Of a stretch of DNA of 64,000 bases, positions 1 to 64,000 are shown in pieces. Position 1 is the stretch's first letter. Every line of letters starts with the position of its first letter. Source of the stretch: Anaerolineae bacterium (lineage in GTDB: Bacteria; Chloroflexota; Anaerolineae; Aggregatilineales; Phototrophicaceae); NCBI GenBank assembly GCA_022825675.1, contig JAJDWK010000064.1:1-64000 (forward strand), read 5' to 3'. The notes under the pieces are model-generated. The model saw only the letters and a program-made list of their open reading frames with translations. It did no database searches and was not told where the DNA came from. Position numbers and translations under genes: made by a program.

Positions 1-2844
1 CGCCAGCGCCCGCTTCCAGCGTTTTTGATGCTCCGCCCCGTAATCCTCCTGCGCATAGACTATTAAGGTGCTAATCAAAGCGGCGTGAGGTCCGCTGGGC
101 ACGGGCGTGTTTGTTGCCGCTGGAATCGGCGTGTTCGTCGGTGGCGGAATCGGCGTATTCGTCGCTGTCGGCAGCGGCGTATTTGTTGGCGTGGCGGTGG
201 CAGTCGGTGTCGAAGTGGGCGTCGATGTAGGCGTCGGCGTATCATCAACTTGTTGCTGCTGCTGAGACTGCTGCTGCATCTCCGTCAGCGCATCGACCAC
301 CGGCTGCCAGCGGCTGCGGCTGTAAGTATCCGCCATCTGCTTGGCTTCAGCCAATGTCATCGGATTGGCGTGACTGCCATGCCCCAGCGCCGCCAGCGCT
401 CGCGCCCAGCGCTTGTAATGGTCGGAAGTATCAGGCTGCTCATCGCGGTAGCCGATTAAAGTCTGAATCAGAGTTGGCACGGGTGTATCCGTGACGACCG
501 GCGTATCCGTCGGAATAGGCGTGTCCGTCGGAATGGGCGTGTCCGAGGGTATCGGCGTATCCGACGGAATCGGCGTCGCTGTCGGCGGACCGGCGGGCGC
601 GGTTCTCACATGCTTCGTGAGAACGGGATTGACCCCGCTCTCCAGATACGCGGTTATGCTGACAGTATAGGATATGCCCGCTTTCAATCCTTTGAAAGTA
701 TGCGAAGTCGTGCCGGCGCTGGGCGTTACGAAGTCGTAATGACCGCCGCCGCTGATTTCCACGAAATAGAGCAAGACCTTGCCCATGTCGCTCCACTGGA
801 CTTTGATGTGGTCTTTGGATACCTGGAAGATCATGCCCAGCGTGCCATCGGTGGGCAGTTGCGGCTGTTCATCCTTTTGTGGCTGCGTTATCGGCGTGTT
901 GGTGGGTGTTGGGGTGCTCGTCGGCGTGTTGGTCGCTGTGGGAGAAGCTGTGTTAGTGGCGGTAGGCGTATTCGTCGCGGTCGCGGTGGGCGTGGAAGTT
1001 GCTGTGGCTGTGCTTGTCGCGGTGGGCGTAGGTGATGGAGTAGCCGTACTCGTCGGCGTGGCGGTCGCGGTCGGCGTCGGTGTGGACGGCGGCACATAAC
1101 GCAGCGATTTCGATTTTTTCGGATGTATGGAGTTTGGACCCGGGTGCCAGGTTATGGTGAAGTCATAGCCCGTGGCAAGCGGCAGTTGAAAAGGAAACTC
1201 ATTGCGGTAGAGGGGTCCAAAGGATCTAGGCAGTTTTGTTGTATATCCTTGATAGTAGAGCTCGCTATGACCGTCAATATTATCCACAGTTATCGTAAAG
1301 TAGCCGGTGTGCGTCGGCCCATCCCAGCGAAATGTCAAAGAGTGATTCCATTCCACACCGTCATGCCAGGTTCGGCCGTCCTCAACCGTGAAGGTAGTCA
1401 GCGGTTCAACGCCGGCGAAGGGCGTTGGCGTCGAGCCATTGGTGCTTACGCGCACATCGCGTCCGTCAGAGTGGTATACGCGCGATCCGTCTTGTTCAAT
1501 CTGATACGGATAGATAGTAATGAGATACGACGTATTGGCTCTCAAACCGCTGATGGTGAAATCAGTGTCGCTGGTATAGCGGCGGTACGCGGGAGGTATC
1601 CAGACAAAATAACCATCCGCGCCTTTAAGCGGCGTCCAATCCAGCGAGATGCTGTTCGAGGTAACATTAGCCACCCGAACTTCAATCGCGGGACCGGGGG
1701 GGTCGGGCGTTGATGTTGCGGTCGGCGTCGGCGTATCAGTGGGCAGAACTTGCTGGTCTTGCTGCGGCTGCGCATCTTTTTTAGGCGCGGCAGTCTCGTC
1801 CAGCGTCTGAAAACTGTCCCACACAATAGACACGGGTGGATCAATGGGAATTTGGTTGCGGGCGCGTTCCTTCCAAACCCGGACATGATAGAAGGTGTTT
1901 GGCTTAAGATTCTTCAGGGTGTATACTGTGTTAGAGAGGTCTTCTCTCTTAGAGATAATAACCCCATCAAGAGCGATTACAGTATAGTATGTATATCCTC
2001 CGCTTGTAGTAATTCCAGGGATCGGATCATTCCAAGATATCTGCGCCGAATGAGCTGTGATATTTGAAGTCTGCAAATTAGTCAACTTCGGCTTTATTGG
2101 AGTTTGCACCGTGACGGTGAAATAATCTGTCGGAGTTTCAATGGTATTGTAGCCGTATTCACTCGGACCGATGGTAACCGGCTCAATGGTGATGGCATTC
2201 ACCCGATTGGGGAGCAAACGGGTCACCTCTATGCCAGCAGGCGCGGTGTTATCAAACTGCTTCCAAAAAAAACCGTTTATGTAGATATTAAAGCCCACAT
2301 CGCTTGCCGCTGCCGCGCCCCAAGAGAGGGTCGCCGAGTTGTAGGTAATGTTGGAAGTGGCGATGGTAGGCGCAGAGCCGCTGCTGGGTGCCGCCGTTGT
2401 TGTGAAGTGCGCATCAACCGACCGCTCATTCCCGTCTTTGTCCACCATGGTTAAAGTGAAGCTGTAGCGGGAGCTTGGCTGGAAGACGCGCTTTTGAAAC
2501 AATCCCCAAGTGGTATTCCAGCCCGTAAGAAAAGAGGCACGCCATACGGCTCTATTTCTTAAATATTTATGACTCCGGACCCTGTGGCCAGCATCGCTCA
2601 CATAATCGCTCATATCGACGCTTTCGGCGTCGAAGCCCTGGTCTTTAAGATAGTCAGAGAGTACGCCCCAATCCACACTGCCGCTGTTATGCGTGACATC
2701 CATAAAGGTGAGTCCGTAATTTGTTGGGTAGGGCGTTGGCGTTGGGTCCTGCGCTTGCGCCGGGGACGCGCCCAGTAGCGCGGCGATGACAAGAAACGGC
2801 AGCAAAAAATACAAAAGAGATTGCGGTACTCTGCAGGCGAACAT
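1..2844 (-). CDS. Large secreted fibronectin type III / Thr-Pro-rich surface protein (C-terminus truncated by window edge)
   Basis: Manual minus-strand translation from ATG at 2844 (GGAG upstream) stays open to base 1 (948 codons). Signal peptide MFACRVPQSLLYFLLPFLVIAALLGASPAQAQ; FN3-like segments (e.g. ITAHSAQISWNDPIPG..YTYYTVIALDG); TPTPTATPTSTATPSPT linkers. Not in the ORF track because it has no stop inside the window. Confidence 0.85.
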   Translation of the reverse strand, partial: MFACRVPQSLLYFLLPFLVIAALLGASPAQAQDPTPTPYPTNYGLTFMDVTHNSGSVDWGVLSDYLKDQGFDAESVDMSDYVSDAGHRVRSHKYLRNRAVWRASFLTGWNTTWGLFQKRVFQPSSRYSFTLTMVDKDGNERSVDAHFTTTAAPSSGSAPTIATSNITYNSATLSWGAAAASDVGFNIYINGFFWKQFDNTAPAGIEVTRLLPNRVNAITIEPVTIGPSEYGYNTIETPTDYFTVTVQTPIKPKLTNLQTSNITAHSAQISWNDPIPGITTSGGYTYYTVIALDGVIISKREDLSNTVYTLKNLKPNTFYHVRVWKERARNQIPIDPPVSIVWDSFQTLDETAAPKKDAQPQQDQQVLPTDTPTPTATSTPDPPGPAIEVRVANVTSNSISLDWTPLKGADGYFVWIPPAYRRYTSDTDFTISGLRANTSYLITIYPYQIEQDGSRVYHSDGRDVRVSTNGSTPTPFAGVEPLTTFTVEDGRTWHDGVEWNHSLTFRWDGPTHTGYFTITVDNIDGHSELYYQGYTTKLPRSFGPLYRNEFPFQLPLATGYDFTITWHPGPNSIHPKKSKSLRYVPPSTPTPTATATPTSTATPSPTPTATSTATATSTPTATATNTPTATNTASPTATNTPTSTPTPTNTPITQPQKDEQPQLPTDGTLGMIFQVSKDHIKVQWSDMGKVLLYFVEISGGGHYDFVTPSAGTTSHTFKGLKAGISYTVSITAYLESGVNPVLTKHVRTAPAGPPTATPIPSDTPIPSDTPIPTDTPIPTDTPVVTDTPVPTLIQTLIGYRDEQPDTSDHYKRWARALAALGHGSHANPMTLAEAKQMADTYSRSRWQPVVDALTEMQQQSQQQQQVDDTPTPTSTPTSTPTATATPTNTPLPTATNTPIPPPTNTPIPAATNTPVPSGPHAALISTLIVYAQEDYGAEHQKRWKRALA

Positions 2845-3000
2845 GATCATATCTCCAATGTGGCAGCGCAAGCGCATTATGATAATCGAAGTATAAATTA
2901 TATTTGCGCCGCTGTCCAGTTTTTCATGACGCGCCAAGCGCAAGCGCCACCCTTCATGGTACACTGGCGGGGACTCTGCATAAGCGCGGGAAGGGCAGGC

Positions 3001-3918
3001 ATGGGGCGCATCTTTGTGTTGGGGGCGCTGGTCTACGATATCGTATTTGAAGTGCCGGATTGGGTCGCGCCCAATCACGCGGTGCATGCCTCGGCGCTGA
3101 CGCTGTCCCCCGGCGGCAAAGCGCTGAATCAAGCGGTGGCGGCAAAGCGGCTGGGCGCGGCGGATGTGCGGCTGGTCGGCTGTGTGGGCGCGGATATCTT
3201 CGGCGAGCAGATGCTGGCGGCGCTGCGGCGCGAAGGTGTCAACACCCAGCATATCGCGGTGCACAAAAGCGCGCGCAGCAGCATCGCCAGCATCATCGTG
3301 CATGACAATTTGCCCGGCTTCGTCGGCGCGCCCGATGCCAGCCGCCGCCTCAGCGAAGAGCAGATACGCCGCGCGCTGGCGCAGCTGCGTCCGGGCGATA
3401 TTCTGTCCGTGTCTTTTGAGCTGCCGCAGCCATTAGTGCGGCTGGCGCTGCGGCTGGCGCGGGCGGCTGGTGCCAGCACCGTGCTCAACCCGGCGCCATT
3501 TTTCACCCGTGATGCCTTTGTTGTGCGCTATCTGCACTTGGTGGATGTGCTTATCCCCAACAAAGCCGAGGCGCAGCTCATCCTCGGCACGGATGAAAGC
3601 GCAAGCGACAGCCTGGCGCGCGCTTTGCTGGGACAAGGCGTCGGCACCGTTGTGCTGACCCTGGGCGCGGCTGGCAGCGTTATGTACACGAAGGATGCCG
3701 TACTCAAACAAGAGGCATTTACGCTGGCGGCGGTGGATACAACTGGCGCCAGCGATGCGTTTGTGGGCGCGTTTTGCCGCTGCCGGGCGCTGGGCTGGGG
3801 GCTGACGCGGGCGCTGGAATTCGCCTCAGCCGCTGCCGGGCTGGCATGTACGCAACGCGGCACGATGGCGGCGCTGCCCCACCTGAAAGCGGTAAATGCG
3901 CTGCTGGCAGGCGCGTAA
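3001..3918 (+). CDS. PfkB-family carbohydrate kinase (ribokinase-like)
   Basis: MGRIFVLGALVYDIVFEVPDW...GGKALNQAVAAKRLGA...VDTTGASDAFVGAF; PfkB signature motifs. Start at internal ATG 3001 preferred. Confidence 0.9.
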   Translation: MGRIFVLGALVYDIVFEVPDWVAPNHAVHASALTLSPGGKALNQAVAAKRLGAADVRLVGCVGADIFGEQMLAALRREGVNTQHIAVHKSARSSIASIIVHDNLPGFVGAPDASRRLSEEQIRRALAQLRPGDILSVSFELPQPLVRLALRLARAAGASTVLNPAPFFTRDAFVVRYLHLVDVLIPNKAEAQLILGTDESASDSLARALLGQGVGTVVLTLGAAGSVMYTKDAVLKQEAFTLAAVDTTGASDAFVGAFCRCRALGWGLTRALEFASAAAGLACTQRGTMAALPHLKAVNALLAGA

Positions 3919-3954
3919 CCCCCCGCCCGCCAGCGGGTTACAAGGAGAAAGAAG

Positions 3955-4569
3955 ATGAGGCGCTTCTTCAGCCGGCGCAAAGACTACCGCGAGCTGGATG
4001 ACGCGGAATTGGTGGCGCTGGCGAAGCGTGATAAAGAGGCTTTTGGCGAATTGTACGAGCGCTATTTGCCCAAAATCTATACTTATGTCTATTATCGGAC
4101 GGGCAACATCCACGATGCGGAAGATCTGACGGCGAAAGTTTTTACGCGCGCGCTCTCGCATATCGGCAGCTATGTCGATAAAGGGCTGCCCTTCGGCGCT
4201 TGGCTCTTCCGCATCGCGCATAACCTGGTGGCGAATTGGCATCGCGATCAAAGCCGGCGCAAGATCATCCCGCTGGAGGACTATGTCGCGCAGGCGCATA
4301 AGGCGGAAGCGCCTGACGCGCTCGCGGAAGCCAGCGAAGAGCGTGAACATTTGCTGCGCGCCCTGCGGCGGCTGCCGCCCGACCGCCAGCAGTTGATTCT
4401 GCTCAAGTTTATCGAGCGCCTGCCCAATGCCGAAATCGGACGGATTATGAACCGCAGCGAGGGCGCCATCAAATCACTCTATCACCGAACTTTGCGGGCG
4501 CTGCGCGCAGAGCTGAGCGACTTAAAAGAGAAGGGCGGCAGCCGCCAAAGCGATGGGACCGAGGGATGA
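3955..4569 (+). CDS. RNA polymerase ECF-type sigma-70 factor
   Basis: Sigma70 r2 (DKEAFGELYERYLPKIYTYVYYRTGNIHDAEDLTAKVF) and r4 (LPPDRQQLILLKFIERLPNAEIGRIMNRSEGAIKSLYHRTLRALRA). Confidence 0.92.
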   Translation: MRRFFSRRKDYRELDDAELVALAKRDKEAFGELYERYLPKIYTYVYYRTGNIHDAEDLTAKVFTRALSHIGSYVDKGLPFGAWLFRIAHNLVANWHRDQSRRKIIPLEDYVAQAHKAEAPDALAEASEEREHLLRALRRLPPDRQQLILLKFIERLPNAEIGRIMNRSEGAIKSLYHRTLRALRAELSDLKEKGGSRQSDGTEG

Positions 4570-4943
4570 AAGCGGAAATGAACGCAGCCAGTGAAATCGA
4601 CACGCAGGATATGCTGGAAGCGCTCACGGCTGAGGATAGGCTCGCCAGCGATGCCGATGCCGCGCCAGATCCAAACGGCTGGGGCGCGCTCATACGCGCC
4701 TTGCAGCGCGCTTTGCCGCCAGTAGCGCCCCGGCGGGAGTTTCGCCAGGCGCTGCGGCGGGAGCTGCTGGCGGACGAGCGGGACGCTGGCGGACGCCGGC
4801 GGCAGCTGCCGGCGCGGGTTTCTTTCGCGGCGCTACTGGCTTTGGCCGCCGGCTGCCTCGTGATTATGCTGCGCCGCATATTTGATTCGCAAGCGGCGGA
4901 TATCGCGGATATGCAGGAAGAGGCAGTCGCCAGCTCGGCTTAG
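4566..4943 (+). CDS. Small membrane protein, putative anti-sigma/regulatory partner of the upstream ECF sigma
   Basis: ATGA overlap with sigma factor; single C-terminal TM segment (VSFAALLALAAGCLVIML). Confidence 0.6.
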   Translation: MKAEMNAASEIDTQDMLEALTAEDRLASDADAAPDPNGWGALIRALQRALPPVAPRREFRQALRRELLADERDAGGRRRQLPARVSFAALLALAAGCLVIMLRRIFDSQAADIADMQEEAVASSA

Positions 4944-4993
4944 CGGAGTTGTCTCGCCGAAATGCCGAACACACTCCGCGCTGAGGAGCGCTA

Positions 4994-6097
4994 ATGCCGA
5001 CGACCGTCACTTTGCGGCAGTTGAATCGCAGCTTGCTGGCGCGGCAATGCTTGCTCACCCGTGAGCGGTCTGATGCAAAATCGCTGATCGCCCAGCTTGT
5101 CGCCTTGCAATCCCAGATACCAAATCCGCCATACATCGGCTTGTGGACGCGCCTGCAAGGCTTCGAGAAACAGCGGCTGACCGCGCTGCTGGACTCCCGT
5201 GAAGTGGTGCGCGCGCCGCTGCTGCGTTCAACATTGCATCTGCTGACGGCGGAAGACCATCAGCAATTCCAGGCGGATATCCAGCCGGCGCTGGCGCGGG
5301 GGCTGCGTGCTTTCTTCGGCAAGCGGGCGCGGAGCTTAAATATCGAGCGGCTGATTGCCAGCGCCAAACCCTTTATCGAAGCGGAGCAGCCCGCCATCGG
5401 CACCCTGCGCGCGCAGCTGCAGGCGCTTGAGCCGGAGCAGGACAAAGAAGCCATGGCTTATGCCGTGCGCAGCTACTTGCCGCTGGTGCAGGTGCCGCCA
5501 AGCGGGACTTGGGGCGTGGGCACACGCGCGACGTATACCACCGCTGAAGCCTGGCTGGGCGCGCTACCGGGACCGCCCGCGGGCTTGGAAGCGCTTTTCC
5601 GGCGCTATCTGGCGGCTTTTGGTCCCGCCAGCGTGATGGACTTCCAAACCTGGAGCGGCATGACCTCGTTAAAATCGAAGCTGGCACCGGCGCTCAAGAC
5701 GCTCACTACCTACGCAGACGAGCAGGGCAGCGCGCTCTATGACCTGCCGGGGCAGCCGCTGACCTCAGCAGCCGCGCCCGCGCCGATCCGCTTCTTGCCC
5801 GAATACGACAACATTCTCATCGCCCACCGCGATCGCCGCCGCATCTTGCCCGAAGCGCATCACAAAAAAGTCTTTGTCTCGGCGGGGCGGGTGCTGGGTT
5901 CCGTCCTCATTGATGGCTTTGTCGGCGCTATCTGGCGGGCAAAGCGGCAGAAAGGGCGGGCGACGCTGACGATTTCGCACTTTGCGCCGCTGGCTGATGA
6001 GACGCTGGCGGCAATCGAAAGCGAAGGCGAGGCGCTGCTGCGCTTTATCGAAGAAGATGCCGACAGCTACGACTTAAAAATCGCTGAATACGCCTGA
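4994..6097 (+). CDS. Winged helix DNA-binding domain-containing protein (HTH_42 / YcaQ-like)
   Basis: LRQLNRSLLARQCLLTRE...AQLVALQSQIPNPPYIGLWTRLQGF...LLRSTLHLLTAEDH typical of the family. Confidence 0.8.
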   Translation: MPTTVTLRQLNRSLLARQCLLTRERSDAKSLIAQLVALQSQIPNPPYIGLWTRLQGFEKQRLTALLDSREVVRAPLLRSTLHLLTAEDHQQFQADIQPALARGLRAFFGKRARSLNIERLIASAKPFIEAEQPAIGTLRAQLQALEPEQDKEAMAYAVRSYLPLVQVPPSGTWGVGTRATYTTAEAWLGALPGPPAGLEALFRRYLAAFGPASVMDFQTWSGMTSLKSKLAPALKTLTTYADEQGSALYDLPGQPLTSAAAPAPIRFLPEYDNILIAHRDRRRILPEAHHKKVFVSAGRVLGSVLIDGFVGAIWRAKRQKGRATLTISHFAPLADETLAAIESEGEALLRFIEEDADSYDLKIAEYA

Positions 6098-6212
6098 GGC
6101 GAAGGCAGCCGCGACCGGTTTTTCACCACTTCCCGCCACCGCCCAGTCTATGCCCGCGGCGGATATGGTGGTAGGATGATGCGCGGAGCGGCGAGCGAGA
6201 GCGAGCGGACCA

Positions 6213-7748
6213 GTGGCGGCGGCGAAAAAGATCAGCGCCTTGCGCGGCATGCGCGATGCGCTCAGCGAAGAATATGCCCAGCGGCGTGATATCGAAGCGG
6301 CGCTGGCGCAGCATCTGCGGCAGCATGGCTATGCGCCCATCGATGTGCCCATCGTCGAGCAGACCGAGCTCTACCTGCGCAAATATGGCGAAGAATATTC
6401 CGCGCGCCTCTATGATTTCAGCTTCAAGAACCGGCGCATCGCCCTGCGCCCAGAGCTTTCGGCATCCATCCTGCGCGCCTATGTAGACAAGCTGCAAGGC
6501 GAGCCCCTGCCCCTGCGCCTGCGTTATGCGGGAGCCGTCTTCCGCTATGAAAAACCCCAGCAATACCGCTGGCGGCAGTTCACGCAGGCGGGCGCGGAAT
6601 TGTTGGGCGCGGGCGGGGCGCGCGCCGATGCCGAACTGCTTTACCTCGCCTGCAGCGGGCTGGAGCGGCTGGGCATCCGCGAGTATCGTCTCGTCATCGG
6701 CGTTGATATGCTGGGCGGCTTCCTGCACAATCTCGGCTTGCGCTTCCAATTGCTGAACTTCCTGCTGCGCAATATGGAAAATCTGCGCAAGTATGGCGAG
6801 GCGCATGTGGTCGCGGCGCTGCAAGCCATTTACCCGCAGTTCCAGGCGGAGGCGCGTGAGGCGCTTGCGGAGCCGGCAACGGGCAAACAGCTTATCGCCC
6901 TGCTGCGCGAGATGTCTGATGCCGAGGCGCATCAGGCTGTGAGCGAATTCCTCAACAGTTTGAATATCCGTGTCGCAAGCAACCGCGATGAGGGCGAGGT
7001 CATTGACCGGCTGCTGTACAAAATCCGCGAAGATCAACAGAATCCAAAATTGCGGCGGGCGCTGGACTATATGGCGCGGCTGAAACCGTTGGCGGGCGCG
7101 CCGGCGGAAACATTGGCGCGCGCGCGCGCGCTGGCTGCCGAGTATCAGCTGGAGCAGTGTGCGCTGGACGCCCTCGAGCGGACGCTGGCGGCGCTGGCGG
7201 ACCATGGCAAGCTCGGCGGCAGTGTTGAAGTCGATTTGGGCATGAACCGCGGCTTGAATTATTATAGCGGCATGGTCTTTGAGATCTATTGCCCTTCAGA
7301 AAACGGGGCGGAAATCCAGGTTTGTGGCGGCGGGCGCTATGACGCGCTCATCAGCAATTTGGGCGGGGGCGATCTGCCTGCGGCTGGCTTTGCCTGGGGC
7401 ATAGAGCGCCTCGCCAGCGCGCTGCCAGCGGCGGCGCGCTTGGCGCAGCCCGCATTGGATGTTGTCATCATCCCCTTGGCGGCGGCGGATTTTGCTGCCG
7501 CTTACCAAATCGCGCGCGACCTGCGAGAGCGGGATCTTTGCGTCGAAGTCAGCATTGACGGGCGCGGTTTGCGCCGCGGTCTGCGCGCTGCCCATCGGCG
7601 GGGAGCCGCCGCCGCTGTCATCATCGGCGAAAGTGAACGGGCGCGCGGCACTGCCAGCCTGCGCGCCATGCGCAGCCGCGAACAACATATAGTGCCGCTG
7701 AGCGACTTGCCCAACCGCGTCGAGGATATCTGCCGTGCGCGGGGCTGA
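6213..7748 (+). CDS. Histidyl-tRNA synthetase family protein (HisS/HisZ-like)
   Basis: Class II motif 2 (RLRYAGAVFRYEKPQQYRWRQFTQAGAELLG), RGLNYYSGMVFE, CGGGRYDALISNLGG, and C-terminal anticodon-binding-like domain; followed directly by hisG. Confidence 0.85.
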   Translation: MAAAKKISALRGMRDALSEEYAQRRDIEAALAQHLRQHGYAPIDVPIVEQTELYLRKYGEEYSARLYDFSFKNRRIALRPELSASILRAYVDKLQGEPLPLRLRYAGAVFRYEKPQQYRWRQFTQAGAELLGAGGARADAELLYLACSGLERLGIREYRLVIGVDMLGGFLHNLGLRFQLLNFLLRNMENLRKYGEAHVVAALQAIYPQFQAEAREALAEPATGKQLIALLREMSDAEAHQAVSEFLNSLNIRVASNRDEGEVIDRLLYKIREDQQNPKLRRALDYMARLKPLAGAPAETLARARALAAEYQLEQCALDALERTLAALADHGKLGGSVEVDLGMNRGLNYYSGMVFEIYCPSENGAEIQVCGGGRYDALISNLGGGDLPAAGFAWGIERLASALPAAARLAQPALDVVIIPLAAADFAAAYQIARDLRERDLCVEVSIDGRGLRRGLRAAHRRGAAAAVIIGESERARGTASLRAMRSREQHIVPLSDLPNRVEDICRARG

Positions 7749-8775
7749 TGCCGCGGGCTTGGTGCTCGCTTTGCCCAGCAAAGGGCGGCTGGGCGAGGCT
7801 GCCGCCGGCTTCCTGGCGGCGGCTGGCTTGCCGGTTTTTAAGCCGAACAGCCGCCAATATACCGGGACCATGCCCAGCTTGCCCGGGGCGCAAGTGGTCT
7901 TCCAACGCCCTTTGGATATCCTCAACAAAGTGATGCAAACCCGCGCTGATATTGGCATCACCGGCTTGGACATCGTGCGGGAATACAGCGAAGATTCCGC
8001 TGATATCATCATCATCGACCGCCTCGGCTTCGGCAAATGCGAGCTGCTGCTCGCCGTGCCCGAAGCGTGGTTTGATGTTACCTCTATCGCTGATTTGGCG
8101 GATTTGAGCCTGCGCCAGCAATGGCGGGGGGAGCGGCTGCGCGTCGCCTGCAAATTCAACAATTTGACCAAGAACTTCCTCTATGCGCAGGGCATATCCC
8201 ATTTTTCGCTGGTGCATGCGGAAGGCGCGCTGGAGGCGGCGCCACGCATGGGCTATGCCGATTTGATCGCCGACTTGTCGGAGACGGGCACCACCCTGCG
8301 CGAGAATCACCTGCGTCCCTTGGAAGGCGGCTGCATTCTCGCTTCAGAAGCGGTCTTGATTGGCAACCGCCGCGCGCTGCGGGACGCGCCCATCAAGCTG
8401 GAAATGCTGCGCGAAATGCTCGAACTCATTGAAGCGCATCGGCGCGCCCGCAATTTTGTCTCGCTGCGTGCGAATATCGCCGGCGCATCGGTCGCCGATG
8501 TGCAGGCGCGCATCCTCGAAATCCCCGAACTCGGCGGCAGCAAAGGTCCGGGCGTGGTCGCTGTCGCCAGCCCGCCCGCCGCCAAAGTCAAATGGTTTGA
8601 AGCCAACCTGCTGACGCCAGCCCACAAGATTCACAAGACGATGCAGCTCCTGCGGACACTGGGCGGCACTGACATTATTGTCACCCGCCCGCATTATGTC
8701 TTTGAGCATGAATCCGCGACCTATCGGACATTGGAGAAGCTGCTGGAGAAAACTCAGGCGGAGGGGCATTCATGA
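7735..8775 (+). CDS. hisG: ATP phosphoribosyltransferase
   Basis: LALPSKGRLGEAAAGFL..., ADIGITGLDIVREY, DLIADLSETGTTLRENHLRPLEGGCILASEAVLI; GTG start, overlaps upstream gene. Confidence 0.92.
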   Translation: MRGADAAGLVLALPSKGRLGEAAAGFLAAAGLPVFKPNSRQYTGTMPSLPGAQVVFQRPLDILNKVMQTRADIGITGLDIVREYSEDSADIIIIDRLGFGKCELLLAVPEAWFDVTSIADLADLSLRQQWRGERLRVACKFNNLTKNFLYAQGISHFSLVHAEGALEAAPRMGYADLIADLSETGTTLRENHLRPLEGGCILASEAVLIGNRRALRDAPIKLEMLREMLELIEAHRRARNFVSLRANIAGASVADVQARILEIPELGGSKGPGVVAVASPPAAKVKWFEANLLTPAHKIHKTMQLLRTLGGTDIIVTRPHYVFEHESATYRTLEKLLEKTQAEGHS

Positions 8776-9611
8776 AAAAAGTTGGCATTCTGCATCCGGG
8801 GGCGATGGGCAGCTCAATCGCGGCATCGGCGGCCGCTGGCGGGCATGCAGTCTATTGGGCGGCGGCCGGGCGCAGCGCCGCCAGCCGCGCCCGCGCTGAT
8901 GCCCAGGGCTTGATTGCCCTGGAGTCGCTTGCCGAGCTTTGCGCTGTCTGTGATGTGCTGCTCTGCGTTTGCCCGCCTGATGCCGCGGTGACAGTCGCCG
9001 CTGCGGTCGCCAGCGCTGGCTTCCGCGGGCTGTATTGTGATGGCAACGCCATCGCGCCGCAAAAGGCGCGTTTGATTGGCGAGCGGCTCGCCGCCGCTGG
9101 CATCGATTTTGTGGATGGCAGCATCATCGGTCCCCCCGCTTGGCGCGCCGGCACAACCCGCTTCTATCTCTCCGGCAGCGGCGCGGACGCTATCGCCGCG
9201 CTTTTTGCCGGCTCGCTGACAGAAGCGATCCCGCTGGGTGAGGAAATTGGCAAAGCCTCAGCGCTGAAGATGGTCTTCGCCGCTGGCACCAAGGGCGCTA
9301 CCGCCCTCACGGTGGCGATACTGGGCGTGGCGGAGCAGCTGGGACTGCGCGCCGATTTGCATGCGGAGCTGGCACGGCGGGAAGCGGACTTGCCGCAGCG
9401 GCGTCAGCAGCAGGCGCGCGCAGTAACCGCCAAAGCCTGGCGCTTCGCCGGCGAAATGCAAGAAATCGCCACCACCTTTGAAGAGGCGGGGCTGCCGCCA
9501 GGCTTCTTCCAGGCGGCGCAGGAAGTCTATCAGCGGCTGGCGCTATTCAAAGACCAGGAAACGACCCCGGAAATTGAGGCGGTGCTGGCGGCGCTCTTAA
9601 AGCCCGATTAA
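8772..9611 (+). CDS. NAD(P)-binding 6-phosphogluconate dehydrogenase-like protein with DUF1932-type C-terminal domain
   Basis: MKKVGILHPGAMGSSIAASAAAGGHAVYW Rossmann start; C-terminal KASALKMVFAAGTKGATALTVAIL. Confidence 0.78.
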   Translation: MKKVGILHPGAMGSSIAASAAAGGHAVYWAAAGRSAASRARADAQGLIALESLAELCAVCDVLLCVCPPDAAVTVAAAVASAGFRGLYCDGNAIAPQKARLIGERLAAAGIDFVDGSIIGPPAWRAGTTRFYLSGSGADAIAALFAGSLTEAIPLGEEIGKASALKMVFAAGTKGATALTVAILGVAEQLGLRADLHAELARREADLPQRRQQQARAVTAKAWRFAGEMQEIATTFEEAGLPPGFFQAAQEVYQRLALFKDQETTPEIEAVLAALLKPD

Positions 9612-10396
9612 ATCTGTCTCAGCGCCGCAATCAACTCGGGCAAGCCGGCGAATACCGCGTCCGGCTGCAGCGGGCTCGCGCGCAGGCTGGCGTCGTCCTC
9701 TACGCCCGTCAGCACCAGCGCCGTTTTGATGCCCAGCGCCGCCGCCCCGGCGATGTCAGTGCCGATGCGGTCGCCAATCATCAGGGTTTCTTCCGGGCGC
9801 GTGCCCAGGCGCTGCAGCGCCACTGCAAACATGGCGCTTTCTGGCTTGCCGATGACGGTCGGCGCGCAGCCTGATGCCGCTTCCAGCAGCGCCAGGATGC
9901 TGCCCGCGCCCGGCAGCAGCCCCTCGGGCGAGGGGAAGGAGCTGTCCGGATTGGTGCCGATGAAGCGCGCCCCCGCCCGAATCTGCAGCGCCGCCGCCTT
10001 GACCTTGTCATAAGTCAGCGCGAAATCAATGCCGCAGACGACAACTTCGGCGTCCGCGTCGACAAGCTGGAACTGCGCCTGCGCCAAGAGCTGCTTCAAG
10101 CCCGCGCCGCCGACAACATAAAGGCGCGTCCCGGCGGGATAGCGCGCCCGCAGATAGTCGGCGGTGGCGGTGCCGCTGGTGAGGATTTGCCGCGCCTCGA
10201 CGCCCGTCACGCCCATGCCCGCCAGCTTGCCTATGTAATCTCGCGGCGTATTGCTGCTGTTGTTTGTCGCCAGCATAATGTCGAGCCCGCGGCGCTGCGC
10301 CAACGTGAAGAGCGCGCCCAAACCCGGCAGCGGCTGCGCGCCGCGCCATAAAACGCCGTCCATGTCGCTGATGATGGCTTGTATCGACCGGAACAC
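9608..10396 (-). CDS. HAD-IIA family hydrolase (NagD-like)
   Basis: IISDMDGVLWRGAQPLPG, NNSSNTPRDY, IGKPESAMF, MIGDRIGTDIAGAAALGIKTALVLTGV; GTG start with GGGGAA upstream. Confidence 0.9.
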   Translation of the reverse strand: MFRSIQAIISDMDGVLWRGAQPLPGLGALFTLAQRRGLDIMLATNNSSNTPRDYIGKLAGMGVTGVEARQILTSGTATADYLRARYPAGTRLYVVGGAGLKQLLAQAQFQLVDADAEVVVCGIDFALTYDKVKAAALQIRAGARFIGTNPDSSFPSPEGLLPGAGSILALLEAASGCAPTVIGKPESAMFAVALQRLGTRPEETLMIGDRIGTDIAGAAALGIKTALVLTGVEDDASLRASPLQPDAVFAGLPELIAALRQI

Positions 10397-10449
10397 AGAT
10401 TTCCCCTTTGCTTGCCCCCTGCCAAGTACCAAGTACGAAGGTATAGCCG

Positions 10450-11430
10450 CTATTTCAGACGCTCCAGCGTATCCTGCTCCAGCGCCCAGAGCGACCGCTT
10501 CTCCTGCGCGCTCAGCAGGCTGCTCAGGCGTGGGTAGCCATTTTCATATTCGCGCGACCATTCTACCGAAAAGTCGCCGCTGCGGATGTCGTCCATGGTC
10601 GCTTCCATCAGAGTTTCCAGCTTCAACTCTTTGAAGCGGTTGAGCCGGCTGAAGATGCCGTATTGCCCCGTCAAAGAAGACAGGCGCAGCGCCTGCAGCA
10701 ATCCACGCTGGGAAGCGCGTGAAAGATAATCGGTCAATTCGCCAGAAATGATGAGATCCATCATCACCGCTTCTGGCGGGAAGCCCAGCTCCAGCAGCAC
10801 GGTGGCGCCAGTCGTCATCAGATGATGAAATGCCGGCAGAATTGCCTGCTGCACAAAGAGGTCCAGCTGCGCTTCTTGCTGGGGGGACATCTCGATGGCG
10901 CCGGCGCGCAGGCTGCCCATCGCCAGCGCCAGCGCCAGCAGGGTTTCCATCGCGCTGCCAGTCGCATCCTGCCCGATGCCGATGAAGCTGAAGTAGCCGC
11001 TGCCATCCAGATAGCGCGCCCGCACCGCCTCGCCGATAGTGCGTGGCGCTATCATGCCGACATCGACGAATGGCGGCGGCTCGACAAAACCAAAGGCGAT
11101 GTTATAGCCGCTCGCCATCACCAGCAGATGCCCGCGCTGCAAATGGGGCGATATGCGCTCGACAAAAAGCTCGGGCAAGACGACATCCGGCACCAAGAGC
11201 ATCAGAATATGGCAGCGCGGGATGATGCTTTCGATATCCTGCGGCTCGAAGCCATCGGCGCGCGCATGCAGGCGCGTTTCGTCATGGGGCAAGCCAATCA
11301 GCAGCCGCAAGCCCGAATCCCGCAGGTTGTTGGCGAGGGGGCGCCCCAGGCTGCCATAGCCAATCAAGCCGACGGTCTTGCCGCGCAGCACATTAAGGTT
11401 CGCGTCCGCTTCTCGATAGATTGTCGCCAT
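10450..11430 (-). CDS. Ketol-acid reductoisomerase-like protein (divergent paralogue)
   Basis: MATIYREADANLNVLRGKTVGLIGYGSLGRPLANNLRDSG...VDVGMIAPRTIGEAVRARYLDGSG resembles IlvC organisation, but key residues differ. Confidence 0.75.
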   Translation of the reverse strand: MATIYREADANLNVLRGKTVGLIGYGSLGRPLANNLRDSGLRLLIGLPHDETRLHARADGFEPQDIESIIPRCHILMLLVPDVVLPELFVERISPHLQRGHLLVMASGYNIAFGFVEPPPFVDVGMIAPRTIGEAVRARYLDGSGYFSFIGIGQDATGSAMETLLALALAMGSLRAGAIEMSPQQEAQLDLFVQQAILPAFHHLMTTGATVLLELGFPPEAVMMDLIISGELTDYLSRASQRGLLQALRLSSLTGQYGIFSRLNRFKELKLETLMEATMDDIRSGDFSVEWSREYENGYPRLSSLLSAQEKRSLWALEQDTLERLK

Positions 11431-11444
11431 AATGCTCTCCGCGC

Positions 11445-12293
11445 TCAGCCCAGCGTCTTGCGCCACATTTCCAGGTCATAGCCAGCGCGCGCAAAGCCCA
11501 ACCGTTGATACAAGCGCTGGGAGCTGATATTGCTGGCTTGCGTGTTTACTGTGATAGTATGCACCTGCCGCGCGCGCAGGCGGCTTAATAGCTGCGCCAG
11601 CAATGCCGAGCCGATGCCCTGCCGCTGCGCCGCGGGCTCGACCGCCAGGCGCGCCAGATGCGCCGCAGCGCCCTCCCGGCTGCAAAGCTGGAAAGCGGCG
11701 ATGCGCCCGCCCACAAGCGCTATGCTCGATTCTGAACAGAGGCGCAGCGCCCGCCACATTTCATGCCGCGCAAGCTGCCAGGGTGGCGGGAATGCCAGGC
11801 GGTCGATGCGCCGGAGCTGCGGCAGATGCTCCCGCTCGGCGGGGCGGATGCTGATATCAACCGCCGGCAGCGCCTGCGGCAGCTGGCGCAGGCTGATGAT
11901 ATCCTCCGCCTTGACGAATCCCAACCCCGCCAGATAGCCCGGCAGCCAGTCTTCAATGCACAGTACGGCGATACGCTGGCTGCCAGCCTGCAGGCAGTCG
12001 CTTTCCGCCGCTGCCCAAAGCTCGCGTAGCGCTTGCCCCGGCAGCGGACGCGCGTCCAGGCAGAGCAGGCGTAACCAGCTCCAGCCGCCGAGGGGCGGCG
12101 ACAAGCCGATAGCCGCCGCCAGCTCCCCGCCTTGCCAGGCGAGAAAGATGCGCCCGTATCCCGCGTCAATCCATTCGCTGGGGCTGAACCAATCGAGATG
12201 CAGCTGCATCCACGGGCTGCGCGCGAGCAGATCGAGCAAGGCGCGGCGATGCGCCCGCTCGTACACAGTTGCGCGCAGGCGGAGGCGGAGCAT
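11445..12293 (-). CDS. GNAT family N-acetyltransferase
   Basis: AAHLARLAVEPAAQRQGIGSALLAQLLSRLRARQVHTITVNTQASNISSQRLYQRLGFARAGYDLEMW. Confidence 0.88.
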   Translation of the reverse strand: MLRLRLRATVYERAHRRALLDLLARSPWMQLHLDWFSPSEWIDAGYGRIFLAWQGGELAAAIGLSPPLGGWSWLRLLCLDARPLPGQALRELWAAAESDCLQAGSQRIAVLCIEDWLPGYLAGLGFVKAEDIISLRQLPQALPAVDISIRPAEREHLPQLRRIDRLAFPPPWQLARHEMWRALRLCSESSIALVGGRIAAFQLCSREGAAAHLARLAVEPAAQRQGIGSALLAQLLSRLRARQVHTITVNTQASNISSQRLYQRLGFARAGYDLEMWRKTLG

Positions 12294-13714
12294 CAGCGCT
12301 TTTGCTGTGTGCGCATCGTGTAGCTGGGCGCTTTGATGGCGAAGGGCGTACACAGGCGGCGGTCCATCAAACGGGTTGCCAGCCGCGGGTCGCTGCTTTC
12401 CATGGTTTCGGTGGTAGTGATGACAGTTGGCAGCCGGCTGAGATAGCGATAATCGATGAGCTGTATCAGCTTTTCTTTTGCCCAGGGGGTCGCGCTCGCC
12501 AGGCGCAGGTCGTCCAAAATCAAAATCGGGCTGTTGCGGATTTCCCGAAAGCGGGTATCAAAACTGGTGGCGGATGACGGGTCAAATGCCAGGCGCAGGG
12601 TATCCAGCAAATCGGGCACCGTGAGGAACATGCGCTCCCGCCCGCGCTCCCACAGGTCATTGGCGATAGCGGCTGCCAGATGCGTCTTGCCACAGCCGGC
12701 AAGTCCCAGAAAACAAAGCCAGCCCTTGGGCGCTGCCGACCACTGCCGGGCGAGCTTGAGGGCGCGCTTCAGGTTCTGCTCTTCTTCCGCTTGCGGCGCG
12801 GCGGTGGAGAAGCTGTCATAACGCATATCCTGATAAAGCGTCATATCGGTAATGCGCAGCGCGGACGCTGGCGACAGCTGCAGGCGGCGATAATCCGGCG
12901 CGCTGATGCGAATATGCTGCACGACAGCCTGTTCCTGCAGGCGGCTGCTGATGCGCGGGTCAAGCTCTTCCAGGTGAACATTGGTGGTGATGACCGTGGG
13001 CAGCGCCGCCTGATGCCGATAATTCAGCAGTTGAAACAGCTTCTCCCGCGCCCAGACGCTGGGGTTCTCAACGCCGAGGTCGTCCAATACCAGCAGCGGC
13101 GCCCGGCGCAGGCGCTCAAAGGTTTCGTCATAGCTGGCTTCGGCGTTTGGGCTGTAGCTGATGCGCAGGAAGTCCAGCAAATCAGGCGCGGTGAGGAAGA
13201 GCACGCGCTCGCCGAAGCGCTCCAGCCGTTCATTGGCGATGGCGGCTGCCAGATGCGTCTTGCCGCAGCCATGAGGACCGGCGAATACAATCCAGCCGCT
13301 TGGCGCCGCCGCGAAGGCGCGCCCGCTGCGTTTTGCCCGCGCTAAAGACTCCTGCTCCCGCCGCGTGGCTTCCCGCCCGCGCAGCTCGATATCAAAACTG
13401 GCGAAGGTTTTATCCCGCTGGGACGCCAAATTGCCGGCGCGGCGCAGCCGTTCGTGCAGGGCGCGGTCCTTCGCCACCGGGTGATTGGGGCAGCGCTGGA
13501 ATTTGCCAAAGCGCTCGTCGCTATGCGGCAGGTGCAGCAGGTAAACGCCCCTGCCATCGCAGATGGGGCAGGGCTGTTCTGGATTGTCGGGGTCGCGACA
13601 GACGATGGCGGCGGACATGTCTTCCCAGCGGTCAGAATCAGGATTCGATATGGCGCTGCCATTCCCCGCTTGTATAGTGCTCAGCCCCTGCAAGATCTCG
13701 TCCGCGCGTTTCAT
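12293..13714 (-). CDS. Tandem-AAA+ DnaC/DnaI/IstB-like helicase-loader protein (two ATPase domains in one chain)
   Basis: N-terminal CPICDGRGVYLLHLP..FGKFQRCPNHP; Walker A #1 GPHGCGKTHLAAAIANE with Walker B LLVLDDLGVEN; Walker A #2 GLAGCGKTHLAAAIAND with Walker B ILILDDLRLAS. Start ATG 13714 preferred. Confidence 0.85.
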   Translation of the reverse strand: MKRADEILQGLSTIQAGNGSAISNPDSDRWEDMSAAIVCRDPDNPEQPCPICDGRGVYLLHLPHSDERFGKFQRCPNHPVAKDRALHERLRRAGNLASQRDKTFASFDIELRGREATRREQESLARAKRSGRAFAAAPSGWIVFAGPHGCGKTHLAAAIANERLERFGERVLFLTAPDLLDFLRISYSPNAEASYDETFERLRRAPLLVLDDLGVENPSVWAREKLFQLLNYRHQAALPTVITTNVHLEELDPRISSRLQEQAVVQHIRISAPDYRRLQLSPASALRITDMTLYQDMRYDSFSTAAPQAEEEQNLKRALKLARQWSAAPKGWLCFLGLAGCGKTHLAAAIANDLWERGRERMFLTVPDLLDTLRLAFDPSSATSFDTRFREIRNSPILILDDLRLASATPWAKEKLIQLIDYRYLSRLPTVITTTETMESSDPRLATRLMDRRLCTPFAIKAPSYTMRTQQKR

Positions 13715-14330
13715 GGCTGCGTCCTTCCTGCCGCCAGCGTTCAAGCACTTTGCTGATATAACGCCAATGCCGCGCATTGCGCTCAACGGCGATTTGCATC
13801 GCCGCTTCCAGCCATTCCTGAGGATAGTCCGCCGCCGCCGCTTTGAGCGTGTCGGCAATCATCGGCGTCAGCGGTCCGATATTTTCTTCATAGAGCGCAA
13901 AAATGCTGGGGCGGGGCGGCAATATGGCGATTTCCTCGTCAGCGGCGGGCAGCCATTGCCCCGCCAGCGCCTGCGCGTACAGGGCGCGCCCGCTGGCATC
14001 GTCAGCGAAATAATAGCATACAGTTTTCCCGCCCCGCGTCAGCGCCGCGCGCAGCAAGCTGCCGCGGGCGGCCGCCTTGTTCAGCGCGGATTCCAGCGCC
14101 GCCTCCGCCTCCGTGATGCCGCGCCCCCGCGCCAGCCCGCGCATCAAATCTTCATCATCAGCGAATTCCTGCTGGCGCAAGCTGCGGTAAGCGCCTTCCT
14201 TCTGCGCCAGCGCCGCCAGACAAAAGAGCGATACCTTCAATTCGTCCAGGTCATCGCATTCCGCCAGCAAACGGCTGAATGCCGCCGCGGGCAGCGCTGC
14301 CTGCGCTTCGCTGCTATTTCCTGGTGGCAT
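13638..14330 (-). CDS. DnaD-domain replication initiation-like protein
   Basis: IFALYEENIGPLTPMIADTLKAAAADYPQEWLEAAMQIAVERNARHWRYISKVLERW matches the DnaD C-terminal domain pattern; sits between dnaB and the loader. Confidence 0.8.
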   Translation of the reverse strand: MPPGNSSEAQAALPAAAFSRLLAECDDLDELKVSLFCLAALAQKEGAYRSLRQQEFADDEDLMRGLARGRGITEAEAALESALNKAAARGSLLRAALTRGGKTVCYYFADDASGRALYAQALAGQWLPAADEEIAILPPRPSIFALYEENIGPLTPMIADTLKAAAADYPQEWLEAAMQIAVERNARHWRYISKVLERWRQEGRSHETRGRDLAGAEHYTSGEWQRHIES

Positions 14331-14335
14331 AGCGC

Positions 14336-15700
14336 TCAGCCCAAACTGTTTATATCAACCCGCTGCATCTTGACATCCATGAAGCGGGTGATTGATTTGT
14401 CGAAATACAGCTGCACCGTGCCGGTGGGACCGTGCCGGTGCTTCAACAGCAGCACTTCCGCCTGGTTGGGGAATTCGGTGTCTTCGGGATTATACACTTC
14501 ATCGCGATAGAGAAACATGACGGCATCGGCATCCTGTTCGATGGTGCCGCTTTCCCGCAAATCTGAAAGCTGGGGGCGCTTGTTCGCCCGCTGTTCGACC
14601 GCGCGTGACAATTGCGCTGTCGACAGCAAAGTTACATTGAGCTCCCGCGCGAGTTCTTTTAAGGAGCGGCTGATATAGCTGATTTCTTGTACGCGGTTGT
14701 TTTGATAGACCCTGCCCGCCGACATCAGCTGCATATAATCCACAATGACAATGTCCAGCCCATATTCATGCTGTAGGCGGCGGCATTTTGTGCGCATATC
14801 CACCGGCGTGAGCGCCGGGCTGTCGTCAAGAAATAGCGGCAGATTGGCGATGCGGCCGATAGCTTCGGTCAGCCTTGTCTGCTCCCGCGCGGAAATATCA
14901 GCGGTGCGCAGCTTTTGAATGCTGATGCCGGTTTCCATCGATATCAGCCGCTGCACCATCTGCTCGACGCCCATTTCCATGGTGAAGATAGCGACGCGGG
15001 CACCACGCCGCGCCGCGCCCAGCGCCACCGTGAGCACCCAACTGGTTTTGCCCATGCCCGGGCGCCCGGCAAATACGATGAGGTCGGACTTCTGCAAGCC
15101 GCCTAGCAAGCTGTCCAATGCCTTGAAGCCGGTGGGCTGCCCGGCGGAGCCAGCGCCAAGCTCCAACTGTTTTTCGATAGCGTCATAATAGTCGCTGACC
15201 GCATCCCATATCGGCACAAAATCCCGCTTGAGCTGCGCGTTGCTGACGGTCAGCAGCGCCTCTTCCGCTTCGCTGATGACGACATCGATGGGCAGCTCTT
15301 CGTCCAGCGCCTTCTGGCGGATGACATCGGCGGCTTGCATCAGCTTGCGCCGCGTGGAAGCCCGCGAGACCATCTCGCCATAAACTTCGGCATGCACCGC
15401 CGTTGGCGTGTTGTTTACCAATTGCGTCAGATAGGCAATGCCGCCGATCTCATCAAGCGTGCCCAGCTCCTCAAGCTCCCGCGTTACCGTTACATAATCG
15501 ATTGGGTCTTTGCGCTCTTGCAAGCGGGTGAGCGCCTTCCAGATTTCCTGGTGGCGGGCGATAAAGAAATCTTCGGCAGCGAGGAAGGCGGCGATGCTAA
15601 AATAGGCTTTTGCGTCCAGCAGGATAGCGCCCAACAGCGCCTGCTCCGCCTCGACGCTCATCGGGAGTTGTAGCTGGCTTTGCGCCACTTGGCTTTCCAT
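14336..15700 (-). CDS. dnaB: Replicative DNA helicase DnaB
   Basis: PMSVEAEQALLGAILLD..., FAGRPGMGKTSW, DIVIVDYMQLM, LSRAVEQRANKRPQLSDLRESGTIEQDADAVMFLYRDE. Confidence 0.97.
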   Translation of the reverse strand: MESQVAQSQLQLPMSVEAEQALLGAILLDAKAYFSIAAFLAAEDFFIARHQEIWKALTRLQERKDPIDYVTVTRELEELGTLDEIGGIAYLTQLVNNTPTAVHAEVYGEMVSRASTRRKLMQAADVIRQKALDEELPIDVVISEAEEALLTVSNAQLKRDFVPIWDAVSDYYDAIEKQLELGAGSAGQPTGFKALDSLLGGLQKSDLIVFAGRPGMGKTSWVLTVALGAARRGARVAIFTMEMGVEQMVQRLISMETGISIQKLRTADISAREQTRLTEAIGRIANLPLFLDDSPALTPVDMRTKCRRLQHEYGLDIVIVDYMQLMSAGRVYQNNRVQEISYISRSLKELARELNVTLLSTAQLSRAVEQRANKRPQLSDLRESGTIEQDADAVMFLYRDEVYNPEDTEFPNQAEVLLLKHRHGPTGTVQLYFDKSITRFMDVKMQRVDINSLG

Positions 15701-15726
15701 AGGCTGCCGATCTTGGCGCGGGGCTT

Positions 15727-16269
15727 TTATTCGTCTTCCAGGTCTTCCAGATTGAGCGTATCGATGAAATCGGCAAATGTGCTGAGCTTGCTTTCATCGA
15801 CGCTTTCGCCGTAGTCGCCGCTTTCGTGCATATTGGAGGGCAAACCCAAAATCTCTTCTTCGACATCGCGGTCAGGCACGATGCTGGCGCGATCCATGAT
15901 ATTTTTTTCCACATATATGGGCACGCGCGCCCGCACCGCCAGGGCGATGGCATCGCTGGGGCGGGCGTCAACTTCGATGGTCTCGCCATTTAAGTCGATG
16001 AGCAGAATGGCAAAAAAGATATCCTTGTTGAGGTCGTTGATAAGCACGAAGCGCACCTGTCCGCCCATGTCGCGGATGGAGTTCAGCAATAAATCGTGCG
16101 TCAAGGGACGCTCGCGATCAACCCCCTGCAATTCAATGGTGATGGAGTCCGACTCAAATTGCCCAATCCAGATGGGCAGGTAACGTTCTTCCATAACATC
16201 GCGCAAAACCACCAAGCGATGCGGTGACATCAAACTGACCTGTACCCGATCCACGACCATCTCGATCAT
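15727..16269 (-). CDS. Bifunctional nuclease family protein (DUF151)
   Basis: LPIWIGQFESDSITIELQGV.., FFAILLIDLNGETIEVDARPSDAIALAVRARVPIYV. Confidence 0.9.
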   Translation of the reverse strand: MIEMVVDRVQVSLMSPHRLVVLRDVMEERYLPIWIGQFESDSITIELQGVDRERPLTHDLLLNSIRDMGGQVRFVLINDLNKDIFFAILLIDLNGETIEVDARPSDAIALAVRARVPIYVEKNIMDRASIVPDRDVEEEILGLPSNMHESGDYGESVDESKLSTFADFIDTLNLEDLEDE

Positions 16270-16370
16270 AGGCTCGCCTCATGCGCACTAACCTTGCCGC
16301 TTAGTATACACCGCTTTCGCCGCGCATCAAAATGCCCCTTTTGCTGGGGTAGCGCAATCGCATCAAATTA

Positions 16371-16395
16371 TTCACCACAGAGACACAGAAATAAT
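16371..16395. repeat. Copy of dispersed TTCACCACAGAGACACAGA-type repeat
   Basis: ATTATTCACCACAGAGACACAGAAA; related copies near 20541, 33861, 48667, 57791, 57889. Confidence 0.7.
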
Positions 16396-16427
16396 TACAA
16401 ATAAGTAATGCGAAATCGCGCCTCAAG

Positions 16428-16578
16428 CCCCCATCCCCCAGCCCCTTCGCCATCTCTATGGCGAAGTATCCCCAAAATGAGGGAAGGGGAGAATCCTCAG
16501 TGATTACAAGGGTTTTAAGCCCCTCCCTCTTTATGGGAAAATGCGCCATAGAGATGGCGCATGGGTTTGGGGTGGGGG
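16428..16578. repeat. MITE/REP-like nested inverted-repeat element
   Basis: Perfect 16-bp inverted pair CGCCATCTCTATGGCG (16448-16463) / CGCCATAGAGATGGCG (16544-16559) within longer imperfect C-rich arms (CCCCCATCCCCCAGCCCC... / ...GGGTTTGGGGTGGGGG). Confidence 0.8.
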
Positions 16579-16721
16579 AATATGTGGAATCCTGTTGCAT
16601 AATTAACTTGTACTTACTGAAATAATCGCCAATTTGTCATGCGAAAATTGGCAGCTTCTCTAAGGGTGATGCAGCGCGCTCGCGCTTCTTTTCCCCGCGG
16701 GACTTGGCTAAACTGTAGCGC

Positions 16722-17402
16722 ATGACGCGGTTTTTTCGATTCATGCGCTGGCTGCTGATGGCGCTGCTCCTGCCGCTGGCGGCATGCGGCAGCCCAGCCC
16801 AGCGCCTGCCCGGCATCGGCTATCAATACCGGGAGCTGCTGGCGGCGCAGCCCTTCGACCAGCTTGACGGCTGGCGCAGCTACCACGATGGCGAGGCGCT
16901 TTTCCTCGGCATCGCTGATGGTGCCTATCGCATCGCTTTCAGCGGGCGGCGCTATGCCTGGACGCAAGGCGCGCGCGCCTACGCCGATGCCGTCATCGAA
17001 GCGCGGGCGCGGCAAATGTCCAGCTTTGATAACAACGCTTTTGGGCTGGCCTGTCGGCTGGACGCCGCCAACAGCGGGCGCGGCTACTATTTTCTCATCA
17101 GCGGCGATGGCTATGCCAGCATCCGCTGGGGCAACGGGCGCAGCTTGCAGGCGATTGTCGCGGCGGCGCCGTCAACGCATATCAAGCGCGGGCAGGCGAG
17201 CAATCTCATCCGCGCTGTTTGCATCGGCGATTACCTCGGATTGTGGGTCAACGGGCAATTTGTCATGGAAGCGCGCGATGGCAGAGCCAGCCAAGGCGCA
17301 GCTGGCTTGGCGGGCTTTATGCGCTATGCCGGGCGGGAAATCGACATTACATTTGATGACCTCAAAATCTGGCGCGCGGCGCTGGATGCGCGGGAAAGCT
17401 AG
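16722..17402 (+). CDS. Lipoprotein with LamG/DUF1080-like C-terminal domain
   Basis: MTRFFRFMRWLLMALLLPLAACGSP lipobox; FGLACRLDAANSGRGYYFLISGDGYASIRWG...LGLWVNGQFVMEARD. Confidence 0.7.
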   Translation: MTRFFRFMRWLLMALLLPLAACGSPAQRLPGIGYQYRELLAAQPFDQLDGWRSYHDGEALFLGIADGAYRIAFSGRRYAWTQGARAYADAVIEARARQMSSFDNNAFGLACRLDAANSGRGYYFLISGDGYASIRWGNGRSLQAIVAAAPSTHIKRGQASNLIRAVCIGDYLGLWVNGQFVMEARDGRASQGAAGLAGFMRYAGREIDITFDDLKIWRAALDARES

Positions 17403-17490
17403 ACTGCAAGCGCATGGCAGCCGTCCATAGAACTTGCGGCGCGCCCCTGCGTATACTAAAGCGGAACGAAGAAGTAGAAGAGCGGCAATC

Positions 17491-18330
17491 ATGGGACTTG
17501 AAGATACCGTCGCTGAGGCGATTGTGATGGCGCTGGACGAGCTGGCGGGCAGCCCCAAGCGGGCGGTCGCCGCTGCGCTGGACTGCGAGTCTCCCGAGCA
17601 GTGGCTCAAGCAAGAGACGACCAAACTGGCGCTTGTCGGCGGCGTGGAGATGGCAGTGCCGGGCTTGCACGCCTTCACCATCCCCAGCGGCATCAGCTAC
17701 CTGCTGCACAAGCTGGGTTACATCAGCTGGGGCATCGGCGCGTTAAAAGGCGCGTATATCATCGAGACCGAAGCCTATTCCGACCTGCGCAACATCCTGG
17801 CGCTCTGGGCGAATGAAGGCGAATTTGACGCCAGCATCATCGAGCACCTGGCGCTTTCGCTGGATGCGCTTGTCTGGGCGCTGTCAGCGGCGGGGCAGGC
17901 GGCGATGCCCGCTTTGCTGGAAGCGCCGACAGACGCCACCACCCGCCGCAGCTACCACATCCTGCAGCGCCTGGCAGAAAATCTGGTGGCGGGTGATGAG
18001 CGCGGCGTCGCCATTTTGGAGGCGATGCTGGGCGCGCCCGCCGCGCGGCAGCTGCTGATAGAAGCGGCAAGCACAGTGCAGCACCTCAACTGTGAAGTTA
18101 TGCTGACGCGCCCGCTGGGACGCAAAATAAGCTGGCGCTTGGCGAGCAAGCTGGCTTCGCGCATTGGCGCACGCATGCCCGCCAAGATGATTGTGGGCTT
18201 TCTGCCTTTCGCGGGGGCGATTGCCAATGCTTTCATGAATGTACAAACAATTAGCAGCGTGGCGGCGGTGGCGGACAAGTATTACGACCGCCGCTTGCAG
18301 CGGGCGCATCTGCTCGCCGCTGTCGCCTGA
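17491..18330 (+). CDS. EcsC-family-like protein
   Basis: SWRLASKLASRIGARMPAKMIVGFLPFAGAIANAFMNVQTISSVAAVADKYYDRR resembles EcsC C-terminal region. Start ATG 17491 preferred. Confidence 0.55.
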   Translation: MGLEDTVAEAIVMALDELAGSPKRAVAAALDCESPEQWLKQETTKLALVGGVEMAVPGLHAFTIPSGISYLLHKLGYISWGIGALKGAYIIETEAYSDLRNILALWANEGEFDASIIEHLALSLDALVWALSAAGQAAMPALLEAPTDATTRRSYHILQRLAENLVAGDERGVAILEAMLGAPAARQLLIEAASTVQHLNCEVMLTRPLGRKISWRLASKLASRIGARMPAKMIVGFLPFAGAIANAFMNVQTISSVAAVADKYYDRRLQRAHLLAAVA

Positions 18331-18339
18331 GCGCCGCGT

Positions 18340-19215
18340 TCAGCGCCCGTCACGGCGCAATGCGCCCATCATCGCCCGCAGCTGCGCTTTGAAGGCTTCC
18401 AGCTTCTCCGCGCTGCTCAAGCAGCGCAGCGGCACTGTCGGCATGCGCTCGGATTGCGCGGGCTTGAGCTGCGCCGACCGCGGCAGCAGGCGGTTGAGCG
18501 CAGCGAGCGCCTCGCTCCGCGCTGCCGGCTGGTCAAAGGGGCGGTGCCGCGCCAGCGCCTTCAAATGCACTTGCGCCGCCGGCTGCCGCCGATATGCCCA
18601 AACTGAAAATACTGTCAGCAGCCGCTGCCCCAGCCGCAAGCGTGCATGAAAGCCCGGCTGGACGCGCCCGCCAAAGTCCACTTCATCGGCGATGCCGCCC
18701 GCCCAATAGAACAGGTCCTGCGCCACCAGCTTGGCGGTCGCGCCCGCCGGCAGCTGCTGAAGATAGGGGAAAAAGTTCGATTCGGCTGGCAGGCGGGACA
18801 TCGCGGCGGCGCTGCCAGCGGGCGGGCTATCGACATCCGTCCAACTGTGGAGCGCGGCGAGCAAAGCCGTCAGCCCCCCGCTTGATGGGTCGCGCAGATC
18901 ACAATACTGGAAGTTGATGAGATGCAGCGGAATCAAGACATCGGCGACCAGCGCCGTAATCACCGGTTTCTTCAGCTGCATCGCATAAAGGCATTCGCGC
19001 TCGACCCAGGTGGAGGCGGCGCTGGAAGCGGAAAGTATCGTGACCACCGCGGCGCAGCGCTGAATGCCAGCTTCAATCTCGCAGAGCCAGTCAGCGCCGC
19101 CGCGGATATTCTCAAAATCGACCCAAACAGCATAGCCAGCGCGCTTCAAAGCGGCGGCTACCTGTGATGTCAGCGCGGTATCGCGGTTGCTGTGGCTGAT
19201 GAAAATGACAGGCAT
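18340..19215 (-). CDS. TIR-domain protein with uncharacterised C-terminal region
   Basis: MPVIFISHSNRDTALTSQVAAALKRAGYAVWVDFENIRGGADWLCEIEAGIQRCAAVVTILSASSAASTWVERECLYAMQLKKPVI. Confidence 0.88.
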   Translation of the reverse strand: MPVIFISHSNRDTALTSQVAAALKRAGYAVWVDFENIRGGADWLCEIEAGIQRCAAVVTILSASSAASTWVERECLYAMQLKKPVITALVADVLIPLHLINFQYCDLRDPSSGGLTALLAALHSWTDVDSPPAGSAAAMSRLPAESNFFPYLQQLPAGATAKLVAQDLFYWAGGIADEVDFGGRVQPGFHARLRLGQRLLTVFSVWAYRRQPAAQVHLKALARHRPFDQPAARSEALAALNRLLPRSAQLKPAQSERMPTVPLRCLSSAEKLEAFKAQLRAMMGALRRDGR

Positions 19216-19220
19216 GGCGT

Positions 19221-20414
19221 TTACTGCGCTGGCGGCGCGCCATAGCGCTTAATTACATCGCGGGCGACCACCATGCGATGCACTTCGGAAGCGCCGTCAT
19301 AGATGCGGAAGGCGCGCGCCTTCTCGTACCAGGTGGACAGCGGCAAATCCCGCGAGATGCCGCGCCCGCCGCAAATCTGCAGGCAGCGGTCAAGCACACG
19401 CCCAACAATTTCTGACACTTGTACTTTGGCGATGGAAGTCTCGACCCGCGCCTGCTGCCCCTGCGCCAGCCGCCAAGCCGCTTCCTGTATCAGCAGCCGC
19501 CCCATTTGTAACTCCATCGCCGAATCCGCCAGCATCCATTGCACTGCCTGATGGCTTGTCAGCGCGCCGCCAAAAGCCTCGCGCCCGCTGGCGTATTCAG
19601 TGGCGATTTCCAGGGCGCGCTGCGCCAAGCCGGTGAAACGCATGCAGTGCGTCAGCCGCGCCGGTCCCAGGCGGGATTGCGCCAGGGCGAAGCCTTCGCC
19701 CTCCGCCCCCAGGATGGCGCTCGGCGGCAGGCGCAAATCTTCGTAGAGCAGCTCGACATGGCCGCCGAAATCTTTCTGCCCCAAGAGCGGCACATCACGC
19801 AGGATTGTGATGCCGGGGCTGTCCCGCGGCGCCAGGAAGAGCGTTGAGCCGCGGTAGGGATGGGCATCGGCGTCCGTTACCGCCATGATGATGAAGAAAT
19901 CAGCGATTTCGCCGTTGGTCGTCAGCCACTTGCGCCCGTTGATACTCCAGTCAGCGCCGACGCGCCGCGCCCGTGTCCGCAGCATGCGCGGGTCGCTGCC
20001 AGCGCCGGGGGCGGGCTCCGTCATCGAGAATGCGGAAAAAGTTTCCCCCCGCGCCAGGGGCAGCAGAAAGCGCTCGACCTGTTCGGCGTTGGCATATTGC
20101 TGCAGCAGGTGCATATTGCCTTCGTCTGGCGCGGCGCAATGCAGCGCCAGCGGTCCCAACAGGCTGCGTCCGGCGGCTTCAAAGACGGGCGGGATTTCTT
20201 GCATAGTCAAGCCCATGCCGCCCCATTCTGCTGGCATGGTGGGCGCCCACAGCCCGGCGGCTTTGGCTTTGGCGCGCAGCGCCATCAGCATATCGCGCTC
20301 CAGCTCAATGCCTTCGCGCAGCAATTGCGCTTCCAGCGGGATGACTTCGGCAACGAGAAATTGCCGCACGCGCTCGGCGATGTCTTCAACATGGCGCGGG
20401 ATGCTAAAATCCAT
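19221..20414 (-). CDS. Acyl-CoA dehydrogenase
   Basis: FSAFSMTEPAPGAGSDP..., EYASGREAFGGALTSHQAVQWMLADSAMELQ, QICGGRGISRDLPLSTWYEKARAFRIYDGASEVHRMVVARDVIKRY. Confidence 0.95.
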   Translation of the reverse strand: MDFSIPRHVEDIAERVRQFLVAEVIPLEAQLLREGIELERDMLMALRAKAKAAGLWAPTMPAEWGGMGLTMQEIPPVFEAAGRSLLGPLALHCAAPDEGNMHLLQQYANAEQVERFLLPLARGETFSAFSMTEPAPGAGSDPRMLRTRARRVGADWSINGRKWLTTNGEIADFFIIMAVTDADAHPYRGSTLFLAPRDSPGITILRDVPLLGQKDFGGHVELLYEDLRLPPSAILGAEGEGFALAQSRLGPARLTHCMRFTGLAQRALEIATEYASGREAFGGALTSHQAVQWMLADSAMELQMGRLLIQEAAWRLAQGQQARVETSIAKVQVSEIVGRVLDRCLQICGGRGISRDLPLSTWYEKARAFRIYDGASEVHRMVVARDVIKRYGAPPAQ

Positions 20415-20540
20415 AGGCGCTCGCATTCAGAATCAAATCGGCATATTGCCCGCGAGTATAGCATAGGCGCGCTGGCGTCTGGGCGAAGATAGGGTCGCGC
20501 TCCGCAAATGCTCAGGTATTCCAGCTACTTACTTGCACAT

Positions 20541-20575
20541 ACATCTGTGCCTCTGTGGTGAATAATGAATTATCA
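20541..20575. repeat. Copy (inverted orientation) of TTCACCACAGAGGCACAGA repeat
   Basis: ACATCTGTGCCTCTGTGGTGAATAATGAATTATCA. Confidence 0.65.
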
Positions 20576-20596
20576 TAAAGATATAAGGAGCTGCTT

Positions 20597-21520
20597 ATGC
20601 GAAATTTCATCATTGATACCGACACCGCTTCTGACGATGCCGTGGCGCTGTTGATGGCGCTGCGTCAGCCCGATATCGCGGTCAAAGCCATCACTGTTGT
20701 CGCTGGCAATGTGCCGCTGTCGCAGGCGCTGCAAAATGCCTTGTACACGGTTGAGCTGTGCGGCGCTGATGTTCCCGTCTATGCCGGCTGCCAAAAGCCG
20801 CTGCTGCGCCCGCTGGAGACAGCGCAGGAGGTGCACGGGCAGGATGGCATGGGCGATATCGGCTTGCCGCTGCGCGGGCGCAAGGCGGCGCGCGGGCATG
20901 CCGCCGATGCCCTGCGACAAGTGATACAGGCGCATGCCGGCGACATCACGCTGGTGACGCTGGGACCGCTGACGAATGTCGCCCTGGCGCTGCTGCGAGA
21001 CCCGGAACTGGCGCGGCAGGTATCGCACTGCGTCATCATGGGCGGCATCGGCAGCGGGCACGGCAATGTGACGCCCACCGCGGAATTTAACATCTGGGTC
21101 GACCCCGAGGCGGCGAAAATCGTCTATGAATCGGGCATGGAGATGACCATGGTCGGCTGGGACATCTCTTGGCGTTACGCCACATTTGACGAGCGGCAGG
21201 CGGCGGAACTGCGCGCTATCGGCAGCCCCTACGCCGAATTTGCCGTGGACATCCAAGCGACTTTGACCGAATTCTCGAAGACGGAAAATCACCTGGCGGG
21301 CTTCGACCTGCCCGACCCCATCGCGATGGCGGCGGCTATCGACCCGTCGATTTGCGAATATCACGATTATCCTGTCGCCGTGACGACTGGCGAAGGCTTG
21401 GCGCGCGGCATGACTGTTGTGGATGTGCTCGGCGTCACCGGGGCGGCGCCCGGGATGCGCGTGGCGACCAGCGCCGACCGCCAGGCTTTTGTCGATTTGC
21501 TCAAAAGCAGCCTGTCATAA
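20597..21520 (+). CDS. Nucleoside hydrolase (inosine-uridine preferring family)
   Basis: MRNFIIDTDTASDDAVALLMAL motif; TLGPLTNVALAL. Confidence 0.93.
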   Translation: MRNFIIDTDTASDDAVALLMALRQPDIAVKAITVVAGNVPLSQALQNALYTVELCGADVPVYAGCQKPLLRPLETAQEVHGQDGMGDIGLPLRGRKAARGHAADALRQVIQAHAGDITLVTLGPLTNVALALLRDPELARQVSHCVIMGGIGSGHGNVTPTAEFNIWVDPEAAKIVYESGMEMTMVGWDISWRYATFDERQAAELRAIGSPYAEFAVDIQATLTEFSKTENHLAGFDLPDPIAMAAAIDPSICEYHDYPVAVTTGEGLARGMTVVDVLGVTGAAPGMRVATSADRQAFVDLLKSSLS

Positions 21521-21530
21521 GGGCGGCGGA

Positions 21531-22808
21531 CTAGGCGTCGGCGGGCATTGCCGGCGGCAGCGGCACTTCATGTAAACCCGCGAAGCCGCTGCCGGGCTCG
21601 GGAATCAGCAATTCTTGCCCGCGGAACAAAACGAATGGTCTTTCCAGCTCGTTGGCGATGACGATGCTGGCGACGCTGGTGTCATACTGCTCGGCGATTG
21701 GGTACAAGCCCTCGCCCGCCGCGACGAAGTGCGTCACGGGCGGCGGCTGCTGTTGGAGCGCGCCCTCGCCCCAGCCGTTGACGCGCGCCAGGCGGTTGAA
21801 GGCTTCTTGAGCGCGCTCGCCGCGCGCCATTTCGGCGGCTGAGGCGGGCAGCGCGCCGCTCCATTCGAGGATGCCATTTTCCCGCTCCGGCGATTCGACC
21901 AGGATGCCGACCATGCTTTCGCCGGCGCGCGCCCTACCGCCGAAGATTGTGGTAACTTCGCCGCGATGCACCGTCAGGCTCAAGGCGCTGGGATGCACCT
22001 GCTGGAAAGTTACCAGCGAGCCGATGCTAATATCAACGCCGTTGACGGACAGGCTGATAGCGTCCCCAGCCGGCGACTGCAGCGCTATCAGCGGCTCTTC
22101 GGCGCTGCATTCCGTATGGGCGAAGCTGGTTGCCAGCGACAGCGCCTGCAGCGGGAAGCTCGCGCCCAAGCCGATGCGCGGCAGCGCCGCCATCGCCTGC
22201 AGCCGCGCCAGTTTCGCGCTCGGCAGCCAGCTTATCGCGCCGCCATCAACCGAGCGCAGCCAGTCGCCGCTGCTGTCATAGGCGTCCACCAGCGTCAGCT
22301 CGCCCGCCGCCAGCGCCCCCACCGGCGCTGGGATGACGCCGGGCAGCTTGAAACGCAAAGTCTCTTCCAATGCCACTGTGCTGAGCGGCGCGCCGATAGT
22401 CTTGACTCGCTCCGGCGGAATCTCGTTGATAAGCTCAGCCGCCCCCGCCACCAACAAGATAGTGCCCGCTCCGCTATCGGTCTGCGGCAGCAATCTGCCC
22501 AGGCGCAGCAGCGCCATGCCCCAGCCACCATCGGCCGCAGCGGCACCCGTGCGCAAGCGGGCTAGATTGGCGAGCGGCACTTGTTCCCCCGGCGCAGCCA
22601 GGCGCGGCTCCCCGTCCCCACCCGCGAATTCCAGCGAGACCGGCGCTTGGGCAATGCAGAGGCGGTCCCGCTGCAGATTGGCGCAATGCTGCTCAATGCC
22701 AGCGAGCGCCCTCTCGACGAGCGCGCCACAGCGCTCGCCCTGCGCGGACAGCAGTGACAGCCCGCTCAGCAAGGTGGCAAGCGCCAGCAGCAGGCAACTT
22801 CGGGGCAA
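21531..22808 (-). CDS. LysM-domain membrane-anchored protein
   Basis: N-terminal TM (LPRSCLLLALATLLSGLSLLSAQ); C-terminal LysM (VAAGEGLYPIAEQYDTSVASIVIANELERPFVLFRGQELLIP). Start uncertain (TTG 22808 avoids glnS overlap; the ORF reaches 22889). Confidence 0.7.
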   Translation of the reverse strand: MPRSCLLLALATLLSGLSLLSAQGERCGALVERALAGIEQHCANLQRDRLCIAQAPVSLEFAGGDGEPRLAAPGEQVPLANLARLRTGAAAADGGWGMALLRLGRLLPQTDSGAGTILLVAGAAELINEIPPERVKTIGAPLSTVALEETLRFKLPGVIPAPVGALAAGELTLVDAYDSSGDWLRSVDGGAISWLPSAKLARLQAMAALPRIGLGASFPLQALSLATSFAHTECSAEEPLIALQSPAGDAISLSVNGVDISIGSLVTFQQVHPSALSLTVHRGEVTTIFGGRARAGESMVGILVESPERENGILEWSGALPASAAEMARGERAQEAFNRLARVNGWGEGALQQQPPPVTHFVAAGEGLYPIAEQYDTSVASIVIANELERPFVLFRGQELLIPEPGSGFAGLHEVPLPPAMPADA

Positions 22809-22810
22809 AG

Positions 22811-24538
22811 TCAGCTCTCTTTCACGGACGGTCGCCGTTTCTTTCGGCTTTTGCGCGGCTTGGCGGCGCGCTTTTGCAGCTTCCGCCATTGATCGCGCAG
22901 GGTTACGCTGCGGTTGAATACCAGCTTCTCCGCGCTTGAATCGGCATCGACCACGAAATAGGCGAGCCGCTCAAACTGATAGCGCTCGCCCGGCTGCGCG
23001 CCGCTCAAGCTCGGCTCGAGATATATCGGGTCAAGCACGCGCAGCGAATCGGGATTGATGAACGCAGTAAAATCGGCATCGGAGTCGCTTTCCGGGTTTT
23101 CTTCGGTGAAGAGCGTGTCATAGAGGCGCGCTTCTGCCGGCAGCGCATGCGCCGCCGAAACCCAGTGCAAAGTCGCTTTGACGCGGCGGCCGTCAGGCGC
23201 GGCGCCGCCGCGGGTCGCCGGGTCATAGCGGCAGCGCAGCTCCACAATTTCGCCATCTTCGTCTTTGATGACCTCTTCGCAGGTGATGAAATAGGCATAA
23301 CGCAGGCGCACCTCGCGCCCTGGCGCCAGGCGGAAGAACTTGCGCGGCGGCGCTTCCATAAAATCGTCGCGCTCGATGTATATCACGCGGGAAAAGGGAG
23401 TCTGCCGCGTCCCGGCGCTGGCGTCTTCCGGGTTGTTGACCGCCTCCATGTATTCAACCTGGTCTTCCGGATAATTGCTGATGACGACCTTCAGCGGGTT
23501 GAGCACCGCCATGACGCGATTCGCCGTCCGATTTAGCTCCTGGCGAATGTGATATTCGAGCTTGTGCAGGGCGACAACGCCCTTGACCTTGCCGACGCCA
23601 ACCGCCTCACAGAATTCGCGGATAGCGGCGGGCGGGTAGCCGCGGCGGCGCATGCCCGCCAGCGTCGGCATGCGCGGGTCATCCCAGCCGGCGACAGCGC
23701 CTTCCGCCACCAGCCGTATCAGCTTGCGTTTGCTCAAGACCGTGTGGCTCAGGTTCAAGCGGGCGAATTCTATCTGCTGTGGATGATAGATTTCGAGAGT
23801 GTGTAAATACCAATCGTAGAGCGGGCGGTGGTCTTCATATTCCAGCGTGCAAATCGAGTGCGTGATGCCCTCGATAGAATCCGACTGGCCGTGGGCGAAA
23901 TCGTACATCGGGTAGATTTTCCACTTGTCGCCGGTGCGGGGGTGGGCGGCGTCAAGGACGCGGTACATCACCGGGTCGCGCATATTGATGTTGCCCTGCG
24001 CCATGTCAATCTTGGCGCGCAGCACCGCCTCCCCCGGTTTGAAGCCGCCGGCGCGCATCTTCTCGAAGAGCGCCAGGTTTTCTTCTACTGGGCGCTGACG
24101 ATAGGGGCTGTCGCGCCCGGGCTCGGTCAAGCTGCCGCGATATTCACGAATCTGCTCGGGGCTGAGCTCGTCGACATAGGCGCGGCCGATGCGGATCAGC
24201 TCCACCGCCATGTCATAGAGCTGGTCAAAATAATCAGAGGCGAAATACAGGCGCTCCCCCCAATCAAAGCCCAGCCAGCGCACATCCTCGGTGATGGCGT
24301 CAATGTATTCCTGCTCTTCTTTTGCCGGGTTGGTGTCGTCAAAGCGCAGGTTGCATAAGCCGCCATAACGCTCAGCCAGGCTGAAATTGAGGCAGATCGA
24401 TTTGGCGTGGCCGATGTGCAGGTAGCCATTTGGCTCGGGCGGGAAGCGTGTATGCACCCGTCCGTCAAAGCGGCCGCTGGCGGCGTGCTCGTCTATGATG
24501 TCGGTGATGAAATGTCGGGAAGTATCGCTTTCGCTCAT
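22811..24538 (-). CDS. glnS: Glutaminyl-tRNA synthetase
   Basis: [32 protein letters not shown].., [11 protein letters not shown]; GlnS C-terminal barrel. Confidence 0.95.
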
Positions 24539-24673
24539 GTTTCCGCGCTCTAAAGGCTGGCTTAAGTTGACAGTATCATACTCATGCGCTGCCGCCTGCA
24601 CAATAGCGTATCGCTTGGGGACGGGGCGCAGGCGCGGCCTCGGATGCCGCTGGCAGTAAGGTACAATGGCGGC

Positions 24674-26923
24674 ATGATAGCCAGAATTTCGGGGAAACTA
24701 TCCGCAGCGCGGCTGCGCGCGTGGCTGTTAGCCGCGCTTTTGATGGCGCTGGCAGCCGGCGGCGCGCGCGCTCACGGCTATATTGTGCGCGCTATCCCGG
24801 CCGACCGCAGCGCGCTTGAGCGCCCGCCGACGCGCCTGCAATACTGGTTCAGCGAAGACTTGGAACCGCGCTTCAGCGCCATCCATCTGCGCGACCAAAG
24901 CGGGACGGTTTTGGCTTCTGGCGGCGTCGATGCGAGCAATCGCGCCCTGCTCTCGCTGCGGGCGCCGCCCGATTTGCCCGATGGCGCGTACATCGTCGAG
25001 CTCCGTCCCGCCTTCGCCAGCGATGGCCATGTCATCGCCGAGAGCCGCGTCTTTTTTGTCGGCGAAGAGCTGGGCGGCGTCGCCGGCAAAGCGGCTGCCG
25101 AGCGCGCCATCCCGCTGGAAGCGCTGTGGCGCGCGCTGCTCAACCTGGCGCAGTACCTCTTTTTTGGCGCATCCGCGCTCTACAGCGCCGTTTTGCTGCC
25201 CGCCTGGGGCAGCGCCCGCTATGCGGCGGGCTTGCCGCCGCGGGTGATGCGCCGGCTGCGCCTCTGCCTGGCAGGCGCGCTCGCGCTGGCATTCGCCGCC
25301 AGCGTCATCGCCCTGCTGCAGCAAACGATGGTCTTCTTCAACACCGGCGCGGTCGAAGCGCTGTCGCAGAATCTCTGGCAAGTTGTTTTGATTGGCTCGC
25401 GTTTTGGCGATGTCTGGACCTTCCGCCTGCTGCTTTTGATATTCGCCGCCGTGCTGCTGGCAGTTGGCGAATACTTCCGCGAGCTGATGCCGCAGTTGGC
25501 GGCGGGCATTTGGCGCGGCTTGCCCTGGCTGGGCGCGCTGTTGCTCGGCGCTTCCCAAGTGACGGGGCATACGGCGGGCTCGCCACTGCTGCCATGGTTC
25601 GCGCTGGCGGTCGGCTGGCTGCACGCGCTGGCGGTGGCATTTTGGCTGGGCGGCGCGCTGACGCTGACGCTGACGCTGCCGGCAGCGCTGGCGCCCTACG
25701 CCGCCGCCGAGCGGACGCAGGCGCTGCGGGCGGCGCTGCGCCGTTTTTCGCTGTTGCTGACGCCGCTGCTGGCGCTGATACTCGTCAGCGGCATCTACAC
25801 CGTGCAAAATTTCATCTTCTCGCCCGCCGACCTCGACAGCGGCTATGGGCGCGCGCTCGGCATCAAAGCGCTGCTGCTGCTGCCACTGCTGCTGCTGGGC
25901 GCGGGGCAGCATATCGCGCTGCGCCCGCAGCGGGGATTTGTCCGCCCCTCCCTGCGCCAGCGCCTGCGGCTTCTCAGCGACAGTGGCGCTGCCTTGCGGC
26001 TGGAGGCGGCGGTCATGCTGATGACATTGGCGGCAGTCGCCTGGCTCAGCGCCACGCCCGTGCCCGAGCCCGCCACGCTGACAGCGGCGGTGGCTGCGCC
26101 AAGAGCCAGCCAGACTGTCGGCAACTTCAGCATCAGCGCCGCGATCTTGCCCGGCGGTCCCGGCGTCAACACTTTTGATATCGTCATCAGCCGCGCTGAG
26201 GCCGCGGCTGCTGATGTAAAAGTTACGCTGCAAGTGGCGCAGCCGGCGCGGGAAATCCGCAGCCGCTGGCTGGAAGCTGAGCCGCTGGACGCGGGTTTGT
26301 TCACGCTGGCGAGTGACGCTATTGACGCGCCCGGCAGCTGGTGGACACTCATTGATATCATCGACAGCGACGGTGTCAGCGCCCGCGCCGCCTTCGCCTG
26401 GGACATTCACGCGGCGGCGGCGGTGCAGCAGGCGCGCCCGCCCAACCCGCTCAATATGGCGACGCTCGCTGTCATCGCCGGGCTGCTGCTGGCGCGGCTG
26501 TCAGCGCGCGCGCGGCGGCTCGTCCGCGCGCTCAAGCTCTCGCCGGTCAGCGCTTTGATTGCTGGCATCGCGGTCGCCGTCTCCCTCGGCGTGATGTTTG
26601 CCGGCGCCCAGCTGATAGAGCAGCGTCAGCGCGAATACGCGCGTACGCTCAACCCGCCGCCGGCGGTCGTCAATACGGTGCTGCCAGATGCCGACTCGCT
26701 GGCGCGGGGGGAGGCGCTGTACCGCGCTTATTGCCAGGAATGGCAGGGACAACCCGCTGATTTCCGCGCTCTGCGCAATCGGCTAAGCGCGGCGCGGGGC
26801 GACTTCTTGTACGCGGCGGTCAGCGAGGGCTGGCGCGGCTTGCCGCCCTGCGCGGGCGGGATGGGTGAAGCGGAGCGCTGGGATGTGGTCAACTACTTCC
26901 GCACGTTCGAAGTGCGGAAGTAA
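24674..26923 (+). CDS. CopC-CopD copper resistance fusion with C-terminal cytochrome c-like domain
   Basis: [39 protein letters not shown] (CopC); multi-TM CopD-like core; C-terminal [15 protein letters not shown]...[10 protein letters not shown] cytochrome-like. Confidence 0.85.
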
Positions 26924-26929
26924 CCCGAC

Positions 26930-27421
26930 TTATACGAACTCCCCGAGAGCTTCGGAAATCAGCTCATCTATGTTGCGCCTTTCCGTGCCCCTCTGCTGAG
27001 GTGTACTTGCAGTGGTGAATTGGAATTCGTCGTTCGTCAAGATTTGCCTGACCATCCATTTTGGCACATACAATCCGTCGTCTTCCAGGATATCCACCAG
27101 CGCGTTTACGGATTGCGGACCGAAGGCTCTCAAGATAGACGCAGCCCTCCGGCGCACTAAATCCCACGGCGGCAAATCGATTACTGGCTCGTCGGCGGGA
27201 CGCATGCGGTATGTGTATGAGTTGCGATTGTAAATAACATATCGCTTGGCTTCGCTAAACAGAATGCTGTTGACCAGCCTTTTGTTTACCTTGAAACCCT
27301 CGTCAGTCGGAAGTCGGAGGAGGATTTGCCGGGCAGTGCGCGGTTTGCCATCTTGCAACACTTCGAGAATAGCTTCCATCACGACTTTGCGATGCTGCCA
27401 TTCTTGCGCGTATCTAGTCAT
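26930..27421 (-). CDS. Hypothetical protein with winged-helix-like N-terminus
   Basis: MTRYAQEWQHRKVVMEAILEVLQDGKPRTARQILLRLPTDEG...; lower GC than neighbours. Confidence 0.6.
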   Translation of the reverse strand: MTRYAQEWQHRKVVMEAILEVLQDGKPRTARQILLRLPTDEGFKVNKRLVNSILFSEAKRYVIYNRNSYTYRMRPADEPVIDLPPWDLVRRRAASILRAFGPQSVNALVDILEDDGLYVPKWMVRQILTNDEFQFTTASTPQQRGTERRNIDELISEALGEFV

Positions 27422-27474
27422 TATGTGCAGCCTTTCATACTTGCATATTGCCTCAAGTATGACGCGCAATTATC

Positions 27475-27499
27475 GGCAAATTACCCCACTATTTGGGGG
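27475..27499 (-). terminator. Weak intrinsic-terminator-like hairpin downstream of rhaD-SDR gene
   Basis: Minus strand: CCCCCAAATAGTGGGGTAATTT directly after the TAA stop. Confidence 0.4.
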
Positions 27500-27500
27500 A

Positions 27501-29696
27501 TTATCGCAAAAACCCCGCGCTCAAACCCCCATCCACATTGAGTATCTGCCCCGTCGTCTTGCTGAACGCGTCGCTAATCAACAGATAAGCCACCTCCGCC
27601 TGATCTTCGGGCGCAATCGCCGCTTTTGTCAAAGTGCGCTGGGCATAAAACTCCGCCAGCCGCGCCCGCAGGGTTTCGGTATCTTCGTCTTCGCTGTAGG
27701 GCAGCGCATATTTGTTGAGCGAGCTGATGACGCGCGCCCGCGGGAACATGCTGCTGCCTTTGACCACTGTCGCCGGCGCCAAGCCATTGACGCGCGCCAG
27801 CGGCGCCAGCTCAATCGCCAGCTCCCGCACCAAATGATTGGCGGCGGCTTTGCTGGTATCGTAGGCGATGGAGCCGGCTTTGGGCACAACGCCGTTGACG
27901 CTGGTGGTCAAAACCAGCGAGCCCGGCAATCCCTGCGCCTGCCACAGCGCGCGCGCGGCATCGGCGACGACATAGGCGCCGCGCACATTGACCTCGAATG
28001 TCGCGCGCCATTGCCGCTCGCTGACGCGCCCCTGCGCATCAGGCGCGAAGAACAAACCCGCGGTCACGATGACATCATCAATGCCGCCATAAGCCAGCGC
28101 CGCCTGCTGCATCAGCGCGCTCACGCTGGCGGCGGATGTGATGTCCACCGCCAGGGCAATCGCGGGACCACAGTTGGAGATGCCCGTGCCCGCCACGCCG
28201 ATGCCCTGCCCATAACGGTTGCTTAGTGCCGCCGCGGTCGCTTTTGCGCCCTCAAAATTGAGGTCGGCGCAGATGACATGCGCGCCTTCGGCGGCGACGC
28301 GCTGGGCGGTCGCGACGCCGATGCCGCTGCCCGCGCCCACCAACAGCACAACTTTCCGCGCCAAAGCCTTTTCTGGCGGCATGCGGCGCAGCTTGGCTTC
28401 TTCCAGCGCCCAGTATTCGATGTCAAAGGCTTCTTGCCGCGGCAGCGCCACATATTCGCTGACCGCTTCGGCGCCGCGCATGACAGCGACCGCGCAGGAA
28501 TAGAACTCGGCAGTAACGCGGGATTCGCTTTTGTTCTTGCCGAAGGCGACCATGCCCAAGCCGGGGATGAGAATCACCGTGGGGTTGGCATCGCGCATGG
28601 GCGGGCTGTCCGCGCGTTTGCAGGCGGCGTAATATGCCGCGTAATCGCGGCGGTACTGCTGGATGCGCGCCTCAAGCTGGCTGAGCAAAGCGTCGGGCTC
28701 GCCGCTGGCGGGGTCCCAGTCGATGTACAGCGGCTTGATTTTGGTGCGCAAAAAGTGATCGGGGCAAGAGGTGCCAAGCTCCGCCAGCCGCGCGGCATCA
28801 GCGCTGTTGACAAAGGCGAGCATATCAGCATCGTGCTGCACCGTGGCGATGAAGCGATTTTGCTGGCATACCATCCCGCGCAGCCGCGGCAAAATCCGCC
28901 CGAGCAGCGCCTCGCGCTCGGCAAGCGGCAGGCTCGGGTATTGCGCGCCACCGAAGCTCGACTCGCCAGCATCGCGGGCTGCCAAATAGCGCGCCGCCAT
29001 CTCAATGAGCGTCAGCGAAAGTTCATAACAGGTCTTGTCGTCGTCCGCCCAATTGATCAAGCCATGCCCGCCCAGCACGATGCCGACAATGCCCGGGTTA
29101 GCGCGGATTGCCGCCCGCAGCGCCAAACCGAGGTCGAAACCCGGGCGCTGCCAATCAACCCAAGCGACCGCGCCACCATAGATTTCCTGTGTCAGCGCCG
29201 CGCCGCGGCGGGAAGCGGCGATGGCGATGACGGCGTTGGGATGGCTGTGGTCAACATGGCGGGCGGGGATGAAGGCGTGCAGCGGCGTATCGATGGAGCT
29301 GGCGCGCGGGTTGAGATTGAAGACGCAGTGCGGGTACATGCCGACCATGGCGTCTTCTATCGGCGTCTTCGCGCCAGTCTCGGCGGCGGCAGTGTAAATC
29401 GCTTCCAGGCTCAGCAGCTTGTTTAGATACAGCGAGGCGAAATTCTCGCGCTTTGCCGTGCGCAAGTCGCCGCCCGAGCCTTTTACATACATCACCTCGA
29501 CAGCGCGCCCAGTCAAAGGGTCGGCTTCGGTGATTTTGCTGGAAGTGTTGCCGCCGCCAGTATTGGTGATGCGCTGGTCGGCGCCCAGCAGGTTGGAGCG
29601 GTAGACCAGCCGCGCGACCGCGTCCAGCCCGGCGGCATGAGCATCGTGCCACAGGTAGTTGACATGTCGGTATTCATCGGGTTTGAAAAAGTGCAT
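27501..29696 (-). CDS. rhaD: Bifunctional rhamnulose-1-phosphate aldolase / short-chain dehydrogenase
   Basis: N-terminal class II aldolase (NTGGGNTSSKI, MYVKGSGGDLRT, HSHPNAVIAIAAS) fused to SDR (VLLVGAGSGIGVATAQRVAAEGAHVICADL ... YDTSKAAANHLVREL). Confidence 0.93.
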   Translation of the reverse strand: MHFFKPDEYRHVNYLWHDAHAAGLDAVARLVYRSNLLGADQRITNTGGGNTSSKITEADPLTGRAVEVMYVKGSGGDLRTAKRENFASLYLNKLLSLEAIYTAAAETGAKTPIEDAMVGMYPHCVFNLNPRASSIDTPLHAFIPARHVDHSHPNAVIAIAASRRGAALTQEIYGGAVAWVDWQRPGFDLGLALRAAIRANPGIVGIVLGGHGLINWADDDKTCYELSLTLIEMAARYLAARDAGESSFGGAQYPSLPLAEREALLGRILPRLRGMVCQQNRFIATVQHDADMLAFVNSADAARLAELGTSCPDHFLRTKIKPLYIDWDPASGEPDALLSQLEARIQQYRRDYAAYYAACKRADSPPMRDANPTVILIPGLGMVAFGKNKSESRVTAEFYSCAVAVMRGAEAVSEYVALPRQEAFDIEYWALEEAKLRRMPPEKALARKVVLLVGAGSGIGVATAQRVAAEGAHVICADLNFEGAKATAAALSNRYGQGIGVAGTGISNCGPAIALAVDITSAASVSALMQQAALAYGGIDDVIVTAGLFFAPDAQGRVSERQWRATFEVNVRGAYVVADAARALWQAQGLPGSLVLTTSVNGVVPKAGSIAYDTSKAAANHLVRELAIELAPLARVNGLAPATVVKGSSMFPRARVISSLNKYALPYSEDEDTETLRARLAEFYAQRTLTKAAIAPEDQAEVAYLLISDAFSKTTGQILNVDGGLSAGFLR

Positions 29697-29716
29697 GGCG
29701 TCTCCGCTACTTGTTG

Positions 29717-30991
29717 TCAGTCTCTTTGAGAGAGCGTCGTTCGCTCATACTCGCGGATTTCGCGCATGAAATCCATGCCCACCGGCACATTCCGCGCCTG
29801 GCAATAATAATCCCACACAGCGCCGAAGGGCAGCCCCTTAAGCTCTTCCAGCAGCGCCAGCCGCCCCGTGAAATCGCCAGCATTTTCGTATTCCCGCAGC
29901 AAATCACGCGGCTCCAACAGCGCCATCAGCAAGCCGCGGCAAGCGTTGCGCGTGCCAATCGCCCAAGCGCCGATGCGGTTGATGCTGGCGTCAAAAAAGT
30001 CCAAGCCGATATGCACCCGCTCCAGCGCGTCACAGCGCGCGATTTCTTGCATAATCGCCTGCAAATCATCGCTCAGCGTTACCACATGGTCGCTGTCCCA
30101 GCGCACGCCGCGGCTGACATGCAGCAGCAGCTCCGGCACATAAAGCAGCACGCTCGAAAGCTTGTCGGCGATGGTCTCAGTCGGGTGGAAGTGCCCCGCG
30201 TCCAGGCAGAGCAGCAGCCCTCGCGTGATGGCATAACCCAGATAAAATTCGTGCGAGCCGACCACATAACTCTCCGAGCCCAAGCCGAAGAGCTTGCATT
30301 CGACCGAATCGCGGTTGAGCGCCGGGTCGGTCGAATGCTTATAGATGGCGTCCAGCGATTCCAGCAAGCGCTGGCGCGGCGCCAGGCGGTCGGCTGGCAT
30401 ATCTTTGTAGCCATCGGGAATCCACAAATTGGTGATGCAAGCCTCGCCCAGCTCCGCGCCAAAATAGACGCCGATTTCACGGCAGGCGATGCAATGGTCA
30501 ATCCAAAATTGGCGTATGCCCGCGTCTTGATGCGACAGCGTGAAGCCATCGTCCGCCAACTCGTGCGAGAAGAGCGTCTGATTAAAATCCAGCCCGTGGT
30601 CCTTTGCCTTCGCCCAATCGACCCAGGAGGCGAAATGCTGCGGCAAAAGCTCATCGCGCGGTATCTTGGACGGGCTATCGAGGTAAGAGCCGTGCAGCGC
30701 CAGCCGATGCCGCCCGGGAATGAGGCTGTAGGCTTTGTCCAGGTCGGCGCGCAGCTCGTCGATAGTGCGCGCTTTGCCGGGGTAATTGCCCGTCGCCATG
30801 ATGCCGCCGCTCAGCCCGCGCCCGGGGTCTTCAAAGCCCAGCACATCATCGCCCTGCCAGCAATGCAGGCTGATGGGCACCTTGCCTAAGCGGTCCAGCG
30901 CCGCGCCGACATCAACGCCGAAAGCGGCGTAGCGCTCTTCCGCCAAAGTGTAAGCCGCTTGGATTTGCGCGTCAGATAGTTGAAAGTTCAT
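29717..30991 (-). CDS. rhaA: L-rhamnose isomerase
   Basis: [56 protein letters not shown]...[20 protein letters not shown]...[16 protein letters not shown]. Start ATG 30991. Confidence 0.96.
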
Positions 30992-31008
30992 GATTGCCTT
31001 TCTAATGC

Positions 31009-31028
31009 GGGCGACCCGCCGGTCGCCC
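31009..31028. repeat. GGGCGACC-CGCC-GGTCGCCC hairpin (dispersed palindrome family)
   Basis: 8-bp perfect stem; related to 33882-33902. Confidence 0.7.
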
Positions 31029-31062
31029 TTATCAATTGAGATAGGGGCTGAGATAGGGGCAG

Positions 31063-31866
31063 CTAGCGCGCGCCCGCCGCTTGCAGGCAGGCTTGCATGT
31101 GCCCGCGCGCCTCCGCGCCGATGATGCAGCACTGCTCCAGGCTGTGCCCCTGCGCCTTGGTGCCGATGACTTCCAGGTTCAGCGGTCCCGTGTAGCCATT
31201 CTCGTGTAAGACGCGGATATAACCGACCAGGTCGATATCGCCGCGCCCGTTGGCTTGATCTTCGGGCGCGCCCGGACCCTGCTGACGCCCTTTGCAATCG
31301 CGGATATGCACATGTTTGATGCGGTCGACAACCGCCGCAATCGCCTCGACCGGGTTTTCGCCAGCGCGATGTATATGCGATGGATCCATATCCAGCCCAA
31401 AATTGGGCGAGCTGATATCGCCGAGGATGCGCAGGCTGGTCGGCGTATTGTAGACATATTGCCCGACATGCGCCTTGACGCAAAGCGTTACGCCATAATG
31501 CTCCGCCCGCCGCACCAGCGCGCCCAGCTCGTCCAGCACTTGCGGGTAGGTGGAGTCATCATCGGATTTGCCGCCCGGACCGCAGTTGATAATCGGGATG
31601 CCAGTCGCCACCGCCGCCTGGAATGCCAGCTCCATCAAGTCGGCATCGCGGGAGGACTGCTCCATCGCCAGCAGCTCAAGCTCGTAGGCTTGTGACAGGC
31701 GCGTGATCTCCGGCGCGCATTCGCGCCAGCGGGAGAGCACCAGGTGCTGGCTCATGCTGTCGATGGCGGACATTTCGATGCCGTCATAACCCGCCAGCGA
31801 CAGGTATTTGAAGGCGGTTTCCATATCCCAAGCGCCGAATAGCAGGGAATTCGCTCCGAGTTTCAT
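31063..31866 (-). CDS. Sugar phosphate isomerase/epimerase (xylose-isomerase-like TIM barrel)
   Basis: [79 protein letters not shown]. Confidence 0.9.
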
Positions 31867-31905
31867 AGTGGTTTGTCCTTTTGGATTCGTGAATAGTTGA
31901 CTGAT

Positions 31906-32736
31906 TTACCTATGGCGTGCCAAATTTACGACCAGGTTGTAAGTGAACCATCCGTCTTTTGTGAGAAATACATGGGAGCCTCTATTCCGCCCGTCTTCTG
32001 TAACTCCAATTCCGTCCGTATAGGGCGTAAAACCCACGATGTCATTGTACGAGATTCGAATTTGTTTTCGTGAGCCTGCGAAGTAGATATGTTTGGAAGT
32101 AATTCCAACCGCGCCCTTGTCTACGCGAACCATTTGTTCATCCTCGACGACTTCGGCGGTCAACTCGCTAGACCGGAGGTAGAGTGATGCCAATTCAGCA
32201 GATACTTCATGTTGTCCTATTCTGACGCGCGATCGCGTCCGCTGTTCGTAATAGTCAACGTTTGCGAACAGCCATACAACGATTTCTGATCGCTGAACAT
32301 TAAACGGAAGTTGCATATCATCTGTTGGATACTCAAACAGATTGCCTTCTCTGATGTGCCGAATGATGCGGGCGTACAAGAGCTTCAATGAAGCGTCGGC
32401 TTTATGCAGTTCATCCTTGGTCAAGCCAAAGGTCTTTTCGATTGCTTCCAAGCATCTTTCCTCTTCGTCTGAAAGTAGGTGATCCTCTAGAGCCTGATCT
32501 ATCGCCAGTTTGTATCCTTCCATAACCACGGAGCGCACTTGTGAGGCACTTAGGTAGCTAAACTTTGCAACGAGAGTGATTGCGTACTCCAATTCGCGGA
32601 GTTCGCGCTCATTTGACACAAATGCGCCGATCATAGAGGTAATCCATTTTTTCCCGTAGCTGTAGACATCTACACATGCGCCATGGCTATCTGAGCCAGC
32701 CCCGGCATCTAGACCACAAAATACACAGCTTGCCAT
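31906..32736 (-). CDS. Hypothetical protein with N-terminal CxxC, helical middle and bacterial PH-like C-terminus
   Basis: MASCVFCGLDAG...EDHLLSDEEERCLEAIEKTFGLTKDEL...KGAVGITSKHIYFAGSRKQIRISYNDIVGFTPYTDGIGVTEDG; low-GC patch. Confidence 0.65.
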   Translation of the reverse strand: MASCVFCGLDAGAGSDSHGACVDVYSYGKKWITSMIGAFVSNERELRELEYAITLVAKFSYLSASQVRSVVMEGYKLAIDQALEDHLLSDEEERCLEAIEKTFGLTKDELHKADASLKLLYARIIRHIREGNLFEYPTDDMQLPFNVQRSEIVVWLFANVDYYEQRTRSRVRIGQHEVSAELASLYLRSSELTAEVVEDEQMVRVDKGAVGITSKHIYFAGSRKQIRISYNDIVGFTPYTDGIGVTEDGRNRGSHVFLTKDGWFTYNLVVNLARHR

Positions 32737-32855
32737 CTCGCACCTCCACTCGATTAACTTAGACTATGTAACAAAATGGTGCAGCTTCCTTTGGCCTCAT
32801 CGCGGCCGTCCACACCAATTCACACGGGCGTTTCGGCGAAAGCCCCTATCGATTC

Positions 32856-33857
32856 CTACATGTCAGAGACATACACCACAGTTTCCGTCTCCAGCGACGC
32901 TATCGCCGCCGCCAGCACCTTCTGCGCCGCCAAGCCATCCGCGCCGCTGCCATCAATATCCGCCGGCGCGACCCCCGCGCTCACCTGCTGCAAAAAACAA
33001 TGAATGCGCTCGCGGAAGGTATTCTCAAAAGTGTGGAAGCCGCCGAAGAGCGGGTCGGTGTAGACCGTCTTCTGCAAATCTCCCGCGGGATAAAGCGTCA
33101 GCTCCCGCCACATATCATCCAGCACAAAGCGCCCGCCCGTGCCCGCCACCTCGCAGCGCTCCATCGGGTGCCCGCGCTCGATATCATAGCTGCCGGTCAG
33201 CGCGCCGACGACGCCATCCCGAAAGCGGAAATTGAACTGCGCCGTCGACCAAATCCGCCGCCCGGGCGCTTTGACCGCGAAGCAATGCACCGCCTCGATA
33301 TCGCCGCAGAAATAGCGCATCACATCCACCGTGTGCGGGTGCAGCGACTTGATGTGATAATGCGGCGAGGTCTCGGCGGGGTTCATTATCCACATCGCCA
33401 TGTTGATGAAGAGCAGATGCCCCAGGCGTCCATCTTCTATCCAGGATTTTGCCAGGCGCGCCGCCGGCGTGAAGCGGTGGTTGAGGTTGATGCCATAACA
33501 GCGCCCCAGTTCCCGCGCCCGCGCCACCATCGCTTCGGCATGCGGGATTTTGTCCGAAATCGGCTTCTCGCCCAAGACATGGCAGCCGGCTTCCAGCGCC
33601 TGCATCGTGGGCAGATAATGGTCGCTGCTGTTTTCATAGCCGCCAGTCGTCACGCTGACGACATCGGGCGCCAGCGCGCGCAGCATCTGCTCGGCATCAT
33701 AGAATGCGGGCGCGCCATGCCGCGCCGCCGCCGCGTCCGCCCGCTCTTTGCTGATATCGCAAACGCCGACAAGCTCCGCCAAGTCATCCTGCGCGTACAG
33801 TTTCGCATGCCGATTGCCAATTGGTCCCATGCCGATGACCGCTGTGCGTAGTGTCAT
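32856..33857 (-). CDS. Gfo/Idh/MocA family oxidoreductase
   Basis: MTLRTAVIGMGPIGNRHAKLYAQDDLAELVGVCD...LGEKPIS...NLNHRFTPAARLAK. Confidence 0.95.
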   Translation of the reverse strand: MTLRTAVIGMGPIGNRHAKLYAQDDLAELVGVCDISKERADAAAARHGAPAFYDAEQMLRALAPDVVSVTTGGYENSSDHYLPTMQALEAGCHVLGEKPISDKIPHAEAMVARARELGRCYGINLNHRFTPAARLAKSWIEDGRLGHLLFINMAMWIMNPAETSPHYHIKSLHPHTVDVMRYFCGDIEAVHCFAVKAPGRRIWSTAQFNFRFRDGVVGALTGSYDIERGHPMERCEVAGTGGRFVLDDMWRELTLYPAGDLQKTVYTDPLFGGFHTFENTFRERIHCFLQQVSAGVAPADIDGSGADGLAAQKVLAAAIASLETETVVYVSDM

Positions 33858-33860
33858 TTT

Positions 33861-33902
33861 CTCTGTGTCCTCTGTGTCGACGGGCGACCCGGCGGGTCGC
33901 CC
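33861..33902. repeat. Composite dispersed repeat: CTCTGTGTCCTCTGTGT plus GGGCGACCC-GGC-GGGTCGCCC hairpin
   Basis: 9-bp perfect stem 33882-33890/33894-33902; left part matches the CACAGAG repeat family. Confidence 0.7.
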
Positions 33903-33918
33903 CTGCCAGTCGCTAAAA

Positions 33919-34662
33919 TTACCCCGGCAGCTCATAGCCATATTCGCGCATTGCCGGCGCGAAGAAATCAAAATAATTGACGCCCTCGTCCCGCCGCCAG
34001 CGGTTGATGGTGTCCTGCCGCATGATGATGCGCGCCAGCGGGATGCCCAGGAAGGCTTCCAGCCGCGCCAAAGTCGCTTCCTGCTCAGTCACCAAATCTT
34101 CAAAACGCACTTCTATCCAGCGCTCCGGCTTGGGCGTTGACTTCACCAAATCGTATTGATACTTCCAGGAGATGGCGCGCCGCAGCCTCTCATCCGCGTT
34201 TGATGCCAGCGGCGGCTCGGGCAGGGCGGGATAGTTAATTCCAAAATCGCGCAGGTCATCGGTTTTATGCGAGCCCAGGATGCTGTCGCGCGGGTTGCGG
34301 ATCCAAAAGATAAAATGCGTCTCCGGGTAGAGGCGGGCGATCCAGGGATAGACCAGCGTCGTCTCGGGTATCTTCCAGCCCTTGAGCGCGCCGCGATGCG
34401 TCAGCACCGAGTCCAGATAGCGCTCGATAAGCTGGCGGAAGCGCGGCGGAATCTCCGCTTCATGCGCGCGGCGGAAGTCCCAGCTCAAATCGCTGTTCCA
34501 GCGCACATAACGGGCGAAGACGCGGCAGGCATCATACATCAGCCAGGGCGGCACCAAATCGCCCGATGGATTGAGCGCCTGCCCCATGTATACGCCGCTG
34601 CCATAAAGCGTGTGCGAGATTGCGCGGGTGCCGCCATGCCCGCGTCCGATGATGGTAATCAC
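33919..34662 (-). CDS. Sulfotransferase family protein
   Basis: VITIIGRGHGGTRAISHTLYGSGVYMG PAPS-loop-like; HFIFWIRNPRDSILGSHK; RWIEVRFEDLVTEQEATLARLEAFLGI. GTG start overlaps upstream stop. Confidence 0.85.
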   Translation of the reverse strand: MITIIGRGHGGTRAISHTLYGSGVYMGQALNPSGDLVPPWLMYDACRVFARYVRWNSDLSWDFRRAHEAEIPPRFRQLIERYLDSVLTHRGALKGWKIPETTLVYPWIARLYPETHFIFWIRNPRDSILGSHKTDDLRDFGINYPALPEPPLASNADERLRRAISWKYQYDLVKSTPKPERWIEVRFEDLVTEQEATLARLEAFLGIPLARIIMRQDTINRWRRDEGVNYFDFFAPAMREYGYELPG

Positions 34663-35663
34663 AGCGCAATCACCTGCCCGCTCTCCCAAGAGGCAATCGC
34701 CGCTTCAATCACCCGCTGCACATTCAGCGCGTCCGCCCCCGAAGCGTCGATTTTCTCGGGGGAGACCAGCGCCAGGTTCTGGTCTATCCAATGTCCGATG
34801 CGGCTTTGAAATGTCTGGCTGAAGTGGCTCATGCCGCCATAATTCTCATGCCGCTCCAGCTGGGTATCAAAGCGCGGATAAAAGGTCAATTCCTCGCAGG
34901 CGTCCCGCAGGATGAAGCGCCCCTCCGAGCCGACCACTTCCAATGTCTCCAGCCCATAAGTGCCGGCGGCGCCAAAATTGCCGTCATAACTGCCGCGCAG
35001 ATGCCCGATGACGCCATTTTCATAGAGCAGGTTCATCTGCATATTCGACCATATCGCGCGTCCCTTGCCCTTCTTGAAGAAAGCCTGCACCCGCTTGACA
35101 TCAGACTGAGCGAAATAGCGCATCACATCCAGCGAATGCGGATGCAAAGCGCGGGCGTGAAAATGCGGCGAGCTTTCGTTGGGGTTGTTGATCCACATCG
35201 TCATGTCAATCATGTTGATTTCGCCCAGCCGCCCGCGCAGCTGCCACTCTTTTGCCAGCGACGCCGCCGGCGTGAAGCGGTGGTTGAGGTTGATGCCATA
35301 ACGCAGGTTCTTCTCCCGCGCCAGCGCCACCATCGCCGCCGCTTCGTCAATGTTGTTGGATATCGGTTTTTCGCCCAGCACCGGGTAACCCGCGCCTAAA
35401 AGCTGCATCGTCGGCGTATAATGGTCGCCGCCATTTTCGACGCCAGCGGTGGTGACGCTGGCGGCGTCAAATTCCAGCCCGCTTGCCAGCAGCGCGTCCA
35501 CCGAATAAAAGCCCTGGCAGCCGAAGGTCTCCGCCGCTTTGTCCGAGCGCTCGGGGATGATGTCGCAGACGGCGACCACCTCCGCCCCCGGGTGCGCCGT
35601 ATAACAGCGCCCGTGATTGTTGCCGATGCCGCCCATGCCGATAATCGCTACGCGTAAAGTCAT
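34659..35663 (-). CDS. Gfo/Idh/MocA family oxidoreductase (second paralogue)
   Basis: MTLRVAIIGMGGIGNNHGRCYTAHPGAEVVAVCDI...VLGEKPISNN...NLNHRFTPAASLAKEW. Confidence 0.95.
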   Translation of the reverse strand: MTLRVAIIGMGGIGNNHGRCYTAHPGAEVVAVCDIIPERSDKAAETFGCQGFYSVDALLASGLEFDAASVTTAGVENGGDHYTPTMQLLGAGYPVLGEKPISNNIDEAAAMVALAREKNLRYGINLNHRFTPAASLAKEWQLRGRLGEINMIDMTMWINNPNESSPHFHARALHPHSLDVMRYFAQSDVKRVQAFFKKGKGRAIWSNMQMNLLYENGVIGHLRGSYDGNFGAAGTYGLETLEVVGSEGRFILRDACEELTFYPRFDTQLERHENYGGMSHFSQTFQSRIGHWIDQNLALVSPEKIDASGADALNVQRVIEAAIASWESGQVIAL

Positions 35664-35705
35664 TTGCTGTCTCCTGTTTATGCGGGCGGCAAAAGAACGC
35701 CGCCG

Positions 35706-37187
35706 CTATTGCTGCTCGTCTTCGGTCTCGCCCGCCTCGCGGGATTCCGCCTGCAGGCGGATCGCCTCGTTTAAATCGCCGATGTACAGCGTATCGTAGG
35801 CCTGCTGCGATGTCTCAAACGCGCCGATGCCTTCTGTGCCGTGCCAGTCGCCTTGCGTCAGCATCGGGTTGGGCAAGCCGGTTTCCGCCTCGCGCCTGGC
35901 GATGAAAGCCTCCATGCGCCCGCGCAAAGCGGCGACAACATCGGGGCGCGCCGCCGCCAGATTGTGGTTTTCTTCGGGGTCTTCCGCCAGGTTGTACAGC
36001 TCAACTTCCGGCTTGAAGTGGAAGTCCGGCTCCAGCGCTATCATCAGCTTCCAGCCGGGAGCGCGCCAGCCGTGCTTGCGCATCCAGGTGCATTCGCTGA
36101 TGTAAAACTCGCTCTCAAACGAGGCGATTTCGCCCGCAATCATCGGCAGCAGCGACTTGCCATCGAACCCCCGCCATGCCTTCTCCGCTAGCGCAGAGCT
36201 GCCGCTTTCCCGCTCCCCTTCCCTCTTTTGGGGATGGGGGGCAGCGTCCAAGCCCGCCAAATCCAGCAGCGTCGGCAGCAGGTCTTTGTGCTGGTTATAG
36301 CCGCTGACGCGCGCGCCGGCGGGAACCCGCGCCGGGTAGCGCAGTATCAGCGGCACATGCAGCACATTGTCATATATGCCGTGATGGTCAAACCAGCATT
36401 CGTGATCGTAGAGCGTCTCGCCATGGTCGCCATTCAAAGCGATGATGGTATCGTCCAGGATGCCCAGCCCTTCCAAAGTTTGGAAAATCGACTGCATGCA
36501 GGCGTCCATATAGGCGATTGCGCCATCATATTGGGCGATGATGTAATCCTTGTCGCTGATGCCCGGCGGCATCCAAGACTTAAAGAATGTGGCGAACGGC
36601 TTAAAAGCCAGGACTGGGTCCATCGAGCGGTTTTCGGGGTCGCATTCATCGCCGTGATAAAACATGCGCTCATACGGCTCCGGCGGCAGGTAGGGCGCGT
36701 GCGGGTCCATGTGCCGCAGCATCACGAACCAGGGCTTGTCCGCCGCTGTCAGCCGCGCCAGCTCGGGGATGGCGACTTCGTTGAGATTCTGCGCCTTGTG
36801 GCTGCGTCCCGCTTCCCAACTGCCCCAGGCGGCATAATCGATATAGGTGTCGAAGCCGCGCGAACTCGGGTTGCCGCTGAAGCCGACGCAGGCGGTGTTA
36901 TAACCTTGGCTGCGGAAGATCTCCGCCGCTGTCGGCGCTTCCGCCCGCAGCGGTCCTTGATGCCGCAGCGCCACCACCTGTGTGCCAAAGCAATCACGCC
37001 CGGTCAGCATCGAGGCGTAGGCGGGCGTGGTCGGGATGTGGGCGCTGAATGTATTTTCGAAGAGCGCGCCGCTTTGGGCGAAGCGGTCGATATGCGGCGT
37101 CGTCAAGCGCTCGTAGCCATAGCAGGACATGTGGTCGGCGCGGATTGAATCGATGGCGATAAGCAGGACATTTGGTTTTTTTGGCAT
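35706..37187 (-). CDS. Sulfatase-like hydrolase (alkaline phosphatase superfamily; no canonical FGly Cys)
   Basis: KKPNVLLIAIDSIRADHMSCYGYERLTTPHIDRFAQSG..., HIPTTPAYASMLTG, LNGDHGETLYDHECWFDHHGIYDNVLHVPLILRYP; TAAGGAGG RBS before ATG 37187. Confidence 0.92.
   Translation of the reverse strand: MPKKPNVLLIAIDSIRADHMSCYGYERLTTPHIDRFAQSGALFENTFSAHIPTTPAYASMLTGRDCFGTQVVALRHQGPLRAEAPTAAEIFRSQGYNTACVGFSGNPSSRGFDTYIDYAAWGSWEAGRSHKAQNLNEVAIPELARLTAADKPWFVMLRHMDPHAPYLPPEPYERMFYHGDECDPENRSMDPVLAFKPFATFFKSWMPPGISDKDYIIAQYDGAIAYMDACMQSIFQTLEGLGILDDTIIALNGDHGETLYDHECWFDHHGIYDNVLHVPLILRYPARVPAGARVSGYNQHKDLLPTLLDLAGLDAAPHPQKREGERESGSSALAEKAWRGFDGKSLLPMIAGEIASFESEFYISECTWMRKHGWRAPGWKLMIALEPDFHFKPEVELYNLAEDPEENHNLAAARPDVVAALRGRMEAFIARREAETGLPNPMLTQGDWHGTEGIGAFETSQQAYDTLYIGDLNEAIRLQAESREAGETEDEQQ
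36206..36240. repeat. C-rich hairpin repeat copy located inside the sulfatase-like CDS
   Basis: Minus strand CCCCCATCCCCAAAAGAGGGAAGGGGAGCGGGAAAG; close to CCCCAAAATGAGGGAAGGGGAG at 16470-16491 and to 39386-39426. Confidence 0.7.
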
Positions 37188-37301
37188 AGCTCCCTCCTTA
37201 AGTATCGCGGGAAGTCTAGCACATCCGCCTAAGGCCTGCGACAAATCTGCCAGCGAGCGCCGCGGTACATTTAGCCGCTTCCCGCAAGTTCGCGCTATCA
37301 T

Positions 37302-37317
37302 AAGTAACCGATTACTT
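37302..37317. promoter_or_regulatory. LacI-family-type operator candidate in divergent promoter region
   Basis: AAGTAACCGATTACTT, near-perfect palindrome fitting the AAnCGnTT core of LacI-family operators. Confidence 0.5.
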
Positions 37318-37419
37318 GCGCAATCGCAAATATGCGATAAGCTATTTAGCATGCGCCCAAGTGGGCATTTGCGGGCTGACGCTCGCGCAATTTCTATCCA
37401 AAGACTTAGGAGTGCTGCC

Positions 37420-39354
37420 ATGTTACGAAAACTTGTATTTCTCGCCTTATTGGCGCTGATAGCGCTGCCGACGCTTGTCGGCTTCGCGCAGGAGCCCGAT
37501 GGCTTGCCCGTCGATATCCCGCGTGAAGACCTCTGGGTCTTCGACCAAATCTTCCGCTGGCAGACCGTGAACAACTTCAATGTCTGGCGCATCGGCGGCT
37601 CGACGCCTTTTCATCATGCCTTGATGCTGGAGACATTCTGGAATCGCGACCAGGAAACGGGCGAATTCATCCATGCGCTGGCGGCGGCTGACCCCGTCTA
37701 CAACGATGACTTCACGCAAATGTCGGTGGAGCTGCGCCCCGGCGTCATGTGGTCTGATGGCGAAGAATTCAACGCCGATGATGTTGTCTATACTATCGAG
37801 ACCATCAAAGCCAACCCCGAATTGGGGCAGGGCGGCTGGCATGCGCAATTGACGGACTTTGACGCCGCTGTCGAAAAGACTGGCGATTACAGCGTCAGCT
37901 TCACGCTTAACCGCTCCAACCCGCGCTTCCACACCCTCTTCGAATCCCGCTGGAATGGCATTTATATGATGCCGTCGCATATCGTGGCGGAAGTCGAAGC
38001 CAACCTGGCGGATGGCGAGAACCTCGGCGGCTGGGTCTGGGAAGCGCAGGATGTGGTTGTCCTGGGCAATTACCTGCCAGTAGAAGCGGACCCCAACGGC
38101 TACTGGGAGCTCTTCAAACGCCGCGACGACCCCGAAAATTCGCTGGCGGGCATCATCACCGGCGGTTCCGGCCCTCCCTATGCTTTGAGCATTTTCTACG
38201 GCAACGACAACATCAAAAAAGCCATCGCCATGTCCCGCAACGAGCTTGATGTCTATTTTGATGTTGATATCGAATCCTTCGATTTCACGCTGGAGAACGC
38301 GCCTGCCGCCCGCAGTTGGTATCAAGACTTCCCCTGGGCGTATCCCAACGAAGTCAGCAGCCGTCAACTGGCGATGAATATGGAAGGCGACCCGCTGATC
38401 GCCCATAAGGATGTGCGCTGGGCGCTGGCGCTCGCCATCGATATTGTCGAATTGCAGACCGAATACATCGGCGGCGTCGCCAAGGTAACGCCCTTTCCCG
38501 TCCCGCCGACCGCCAAGCTCTATGAGCTGTACCACGGTCCCATGACCGAATGGCTGAGCAACCTGCAAATCGACCTCGGCGGCGGCGAAATGTACAGCCC
38601 CTATGACCCAAGCATCCCCGACCAAATCGCGGCTTGGGCGGAAGAACAGGGCTTCACCGTGCCGGGCGAGCCGCACGAAGTCTTCGGCTCCGGCTGGTGG
38701 AAATACGATACCGACGCTGCCGAGAAGCTGCTGATGAACGCGGGCTTGAGCCGCGGCGGCGATGGCATGTGGATGACGCCAGAAGGCGAGCCCTGGGTGC
38801 TGGACCTGCAGTCTGACCCCAGCGAGAATGACGCCTACCGTATGGGGCAGGCGGCATTTGATATGTGGACTGACTTCGGCATCGAAGTCAACTTCAGCAC
38901 GCTGGACCGCAACACCTGGAACCAGAACCACTATGTCGGCGAGTATGAGGTCAGCACGCCTTGGACGAGCTTCGCGCTGGCTTCCGGCGATATGTGGCCC
39001 AACATCCGCGGCCGCCACTCCCGTTATTACGCGCCGGTGGGCGAAGATTACCGCCCGCTGGGCGGCGACAGCGTGCGCCGCTTGCAAGACGCCCGCAGCG
39101 ACGAGCTGATTGACGCCATGGAATCGGTCAACCCCGTGGCGCAAGAGGCGGAGAATATCGAGCTCGGCATCCAATTCCTGCAGAATTGGGTGGAAAATAT
39201 GTTCGATATCACCTGCATCGCTTTCAAGAAATTCGTCACCTGGGACGAGACCTACTGGACGGGCTTCCCGACTGCCGAGAACCCGAACTATCAGCCATTG
39301 TATTGGTTCCAGGGCGGCAAATACGCCATCCAGAACCTGCATCCGACGGGCTAG
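37420..39354 (+). CDS. Peptide/oligosaccharide ABC transporter substrate-binding protein (family 5)
   Basis: Signal peptide MLRKLVFLALLALIALPTLVGFAQ; SBP_bac_5 pattern (ELRPGVMWSDGEEFNADDVVYTIETIKANPE). Start ATG 37420. Confidence 0.92.
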   Translation: MLRKLVFLALLALIALPTLVGFAQEPDGLPVDIPREDLWVFDQIFRWQTVNNFNVWRIGGSTPFHHALMLETFWNRDQETGEFIHALAAADPVYNDDFTQMSVELRPGVMWSDGEEFNADDVVYTIETIKANPELGQGGWHAQLTDFDAAVEKTGDYSVSFTLNRSNPRFHTLFESRWNGIYMMPSHIVAEVEANLADGENLGGWVWEAQDVVVLGNYLPVEADPNGYWELFKRRDDPENSLAGIITGGSGPPYALSIFYGNDNIKKAIAMSRNELDVYFDVDIESFDFTLENAPAARSWYQDFPWAYPNEVSSRQLAMNMEGDPLIAHKDVRWALALAIDIVELQTEYIGGVAKVTPFPVPPTAKLYELYHGPMTEWLSNLQIDLGGGEMYSPYDPSIPDQIAAWAEEQGFTVPGEPHEVFGSGWWKYDTDAAEKLLMNAGLSRGGDGMWMTPEGEPWVLDLQSDPSENDAYRMGQAAFDMWTDFGIEVNFSTLDRNTWNQNHYVGEYEVSTPWTSFALASGDMWPNIRGRHSRYYAPVGEDYRPLGGDSVRRLQDARSDELIDAMESVNPVAQEAENIELGIQFLQNWVENMFDITCIAFKKFVTWDETYWTGFPTAENPNYQPLYWFQGGKYAIQNLHPTG

Positions 39355-39385
39355 CCTGGCTAGCTGCCTCCCTATAGTAGAAACT

Positions 39386-39426
39386 CCCCTTCCCTCCTTG
39401 TGGGGGAAGGGGTTGGGGGATGGGGG
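39386..39426. repeat. C-rich dispersed hairpin repeat between SBP and permease genes
   Basis: CCCCTTCCC(TCCTTGTGG)GGGAAGGGG followed by TTGGGGGATGGGGG. Confidence 0.7.
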
Positions 39427-39429
39427 ATT

Positions 39430-40428
39430 ATGCAACTGCTGCGCACTTACATTCTGCCGCGCATCGTCCAGTGGGCGGTGGTCATCTTCGTCGGCGTCAC
39501 GATTATTTTCTTGATACCGCGCTTTTCGCCCATCAACCCCGTTGACGACATGATCGGGCGCATGACCGCCTTCCAGACGATGGACCCGCAAGCGGTTGTG
39601 CTCATGCGCGCGACTATGCAAGACCTCTACGGCTTGGACGGCAGCTTGCTGGAACAGTACATCAATTTTTGGCAGCGGCTGCTGCAGGGCGACCTCGGTC
39701 CTTCATTTCAAAATTTCCCCACGCCGGTCAACGAAATTATTGCCGCGGGCTTGCCCTGGACCGTCGGCTTGTTAACGACTTCCACGATTATGTCCTGGCT
39801 GCTGGGCATATTTGTTGGCTCGCTGGTGGGCTATTTCCAGCATCGGCGCTGGGCGCAGGTATTAGAAAGAGTTGTCATCGTAATATATCCCACGCCTTAT
39901 GTCATTATTGCGCTTATCCTTATGGTGCTGTTCACCTTTTATTGGCCCATTTTCCCGATGGTGGGCGGCGCGCAAGGCAAACCCGCGCTGAATTGGGAAT
40001 ACATCAGCAGCATTTTGCGCTTCGGCTTTTTGCCGGCTTTATCCATCGTGATTGGCGGCTTCGCCTTCCGCTTCATCATCGCCAAAGCGCTCGCCACCAC
40101 CGAAATTGCCAGCGACTATGTGCAATATGCGGAGCTGGCGGCAGTGCCCAAGCGGCGCATCGTCTATTCGTATATCATCCGCAATACCATGCTGCCCCAT
40201 GTCAATGACCTGGCGCTGTCGCTGGGCGCCATGTTTGAAGGCGCGCTGATAACCGAAGTGGTTTTTGGCTATCCCGGGCTTGGCTCCAAGCTCTTCACCG
40301 CTATCAGCAATGCTGATTACAATATCGTCATGGGCATTGTATTGCTTTCCATTGTCGGCATCGCCACCGGCTCGCTGATTGTGGACCTGCTGTACCCCGT
40401 CTTTGATCCCCGTGTTCGGCTGCGTTAG
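39430..40428 (+). CDS. ABC transporter permease (DppB-type)
   Basis: MQLLRTYILPRIVQWAVVIFVGVTIIFLIPR...; EAA-like loop AELAAVPKRRIVYSYIIRNTMLPHV. Confidence 0.92.
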   Translation: MQLLRTYILPRIVQWAVVIFVGVTIIFLIPRFSPINPVDDMIGRMTAFQTMDPQAVVLMRATMQDLYGLDGSLLEQYINFWQRLLQGDLGPSFQNFPTPVNEIIAAGLPWTVGLLTTSTIMSWLLGIFVGSLVGYFQHRRWAQVLERVVIVIYPTPYVIIALILMVLFTFYWPIFPMVGGAQGKPALNWEYISSILRFGFLPALSIVIGGFAFRFIIAKALATTEIASDYVQYAELAAVPKRRIVYSYIIRNTMLPHVNDLALSLGAMFEGALITEVVFGYPGLGSKLFTAISNADYNIVMGIVLLSIVGIATGSLIVDLLYPVFDPRVRLR

Positions 40429-40439
40429 GGGGCAGCGCC

Positions 40440-41393
40440 ATGCTAACGACCATTCGTGATTTACTCCGCTACAGCCTGTCTTTCCGCTTCGGTTCGGTCA
40501 TCCTGCTTTTTGTGGCGATTATGGTTGTGGTCTCCTTCTTCGCCCCCTATCCGCCGGAGAAGCGCCGTGTCGTGCCGCGCAAAATGCGTGGCGAGCCGCC
40601 TTCCGCCGAATATATTTTGGGCACAACAACGTTGGGGCAAGATGTCTTTTGGATGCTCTTAACCGCCGTGCGCCATACCTTGCTCATCGCCTCTATCGCG
40701 GTCTGCATCGGGCGTGGCATCGGCGTCATGCTGGGCATGATTTCCGGCTACCTCGGCGGCGGGGCGGACCGCGTCATTCAGTCGGTGGTCGAGAGCGTCA
40801 TCGTCATTCCACGATTACCCTTGCTCATATTAATTGCCGTGATATTAAAGGGCGGCTTGACATTTGTCTGGCTCGGCATCCTCATCGGCATGCTGGACTG
40901 GGCATATCCCTCGAAGCGCTACCGCGCCCAAGTGCTCAGCCTGCGCGAGCGCGAATTCACGCATACCGCGATTTTCAGCGGCATGGGCACCGCAAAAATT
41001 GTCATCCAGGAACATCTGCCCTTCATCATTCCGTTCTTGCTGGCGGATGTCGTCAGCGGCTTTCTGTTCTCTATCGGCATGGAAGTTACTTTGTCCTGGC
41101 TGGGCTTAAACGACCTCAACAGCTTGAGCCTGGGCACGATGATTTATTGGGCGGACGAATGGAATTCCATATTCGCGGGCAAGCCCTGGGTGATGATTGC
41201 GCCCGTTGTCGCCGTTATCGTTGTGGTTGTCGGCTTTTATCTGGTTTCCATTGGCATCAGCGAATACCTGGACCCGCGCAAGCGGCTGCTGCGGTTGCAA
41301 ACGCATCAGAGCGACACGGCGCTTGAACTGCAAGCGCAAGGCACCAGCGCCGGCACTGCAATCGCTTCTGCCGGCACGGCGAAGGACGAGTGA
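40440..41393 (+). CDS. ABC transporter permease (DppC-type)
   Basis: YILGTTTLGQDVFWMLLTAVRHTLLIASIAVCIGRGIGVMLGMISGYLGGGADRVIQ. Confidence 0.92.
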   Translation: MLTTIRDLLRYSLSFRFGSVILLFVAIMVVVSFFAPYPPEKRRVVPRKMRGEPPSAEYILGTTTLGQDVFWMLLTAVRHTLLIASIAVCIGRGIGVMLGMISGYLGGGADRVIQSVVESVIVIPRLPLLILIAVILKGGLTFVWLGILIGMLDWAYPSKRYRAQVLSLREREFTHTAIFSGMGTAKIVIQEHLPFIIPFLLADVVSGFLFSIGMEVTLSWLGLNDLNSLSLGTMIYWADEWNSIFAGKPWVMIAPVVAVIVVVVGFYLVSIGISEYLDPRKRLLRLQTHQSDTALELQAQGTSAGTAIASAGTAKDE

Positions 41394-42391
41394 TGGGCAC
41401 AATTATCGAAGCGGTCAACCTGCGCGCCTATTACATCACCAACGCTTATGGCGTCGAGCGCACCGTGCAAGCGGTCGATGACATCTCGCTGAAAATTGAA
41501 GAAGGCGAGGTCTATGGCATCGCCGGGGAATCCGGCTGCGGCAAATCCACTTTGATGCGCGTCTTGCTGAATGCTTATCAGCCGCCGCTGACGGTGGTTG
41601 GCGGCGATGTCGTTTACACGCTGGATGGCGAGCGCGTCAGCGCCGCGGAGATGAGCGACGAAAAAAACCGCGACCTGCGCTGGCGCAAGCTCTCGTATAT
41701 CCCGCAAGGCTCGATGCATGTTTTGAACCCGGTGCGGCGCATCCGCGATAGCTTTCACGATTTTATCAGCGCCCACCGCGATGTCAGCAAAGCCGAATCC
41801 TACCAGCTCACGGCGGAGTACCTGCGGGATTTGGGCTTGCCCGAGAAGGTGATGCGCTCGTACCCGCATCAGCTTTCCGGCGGGATGCGGCAGCGGGTTA
41901 CGATAGCGCTGGCGACAATCCTCTGGCCCAAGCTCATCTTCGCTGATGAGCCGACCACGGCGCTGGATGTCGTTGTGCAGCGCGGCGTCATCCAAATGCT
42001 CAAAGATGTGCAGCAAAAAGAAGGCAGCACCCTGGTGCTCATCACGCATGACATTGGCGTGCACGCCAACTTGGCGGACCGCATCGGCATTCTGTATGCC
42101 GGCAAGCTGGTGGAAGAGGCGGAGACGCAGACAATCCTCAATCAGCCGCGCCACCCTTATACCCGCTATCTGATCGAATCCCTGCCCAACCTGGAATCCC
42201 GCGCGGAATTGATGAGCATCCCCGGGCGTCCGCCCGCGCTGGACCGCCCGCCAAGCGGCTGCCGCTTTCACGAGCGCTGCCCGCTAGCGAAGGACATTTG
42301 CAAAACTGTCGAGCCGCAGCTCATCAAAATCGCGCCCAAACATTTTACCGCCTGCCATGTGGTCGAAGAGGAACTGAGCCATGCCAGCTGA
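41393..42391 (+). CDS. ABC transporter ATP-binding protein (DppD-type)
   Basis: GIAGESGCGKSTLMRV; LSGGMRQRVTIALATILWPKLIFADEPTTALD; C-terminal oligopeptide-type CRFHERCPLAKDIC. Confidence 0.95.
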   Translation: MGTIIEAVNLRAYYITNAYGVERTVQAVDDISLKIEEGEVYGIAGESGCGKSTLMRVLLNAYQPPLTVVGGDVVYTLDGERVSAAEMSDEKNRDLRWRKLSYIPQGSMHVLNPVRRIRDSFHDFISAHRDVSKAESYQLTAEYLRDLGLPEKVMRSYPHQLSGGMRQRVTIALATILWPKLIFADEPTTALDVVVQRGVIQMLKDVQQKEGSTLVLITHDIGVHANLADRIGILYAGKLVEEAETQTILNQPRHPYTRYLIESLPNLESRAELMSIPGRPPALDRPPSGCRFHERCPLAKDICKTVEPQLIKIAPKHFTACHVVEEELSHAS

Positions 42392-43379
42392 TGCGCTGCT
42401 GCATATCGAAGACCTGACCAAGGTCTTTCACATTCGGCAGGGCTTTTCCTCGCAAGAATTTCACGCGGTGGATAATGCCTCTATCGTCATCGACTCGGGA
42501 AAGCCCGAGATCTTCGCCGTCGTCGGCGAGAGCGGCAGCGGCAAAACCACGCTTGCCAAGATGGTGCTGGGCATGGAGGCACCGTCGCAAGGCAACCTGC
42601 GCTACAAAGACCGCCAGGTCGCCGCGCTCAGCAAGCGGGAGATGAAAAACTGGTTCTATCACGAAGTGCAGCCGGTCTTTCAAGACCCTTTCGCCGCCTT
42701 CAGCCCCTTGAAGCAAATCGACCGCTATCTCTATGAAACGGTCTACAATTACAAGATGGTCGGCGATAAAAAAGAAGCGCCGCGTTATATCAACGAAGTG
42801 CTGAGCGAAGTCGGCTTGACCTTGGCGGAGATTGCCGGGCGTTATCCCAACGAGCTTTCTGGTGGGCAGGCGCAGCGCGTCGCCATCGCCCGCGCCTTGC
42901 TCACCAAACCCTCGCTGATTGTCGCTGATGAGCCGGTCTCAATGCTGGACGCTTCGCTGCGCATGTCAGTCGTGAATATGTTCCGCAAGCTCAAAGAAGA
43001 TAACGCGGTCAGCGTGATATACATCACGCATGATCTGGCGACCGCATTTTACGCTGGCGACCGTATCGCCGTGATGCTGCGCGGCTGGATTGTCGAGATG
43101 GGACCGACCGAACAGGTGCTGGGCAATCCCCTGCATCCCTACACACAGAACCTCAAGACCTCGATTCCCAGCATCAAGTCGGACGAAGCCTGGGACGAAA
43201 AGATTGACCTGGCGGTCATCGAAACTGACGAATATACGCGCACCGGCTGCAAGTTCGCGGGGCGCTGCCCAGCGGTGATGGACATCTGCCACGACAATAT
43301 CCCGCCCAGCGTCGAGCACGAGGGGCGCAGCGTCAAATGTTTCCTCTATGATGAGGCGCTGCCCGCCGCCCGGAATTGA
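42381..43379 (+). CDS. ABC transporter ATP-binding protein (DppF-type)
   Basis: VVGESGSGKTTLAKMVLG; LSGGQAQRVAIARALLTKPSLIVADEPVSMLD; GCKFAGRCPAVMDIC. Confidence 0.95.
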   Translation: MPADALLHIEDLTKVFHIRQGFSSQEFHAVDNASIVIDSGKPEIFAVVGESGSGKTTLAKMVLGMEAPSQGNLRYKDRQVAALSKREMKNWFYHEVQPVFQDPFAAFSPLKQIDRYLYETVYNYKMVGDKKEAPRYINEVLSEVGLTLAEIAGRYPNELSGGQAQRVAIARALLTKPSLIVADEPVSMLDASLRMSVVNMFRKLKEDNAVSVIYITHDLATAFYAGDRIAVMLRGWIVEMGPTEQVLGNPLHPYTQNLKTSIPSIKSDEAWDEKIDLAVIETDEYTRTGCKFAGRCPAVMDICHDNIPPSVEHEGRSVKCFLYDEALPAARN

Positions 43380-44311
43380 GAGCGGAACTCCCGCCGGGCA
43401 GCGCAATGGCTGGCACAGCGCGAAGCGGATTTTGGCGGCAGGCGCGCCGTCTCTTCCCGCGGCATTGCCTGTGGCAGCAGCTGCAGCGCTCCTCCCGTCA
43501 GCCGCTCGCTGCGCATTTCAGCCGCCAGCTAAAGCGCGCGGGACCGGCGCGGGCGCTGCCCCTGAGCTTGGCATGGGCGCTGATTCTCTTCGGCGCTTTT
43601 TTCACAGTGTTTAATGCTATCAGCCACCAAATCCTGTGGACATTGCCGCTGTGGCTGATGCTGTTCAGCCTGTGCTATTGCGCTTGCTGGCTGCGGCGCG
43701 TTGTTGCCTTGCTGCCGCGCCAGGCGCGGGCGGGCCTCACGGACGAGGTCAGCGTGATGCCGCGGGGGCAGGCTTATGTCTATCTGCTGATGGCAAAAGC
43801 GGCGCTGCACGAAGGCGACGCCCTGGCATGGCTGACGCTTCTGCGGCGGGCGCTGGCGGGCTTGACGCTCTTGTGCTGGAGTATAGCGCTGGGCATCGCC
43901 GCGGCGCAGCTGGAGCAGATACCGCTGCGGGAGCTGGGCGCGCTGCTGATGGCGCTGGCGCTGCTCGCTCTGCTCTTCCCGCTGGAGCATGCGCAGTCCG
44001 TCATCATCGCCTGGCTGACGGCGATATTTGTCTGCGCCCGCGGGCAAAAGGAGCTCGACCGCGGCAGCATCGCCATCGTCAGCTTTGCCCTCTTGCAGAT
44101 TTTGAGTTATTGTTTGGCGGTTGCTGTCGCCATCGCGCTGCAGGTGGTTGAGCTCAGCATCGTCTTCGCGCTGTATCTGCTCTTGCGCGAATGCTTGATT
44201 ATGGCGCTGTGGCAACTGCTCTTGCGACTGCTGAATAGCGATGACAGACCGTGGGCAGCAAGCGCTGAGGAAAACCTATCACTTAGCCTTGAGGGCGGAC
44301 GTGACGCCTGA
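43376..44311 (+). CDS. Hypothetical multi-pass membrane protein
   Basis: Several hydrophobic segments ([43 protein letters not shown]); start codon uncertain. Confidence 0.6.
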   Translation: MRAELPPGSAMAGTARSGFWRQARRLFPRHCLWQQLQRSSRQPLAAHFSRQLKRAGPARALPLSLAWALILFGAFFTVFNAISHQILWTLPLWLMLFSLCYCACWLRRVVALLPRQARAGLTDEVSVMPRGQAYVYLLMAKAALHEGDALAWLTLLRRALAGLTLLCWSIALGIAAAQLEQIPLRELGALLMALALLALLFPLEHAQSVIIAWLTAIFVCARGQKELDRGSIAIVSFALLQILSYCLAVAVAIALQVVELSIVFALYLLLRECLIMALWQLLLRLLNSDDRPWAASAEENLSLSLEGGRDA

Positions 44312-44321
44312 ATCAGCCGGG

Positions 44322-44741
44322 ATGAACAAGCTCTTCGACCAAGCGGAACTCGAATGCCTGCGCGCGCTGCTGGATGCCATCATCCCGGCGGATGATTTCC
44401 CCAGCGCTTGGGAAGCGGGCGTCGGCGACTATCTTCAGCGGCAGCTGGCGGGCGACCTGGCAAAAGCCCTGCCAGACTATCGCGCTTGGCTGGCGCAGCT
44501 GACAGCGGAGGCGCGCGCCCAATACGGGCGGGGCTTTGCGCAGCTGCGCTTGAGCGAGCGTACGGGCTTGCTGCGGCGCATCGAAGCGGACGAAGTGCAG
44601 ACTCAGTGGGCGATTGCCCCGGGCGGGTTCTTCCGCGAAATCGTCGAAGCCTGCGCGGAGGGCTATTACAGCGACCCCGGCAACGGCGGCAATCGCGATG
44701 GCATCGCCTGGCGCATGGTCGGTTTTGAGGTGACGGCATGA
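44322..44741 (+). CDS. Gluconate 2-dehydrogenase subunit 3-like protein
   Basis: Small protein immediately upstream of and overlapping a GMC oxidoreductase; LECLRALLDAIIPADDFPSAWEAGVGDYLQRQL...FFREIVEACAEGYYSDPGNGGNRDGIAWRMVGF. Start uncertain. Confidence 0.8.
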   Translation: MNKLFDQAELECLRALLDAIIPADDFPSAWEAGVGDYLQRQLAGDLAKALPDYRAWLAQLTAEARAQYGRGFAQLRLSERTGLLRRIEADEVQTQWAIAPGGFFREIVEACAEGYYSDPGNGGNRDGIAWRMVGFEVTA

Positions 44742-46396
44742 GCGAGTACGATGCCATTGTTGTCGGCGCTGGCGCTGGCGGCGGCGTGGCGGCGGCGGTG
44801 TTGACGGCGGCGGGCAAATCCGTCCTGCTGCTGGAACGCGGGCGCGCGCTCTCCTTTGCGGCAGTAGGGCGCGACCATTTGCGCAATCAGCGGATGCCAG
44901 TCTATGGGCACAACGCTGGACCAGACATCGACGGCAACCCACGCACGATTGACGCAAGCTCGCTGCCGCGGCTGGTCGGCGAGGCGCTGGGCGATAAGCG
45001 CCTGCTGAAACCACATCAGCCGGGCTACCAGAACAATGCCGCTTGCGTTGGCAGCGGGACCCGTGTATACGCCGGGCAGGCTTGGCGTTTTATGCCGCAG
45101 GACTTCCGCATGGCGAGCGAATATGGCGTGCCCGCCGGCAGTTCGCTGGCGGATTGGCCCCTCAGCTATGAAGATTTGGCGCCCTATTACGAGAAAGTGG
45201 AATGGGAAATTGGCATTTGCGGCGACCACCGCGGCATGACGCATCTGCCCGCCTATAAGAAGCCATATCCCATGCCGGCGCTGCCGCTGCCCTATAAATC
45301 GACCGTGCACAAAAGCGGCTTGCAGCGCTTGGGCTGGCAGGCGCTGCGCGTGCCCCGTTTGATAAATTCCCAGCCTTATAACGGGCGGCAAGCCTGCATC
45401 AACTGCCAGCATTGCGTCGGCTTCGCCTGCCCGGCGGATGCCAAAAATGGCAGCCACAATACCACCGTGCCCCGGGCGTTAAGCAGCGGGAACTGCACTT
45501 TGCTCACCGAAGTTATGGTCGAGAAGCTGGCGGTCAGCGCGGGCGGTGCGGTCACCGGCGTGACTTTCATCGACGCCGAGCAAAAGCGGCGGACGATACG
45601 CGCCGATGTCATCGTGCTGAGCTGTGGCGCGGTGGAGACGGCGCGGCTGCTGCTGAATTCCGCCACCGCGCAAGAGCCTGCTGGCATCGGCAACGGCGGC
45701 GACCAAGTCGGGAGAAACCTGCAAGGGCATTATTATCCCAGCGCTGTCGGGCTCTTCCCCGAGACGATGTTTGATGGCATGGGACCGGGCTGCTCCATCG
45801 CCACTTGCCAATTCAATCACGGCAATGATGGCATCATCGGCGGCGGCTTTTTGGGCGATGAAGATATCGTAACGCCCATCACCTTGTGGAAGCGATTTTA
45901 TCCGCCTGACGCCCCCCGCTGGGGCAGCGCTGCCAAGCGCTTCATGCGCGAGAATTATCGGCGCATCAATGATGTTACCGGCCCCGTGCAAGAGATCCCC
46001 AGCCCCGATGCCCGCGTGAGCATCAACCCGCAGGTTCGAGACCGCTATGGCATCCCGGTGGCGCATTTGTCCGGCGCGACTCACCCGGAAACTGTGCGCA
46101 CAGCGCGTTTTATGCACCAGCGGGCGCGAGAATGGCTGCGCGCTTCGGGCGCGATACAAGTCTGGGGGATGCCGCCGCCGCGCTATCTCTCCGGCGGGCA
46201 GCATCAAGCCGGCACCTGCCGCATGGGCGAAGACCCGACAACATCGGTGGTCGATCCCTTCTGCCGTGTGCACAGCCAGGAGCGGCTTTTCATCGCCGAT
46301 GGCTCGCCCCATGTTACCAACGGCGGCTTCAACCCGGTCGAAACTATCATGGCGCTCGCCTGGCGCACGGCGGAAACTATCGTCAAGACTTGGTGA
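44738..46396 (+). CDS. GMC family oxidoreductase (gluconate 2-dehydrogenase large-subunit-like)
   Basis: YDAIVVGAGAGGGVAAAVLTAAGKSVLLLERGR; SCGAVETARLLLNS; HQAGTCRMGEDPTTSVVDPFCRVHSQERLFIADGSPHVTNGGFNPVETIMALAWRTAE. Confidence 0.94.
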   Translation: MSEYDAIVVGAGAGGGVAAAVLTAAGKSVLLLERGRALSFAAVGRDHLRNQRMPVYGHNAGPDIDGNPRTIDASSLPRLVGEALGDKRLLKPHQPGYQNNAACVGSGTRVYAGQAWRFMPQDFRMASEYGVPAGSSLADWPLSYEDLAPYYEKVEWEIGICGDHRGMTHLPAYKKPYPMPALPLPYKSTVHKSGLQRLGWQALRVPRLINSQPYNGRQACINCQHCVGFACPADAKNGSHNTTVPRALSSGNCTLLTEVMVEKLAVSAGGAVTGVTFIDAEQKRRTIRADVIVLSCGAVETARLLLNSATAQEPAGIGNGGDQVGRNLQGHYYPSAVGLFPETMFDGMGPGCSIATCQFNHGNDGIIGGGFLGDEDIVTPITLWKRFYPPDAPRWGSAAKRFMRENYRRINDVTGPVQEIPSPDARVSINPQVRDRYGIPVAHLSGATHPETVRTARFMHQRAREWLRASGAIQVWGMPPPRYLSGGQHQAGTCRMGEDPTTSVVDPFCRVHSQERLFIADGSPHVTNGGFNPVETIMALAWRTAETIVKTW

Positions 46397-46423
46397 TAAA
46401 CCGTAGAAGATTAGGAGGGGAAA

Positions 46424-47242
46424 ATGCGCTGCGAGCTTTCTGCCGAGCAAATTCAATCGTATCGCGACAATGGCTATGTCGTCTTACATGACTTTCTCGA
46501 TGCTGACGAACTGGAAGTATGGCGGCGCTGTGTCGGCGAGGCGGTGGCGCAGCGCGGCAAACGCAAGCTGATGGACGGCAGCATGATGGAAGAAGACAAT
46601 TATTATGCGCGCGTCTTCGCCCAGCGCATCAACTTGTGGAATGACCACGCGGGCATGCGCCGCCTGATGCTTGACGAGCGCCTGGGCAAAATGGCGGCGG
46701 ATTTGGCGGGCGTTGATGGCATCCGCATCTGGCACGACCAAGCGCTCATCAAGCCGCCCTGGGGCAACCCGACCGGCTGGCACCTGGACAATCCCTACTG
46801 GTCCTTTTATTCGCGTGATGCCATCAGCATCTGGGTGGCGCTGGATGATGTTACGCCGGATAACGGCTGCCTCTATTTCATCCCCGGCAGCCACAAATCC
46901 GCGACCTTCGACAATGTTGGCATCGGCAGCAATATCGGCGACCTCTTCGATACCTATCCGCAGTGGGGCAAGCTGGAGGCGGCTTCCGCGTCCATGAAAG
47001 CGGGCGCCTGTTCCTTCCACAACGCATTGCTGGCGCATGGCGCGGGCGCGAATATGACGCCTTATGCCCGCCGCGCCATGACCTGCGCCTACATGCCCGA
47101 TGGCAGCACTTTCAACGGGCAGCGCAATATCTTGTCACAAGAACAGGTTGACCGCTACACCATCGGCGAAGTCATTGATGACGATGCGCAAGCGCCGCTG
47201 ATTTATCACCGCAGCAAGGATTTTGCGCGCTTCAGCGGCTGA
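46424..47242 (+). CDS. Phytanoyl-CoA dioxygenase (PhyH) family protein
   Basis: PTGWHLDNPYWSFYSRDAISIWVALDDVTPDNGCLYFIPGSHKS; distal HGAGANMTPYARRAMTCAYMP; AGGAGG RBS. Confidence 0.93.
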   Translation: MRCELSAEQIQSYRDNGYVVLHDFLDADELEVWRRCVGEAVAQRGKRKLMDGSMMEEDNYYARVFAQRINLWNDHAGMRRLMLDERLGKMAADLAGVDGIRIWHDQALIKPPWGNPTGWHLDNPYWSFYSRDAISIWVALDDVTPDNGCLYFIPGSHKSATFDNVGIGSNIGDLFDTYPQWGKLEAASASMKAGACSFHNALLAHGAGANMTPYARRAMTCAYMPDGSTFNGQRNILSQEQVDRYTIGEVIDDDAQAPLIYHRSKDFARFSG

Positions 47243-47256
47243 TGTTCGCTGCCCGC

Positions 47257-48609
47257 TCAATGGCGAAAGGGCACGGTGCCAGTGTCGTCCAGCGGGTAAC
47301 CCCAGCGCTCGATGTAAGTCATGCCGGGGGCGAAATCGTCGCCTATTGCCCGCAGCTCGCGCTGGAGCAGGGCGTCTAAATCCCGCTGGATGCCGGCAAG
47401 CGCCGCCAGGTTGACAAGGTTTTCCAGCTGATAGGGGTCGCGCTCGTTGTCATAGAGCAGCCAGGGACCTTGTAAGCTGCGGCAATAGGTATAACGCCGC
47501 GTGCGGATGCCGCGGTATTCCCGCCCGCCGACGCCGCGATGCCACTCGCCGAAAGGGTGAAAACAGGCGAGCAGCGCGCCCTCGCTGGCGACAGCTTCGC
47601 CACGCAGCGCCGGCGAGAAATCCGTCCCCTCGACGCTGCCAGGAATCGGCAAGCCGCAGACGCCCAGCAAAGTCGGCATGATGTCATGCGCGTTGAGGAA
47701 GGGCGCTGCTTGGCGCGCTTCCTGCCCAAACTCACGCGGATAGCGCAGCAGGAAAGGCACGCGGATAGATTCTTCCCAAGGCTTTTGCTTGCGTTCCATG
47801 CCCTGCGAGCCGAGCATATCGCCGTGGTCAGAGGCGAAAACGAGCACCGTGTCCTCAGCCAAGCCGAGCGATTCCAGCGTCTGCATGATATCGCCGACGC
47901 TTTTGTCGATGGCGCTGCAATGCGCATAATAGCCAGCCAGCCAGTCACGCGCCCGCGCTGCCATCGCCGCCGGCACATTGGGGCGCAAGGCGATATCCCG
48001 CGGGGTGTACAGAGCGCGATACTCCGCCGGTGCCGTTTCGTAAGGGTTATGCGGCGGACCCCACGAGAGCACCAGCATGAACGGTCCGGCATGCGCTTGC
48101 GCCCTGATGAACTCCTGCGCTGCCGCCGTCTGCGCAAAAACATCATAGCCCTGCCAATGGCGCGGCGTCGGGTCATCCCCCGCGTAATAGGCGGAGCAGT
48201 TGTAATCGTGGCTGCATTCCAGCGCTTGAAAACTCTGGAAGCCCAGGCGGCGCTCGGGCGGGATATAGCGGCTGCGCCCGGCGCCAGCGACATGCCATTT
48301 GCCGATGTAGCCCGTCGCGTATCCCGCCTGCTGGAAGGCAGCGCCCAAGCCCACTGGCGCGCCGCTGATTGGCACATCGTTGACGATGACGCCGTGCGTC
48401 AGCGGATATTGCCCGGTGAGAAAGCTGGCGCGCCATGGGCAGCAGACCGAATAGCCCGAAATCGCCTGGCGGAAGTTGACGCTCTCGGCTGCCAGGCGGT
48501 CGATATTCGGCGTCTGCACCTGGCGATTGCCGGCATATCCCAGCGCCTGCAAGCGCCATTGGTCCGTCAGCAGGAAGACGACATTGGGTTTTTTCGGCAG
48601 GTCGCGCAT
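47257..48609 (-). CDS. Sulfatase (FGly-type, S1-like)
   Basis: KPNVVFLLTDQWRLQALGYAGNRQVQTPNIDRLAAESVNFRQAISGYSVCCPWRASFLTGQYP (C-C-P-W-R FGly motif). Confidence 0.94.
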   Translation of the reverse strand: MRDLPKKPNVVFLLTDQWRLQALGYAGNRQVQTPNIDRLAAESVNFRQAISGYSVCCPWRASFLTGQYPLTHGVIVNDVPISGAPVGLGAAFQQAGYATGYIGKWHVAGAGRSRYIPPERRLGFQSFQALECSHDYNCSAYYAGDDPTPRHWQGYDVFAQTAAAQEFIRAQAHAGPFMLVLSWGPPHNPYETAPAEYRALYTPRDIALRPNVPAAMAARARDWLAGYYAHCSAIDKSVGDIMQTLESLGLAEDTVLVFASDHGDMLGSQGMERKQKPWEESIRVPFLLRYPREFGQEARQAAPFLNAHDIMPTLLGVCGLPIPGSVEGTDFSPALRGEAVASEGALLACFHPFGEWHRGVGGREYRGIRTRRYTYCRSLQGPWLLYDNERDPYQLENLVNLAALAGIQRDLDALLQRELRAIGDDFAPGMTYIERWGYPLDDTGTVPFRH

Positions 48610-48666
48610 GGCAGGCTCTTTTCTGTGCTCAGCGGGGGAGGGCATTAAGCCAAGTTCTCAAAATCA

Positions 48667-48838
48667 ATTCACCACCGAGTACATCAAGCTGCACCGAGAA
48701 AAATATATCGAAAGCGAATTTCCGCCCATGAAGTCGATTGTAGGGCATTACTGCGCGGCACCCAGTTTTCGCCCGCATCAACGGCGATTCTCTTCTCTTG
48801 CGTTACTCAGTGTACTCGGTGTACTCGGTGCTGAGAAT
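48667..48838. repeat. Hairpin-forming dispersed repeat pair (CACCGAG.../...CTCGGTG)
   Basis: Left TTCACCACCGAGTACATCAAGCTGCACCGAGAAAAA; right TTACTCAGTGTACTCGGTGTACTCGGTGCTGAGAA. Confidence 0.65.
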
Positions 48839-48849
48839 TAGGTCAAACT

Positions 48850-49821
48850 TCATTTTGCATCTCGCGCCCCGTGGAAGGCATCCCATTCCTGGCGGAAAGC
48901 CGCCAAACCCTCAGCAACAGTGAAGGCGCGCCTGCCCAGCGCTTCAGCAGTGCGTTGGCAGCTGGCGCGGGTGCGATAGGGGATGCCGATATGGCGCATC
49001 GCGTCCAGCACCGCCTGGTCGGTGCGCGTTGGCATTATCAGCGCCGGGTCGGTGTCAAAAGCGGCGGCAATTTGATGCGCCAGCTCAATGCGGTTGATGC
49101 TTTCGCTGCCGAAGCAGTGGAAGATGCCATTGCCATCATGCCGCGCCAGCCGCAGCAGCATATCGGCGCAATCTGATGCCAGCGTCGGGTGCGCCATGTC
49201 ATTGACCTTGGGTCCAGTCCACACTTCCGCCGGCAAGCCCGCCGCCAGCCGGTGCATGACATAAACAGAAAAATCAAAGCCCAAGCCATTCTCTTTGCGC
49301 AGCAGTGATGGCGCGGCGTAGTTGAAGCCGTAAATGCCCGCCAGCCGCGCCACGCCATAGTTCAAGCCGTCCAGCGCGCCCAAATCCCGCTCCGAGGCGA
49401 CTTTCATCAGCCCATAAAAATTGACCGGGTTGGGCGGCGAGCCTTCGTGCACCAGCGCTTCCCTGCCATCAAATACCCAGTCTGATGACACAAAAACCAG
49501 CCGCGCGCCGACTTCGCGGCAGGCTTCCGCCAGGGCGCGCGTGCCGCCTACCATAATCCTCCAGCAAAGTTCACGCTGGGTATCCATGACAATTTGGTCG
49601 AGGATGGCGGCGGCGTGAATGACGGCATCGGGCTGATAGTGGAGTATCGAGCGGCGGATAGCCGCGTGATCGCGCAGGTCCAGCGGGTCAAGCTGATAGT
49701 CCACCGCCCACTCCGGCGCGGGACCATACTGCGAGGCGATAATCTCGTAGCCGCGCTGCCGCGCCAGGCGGATGACATTGCTGCCGACCAAACCGGTGCC
49801 GCCAGTTACATACAGTCGCAT
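48850..49821 (-). CDS. NAD-dependent epimerase/dehydratase (RmlD-like sugar-nucleotide reductase family)
   Basis: MRLYVTGGTGLVGSNVIRLARQRGYEIIASQYG...DAVIHAAAILD...LVFVSSDWVFDGRE...NFYGLMKVASE. Confidence 0.9.
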   Translation of the reverse strand: MRLYVTGGTGLVGSNVIRLARQRGYEIIASQYGPAPEWAVDYQLDPLDLRDHAAIRRSILHYQPDAVIHAAAILDQIVMDTQRELCWRIMVGGTRALAEACREVGARLVFVSSDWVFDGREALVHEGSPPNPVNFYGLMKVASERDLGALDGLNYGVARLAGIYGFNYAAPSLLRKENGLGFDFSVYVMHRLAAGLPAEVWTGPKVNDMAHPTLASDCADMLLRLARHDGNGIFHCFGSESINRIELAHQIAAAFDTDPALIMPTRTDQAVLDAMRHIGIPYRTRASCQRTAEALGRRAFTVAEGLAAFRQEWDAFHGARDAK

Positions 49822-49846
49822 GCTTTTCCTCCGGGGGTATCGCGGC

Positions 49847-50557
49847 TCAAGACGGGCGGACGCGGGCGCTGAGCGCGGCGCTGCGCGCCGCCATTTCCGC
49901 ATAAGCGGCGCGCAGCTGTGACAGGCTGCCGCCGGCTTGCGCCGCTTCGATGACAACCGCTTCCGCCGCGCTGTATTCCGCGCTGACATCGGCGACATCA
50001 GACGCGATTTCGCGCGGGATTGTGGTTACGCCATTGGCATCGCCGTGCAGCAAATCATTCGGATAGACATCGATGCCGCCGACTTGCACCGGGCGGTAGC
50101 AATCCACCAGGTGCATATAGCCATGGGCGCAGACGATGCCGTTATAAAATACGGGAAAATCAAGCGGCGCGATGCCCGCGAAATCCCGCCCGGCGCCGTT
50201 GGTCACCAAGCCAGCCGCGCCAAAAGCTTTGAAGGAATTGCAGAAAACATCGCCAAAATTGGCTGCTTGCCCACCGGTATCAAGATTTTGCATGACAATC
50301 ACCGCGGGACCAGCCAATTCCTCAAAGCGGCTGATGACATCGGGCACGCTGGGGCAGCCGGTCGGCGGCGGCTCGCTGAAGGTGCGGCAGCTTGCGGTCG
50401 CGGCGAAGCCCACCATCGGCGGCAATTCCGGGAAAGCCGCTTTGATGCCGCGCTGCATGAAGCCGCGGTTGCGCGGGCGCAGCGCAAAAAGCTCGATGAC
50501 ATTGGCAATTGTGGCGCTATCCACCGCGCGCAGTTTTTCTAGCAACGCAGCCTGCAT
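49847..50557 (-). CDS. RraA/HMG-aldolase family protein
   Basis: AAGLVTNGAGRDFAGIAPLDFPVF; GGIDVYPNDLLHGDANGVTTIPRE. Confidence 0.9.
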   Translation of the reverse strand: MQAALLEKLRAVDSATIANVIELFALRPRNRGFMQRGIKAAFPELPPMVGFAATASCRTFSEPPPTGCPSVPDVISRFEELAGPAVIVMQNLDTGGQAANFGDVFCNSFKAFGAAGLVTNGAGRDFAGIAPLDFPVFYNGIVCAHGYMHLVDCYRPVQVGGIDVYPNDLLHGDANGVTTIPREIASDVADVSAEYSAAEAVVIEAAQAGGSLSQLRAAYAEMAARSAALSARVRPS

Positions 50558-50600
50558 GGGGCTCTCCTTCGGTTCGTCGGCATCCAGCGGGATTGTACCA

Positions 50601-51416
50601 TCAGCCGCCGCGCCTTGCCGCCTGGCGCAAACTGTCGACATAAAGCGCTTGGCTGGGCATCACATTGGCGACATTGCAATCGTGCCCGAAAAGCGCGAAA
50701 TAGCGCTCCAGGTTGTCGCGCCATATCAGCGGACCTTCTTTGGGGGAGGTGGCTTCGAATATCAGCCGCTCTCTGCCCAGCGCCTCGGCGATTTTGCCGA
50801 TTTCTTCGGCGGCGCGCTCGCCTTGCAGCTCCAATTCGTCATGGTCGAGCATCAAGGCGAAGGCGCCATCGGCAAAAAATGGCTCCGCCCCGCGCAGGAT
50901 ATGCTCGGCGCTGCTGGCGCGCCGCGGCTGTGATTGGTCCCAGTTGTGCAGCGGGTGATGCTCATAGATGATGCGCATGCCCAGCGCCAGCGCCTGCTTG
51001 CGCCATTTCGCCCACTGCTCGCGGCTGATGTCATCGCCAGTATTCATGAACTCGACAACGCGGAAGCCCAGTTCCCTGCCCGCCGCCAGCGCCCGCTCGA
51101 CCACCCCATGCGCATACGCACGCATAAAAAATGTGTGATCGAGATAGGGCTCGACGGCAAAGCGCTGATAGGTCGCCAGCTTCCGCCCCAGCCAATCCGC
51201 CGGGCTGCCCAAGACTTGCGTGGTTACAATCTTGACATAGTCCAGCCGCGCCGCCGCCACTTCGAGGAAATCCGCCAGCTCGAGCAAGCCCATGCGCTCC
51301 ACATAATGCGGCGCTTCATCAAAGCCGACATCTTTCAGCCAGGTCTGGCGCAGCGGCCGCGGCTTCTTGTGCGGCTCCAGCGAAAAAACAGCAGCCATCG
51401 TGTCCGTGTTTGTCAT
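50601..51416 (-). CDS. Phosphosulfolactate synthase (ComA)-family protein
   Basis: KPRPLRQTWLKDVGF...LELADFLEVAAARLDYVKIVTTQVLGSPADWLGRKLATYQRFAVEPYLDHTFFMRAYAHG...ELGFRVVEFMNTGDDISREQWAKWRKQALALGMRIIYE. Confidence 0.75.
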   Translation of the reverse strand: MTNTDTMAAVFSLEPHKKPRPLRQTWLKDVGFDEAPHYVERMGLLELADFLEVAAARLDYVKIVTTQVLGSPADWLGRKLATYQRFAVEPYLDHTFFMRAYAHGVVERALAAGRELGFRVVEFMNTGDDISREQWAKWRKQALALGMRIIYEHHPLHNWDQSQPRRASSAEHILRGAEPFFADGAFALMLDHDELELQGERAAEEIGKIAEALGRERLIFEATSPKEGPLIWRDNLERYFALFGHDCNVANVMPSQALYVDSLRQAARRGG

Positions 51417-51526
51417 AATTCCCGTCCCTAATTTGCGGTGATGCGCTTTATCTTGGCAGAGATTTGAGAACTGCGCCAATATAGTCGGCACAAGGGCAGG
51501 TTCGGGCTAGCGGCGAGGAATAGTCG

Positions 51527-52564
51527 ATGCGCAGTACAAAGCTGATTCAGTTGGTAACTTGCCATGCCGAAGGCGAAGTCGGCAATGTGGTTGTCGGCGG
51601 CGTGGCACCACCGCCTGGCGAGACTTTGTGGCAGCAATCGCGCTGGATTGCGGCGGATCAAAGCCTGCGCAAATTCCTGCTGAATGAACCGCGCGGCGGC
51701 GTCTTCAAGCATATCAACTTGCTGGTGCCGCCCAAGCGCCCCGAAGCGGCCTATGGCTTCATCATCATGGAGCCGGAGCATACGCCGCCGATGTCCGGCT
51801 CCAACACCATCTGCGTGGCGACCGTGCTGCTGGATACCGGCCTGGTCGCGATGCAAGAGCCGGAGACGCATTTCACGCTGGAGGCGCCGGGCGGGCTGGT
51901 GCCGGTGCGCGCCTTCTGCCGCGATGGCAAGGCGCGCAGCATCGAATTCCACAATTTGCCGTCTTTTGTCTCGCGGCTGGATGCGCCGCTGGAAGTGCCC
52001 GGCTTCGGCACTTTGCATGTTGATGTCGCCTATGGCGGCGACAGCTTCGTCATCGTCGATGCCGCGGCGCTGGGCTTCGGCATCCTGCCAGACGAAGCGC
52101 GCGACCTGGCGGCGCTGGGCGCAAAAATCACCAAAGCCGCCAACCAGCAAATCGGCTTCCGGCATCCGCAGCGCCAGGGTTGGGACCAGATTTCGTTTTG
52201 CCAATTTACGCTGCCGCTGGAGCGGGCGGAGGGCGCGCTGACCGGGCGCAACACCGTGGCGATAGACCCCGGCAAGCTCGACCGCTCGCCCTGTGGCACC
52301 GGCTGCTCGGCGCGCATGGCGGTACTTTATGCCCGCGGGCAGCTGCGCGTCGGCGACCGTTATAGCGCCCGCTCGATAATCGGCTCGCGCTTTGATTGCG
52401 CGATTGCCAGCGTTACCGCAGTCGCCGGGCGCGCCGCCATCGTGCCCACAATACGCGGGCGCGGCTGGATTACCGGCACCCAGCAATTGATGCTGGACCC
52501 GGAAGACCCCTGGTCCCTCGGCTATCGTTTGAGCGACACCTGGCCGCCGATGGCGCGCGACTAA
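51527..52564 (+). CDS. Proline racemase family protein (hydroxyproline epimerase/dehydratase-like; Ser-Cys active-site pair)
   Basis: [45 protein letters not shown]. Confidence 0.9.
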
Positions 52565-54450
52565 TCGCGGCGCAGCCAAACGTTCATCTTGCCAGCGCCG
52601 CGATGCCCCCAGGCGTAATAAGGGATTGCGGTGATGGGAGTCGCTTCTCCCGATTCTTGTATTGCCTCGCCCTGTATCACCGTCACGCCCTTGAGCAAGT
52701 CTGGCTGATGGCGGGCGCTGAGCTCGGCGGCATCAGCCAGCGCGACTGTCAGCGGGTCCGCGGCGTTATCAGCCGCTTCCAGCGCGTACACAAGCGGACC
52801 CCGCTCCAGCGCCACTTTGCCTGCCAGCTCAGCGACAGCGGGGTGCGCCGCCACCCGCCGTATCGGCAGCGGCAGCCGCAGGCTGATGTGGCTTTCGCCG
52901 CTCCATTCGCGCCTGATTTCGGCATAACCAGCGCGCAGGCGCAGCGGCTGTGGCGCGCCATCAACCGCGAGGATGGCAGCGGCGGCGCTGTCATCAAGAT
53001 AGTGATACAAATCGCTGGGCAGCGGCTTCCCCCGGGCGAAAGCGGGAATGCGCAGCCGCAGCGTGAAGGTCGCGGCTTGGGAAGTGGTCAGGCGGATGTC
53101 GATAGCGCCGTCCCAGGGGTAGTCGGTCCGCTGTTCCAGCGTGATATCCGCGCCCGCCATAACCGTCTGGGAACTGCCAGCGACATAGAGATTGACATAG
53201 AGCCCGTCGCCATCACGGGCGTAGACATAGCCGGAAAGCGAGGGCAGCAGCCGCACAACATTGGTCGGGCAGCAGGAAGTTTTGTACCAGGGCTGACGCG
53301 CCATTGAAGTCTCGCGGTTGAAGCGGTATTCGCCATCGCAAGCCAGCGGATTAACATAATAGAAAGATTTGCCATCCATGCCGACGCCAGCGAGGAAACC
53401 GTTGTACAGCGAGCGCTCCAAAATGTCGATGTATTTTGCGTCGCCTGTCAGCAGGAACATGCGCTGGTTCCAAAGGATGTTGGCTTGGGCGGCGCAGGTC
53501 TCGTTATATGCCGTAAGATTAGGCAATTCATAATTGTCGCCGAAAGCTTCGCCCTCGTGGCGGGCGCCGACGCCGCCAGTCAAAGCCAGCTTTTTGCCGA
53601 CAACATTCTCCCAAAGCGCGTCCAGCGCCGCCCGGTACTCGTCAGCGCCCGTCAGCGCGGCGATGTCCGCCATGCCGGCGTACATATAGCCGGCGCGTAC
53701 GGCGTGCCCCAGCGCTTCTTGCTGCTGGCTCACCGGCAGGTGATCTTGGCAATAGTCGCCGTAAATCTCCCGCTGCTGCTCCCGCCCGCGCGTATCGAGG
53801 AAAAACTTCGCCAGGCGCAGGTAACGCTTCTCGCCAGTGACACGGTAGAGCCGCGCCAGCGCCAGCTCAATCTCCTGATGACCCGGCACATCGTGAATGC
53901 CCGTTGGACCAAAGACAGCGTCGATGAGGTCAGCATTTTTGATGGCGATATCGAGGAAACTGCGTTTGCCCGTCGCTTGATAATGCGCCACCGCCGCCTC
54001 GTACATGTGCCCGACATTGTATAGCTCGTGGTTGACGCGCAGGTTGGACCAGCGCTCGCGACCGCAAGGCTCAGGCGCATTGCCGGGGTCGATGCTGCGC
54101 GCGGTATACAGGTAGCCGTCCGCTTCTTGGGCGGCGGCGAATTTGGCAATCAAGCCATCAAGGTAGGCTTCCAGCGCCGCGTCAGGCGCGATTTGCAGGG
54201 CATAAGCAGCGCCCTCCACCACCTTGAAGACATCGGAATCGTCATAGAAAATGCCTTTGTGCGCGCCTGCCAGCAGCCCGCCCGCTTTGGCGAAATTGTC
54301 GATGCGCCCGGTTTCTTCACATTTCTCGAAGTCATAAGGGATGGTGATGCTGACGGCGGTGTCGATGCGCGTCTTCCAAAAGCGGTCTTGAATCGAGACC
54401 GCGGTGAATGGCAGCGGCTGAATGGGATAATCGCGGAATTCGCTGGTCAT
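52561..54450 (-). CDS. Glycoside hydrolase family 127-like protein (beta-L-arabinofuranosidase family)
   Basis: [35 protein letters not shown]; metal/Cys motifs [17 protein letters not shown] and [21 protein letters not shown]. Start ATG 54450. Confidence 0.92.
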
Positions 54451-54503
54451 GTTTCGCCTTCGTTCTTTGCAAATGTTCGGGGCATAGATACAGGATGTAC
54501 CGC

Positions 54504-55412
54504 TCAATTCTTGACGGCGCCGCCCATCAGCCCGTCCATGTAATAGCGCTGCAAGAGCAGGAATATACCCAGGCTGGGGATAATCGAGACGATGACGCCC
54601 GCTTGCAGCGCTCCCCAATCGACCTCGCCCCAAATGCCATAACGAATTGTCGTGAGGAAAACTGGCAGCGTAAAATTGTCCTGGTCGGTCATGAAGATGA
54701 GGGCGGCGAGGAATTCGTTCCAGGAATTGATGAAGGCATAAATCGCCACCGTAACGATGCCGGGCAGCACCAGCCGCAGCATCAGCCGATAAAGCACGCT
54801 CAAGGAACTGCAGCCATCCAAGAGCGCCGATTCTTCAATCTCCAGCGGCACGGCGAGGAAGCTGTTGCGCATCAGAAAAATGCCGAAGGGCAGTTGGAAG
54901 GTGATGTAGACCAATGCCAAGCCCAAGAGCGTATTGTGCAAATCAACTTGCACAATCATCACAAATAGCGGAATCAAAATCGACTGGAAGGGGATCATCA
55001 AGGTGGATAGCACCATGATAAACAAGAGATTCTTGCCAGGAAAATTGAAGCGGGCGAAGCCATAGCCGCCGAGCGTGCTCAAAACGATGCTGCCCAAAAC
55101 GGTGATAATGGCGACCACTGTGCTGTTGTAGATATGCTGCGCCACGCCGATTTTGCCGTAGGTGGTCAGCTCTTCATAATTTTCCAGCGAGACTTGGGAC
55201 GGCAGATACGTCGGCGGCACGGCGAGCGCTTCTGCCGGCAGCTTGATGGAATTGAGAAAAGACCAGGCGATGGGAAAGAGGAAGAGCAGCGCCAGCACAA
55301 TCAAAATGATATAACGCAGCGCCAGCAGCGCCCGCCGCCGCAGCATGCGGATGTCCTGCTGCGTCAGCCCGCTTTGGCTGGGCAGGGCTTTGTGCAAGGA
55401 TGGGGCTGCCAT
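54504..55412 (-). CDS. Carbohydrate ABC transporter permease (MalG-type)
   Basis: LFLFPIAWSFLNSIKLPAEALAVPPTYLPS; EAA loop EIEESALLDGCSSLSVLYRLMLRLVLPGI. Confidence 0.95.
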   Translation of the reverse strand: MAAPSLHKALPSQSGLTQQDIRMLRRRALLALRYIILIVLALLFLFPIAWSFLNSIKLPAEALAVPPTYLPSQVSLENYEELTTYGKIGVAQHIYNSTVVAIITVLGSIVLSTLGGYGFARFNFPGKNLLFIMVLSTLMIPFQSILIPLFVMIVQVDLHNTLLGLALVYITFQLPFGIFLMRNSFLAVPLEIEESALLDGCSSLSVLYRLMLRLVLPGIVTVAIYAFINSWNEFLAALIFMTDQDNFTLPVFLTTIRYGIWGEVDWGALQAGVIVSIIPSLGIFLLLQRYYMDGLMGGAVKN

Positions 55413-56311
55413 CAATATCTCTCTCTTAATACATAAAATTGCGCGCCCGTCAGCGCGACCAAAATACCCAGCAAAACGATGGACATGGCGGAGCCGTAGC
55501 CCATTTTGAAGTAGGTGAAAGAATTGTTGAATATCCAATAGACGATGGAGATGGTGCTGTTGCGCGGTCCGCCGCGGGTCATGATATAAAATTGGTCAAA
55601 TGCCAGCACCGAGCCGATGACGGACAATATCAATGCCAGCGCGATGGTGCGCCGCATCAAAGGCAGGGTGATGTACAGCAGCTTGCGAAAATAGCCCGCG
55701 CCATCCACCTCCGCCGATTCGTATAATTCATCGGGTATCGCCTGCAAGCCCGCCAACAGCAGAATCATCGTGAAGCCGACTGTCTTCCAGACCACCGACA
55801 GGATGATGACATTCATGGCGGTGTTGGGTCTCCCGAGGAAGAGCTGCGCCTTGGGCACAATGTTCAAGTCCAGCAAAATCTTGTTAAAAACGCCGATTCT
55901 GTCGTCCAACATCCAGACCCATAACAAGCTGGAAACGCCCAAGCCAATCACCACTGGTAGGAAAAATATCGTGCGGAAAATGCCGATGAAACGGATGTTG
56001 TGGCGCACCAGCGAGGCGAGGATGAAGCCGAGGAGGAATATCGGCGGCGTTACCAATGCCGTGTAGCGGAAGGTGAAATCCAGGCTCTTGAGGTATTGCC
56101 GATCGCTGCCCAGCTCCTGGTAATTTTCCAAGCCGATGAAGGCGCGCTCGCCAAACAGGGGCCAATCGTGAAAAGACATCACGATGGTCATCAGCAGCGG
56201 CACGATAAAAAATATCGCCACAAAAGCGACCGTCGGCGTGATGAAGAGCAGCCCCGTCAGCTTGCGGCGCTGCTCCCAACTGAGATTCAAGACTGAGGAC
56301 TGGCTAATCAA
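55412..56311 (-). CDS. Sugar ABC transporter permease (MalF-type)
   Basis: LFITPTVAFVAIFFIVPLLMTIVMSFHDW; EAA loop ELYESAEVDGAGYFRKLLYITLPLM. Confidence 0.95.
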   Translation of the reverse strand: MISQSSVLNLSWEQRRKLTGLLFITPTVAFVAIFFIVPLLMTIVMSFHDWPLFGERAFIGLENYQELGSDRQYLKSLDFTFRYTALVTPPIFLLGFILASLVRHNIRFIGIFRTIFFLPVVIGLGVSSLLWVWMLDDRIGVFNKILLDLNIVPKAQLFLGRPNTAMNVIILSVVWKTVGFTMILLLAGLQAIPDELYESAEVDGAGYFRKLLYITLPLMRRTIALALILSVIGSVLAFDQFYIMTRGGPRNSTISIVYWIFNNSFTYFKMGYGSAMSIVLLGILVALTGAQFYVLRERY

Positions 56312-56356
56312 AGGGTGCCGCTTTCAATCGACCGGTTGCGACCCAGGATAAGAGCG

Positions 56357-56390
56357 GGGACTCTGCCGAGCATGCGCTCGGCAGAGTCCC
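56357..56390. other. Perfect 15-bp stem-loop between sugar-binding protein and permease genes
   Basis: GGGACTCTGCCGAGC-ATGC-GCTCGGCAGAGTCCC, about 20 nt after the SBP stop. Confidence 0.9.
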
Positions 56391-56409
56391 GCGGCGGGAT
56401 GGCTAGAGG

Positions 56410-57660
56410 CTAGCCCTCCATAATCTGCGTGAAGCGCTCTTGCCCCAGCGCAATCGCGTCGTCAATATCGCCATCCAAAATAGCGATTTGCAGCATCTCC
56501 AGCCAGGGACCATTGGGGTCGTTGAAGAGGTCGTTGTAGACGGTGGTATAAGGCGTATGCCCGACAGCCAGGGCGCTGGCGGCGGTGCTTTGGCGCTCGT
56601 CACCCTCGAAGTAGGGATTGTCAACCAGTTCGAGGCGCAGCGGGATTTGCCCGTTGGCGGCATAAATTTCAATCTGCGGCTCTTCGCTCATCGTCCATTC
56701 GATGAAGCGCCAGGCTTCTTCCGCGTGCTCGGTGCCAGCGGGGATGGCGATGACATCGCCACCGCCGAAGGAAGCGGCGCCGCCCTCTTTGCCCGGGATA
56801 TGGAAGACGCCAAAGTTGAGATCGGGATGGTCATTCTGATACAGCGAAAGCGCGAAATTGCCGGTGCCCGCCATGCCGATGTTGCCGGCGGCGAAGGCGC
56901 TGGCGAAGTTGCTGCCATTATCGATGCTGGCGCCCTCGGGCACCAAGCCCTCTTCCCAAATGGTGTTGTAGAAAGCAAGCGCCTCCCGCACAATCGGGTC
57001 CTCGGCGATGGTGGCTTGGCTGTAATCGTCGCTGAGCACATCGCCGCCGCTCGCCCAGATAAAGGGCAGGAAGGTGAAAGCGTTGCAGCCGGCGCAATTC
57101 ATCGAGAACCAATAGCCGTAAATGTCATCGCCCAGCTCGTTGATGGCGCGCATGGCTTCCAGCATTTCGTCCCAGGTCGCCGGCGGGTTCTCCGCATCCA
57201 GCCCCGCTTGTTCAAACAGGTCGATGTTATAGACGATGAAGGAGCCATCAACAGCGGTGGGCACGGCATAATTGCGCCCCTCATACATGCCCAGCTCCAT
57301 GTGCGCGGGCGTCAAGCTGTCGACATAAGGCAATTCCTTGACAAAATCGGTGATGTCCACCAATTGCCCGGCGGAGGCGAACGCCGGCGTATAAATGAGG
57401 TCGATGCTGGCGATGTCTGGCGGGTCGCCCGCGGCGATGGCGGCACCCATCTTGGTAACAAACTCGCCAGACGGGATAACCGTGAGCTCGATTTGGCTTT
57501 CGTTATTGGCGTTCCAGGTGTCTACCAATTCCTGCGTCTGGAAGTTGATGGAGCGCACCCACATCGAAAGCTGGGGCGCCTCGTCCTGCGCCGCCAGCGG
57601 CAACGCGCCCAAGCACAAGGCGAGCGCCAAAAGAATCACCATTGCTTTGCGTACAGACAT
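56410..57660 (-). CDS. Sugar ABC transporter substrate-binding protein (family 1)
   Basis: Signal peptide MSVRKAMVILLALALCLGALPLAAQDEAPQ; GIAMAGTGNFALSLYQNDHPDLNFGVFHIPGKEGGAASFGGGDVIAIPAGTEHAEEAWRFIEW. Start ATG 57660. Confidence 0.94.
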   Translation of the reverse strand: MSVRKAMVILLALALCLGALPLAAQDEAPQLSMWVRSINFQTQELVDTWNANNESQIELTVIPSGEFVTKMGAAIAAGDPPDIASIDLIYTPAFASAGQLVDITDFVKELPYVDSLTPAHMELGMYEGRNYAVPTAVDGSFIVYNIDLFEQAGLDAENPPATWDEMLEAMRAINELGDDIYGYWFSMNCAGCNAFTFLPFIWASGGDVLSDDYSQATIAEDPIVREALAFYNTIWEEGLVPEGASIDNGSNFASAFAAGNIGMAGTGNFALSLYQNDHPDLNFGVFHIPGKEGGAASFGGGDVIAIPAGTEHAEEAWRFIEWTMSEEPQIEIYAANGQIPLRLELVDNPYFEGDERQSTAASALAVGHTPYTTVYNDLFNDPNGPWLEMLQIAILDGDIDDAIALGQERFTQIMEG

Positions 57661-57790
57661 TTTCTTCTCCCTTATTTTGTACATTTTGCCTGCTAGATAG
57701 TACAGCGATACATCGTGCGGAATATAGCGCAGGCGCGGCGCAATTGCAAACGCCGCGGCAAATCGGCAGGGCAATTGCATCAAATATTTG

Positions 57791-57822
57791 CTCACCACAA
57801 AGACACAAAGGGCACAAAGTAG
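57791..57822. repeat. Copy of TCACCACAAAGACACAAAGGGCACAAAG repeat
   Basis: CTCACCACAAAGACACAAAGGGCACAAAGTAG; extended similarity with the 16360 copy (GCAATxGCATCAAAT...). Confidence 0.65.
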
Positions 57823-57888
57823 TATCTTAAAATGGCTCTTTGATTCATCATTTATCAAGGTATATCAGGGTAGTTTGTACACAACCAT

Positions 57889-57986
57889 TACCACCGGGAA
57901 CACAGAGGAAAATTGAGCACGCCGAGAAAAGATTTCATGAGGCTTCTCATACTTTACTCGGTGTATCTCGGTGTCCTCGGTGGTTA
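57889..57986. repeat. Long imperfect hairpin of CACAGAGG/CTCGGTG repeat family
   Basis: TTACCACCGGGAACACAGAGGAAAATTGAGCACGCCGAGAAA ... TACTCGGTGTATCTCGGTGTCCTCGGTGGTTAA. Confidence 0.7.
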
Positions 57987-58068
57987 ACTTTGCGTTGGGT
58001 TCCGCTTGTTGTGGCGAATGTCCTTTTAATGCAATTGACCTGGGCAAATCGGGGCATGGGCAATCACA

Positions 58069-58815
58069 TCAGAGCAAATTCGGCGGGATGCCCAGCTGCC
58101 GGAAGGCGGCGCAAGCCGCGTCCAGATGCGCTTTGCCGCCGCTTAGCGAAATCTGCAAGTGCCCCGGTATCAGCGCGTCAAAGTCCTGATTTTCCAGCTT
58201 AAACATGCTGTCGGCATAAGCGTCTATGCGGCAGTCGTGGATATTCTGCCAGACGACTTTGCCGCCCCAAAAGACCAGGTCCGCCCCCAGCAGGTAGACG
58301 CGGTCGCCGCCGCGCATCAAAAAGCTGAGATGCCCATCGCAATGCCCGGGCGTCTCAAAGGTTTCCAGCTGCAAATTGCCAACGGCGATACTATCACCTT
58401 CCGCCAGCTCAACATCCACCGGGCAGGGCGGCAGCGTATACTCAGCGGGGTAGAAATTCGCCGCTTTGGCAACATCCAGCGCCACCGCTTTTTCGTCCCC
58501 CGCGCGGATAAATGGCGCGGCAAATGCCGAGGCATAGACTTCGACATCAAGCCGGCGCTGCGCCTCGGCCGCGGCGCCGATGTGGTCGCAGTGATAATGC
58601 GTCAGGATGAGTTTGCGCAGCTTAAGCGGGTCCAAGCCATCGGCGCTTATGTTGTCTAAAATCGTATCAAAATCGCCCGGCATGCCCATGCCCGGGTCAA
58701 TCAAAGCCAGCTCGCTGCCGCTGTTCAAAACATAGACATGGCAATCCAAATGCCCCGATAGCCCGAAGCCGAAATAGCCGCCGCCAACCACATGCAAGTC
58801 GCTTGTCAATTGCAT
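58069..58815 (-). CDS. MBL-fold metallo-hydrolase
   Basis: LILTHYHCDHIGAAAEAQ (HxHxDH); ETFETPGHCDGHLSFLM. Confidence 0.93.
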   Translation of the reverse strand: MQLTSDLHVVGGGYFGFGLSGHLDCHVYVLNSGSELALIDPGMGMPGDFDTILDNISADGLDPLKLRKLILTHYHCDHIGAAAEAQRRLDVEVYASAFAAPFIRAGDEKAVALDVAKAANFYPAEYTLPPCPVDVELAEGDSIAVGNLQLETFETPGHCDGHLSFLMRGGDRVYLLGADLVFWGGKVVWQNIHDCRIDAYADSMFKLENQDFDALIPGHLQISLSGGKAHLDAACAAFRQLGIPPNLL

Positions 58816-58955
58816 AGCCCATCCCCCGCCAGCTCATTTTCTCAACTAGAACGGATTGCGCCAGTTTCGTCAAGCAGCCGCAGGCATTTTGGCAGCGCGC
58901 GGGGGATTCGTTATACTCCGCCCTGACAAGCGCAGAGTAGTGGAAAGGACGCTGT

Positions 58956-59447
58956 ATGAGCGCTCAACGGCAATATCCTGAGTGGATGGGCAAGATGCGC
59001 GCCTTGTATCCCGCCGAAATCCAGGAATTCCTTGACGGACCGGTGGTGGCGCGCATCGCCACAGTCGACAGCAAAGGCGACCCCTATGTAACGCCGGTGT
59101 GGCAAGAATGGGACGGCGAGGCGATGTGGATCATCCCGCGGGCGAAGACGATCTTCGCCCAGCATCTGCTGCGGCATCCGCGCTGTTCGGTATCCTGCGC
59201 CCTGGACAGCAGCCCCTATACCCGCGTGCTCTTCCGCGGCGGGGCGGAGATTGTCGCCGGTCCCGCGCTGATGCACGGCGAATGGCTGGAGATCGCGCGG
59301 CGCATGTCCATCCGCTACCTGGGCGAGCGCGGTCCAGAATATCTGGAGCCATCGCGCGTACGCCCGCGTTATCTGGTTAAGATTGCGCCCGAAAAAACGA
59401 TTTCCTGGGAAGGCGTCGAGTGGGCGGCGAAGTATCTCGACGACTAG
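58956..59447 (+). CDS. Pyridoxamine 5'-phosphate oxidase family protein
   Basis: IQEFLDGPVVARIATVDSKGDPYVTPVWQEWDGEAMWII; split-barrel FMN-binding pattern. Confidence 0.88.
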   Translation: MSAQRQYPEWMGKMRALYPAEIQEFLDGPVVARIATVDSKGDPYVTPVWQEWDGEAMWIIPRAKTIFAQHLLRHPRCSVSCALDSSPYTRVLFRGGAEIVAGPALMHGEWLEIARRMSIRYLGERGPEYLEPSRVRPRYLVKIAPEKTISWEGVEWAAKYLDD

Positions 59448-59460
59448 GCGCGGGCAGGGC

Positions 59461-60438
59461 ATGAAGCTGATCCAGACATACGAAACCGGCGCTGGCAGCA
59501 GTCCCTGGCGGCTGCGCAAGTTCGTCGCCGATTATGGCGTGTATATTGCGCTTGCCATCCTGCTACTGGCGGGCGCACTGCTGACACCCAAGCTGTATGC
59601 TGTCGATACCATCGCGGTGGTGATGCGGCAGGCGTCGCAGCTGGGCATCGTCGCCATCGGCCAGACACTGATTCTGCTGGTCGCCGGTTTGGATCTCTCG
59701 GTCAGCGGCGTGTTCATCATGACCTCAGTGGTGATGGCGGAAGTCGGCAACGGGCGCGATGAGATGGTCATCCCGGCGATTGCGACGGCGCTGGCGCTGG
59801 GCGGCATCGTCGGCTTGGGCAATGGCTGGCTGGTTACGAAGCGGCGCGTTCCGCCATTTGTCGCCACCCTGGGCATGCTGGTATTGGTCAAAGGCGCGAC
59901 CCAAGCCTATACCCGCGGCGTGCCTGGCGGCTTTGTGCCCGAGATATTGGGCATCGTCAATCGCTCTTGGTCATTCTTGTCGATTCCCTTGATTTTGTGG
60001 CTGGGGCTCAGCGCTATATTCATCTTTGTTCTGCGCGGCACCGCCTATGGGCGTCGGGTCTATGCGGTGGGCAGCAATATCGAAGCGGCGCGCCTTTCCG
60101 GCATCCCCGTTGACGCTATCCGCATCTCGATATATGTGCTCGGCAGCTTGTTCGCCGTCATCTCCGGCATCGTCTTGACCGGCTATGTGCTGTATGTCGA
60201 TCGTTTTATCGGCAGCGGGCTTGACCTGGATTCGATCGCGGCGGCGGTTGTTGGCGGCACCGCCTTCACTGGCGGGCGCGGCGGCTTGCTGGGCACGATT
60301 GCCGGCGTGCTCATCATTCAAATCTTGAGCACGATGGTCGTGCTGCTCGGCTTGGATGTTGAGGTGCAGTTTATCATTAAAGGGCTGGTTATACTTGGCG
60401 CAGTCACGCTGTACAGCGTTGCCAATGCCGATTCGTGA
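59461..60438 (+). CDS. Ribose/sugar ABC transporter permease (RbsC-type)
   Basis: SQLGIVAIGQTLILLVAGLDLSVSGVFIM; GRRVYAVGSNIEAARLSGIPVDAIRISIYVLGSLFAVISGI. Start ATG 59461. Confidence 0.95.
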   Translation: MKLIQTYETGAGSSPWRLRKFVADYGVYIALAILLLAGALLTPKLYAVDTIAVVMRQASQLGIVAIGQTLILLVAGLDLSVSGVFIMTSVVMAEVGNGRDEMVIPAIATALALGGIVGLGNGWLVTKRRVPPFVATLGMLVLVKGATQAYTRGVPGGFVPEILGIVNRSWSFLSIPLILWLGLSAIFIFVLRGTAYGRRVYAVGSNIEAARLSGIPVDAIRISIYVLGSLFAVISGIVLTGYVLYVDRFIGSGLDLDSIAAAVVGGTAFTGGRGGLLGTIAGVLIIQILSTMVVLLGLDVEVQFIIKGLVILGAVTLYSVANADS

Positions 60439-60533
60439 TCGTGCCACAGCGAAAGGGGGCGGATGGAAAGAAAGCGGAACATTACCCGGTATGTCAGTTG
60501 CTAGCGCATGTGAATTTGGAAAGGATTCCCATC

Positions 60534-61688
60534 ATGAAACGAATCTTGCAGTGCATTTTGTTAGTGTCGCTAGTCTTTGGGCTGGGCGCGCTTTCCCTCG
60601 CCCAGGACGATATGGCCGGCGGCATGAGCTTCGAATTCACCGACGAACAAATCGAAGCATCGCCCTATTTGCAGAGCGTATTGTCGCGCCTGGACGAAAC
60701 CTACGATACCAGCGATTTCGCCAAAGAAGGTCCCTATCGCATCGCCTTCGCGGCGCAAGGCACCAGCAACGCCTGGTCAGCGCTGATGGACGCGCATGCC
60801 TATTGGTATGTCGAGCATTTAGGCGAAGAGGTCGTCTCGGAGTTCATGTATGGCGATGCCCAAAGGAGCGCTGATATTCAAGTGCCGCAGGTCGAAGACT
60901 TGCTGGCGCAAGAACCGGACGCCATGATTTTGGTGCCGATGGGCGCGGCGGCATTGTCAGCGCCAGTCGAGCGGGCGATGATGCAAGGTGTGCCGGTGGT
61001 GCTTTGCGCCAGCGCCGTCGAGACCGACAATTTTGTAACCGAAGTTGGCACCAACCTCTGGACTGTAGGTGCCAATTTGGCGCAGTGGATTGTTGATCAG
61101 CTGGATGGCGAAGGCAATGTTCTGGTTATGGTGGGCGTGCCCGGTGTTACCACATCTGATGTAATGGAAGAAGGCGCGCAAGCTGTCTTTGACGCCAACC
61201 CTGGCATCAATATATTGGATAAGCAGCCGGGATTCTGGTCGACGGCGGAAGCCAAAACCATTATGGAAACCTGGCTGACGCAGCACGGCGACAATGTTGA
61301 CGCCATCTGGTCGGGCGGCGCGCAGATGTCCCAGGGCATCATCAGCGCTTACCTGGACGCTGGCTTGGATATCCCGCCCATCGGCGGCGGCGAGTGGCAG
61401 AATGGCTTCCTGCGCCTGGCGCTGGAGCATGATATCGATTATCTCGCCTGGCAATATCCCAACGCCATGATCACGCTTTGCATCGACGCCGCCCTGCAAA
61501 TCCTGGCGGGCGAGCCTATCCCGCGATTCATCGACTTCTCCGGCGTCATCCCCAACAGCGAGCCTTTCACCGATGAACAGGGCGCAGAGTACTTCCGCGA
61601 AGAGTGGAGCGATGATGTGCACGGTCCCATCACTATGCCGGATGAAAAGCTGGCTGAACTCGGCTTCGCCACCATGGACGATGGCTAA
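60534..61688 (+). CDS. Ribose/sugar-type ABC transporter substrate-binding protein
   Basis: MKRILQCILLVSLVFGLGALSLAQ signal; YRIAFAAQGTSNAWSALMDAHAYW; periplasmic-binding type 1 pattern. Confidence 0.93.
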   Translation: MKRILQCILLVSLVFGLGALSLAQDDMAGGMSFEFTDEQIEASPYLQSVLSRLDETYDTSDFAKEGPYRIAFAAQGTSNAWSALMDAHAYWYVEHLGEEVVSEFMYGDAQRSADIQVPQVEDLLAQEPDAMILVPMGAAALSAPVERAMMQGVPVVLCASAVETDNFVTEVGTNLWTVGANLAQWIVDQLDGEGNVLVMVGVPGVTTSDVMEEGAQAVFDANPGINILDKQPGFWSTAEAKTIMETWLTQHGDNVDAIWSGGAQMSQGIISAYLDAGLDIPPIGGGEWQNGFLRLALEHDIDYLAWQYPNAMITLCIDAALQILAGEPIPRFIDFSGVIPNSEPFTDEQGAEYFREEWSDDVHGPITMPDEKLAELGFATMDDG

Positions 61689-61703
61689 ACGCAAATAGCC
61701 GCG

Positions 61704-63266
61704 ATGCAAACTGAAAGAAGCGGCATCGGCGCGCCCGATGCCGCTTTCCCCAATATGAGCGAATATATCCTGGAAATGCTTAATATCAGCAAATCTTTTG
61801 CCGGCGTAGAGGCGCTGAAAGATGTGACTCTGCGCTGCAAGCCCGGCTTAGTCTATGGGCTGGTGGGCGAAAATGGCGCTGGCAAATCCACACTGATGAA
61901 GATTCTCGCGGGCGCATATCGCGCTGATGCCGGCGAAATTGTGTTTAAGGGGCAACGGCGCGACCAGGCGACCACCGCCGATATCATCAACAGCGGCATC
62001 AGCATAATTTATCAGGAATTGGCGCTGGTACCGCAAATGTCCGTCGCCGATAACATCTTTCTCGGTCGTGAGCCGCGCCATCCCCTCGGCATCCTCAACT
62101 TGAAGCAGCTGTACACGCGCGCCGGTGATTTGCTGGCGCGGCTGGGCATCACGCTGGACCTGCGCCTGCCCGTCAGCGAGCTCACAATCGCCCAGCAGCA
62201 GCTCGTCGAAATTGCCAAAGCGCTATCCCAAAATGCCGACCTCATCGTCATGGACGAACCCTCGGCGATTCTGGCGGGGGACGAGCTCGATCAACTCTTT
62301 TCTATTATCGCCAATTTGATTGAACAGGGCGTAACCATCATTTATATTTCTCATCGGCTGGAAGAGGTCTTCCGCATCGCTGATGAAGTTACCGTCTTGA
62401 AAGACGGCGAGGTGGTGGCGGCGCGCCCGCTGGCGGCGCTGGACCGCCCGACGCTGGTCGAGCTGATGGTAGGGCGCTCGCTTGACGAAATCTTCCCGCA
62501 GACGCAGCGGGAAAGGGGCGAGCTGCTGCTAGTCGCCGAAAATATCGCCACTGATACGATTTTGCAGGACGTCAGCCTAGAAGTCTACGCCGGCGAGATC
62601 TTGGGAATCGCCGGCATGGTCGGCTCGGGGCGCACAGAATTGGCGCGCGCCCTCTTCGGCGCGGACGCTTTGACCAGCGGGCATATCAAACGCATCGGCA
62701 AAGATGACGCCGCTTGGAGCAGCCCCGCCCAGGCTATCCGCGCGGGCTTGGCGCTGGTGCCAGAAGATCGCAAGCGCCACGGCTTGTTCACGGCGCTGTC
62801 CGTGCGCATCAACTTGACATTGCCGATTCTTTCACGGCTGACGCGCCTGGGCATTGTGCGGCGCAAAGCGGAAGAGCGGGTGGTGCAAGCCGCGCGCGAG
62901 CGGCTCTCGATTGTCATGTCCGCGCCCGATCAAGAAACGCAATTTTTGAGCGGCGGCAACCAGCAGAAAGTTGTGCTGGCAAAATGGCTGGAGACAGCGC
63001 CCGATATCATCATCCTCGATGAACCGACGCGCGGCGTCGATGTCGGCGCCAAGTTCGAAATCTATAAACTCATGCGCCAGCTGAATGACCGCGGCATCGC
63101 CATCATCATGATTTCATCCGAACTGCCGGAGATTATCGGCATGAGCGACCGTATCCTGGTGATGAATGACGGCCGGGTCGCTGGCGAGCTGACCCGAGAG
63201 GAAGCGGGCGAGGCGCGTATCATCGAAATGGCGACCCGCAGCGAAAGGGCGCATAAGCCGGCATGA
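61704..63266 (+). CDS. Sugar ABC transporter ATP-binding protein, double NBD (RbsA-type)
   Basis: YGLVGENGAGKSTLMKILAGAY; second domain GMVGSGRTELARALFG; FLSGGNQQKVVLAKWLETAPDIIILDEPTRGVDVGAKFEIY. Confidence 0.96.
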   Translation: MQTERSGIGAPDAAFPNMSEYILEMLNISKSFAGVEALKDVTLRCKPGLVYGLVGENGAGKSTLMKILAGAYRADAGEIVFKGQRRDQATTADIINSGISIIYQELALVPQMSVADNIFLGREPRHPLGILNLKQLYTRAGDLLARLGITLDLRLPVSELTIAQQQLVEIAKALSQNADLIVMDEPSAILAGDELDQLFSIIANLIEQGVTIIYISHRLEEVFRIADEVTVLKDGEVVAARPLAALDRPTLVELMVGRSLDEIFPQTQRERGELLLVAENIATDTILQDVSLEVYAGEILGIAGMVGSGRTELARALFGADALTSGHIKRIGKDDAAWSSPAQAIRAGLALVPEDRKRHGLFTALSVRINLTLPILSRLTRLGIVRRKAEERVVQAARERLSIVMSAPDQETQFLSGGNQQKVVLAKWLETAPDIIILDEPTRGVDVGAKFEIYKLMRQLNDRGIAIIMISSELPEIIGMSDRILVMNDGRVAGELTREEAGEARIIEMATRSERAHKPA

Positions 63267-64000
63267 ATAGCGCAGCCGCCTTCTTCAAAGCTAAAAGCGA
63301 GGGCAGGGCGCGCGCCGTTTTCCTGCGGCGCAACGGTCCCATCCTCATGGTCTACGCCTTTATTCTGCTGCTTGTCGTCATCGGCATCACCCAGTCGGAG
63401 CGCTTTTTCACCGAGCGCAATCTGGCGAATGTGGCGCGGCAATCGGCATTTTTGGGCATTGTGGCGCTGGGGCAAATGCTGGTGATACTGACGGCGGGCA
63501 TCGACCTCTCGGTCGGCTCGCTGGTCAAAGTGTCGATACTCGTCTCGGCAATTGTGATGAATGGCGAAAGCGCCAATGTCTTGCCCGCCATCCTGGCGAC
63601 GCTGGCATTGGGTGTCATCGTCGGCTTGATTCACGGCTTCCTCATCAACGAGCTGCGCATCGCGCCTTTCATTGTTACGCTCGCCTCACTGGTAATTTTG
63701 CGCGGCATCGGCTTGACGATTTCCTCGTCGCCCGTGGGCAAAGCCAGCCGCGAAGTTATGATGTTTTATGTAAAAAAAGTCGGTCCCGTGCCGATAATCG
63801 CCTTGATGTTCTTCGCGCTGGTCATTGTTACGCTGCTGCTGCTGCGCTACACTGTCTTCGGCAAATATCTATATGCCATCGGCGGCAACACCGAAGTCGC
63901 GCGCCTCTCGGGGCTGCCCGTCAAAAAGACGCGCTACGGCGTTTATGTGCTCTGCAGCTTGTCCGCGGCGGTGACCGGGCTGCTCTGGCTTTCGCGCATG
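63263..64000 (+). CDS. Ribose/sugar ABC transporter permease (RbsC-type), truncated by window end
   Basis: Manual translation: MNSAAAFFKAKSEGRARAVFLRRNGPILMVYAF...IVALGQMLVILTAGIDLSVGSLVKVSIL...GKYLYAIGGNTEVARLSGLPVKKTRYGVYVLCSLSAAVTGLLWLSRM; open to base 64000, ATGA overlap with RbsA-type gene. Not in ORF track. Confidence 0.93.
   Translation, partial: MNSAAAFFKAKSEGRARAVFLRRNGPILMVYAFILLLVVIGITQSERFFTERNLANVARQSAFLGIVALGQMLVILTAGIDLSVGSLVKVSILVSAIVMNGESANVLPAILATLALGVIVGLIHGFLINELRIAPFIVTLASLVILRGIGLTISSSPVGKASREVMMFYVKKVGPVPIIALMFFALVIVTLLLLRYTVFGKYLYAIGGNTEVARLSGLPVKKTRYGVYVLCSLSAAVTGLLWLSRM

Follow-up and report, generated by a model that had tools for sequence, protein, structure and literature searches.

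The window (the whole stretch of 64,000 nucleotides that was analysed) contains on its minus strand a gene for a protein of the sulfatase/alkaline-phosphatase superfamily, interrupted in frame by a short stretch derived from a dispersed palindromic repeat. The features of the window concerned are the following:

35706-37187, minus strand: host gene, encoding a 493-aa PF00884 (sulfatase/alkaline-phosphatase superfamily) protein, identified by Pfam (E 7.7e-51) and by orthologues
~36168-36241 (74 nt), minus strand: repeat-derived insert bordered by LLDLAGLDAA and FDGKSL, delimited by orthologue comparison and pLDDT
36213-36240, minus strand: recognisable element arm in R orientation, CCCCCATCCCC-(15 nt missing)-AAAAGAGGGAAGGGGAG, 27/28 identity
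16428-16578, minus strand: full-length element with an extended hairpin and the shared spacer CCTTGTAATCAC, lying inside a longer repeat (R1 E 2.4e-9)
39384-39426, plus strand: single-arm (half) element between a binding-protein gene and the downstream permease gene

Dozens of intact orthologues of the host gene are present in Chloroflexota and other phyla, and the Foldseek matches of the AlphaFold model of its product (pTM 0.81, mean pLDDT 72.5) are phosphonate monoester hydrolases and sulfatases. The assignment to the sulfatase family in the earlier note holds for the PF00884 fold, but the Cys/Ser nucleophile motif is apparently missing. The C/S-x-P-S/A-R motif is absent from the host protein, where the region reads HIPTTPAYASMLTG. 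The region which usually contains Cys/Ser-x-Pro-x-Arg is PTTPAYASMLTG, and for this reason its identity as a formylglycine sulfatase is in doubt. Residues T53, T54 and Y57 are invariant across 46 aligned sequences. Judging from the sequence, the enzyme has a sulfatase fold and may not be a formylglycine sulfatase.

On the coding strand the gene reads ...GGCTTGGACGCTG|CCCCCCATCCCCAAAAGAGGGAAGGGGAGCGGG...GGCGGGGG|TTCGATGGC... at the loop. The stretch between LLDLAGLDAA and FDGKSL contains CCCCCATCCCCAAAAGAGGGAAGGGGAG, and the predicted translation is LLDLAGLDAA-PHPQKREGERESGSSALAEKAWRG-FDGKSL. A repeat had been reported at 36206-36240; it is indeed present and in frame, but its extent had to be redrawn to the limits listed above. 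The arm is identical to the element arm in 27 of 28 bases across one clean 15-nt deletion. The far end of the copy is decayed, and after its deletion the copy no longer folds as a strong hairpin (z -0.66). In the AlphaFold model residues 316-339 have pLDDT values below 50; they follow a helix (300-310) and precede the FDG segment. The inserted peptide may be translated and tolerated by the host protein as a flexible loop. A described Rfam structured RNA family was also considered for the insert and rejected, as a search of 35900-39600 gave no match over it.

The repeat itself is real and dispersed: in the 3.66-Mb genome its arm core CTCCCCTTCCCTC occurs at 48 exact and 24 one-mismatch places, while the reversed-pattern control gave 1 and 0. 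Presence elsewhere in the genome, on which the earlier proposal depended, is thereby established, and the resemblance to the copies at 16.4 kb and 39.38 kb was as described. The full element is ~97-116 nt long and consists of two complementary arms of ~42 nt each around a variable spacer; full copies read CCCCCACCCTAAATCCCTCCCCCATAAAGAGGGAGGGACTT, variable spacer, then CTCCCCTTCCCTCATTTTGGGGGAAGGGGCTGGGGGATGGGGG. Since the arms are mutually complementary, the whole element forms a single imperfect palindrome whose loop is the spacer. The spacer measures 13-32 nt in most copies paired by the search and ~39 nt in some coding R copies. In computed folding each single arm is also able to fold on itself, and the full element surpasses shuffled sequences in folding (z -2.5).

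A covariance model gave 65 matches in this genome with both strands counted, which represent about 50 places rather than 65, since many places, being palindromic, were matched on both strands. Matches were found in all 34 congeners, and in other members of the same family and order their number ranges from zero to more than 60 per genome. The copy census was compiled from searches and fetched stretches of the genome. Copies in two groups have spacers and long flanks in common and are apparently carried along by longer repeats; in most solo copies the spacer is peculiar to that copy. Elements are frequent at contig ends. The gap between the binding-protein and permease genes, upstream of the sulfatase-fold gene, seems to hold an element in several congeners too (L061:2727, L063:2713, L065:2704, L070:8711), with varying orientation and completeness.

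Orthologues of the sulfatase-fold gene were compared at loci from 30 genus genomes (the window's included) and at 80 further loci, some from the same genomes. Most have a linker of 5-10 residues at the insert site, in agreement with the earlier statement that sulfatases are normally contiguous there. The full element is in frame at the same codon boundary in four congeners, at loci L061, L065, L064 and L067 (genomes G007, G003, G014 and G018). This, together with the genome-wide dispersal, supports the in-frame repeat insertion. These carriers are 28-35 codons longer than the shortest form, and the predicted translation of their inserts is PHPKSLPHAEGGTS...GSPSLDMGEGAGGWG or a near variant. 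The looped orthologues thus hold the repeat at the nucleotide level, and the objection that the same loop might occur without nucleotide resemblance fails. In L058 (G019) the contig ends inside an element at the same site.

The carriers are scattered on the tree and have near neighbours without the insert (L068 beside L065, L069 beside L058). On a tree built without the insert columns the insert label changes 6 times, and at least 4 of these changes are forced by well-supported branches. Among carrier pairs (window excluded) insert identity is 0.75-0.86 versus 0.57-0.83 at fourfold sites, a less clear picture than that of the XDH inserts described below. Arm conservation is not uniform, because between L061 and L065 insert identity (0.84) is below gene identity (0.93). 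In its borders, the junction GACGCTGCC among them, the window copy agrees with the full element of L061; it carries the reverse-complement arm, in the orientation opposite to the congeners' copies at the same site. The window gene and that of L061 have an identity of 0.97 in the left flank, across the 20 codons that precede the insert, against 0.81 for the genes overall; this may reflect one short local transfer rather than a new insertion.

In the window's genome in-frame copies were shown in at least four other genes, encoding a xanthine-dehydrogenase-like (XDH-like) protein (two copies), an Eco57I-type methylase, a sortilin/BNR-repeat protein and a type ISP enzyme. Every coding copy examined is in the 'PHP' reading frame, which is predicted to give a Pro/Gly-rich linker. 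This frame is used though another is open in much of the element, in a within-genome sample that is small. In L193, L198 (plus strand), L214 and L249 several long ORFs span elements; they look like antisense or spurious frames and were left out of the count. Two DNA-modification enzymes of this genome, at L198:1444-5010 and L251:2-1813, have in-frame palindromic inserts.

The second enzyme followed through the genus lies elsewhere in the same genome:

L203:719-3487 (G000:C74): XDH-like gene with two loop sites; its orthologues (L253-L282) have different palindromic inserts in most congeners

Orthologues of this gene above threshold were found in 29 of 34 genomes, and the two turns were compared across 26 congeners. 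Site S1 follows EPEAxxAYP and site S2 precedes VKVIIDHGW. Against solved aldehyde oxidoreductases the first insert is an alignment gap, and the second lies between two aligned stretches. Both sites are found empty (a few residues), with the element forward, reversed or shortened, or with a second palindrome family of the same plan (CCCCCCTAAATCCCCCC...GGGGGG; predicted peptide TPPKSPPTSQGG). The state counts are approximate, as automatic labels file some second-family copies as 'short' (L255, L261). On the gene tree S1 shows 19 state changes (minimum 5, shuffled mean 16.5), and its state is therefore unrelated to ancestry; S2 is somewhat more clustered (12 changes versus 14.3 in shuffles). The spacers at S1 and S2 fall into few homologous classes spread over lineages. 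Insertions were thus fewer than the occupied species, and they would then have been redistributed, lost or replaced among lineages.

Near pairs that differ in S1 state, e.g. L261 with and L262 without an insert, have a flank DNA identity similar to that found elsewhere in the gene, so that the change is confined to the loop. Import of long segments from other species as the source of the changing XDH loops is for this reason not supported. The flanks of species with a common allele are only slightly above average identity.

Within three groups of XDH inserts, each group having homologous spacers, the arms differ at 33 of 745 positions (4%) and the spacers at 37 of 195 (19%; P = 5e-10, from compared pairs that are not independent). 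Sites in third-position phase within the arms differ in at most 16 of 252, and fourfold sites of the same genes differ by 31-42% (identity 0.58-0.69). The contrast of 4% with 31-42% indicates that the arms are kept near-uniform at the DNA level. Uniform arms would be expected alike if copies were homogenised, if elements were re-inserted or if the palindrome were under selection. A simple G-quadruplex motif is present in 12 of the 32 XDH inserts.

The window copy is very probably an inverted and internally deleted copy of a dispersed, non-autonomous palindromic element, situated in frame in a permissive surface loop. The insert is rich in G/C runs, and one could imagine that a C/G-rich coding stretch merely resembles a low-complexity repeat by chance. 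Such a likeness is hardly credible: the arm-match score of the window copy was reached by none of 2000 shuffles, the core has 72 places versus 1 in the control, and four congeners carry the full element at this site, which refutes it. That repeat reads were misjoined into the gene during assembly is very improbable; elements do often lie at contig ends, as in L058, but in many separate assemblies the inserts stay in frame and have spacers and junctions of their own. One ancient insertion in the ancestor of the genus, inherited vertically and since modified by decay, deletion and loss, would explain the homologous spacers of several species at S1 and S2 and the left junction common to the window and L061. 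Such a history is unlikely in view of the arms, which differ far less than fourfold sites, of the presence of both orientations and of the second palindrome family at the same site, and of the S1 states, whose scatter over the tree equals that of randomly assigned labels.

New insertions made independently by a dedicated, site-preferring transposase, in the manner of REP/RAYT, are rather unlikely. The discrete ends of the element, its high copy number, the several families and the two orientations all fit such an enzyme. Y1_Tnp (PF01797), however, gave 0 matches in this genome (G000) and none in the insert carriers G003, G007, G014, G018 and G019, and is sporadic in other congeners; these are fragmented draft MAGs, in which a transposase or some copies may be missed. 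RAYT/Y1 mobilisation in this genome was rejected on these grounds. Moreover, no obvious target-site duplication or common target motif was seen on reading the flanks, the solo copies mostly have their own spacers, and the linker codons of empty orthologues are missing beside the inserts.

Because relatives carry an intact, inverted, other or no repeat at the same codon position of two enzymes, the loops probably act as recurrent landing or exchange sites. Selection would purge insertions unless they fall in loops that can accommodate a flexible linker, and such loops would become slots in which local events over short tracts could lead to gain, inversion, deletion, loss or exchange of copies. 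We infer the manner of movement: the likeliest route, tentatively favoured, is recombination or replication template switching between the hairpin-forming arms, with homogenisation of the arms among dispersed copies. Alternatively, a transposase could act in trans. No benefit to the enzyme is required by this explanation. It has also been considered that the enzyme loops are exchangeable slots, in which cassettes of two families and both orientations would be swapped, inverted and removed at fixed codon borders with undisturbed flanks, a dedicated or template-switch mechanism would keep the arms uniform genome-wide, and linker turnover would be faster than species divergence. As a whole, this is rather unlikely.

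The closest known systems are the Rickettsia palindromic elements (RPE) and the Wolbachia protein-coding palindromes (Ogata et al. 2000, 2002, 2005; reviewed in PMC2229807 and PMC10969869). RPEs are likewise dispersed palindromes of ~100-150 bp, found between genes and in frame in genes for unrelated conserved proteins, to which they add a peptide, and a mobiliser is not known for them either. The present element is dispersed between and inside genes, keeps the frame in several unrelated conserved proteins and has insert-free orthologues. By analogy of behaviour, and not by homology, it would belong in the RPE-like protein-coding palindromic class. It differs from RPE in belonging to another phylum and in its G/C-run sequence, the likeness being one of behaviour. 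In addition, the same loops are filled genus-wide here, in both orientations and by two families, and the conservation of arms against spacer drift was measured.

Intragenic REP/BIME elements of the GTAG and CGTC type form hairpins inside ORFs, often as inverted pairs, and in two Xanthomonas species recB carries REPs at roughly the same position (PMC3733652), which is a precedent for same-site occupancy. The present element is, in contrast, a larger unit, and there is no RAYT (Y1_Tnp) gene in the genome. In the consensus of ten full copies the GTAG/CGTC tag is absent beside the hairpins. Bacterial MITEs (the 107-bp Correia type, ERIC, Coxiella QMITE1) are similar in being small non-autonomous inverted-repeat elements for which in-frame fusion is possible; the present element has terminal inverted arms, and no target-site duplication was seen on reading the junctions.

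Descriptions of selfish palindromes within genes have so far come chiefly from Rickettsia, Wolbachia and a small number of REP-rich bacteria. What is new here is the family in Chloroflexota, the recurrent occupation of fixed loops throughout a genus, and the contrast between arms nearly frozen at the DNA level and a coding spacer that drifts. No earlier report from Chloroflexota was found in the literature searched, whose coverage mostly excludes subscription journals. At the same codons the 34 congeneric genomes range from empty sites to full, inverted or deleted copies and replacements, so that gain, loss and exchange can be tested.

Several other features of the window were observed. Another inverted pair (ATTATTCACCACAGAGACACAG..., 83% complementary) lies at 16367-16407 and 20526-20566 around ordinary genes, and the palindromic element at 16428-16578 adjoins one of its arms. 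A minus-strand ORF at 18340-19215 starts MPVIFISHSNRDTALTSQVAAALKRAGYAVWVDFENI and is TIR domain-like in appearance. Degenerate coding-like repeats with periods of 6 to 18 bases (GGCGTxxxCGTCGC type) occupy 113-1091. Direct repeats 1803 bases apart are found at 33309-33499 and 35112-35302, one stretch being 94% identical over 53 nt; they lie within apparent tandem oxidoreductase paralogues and may reflect gene conversion.
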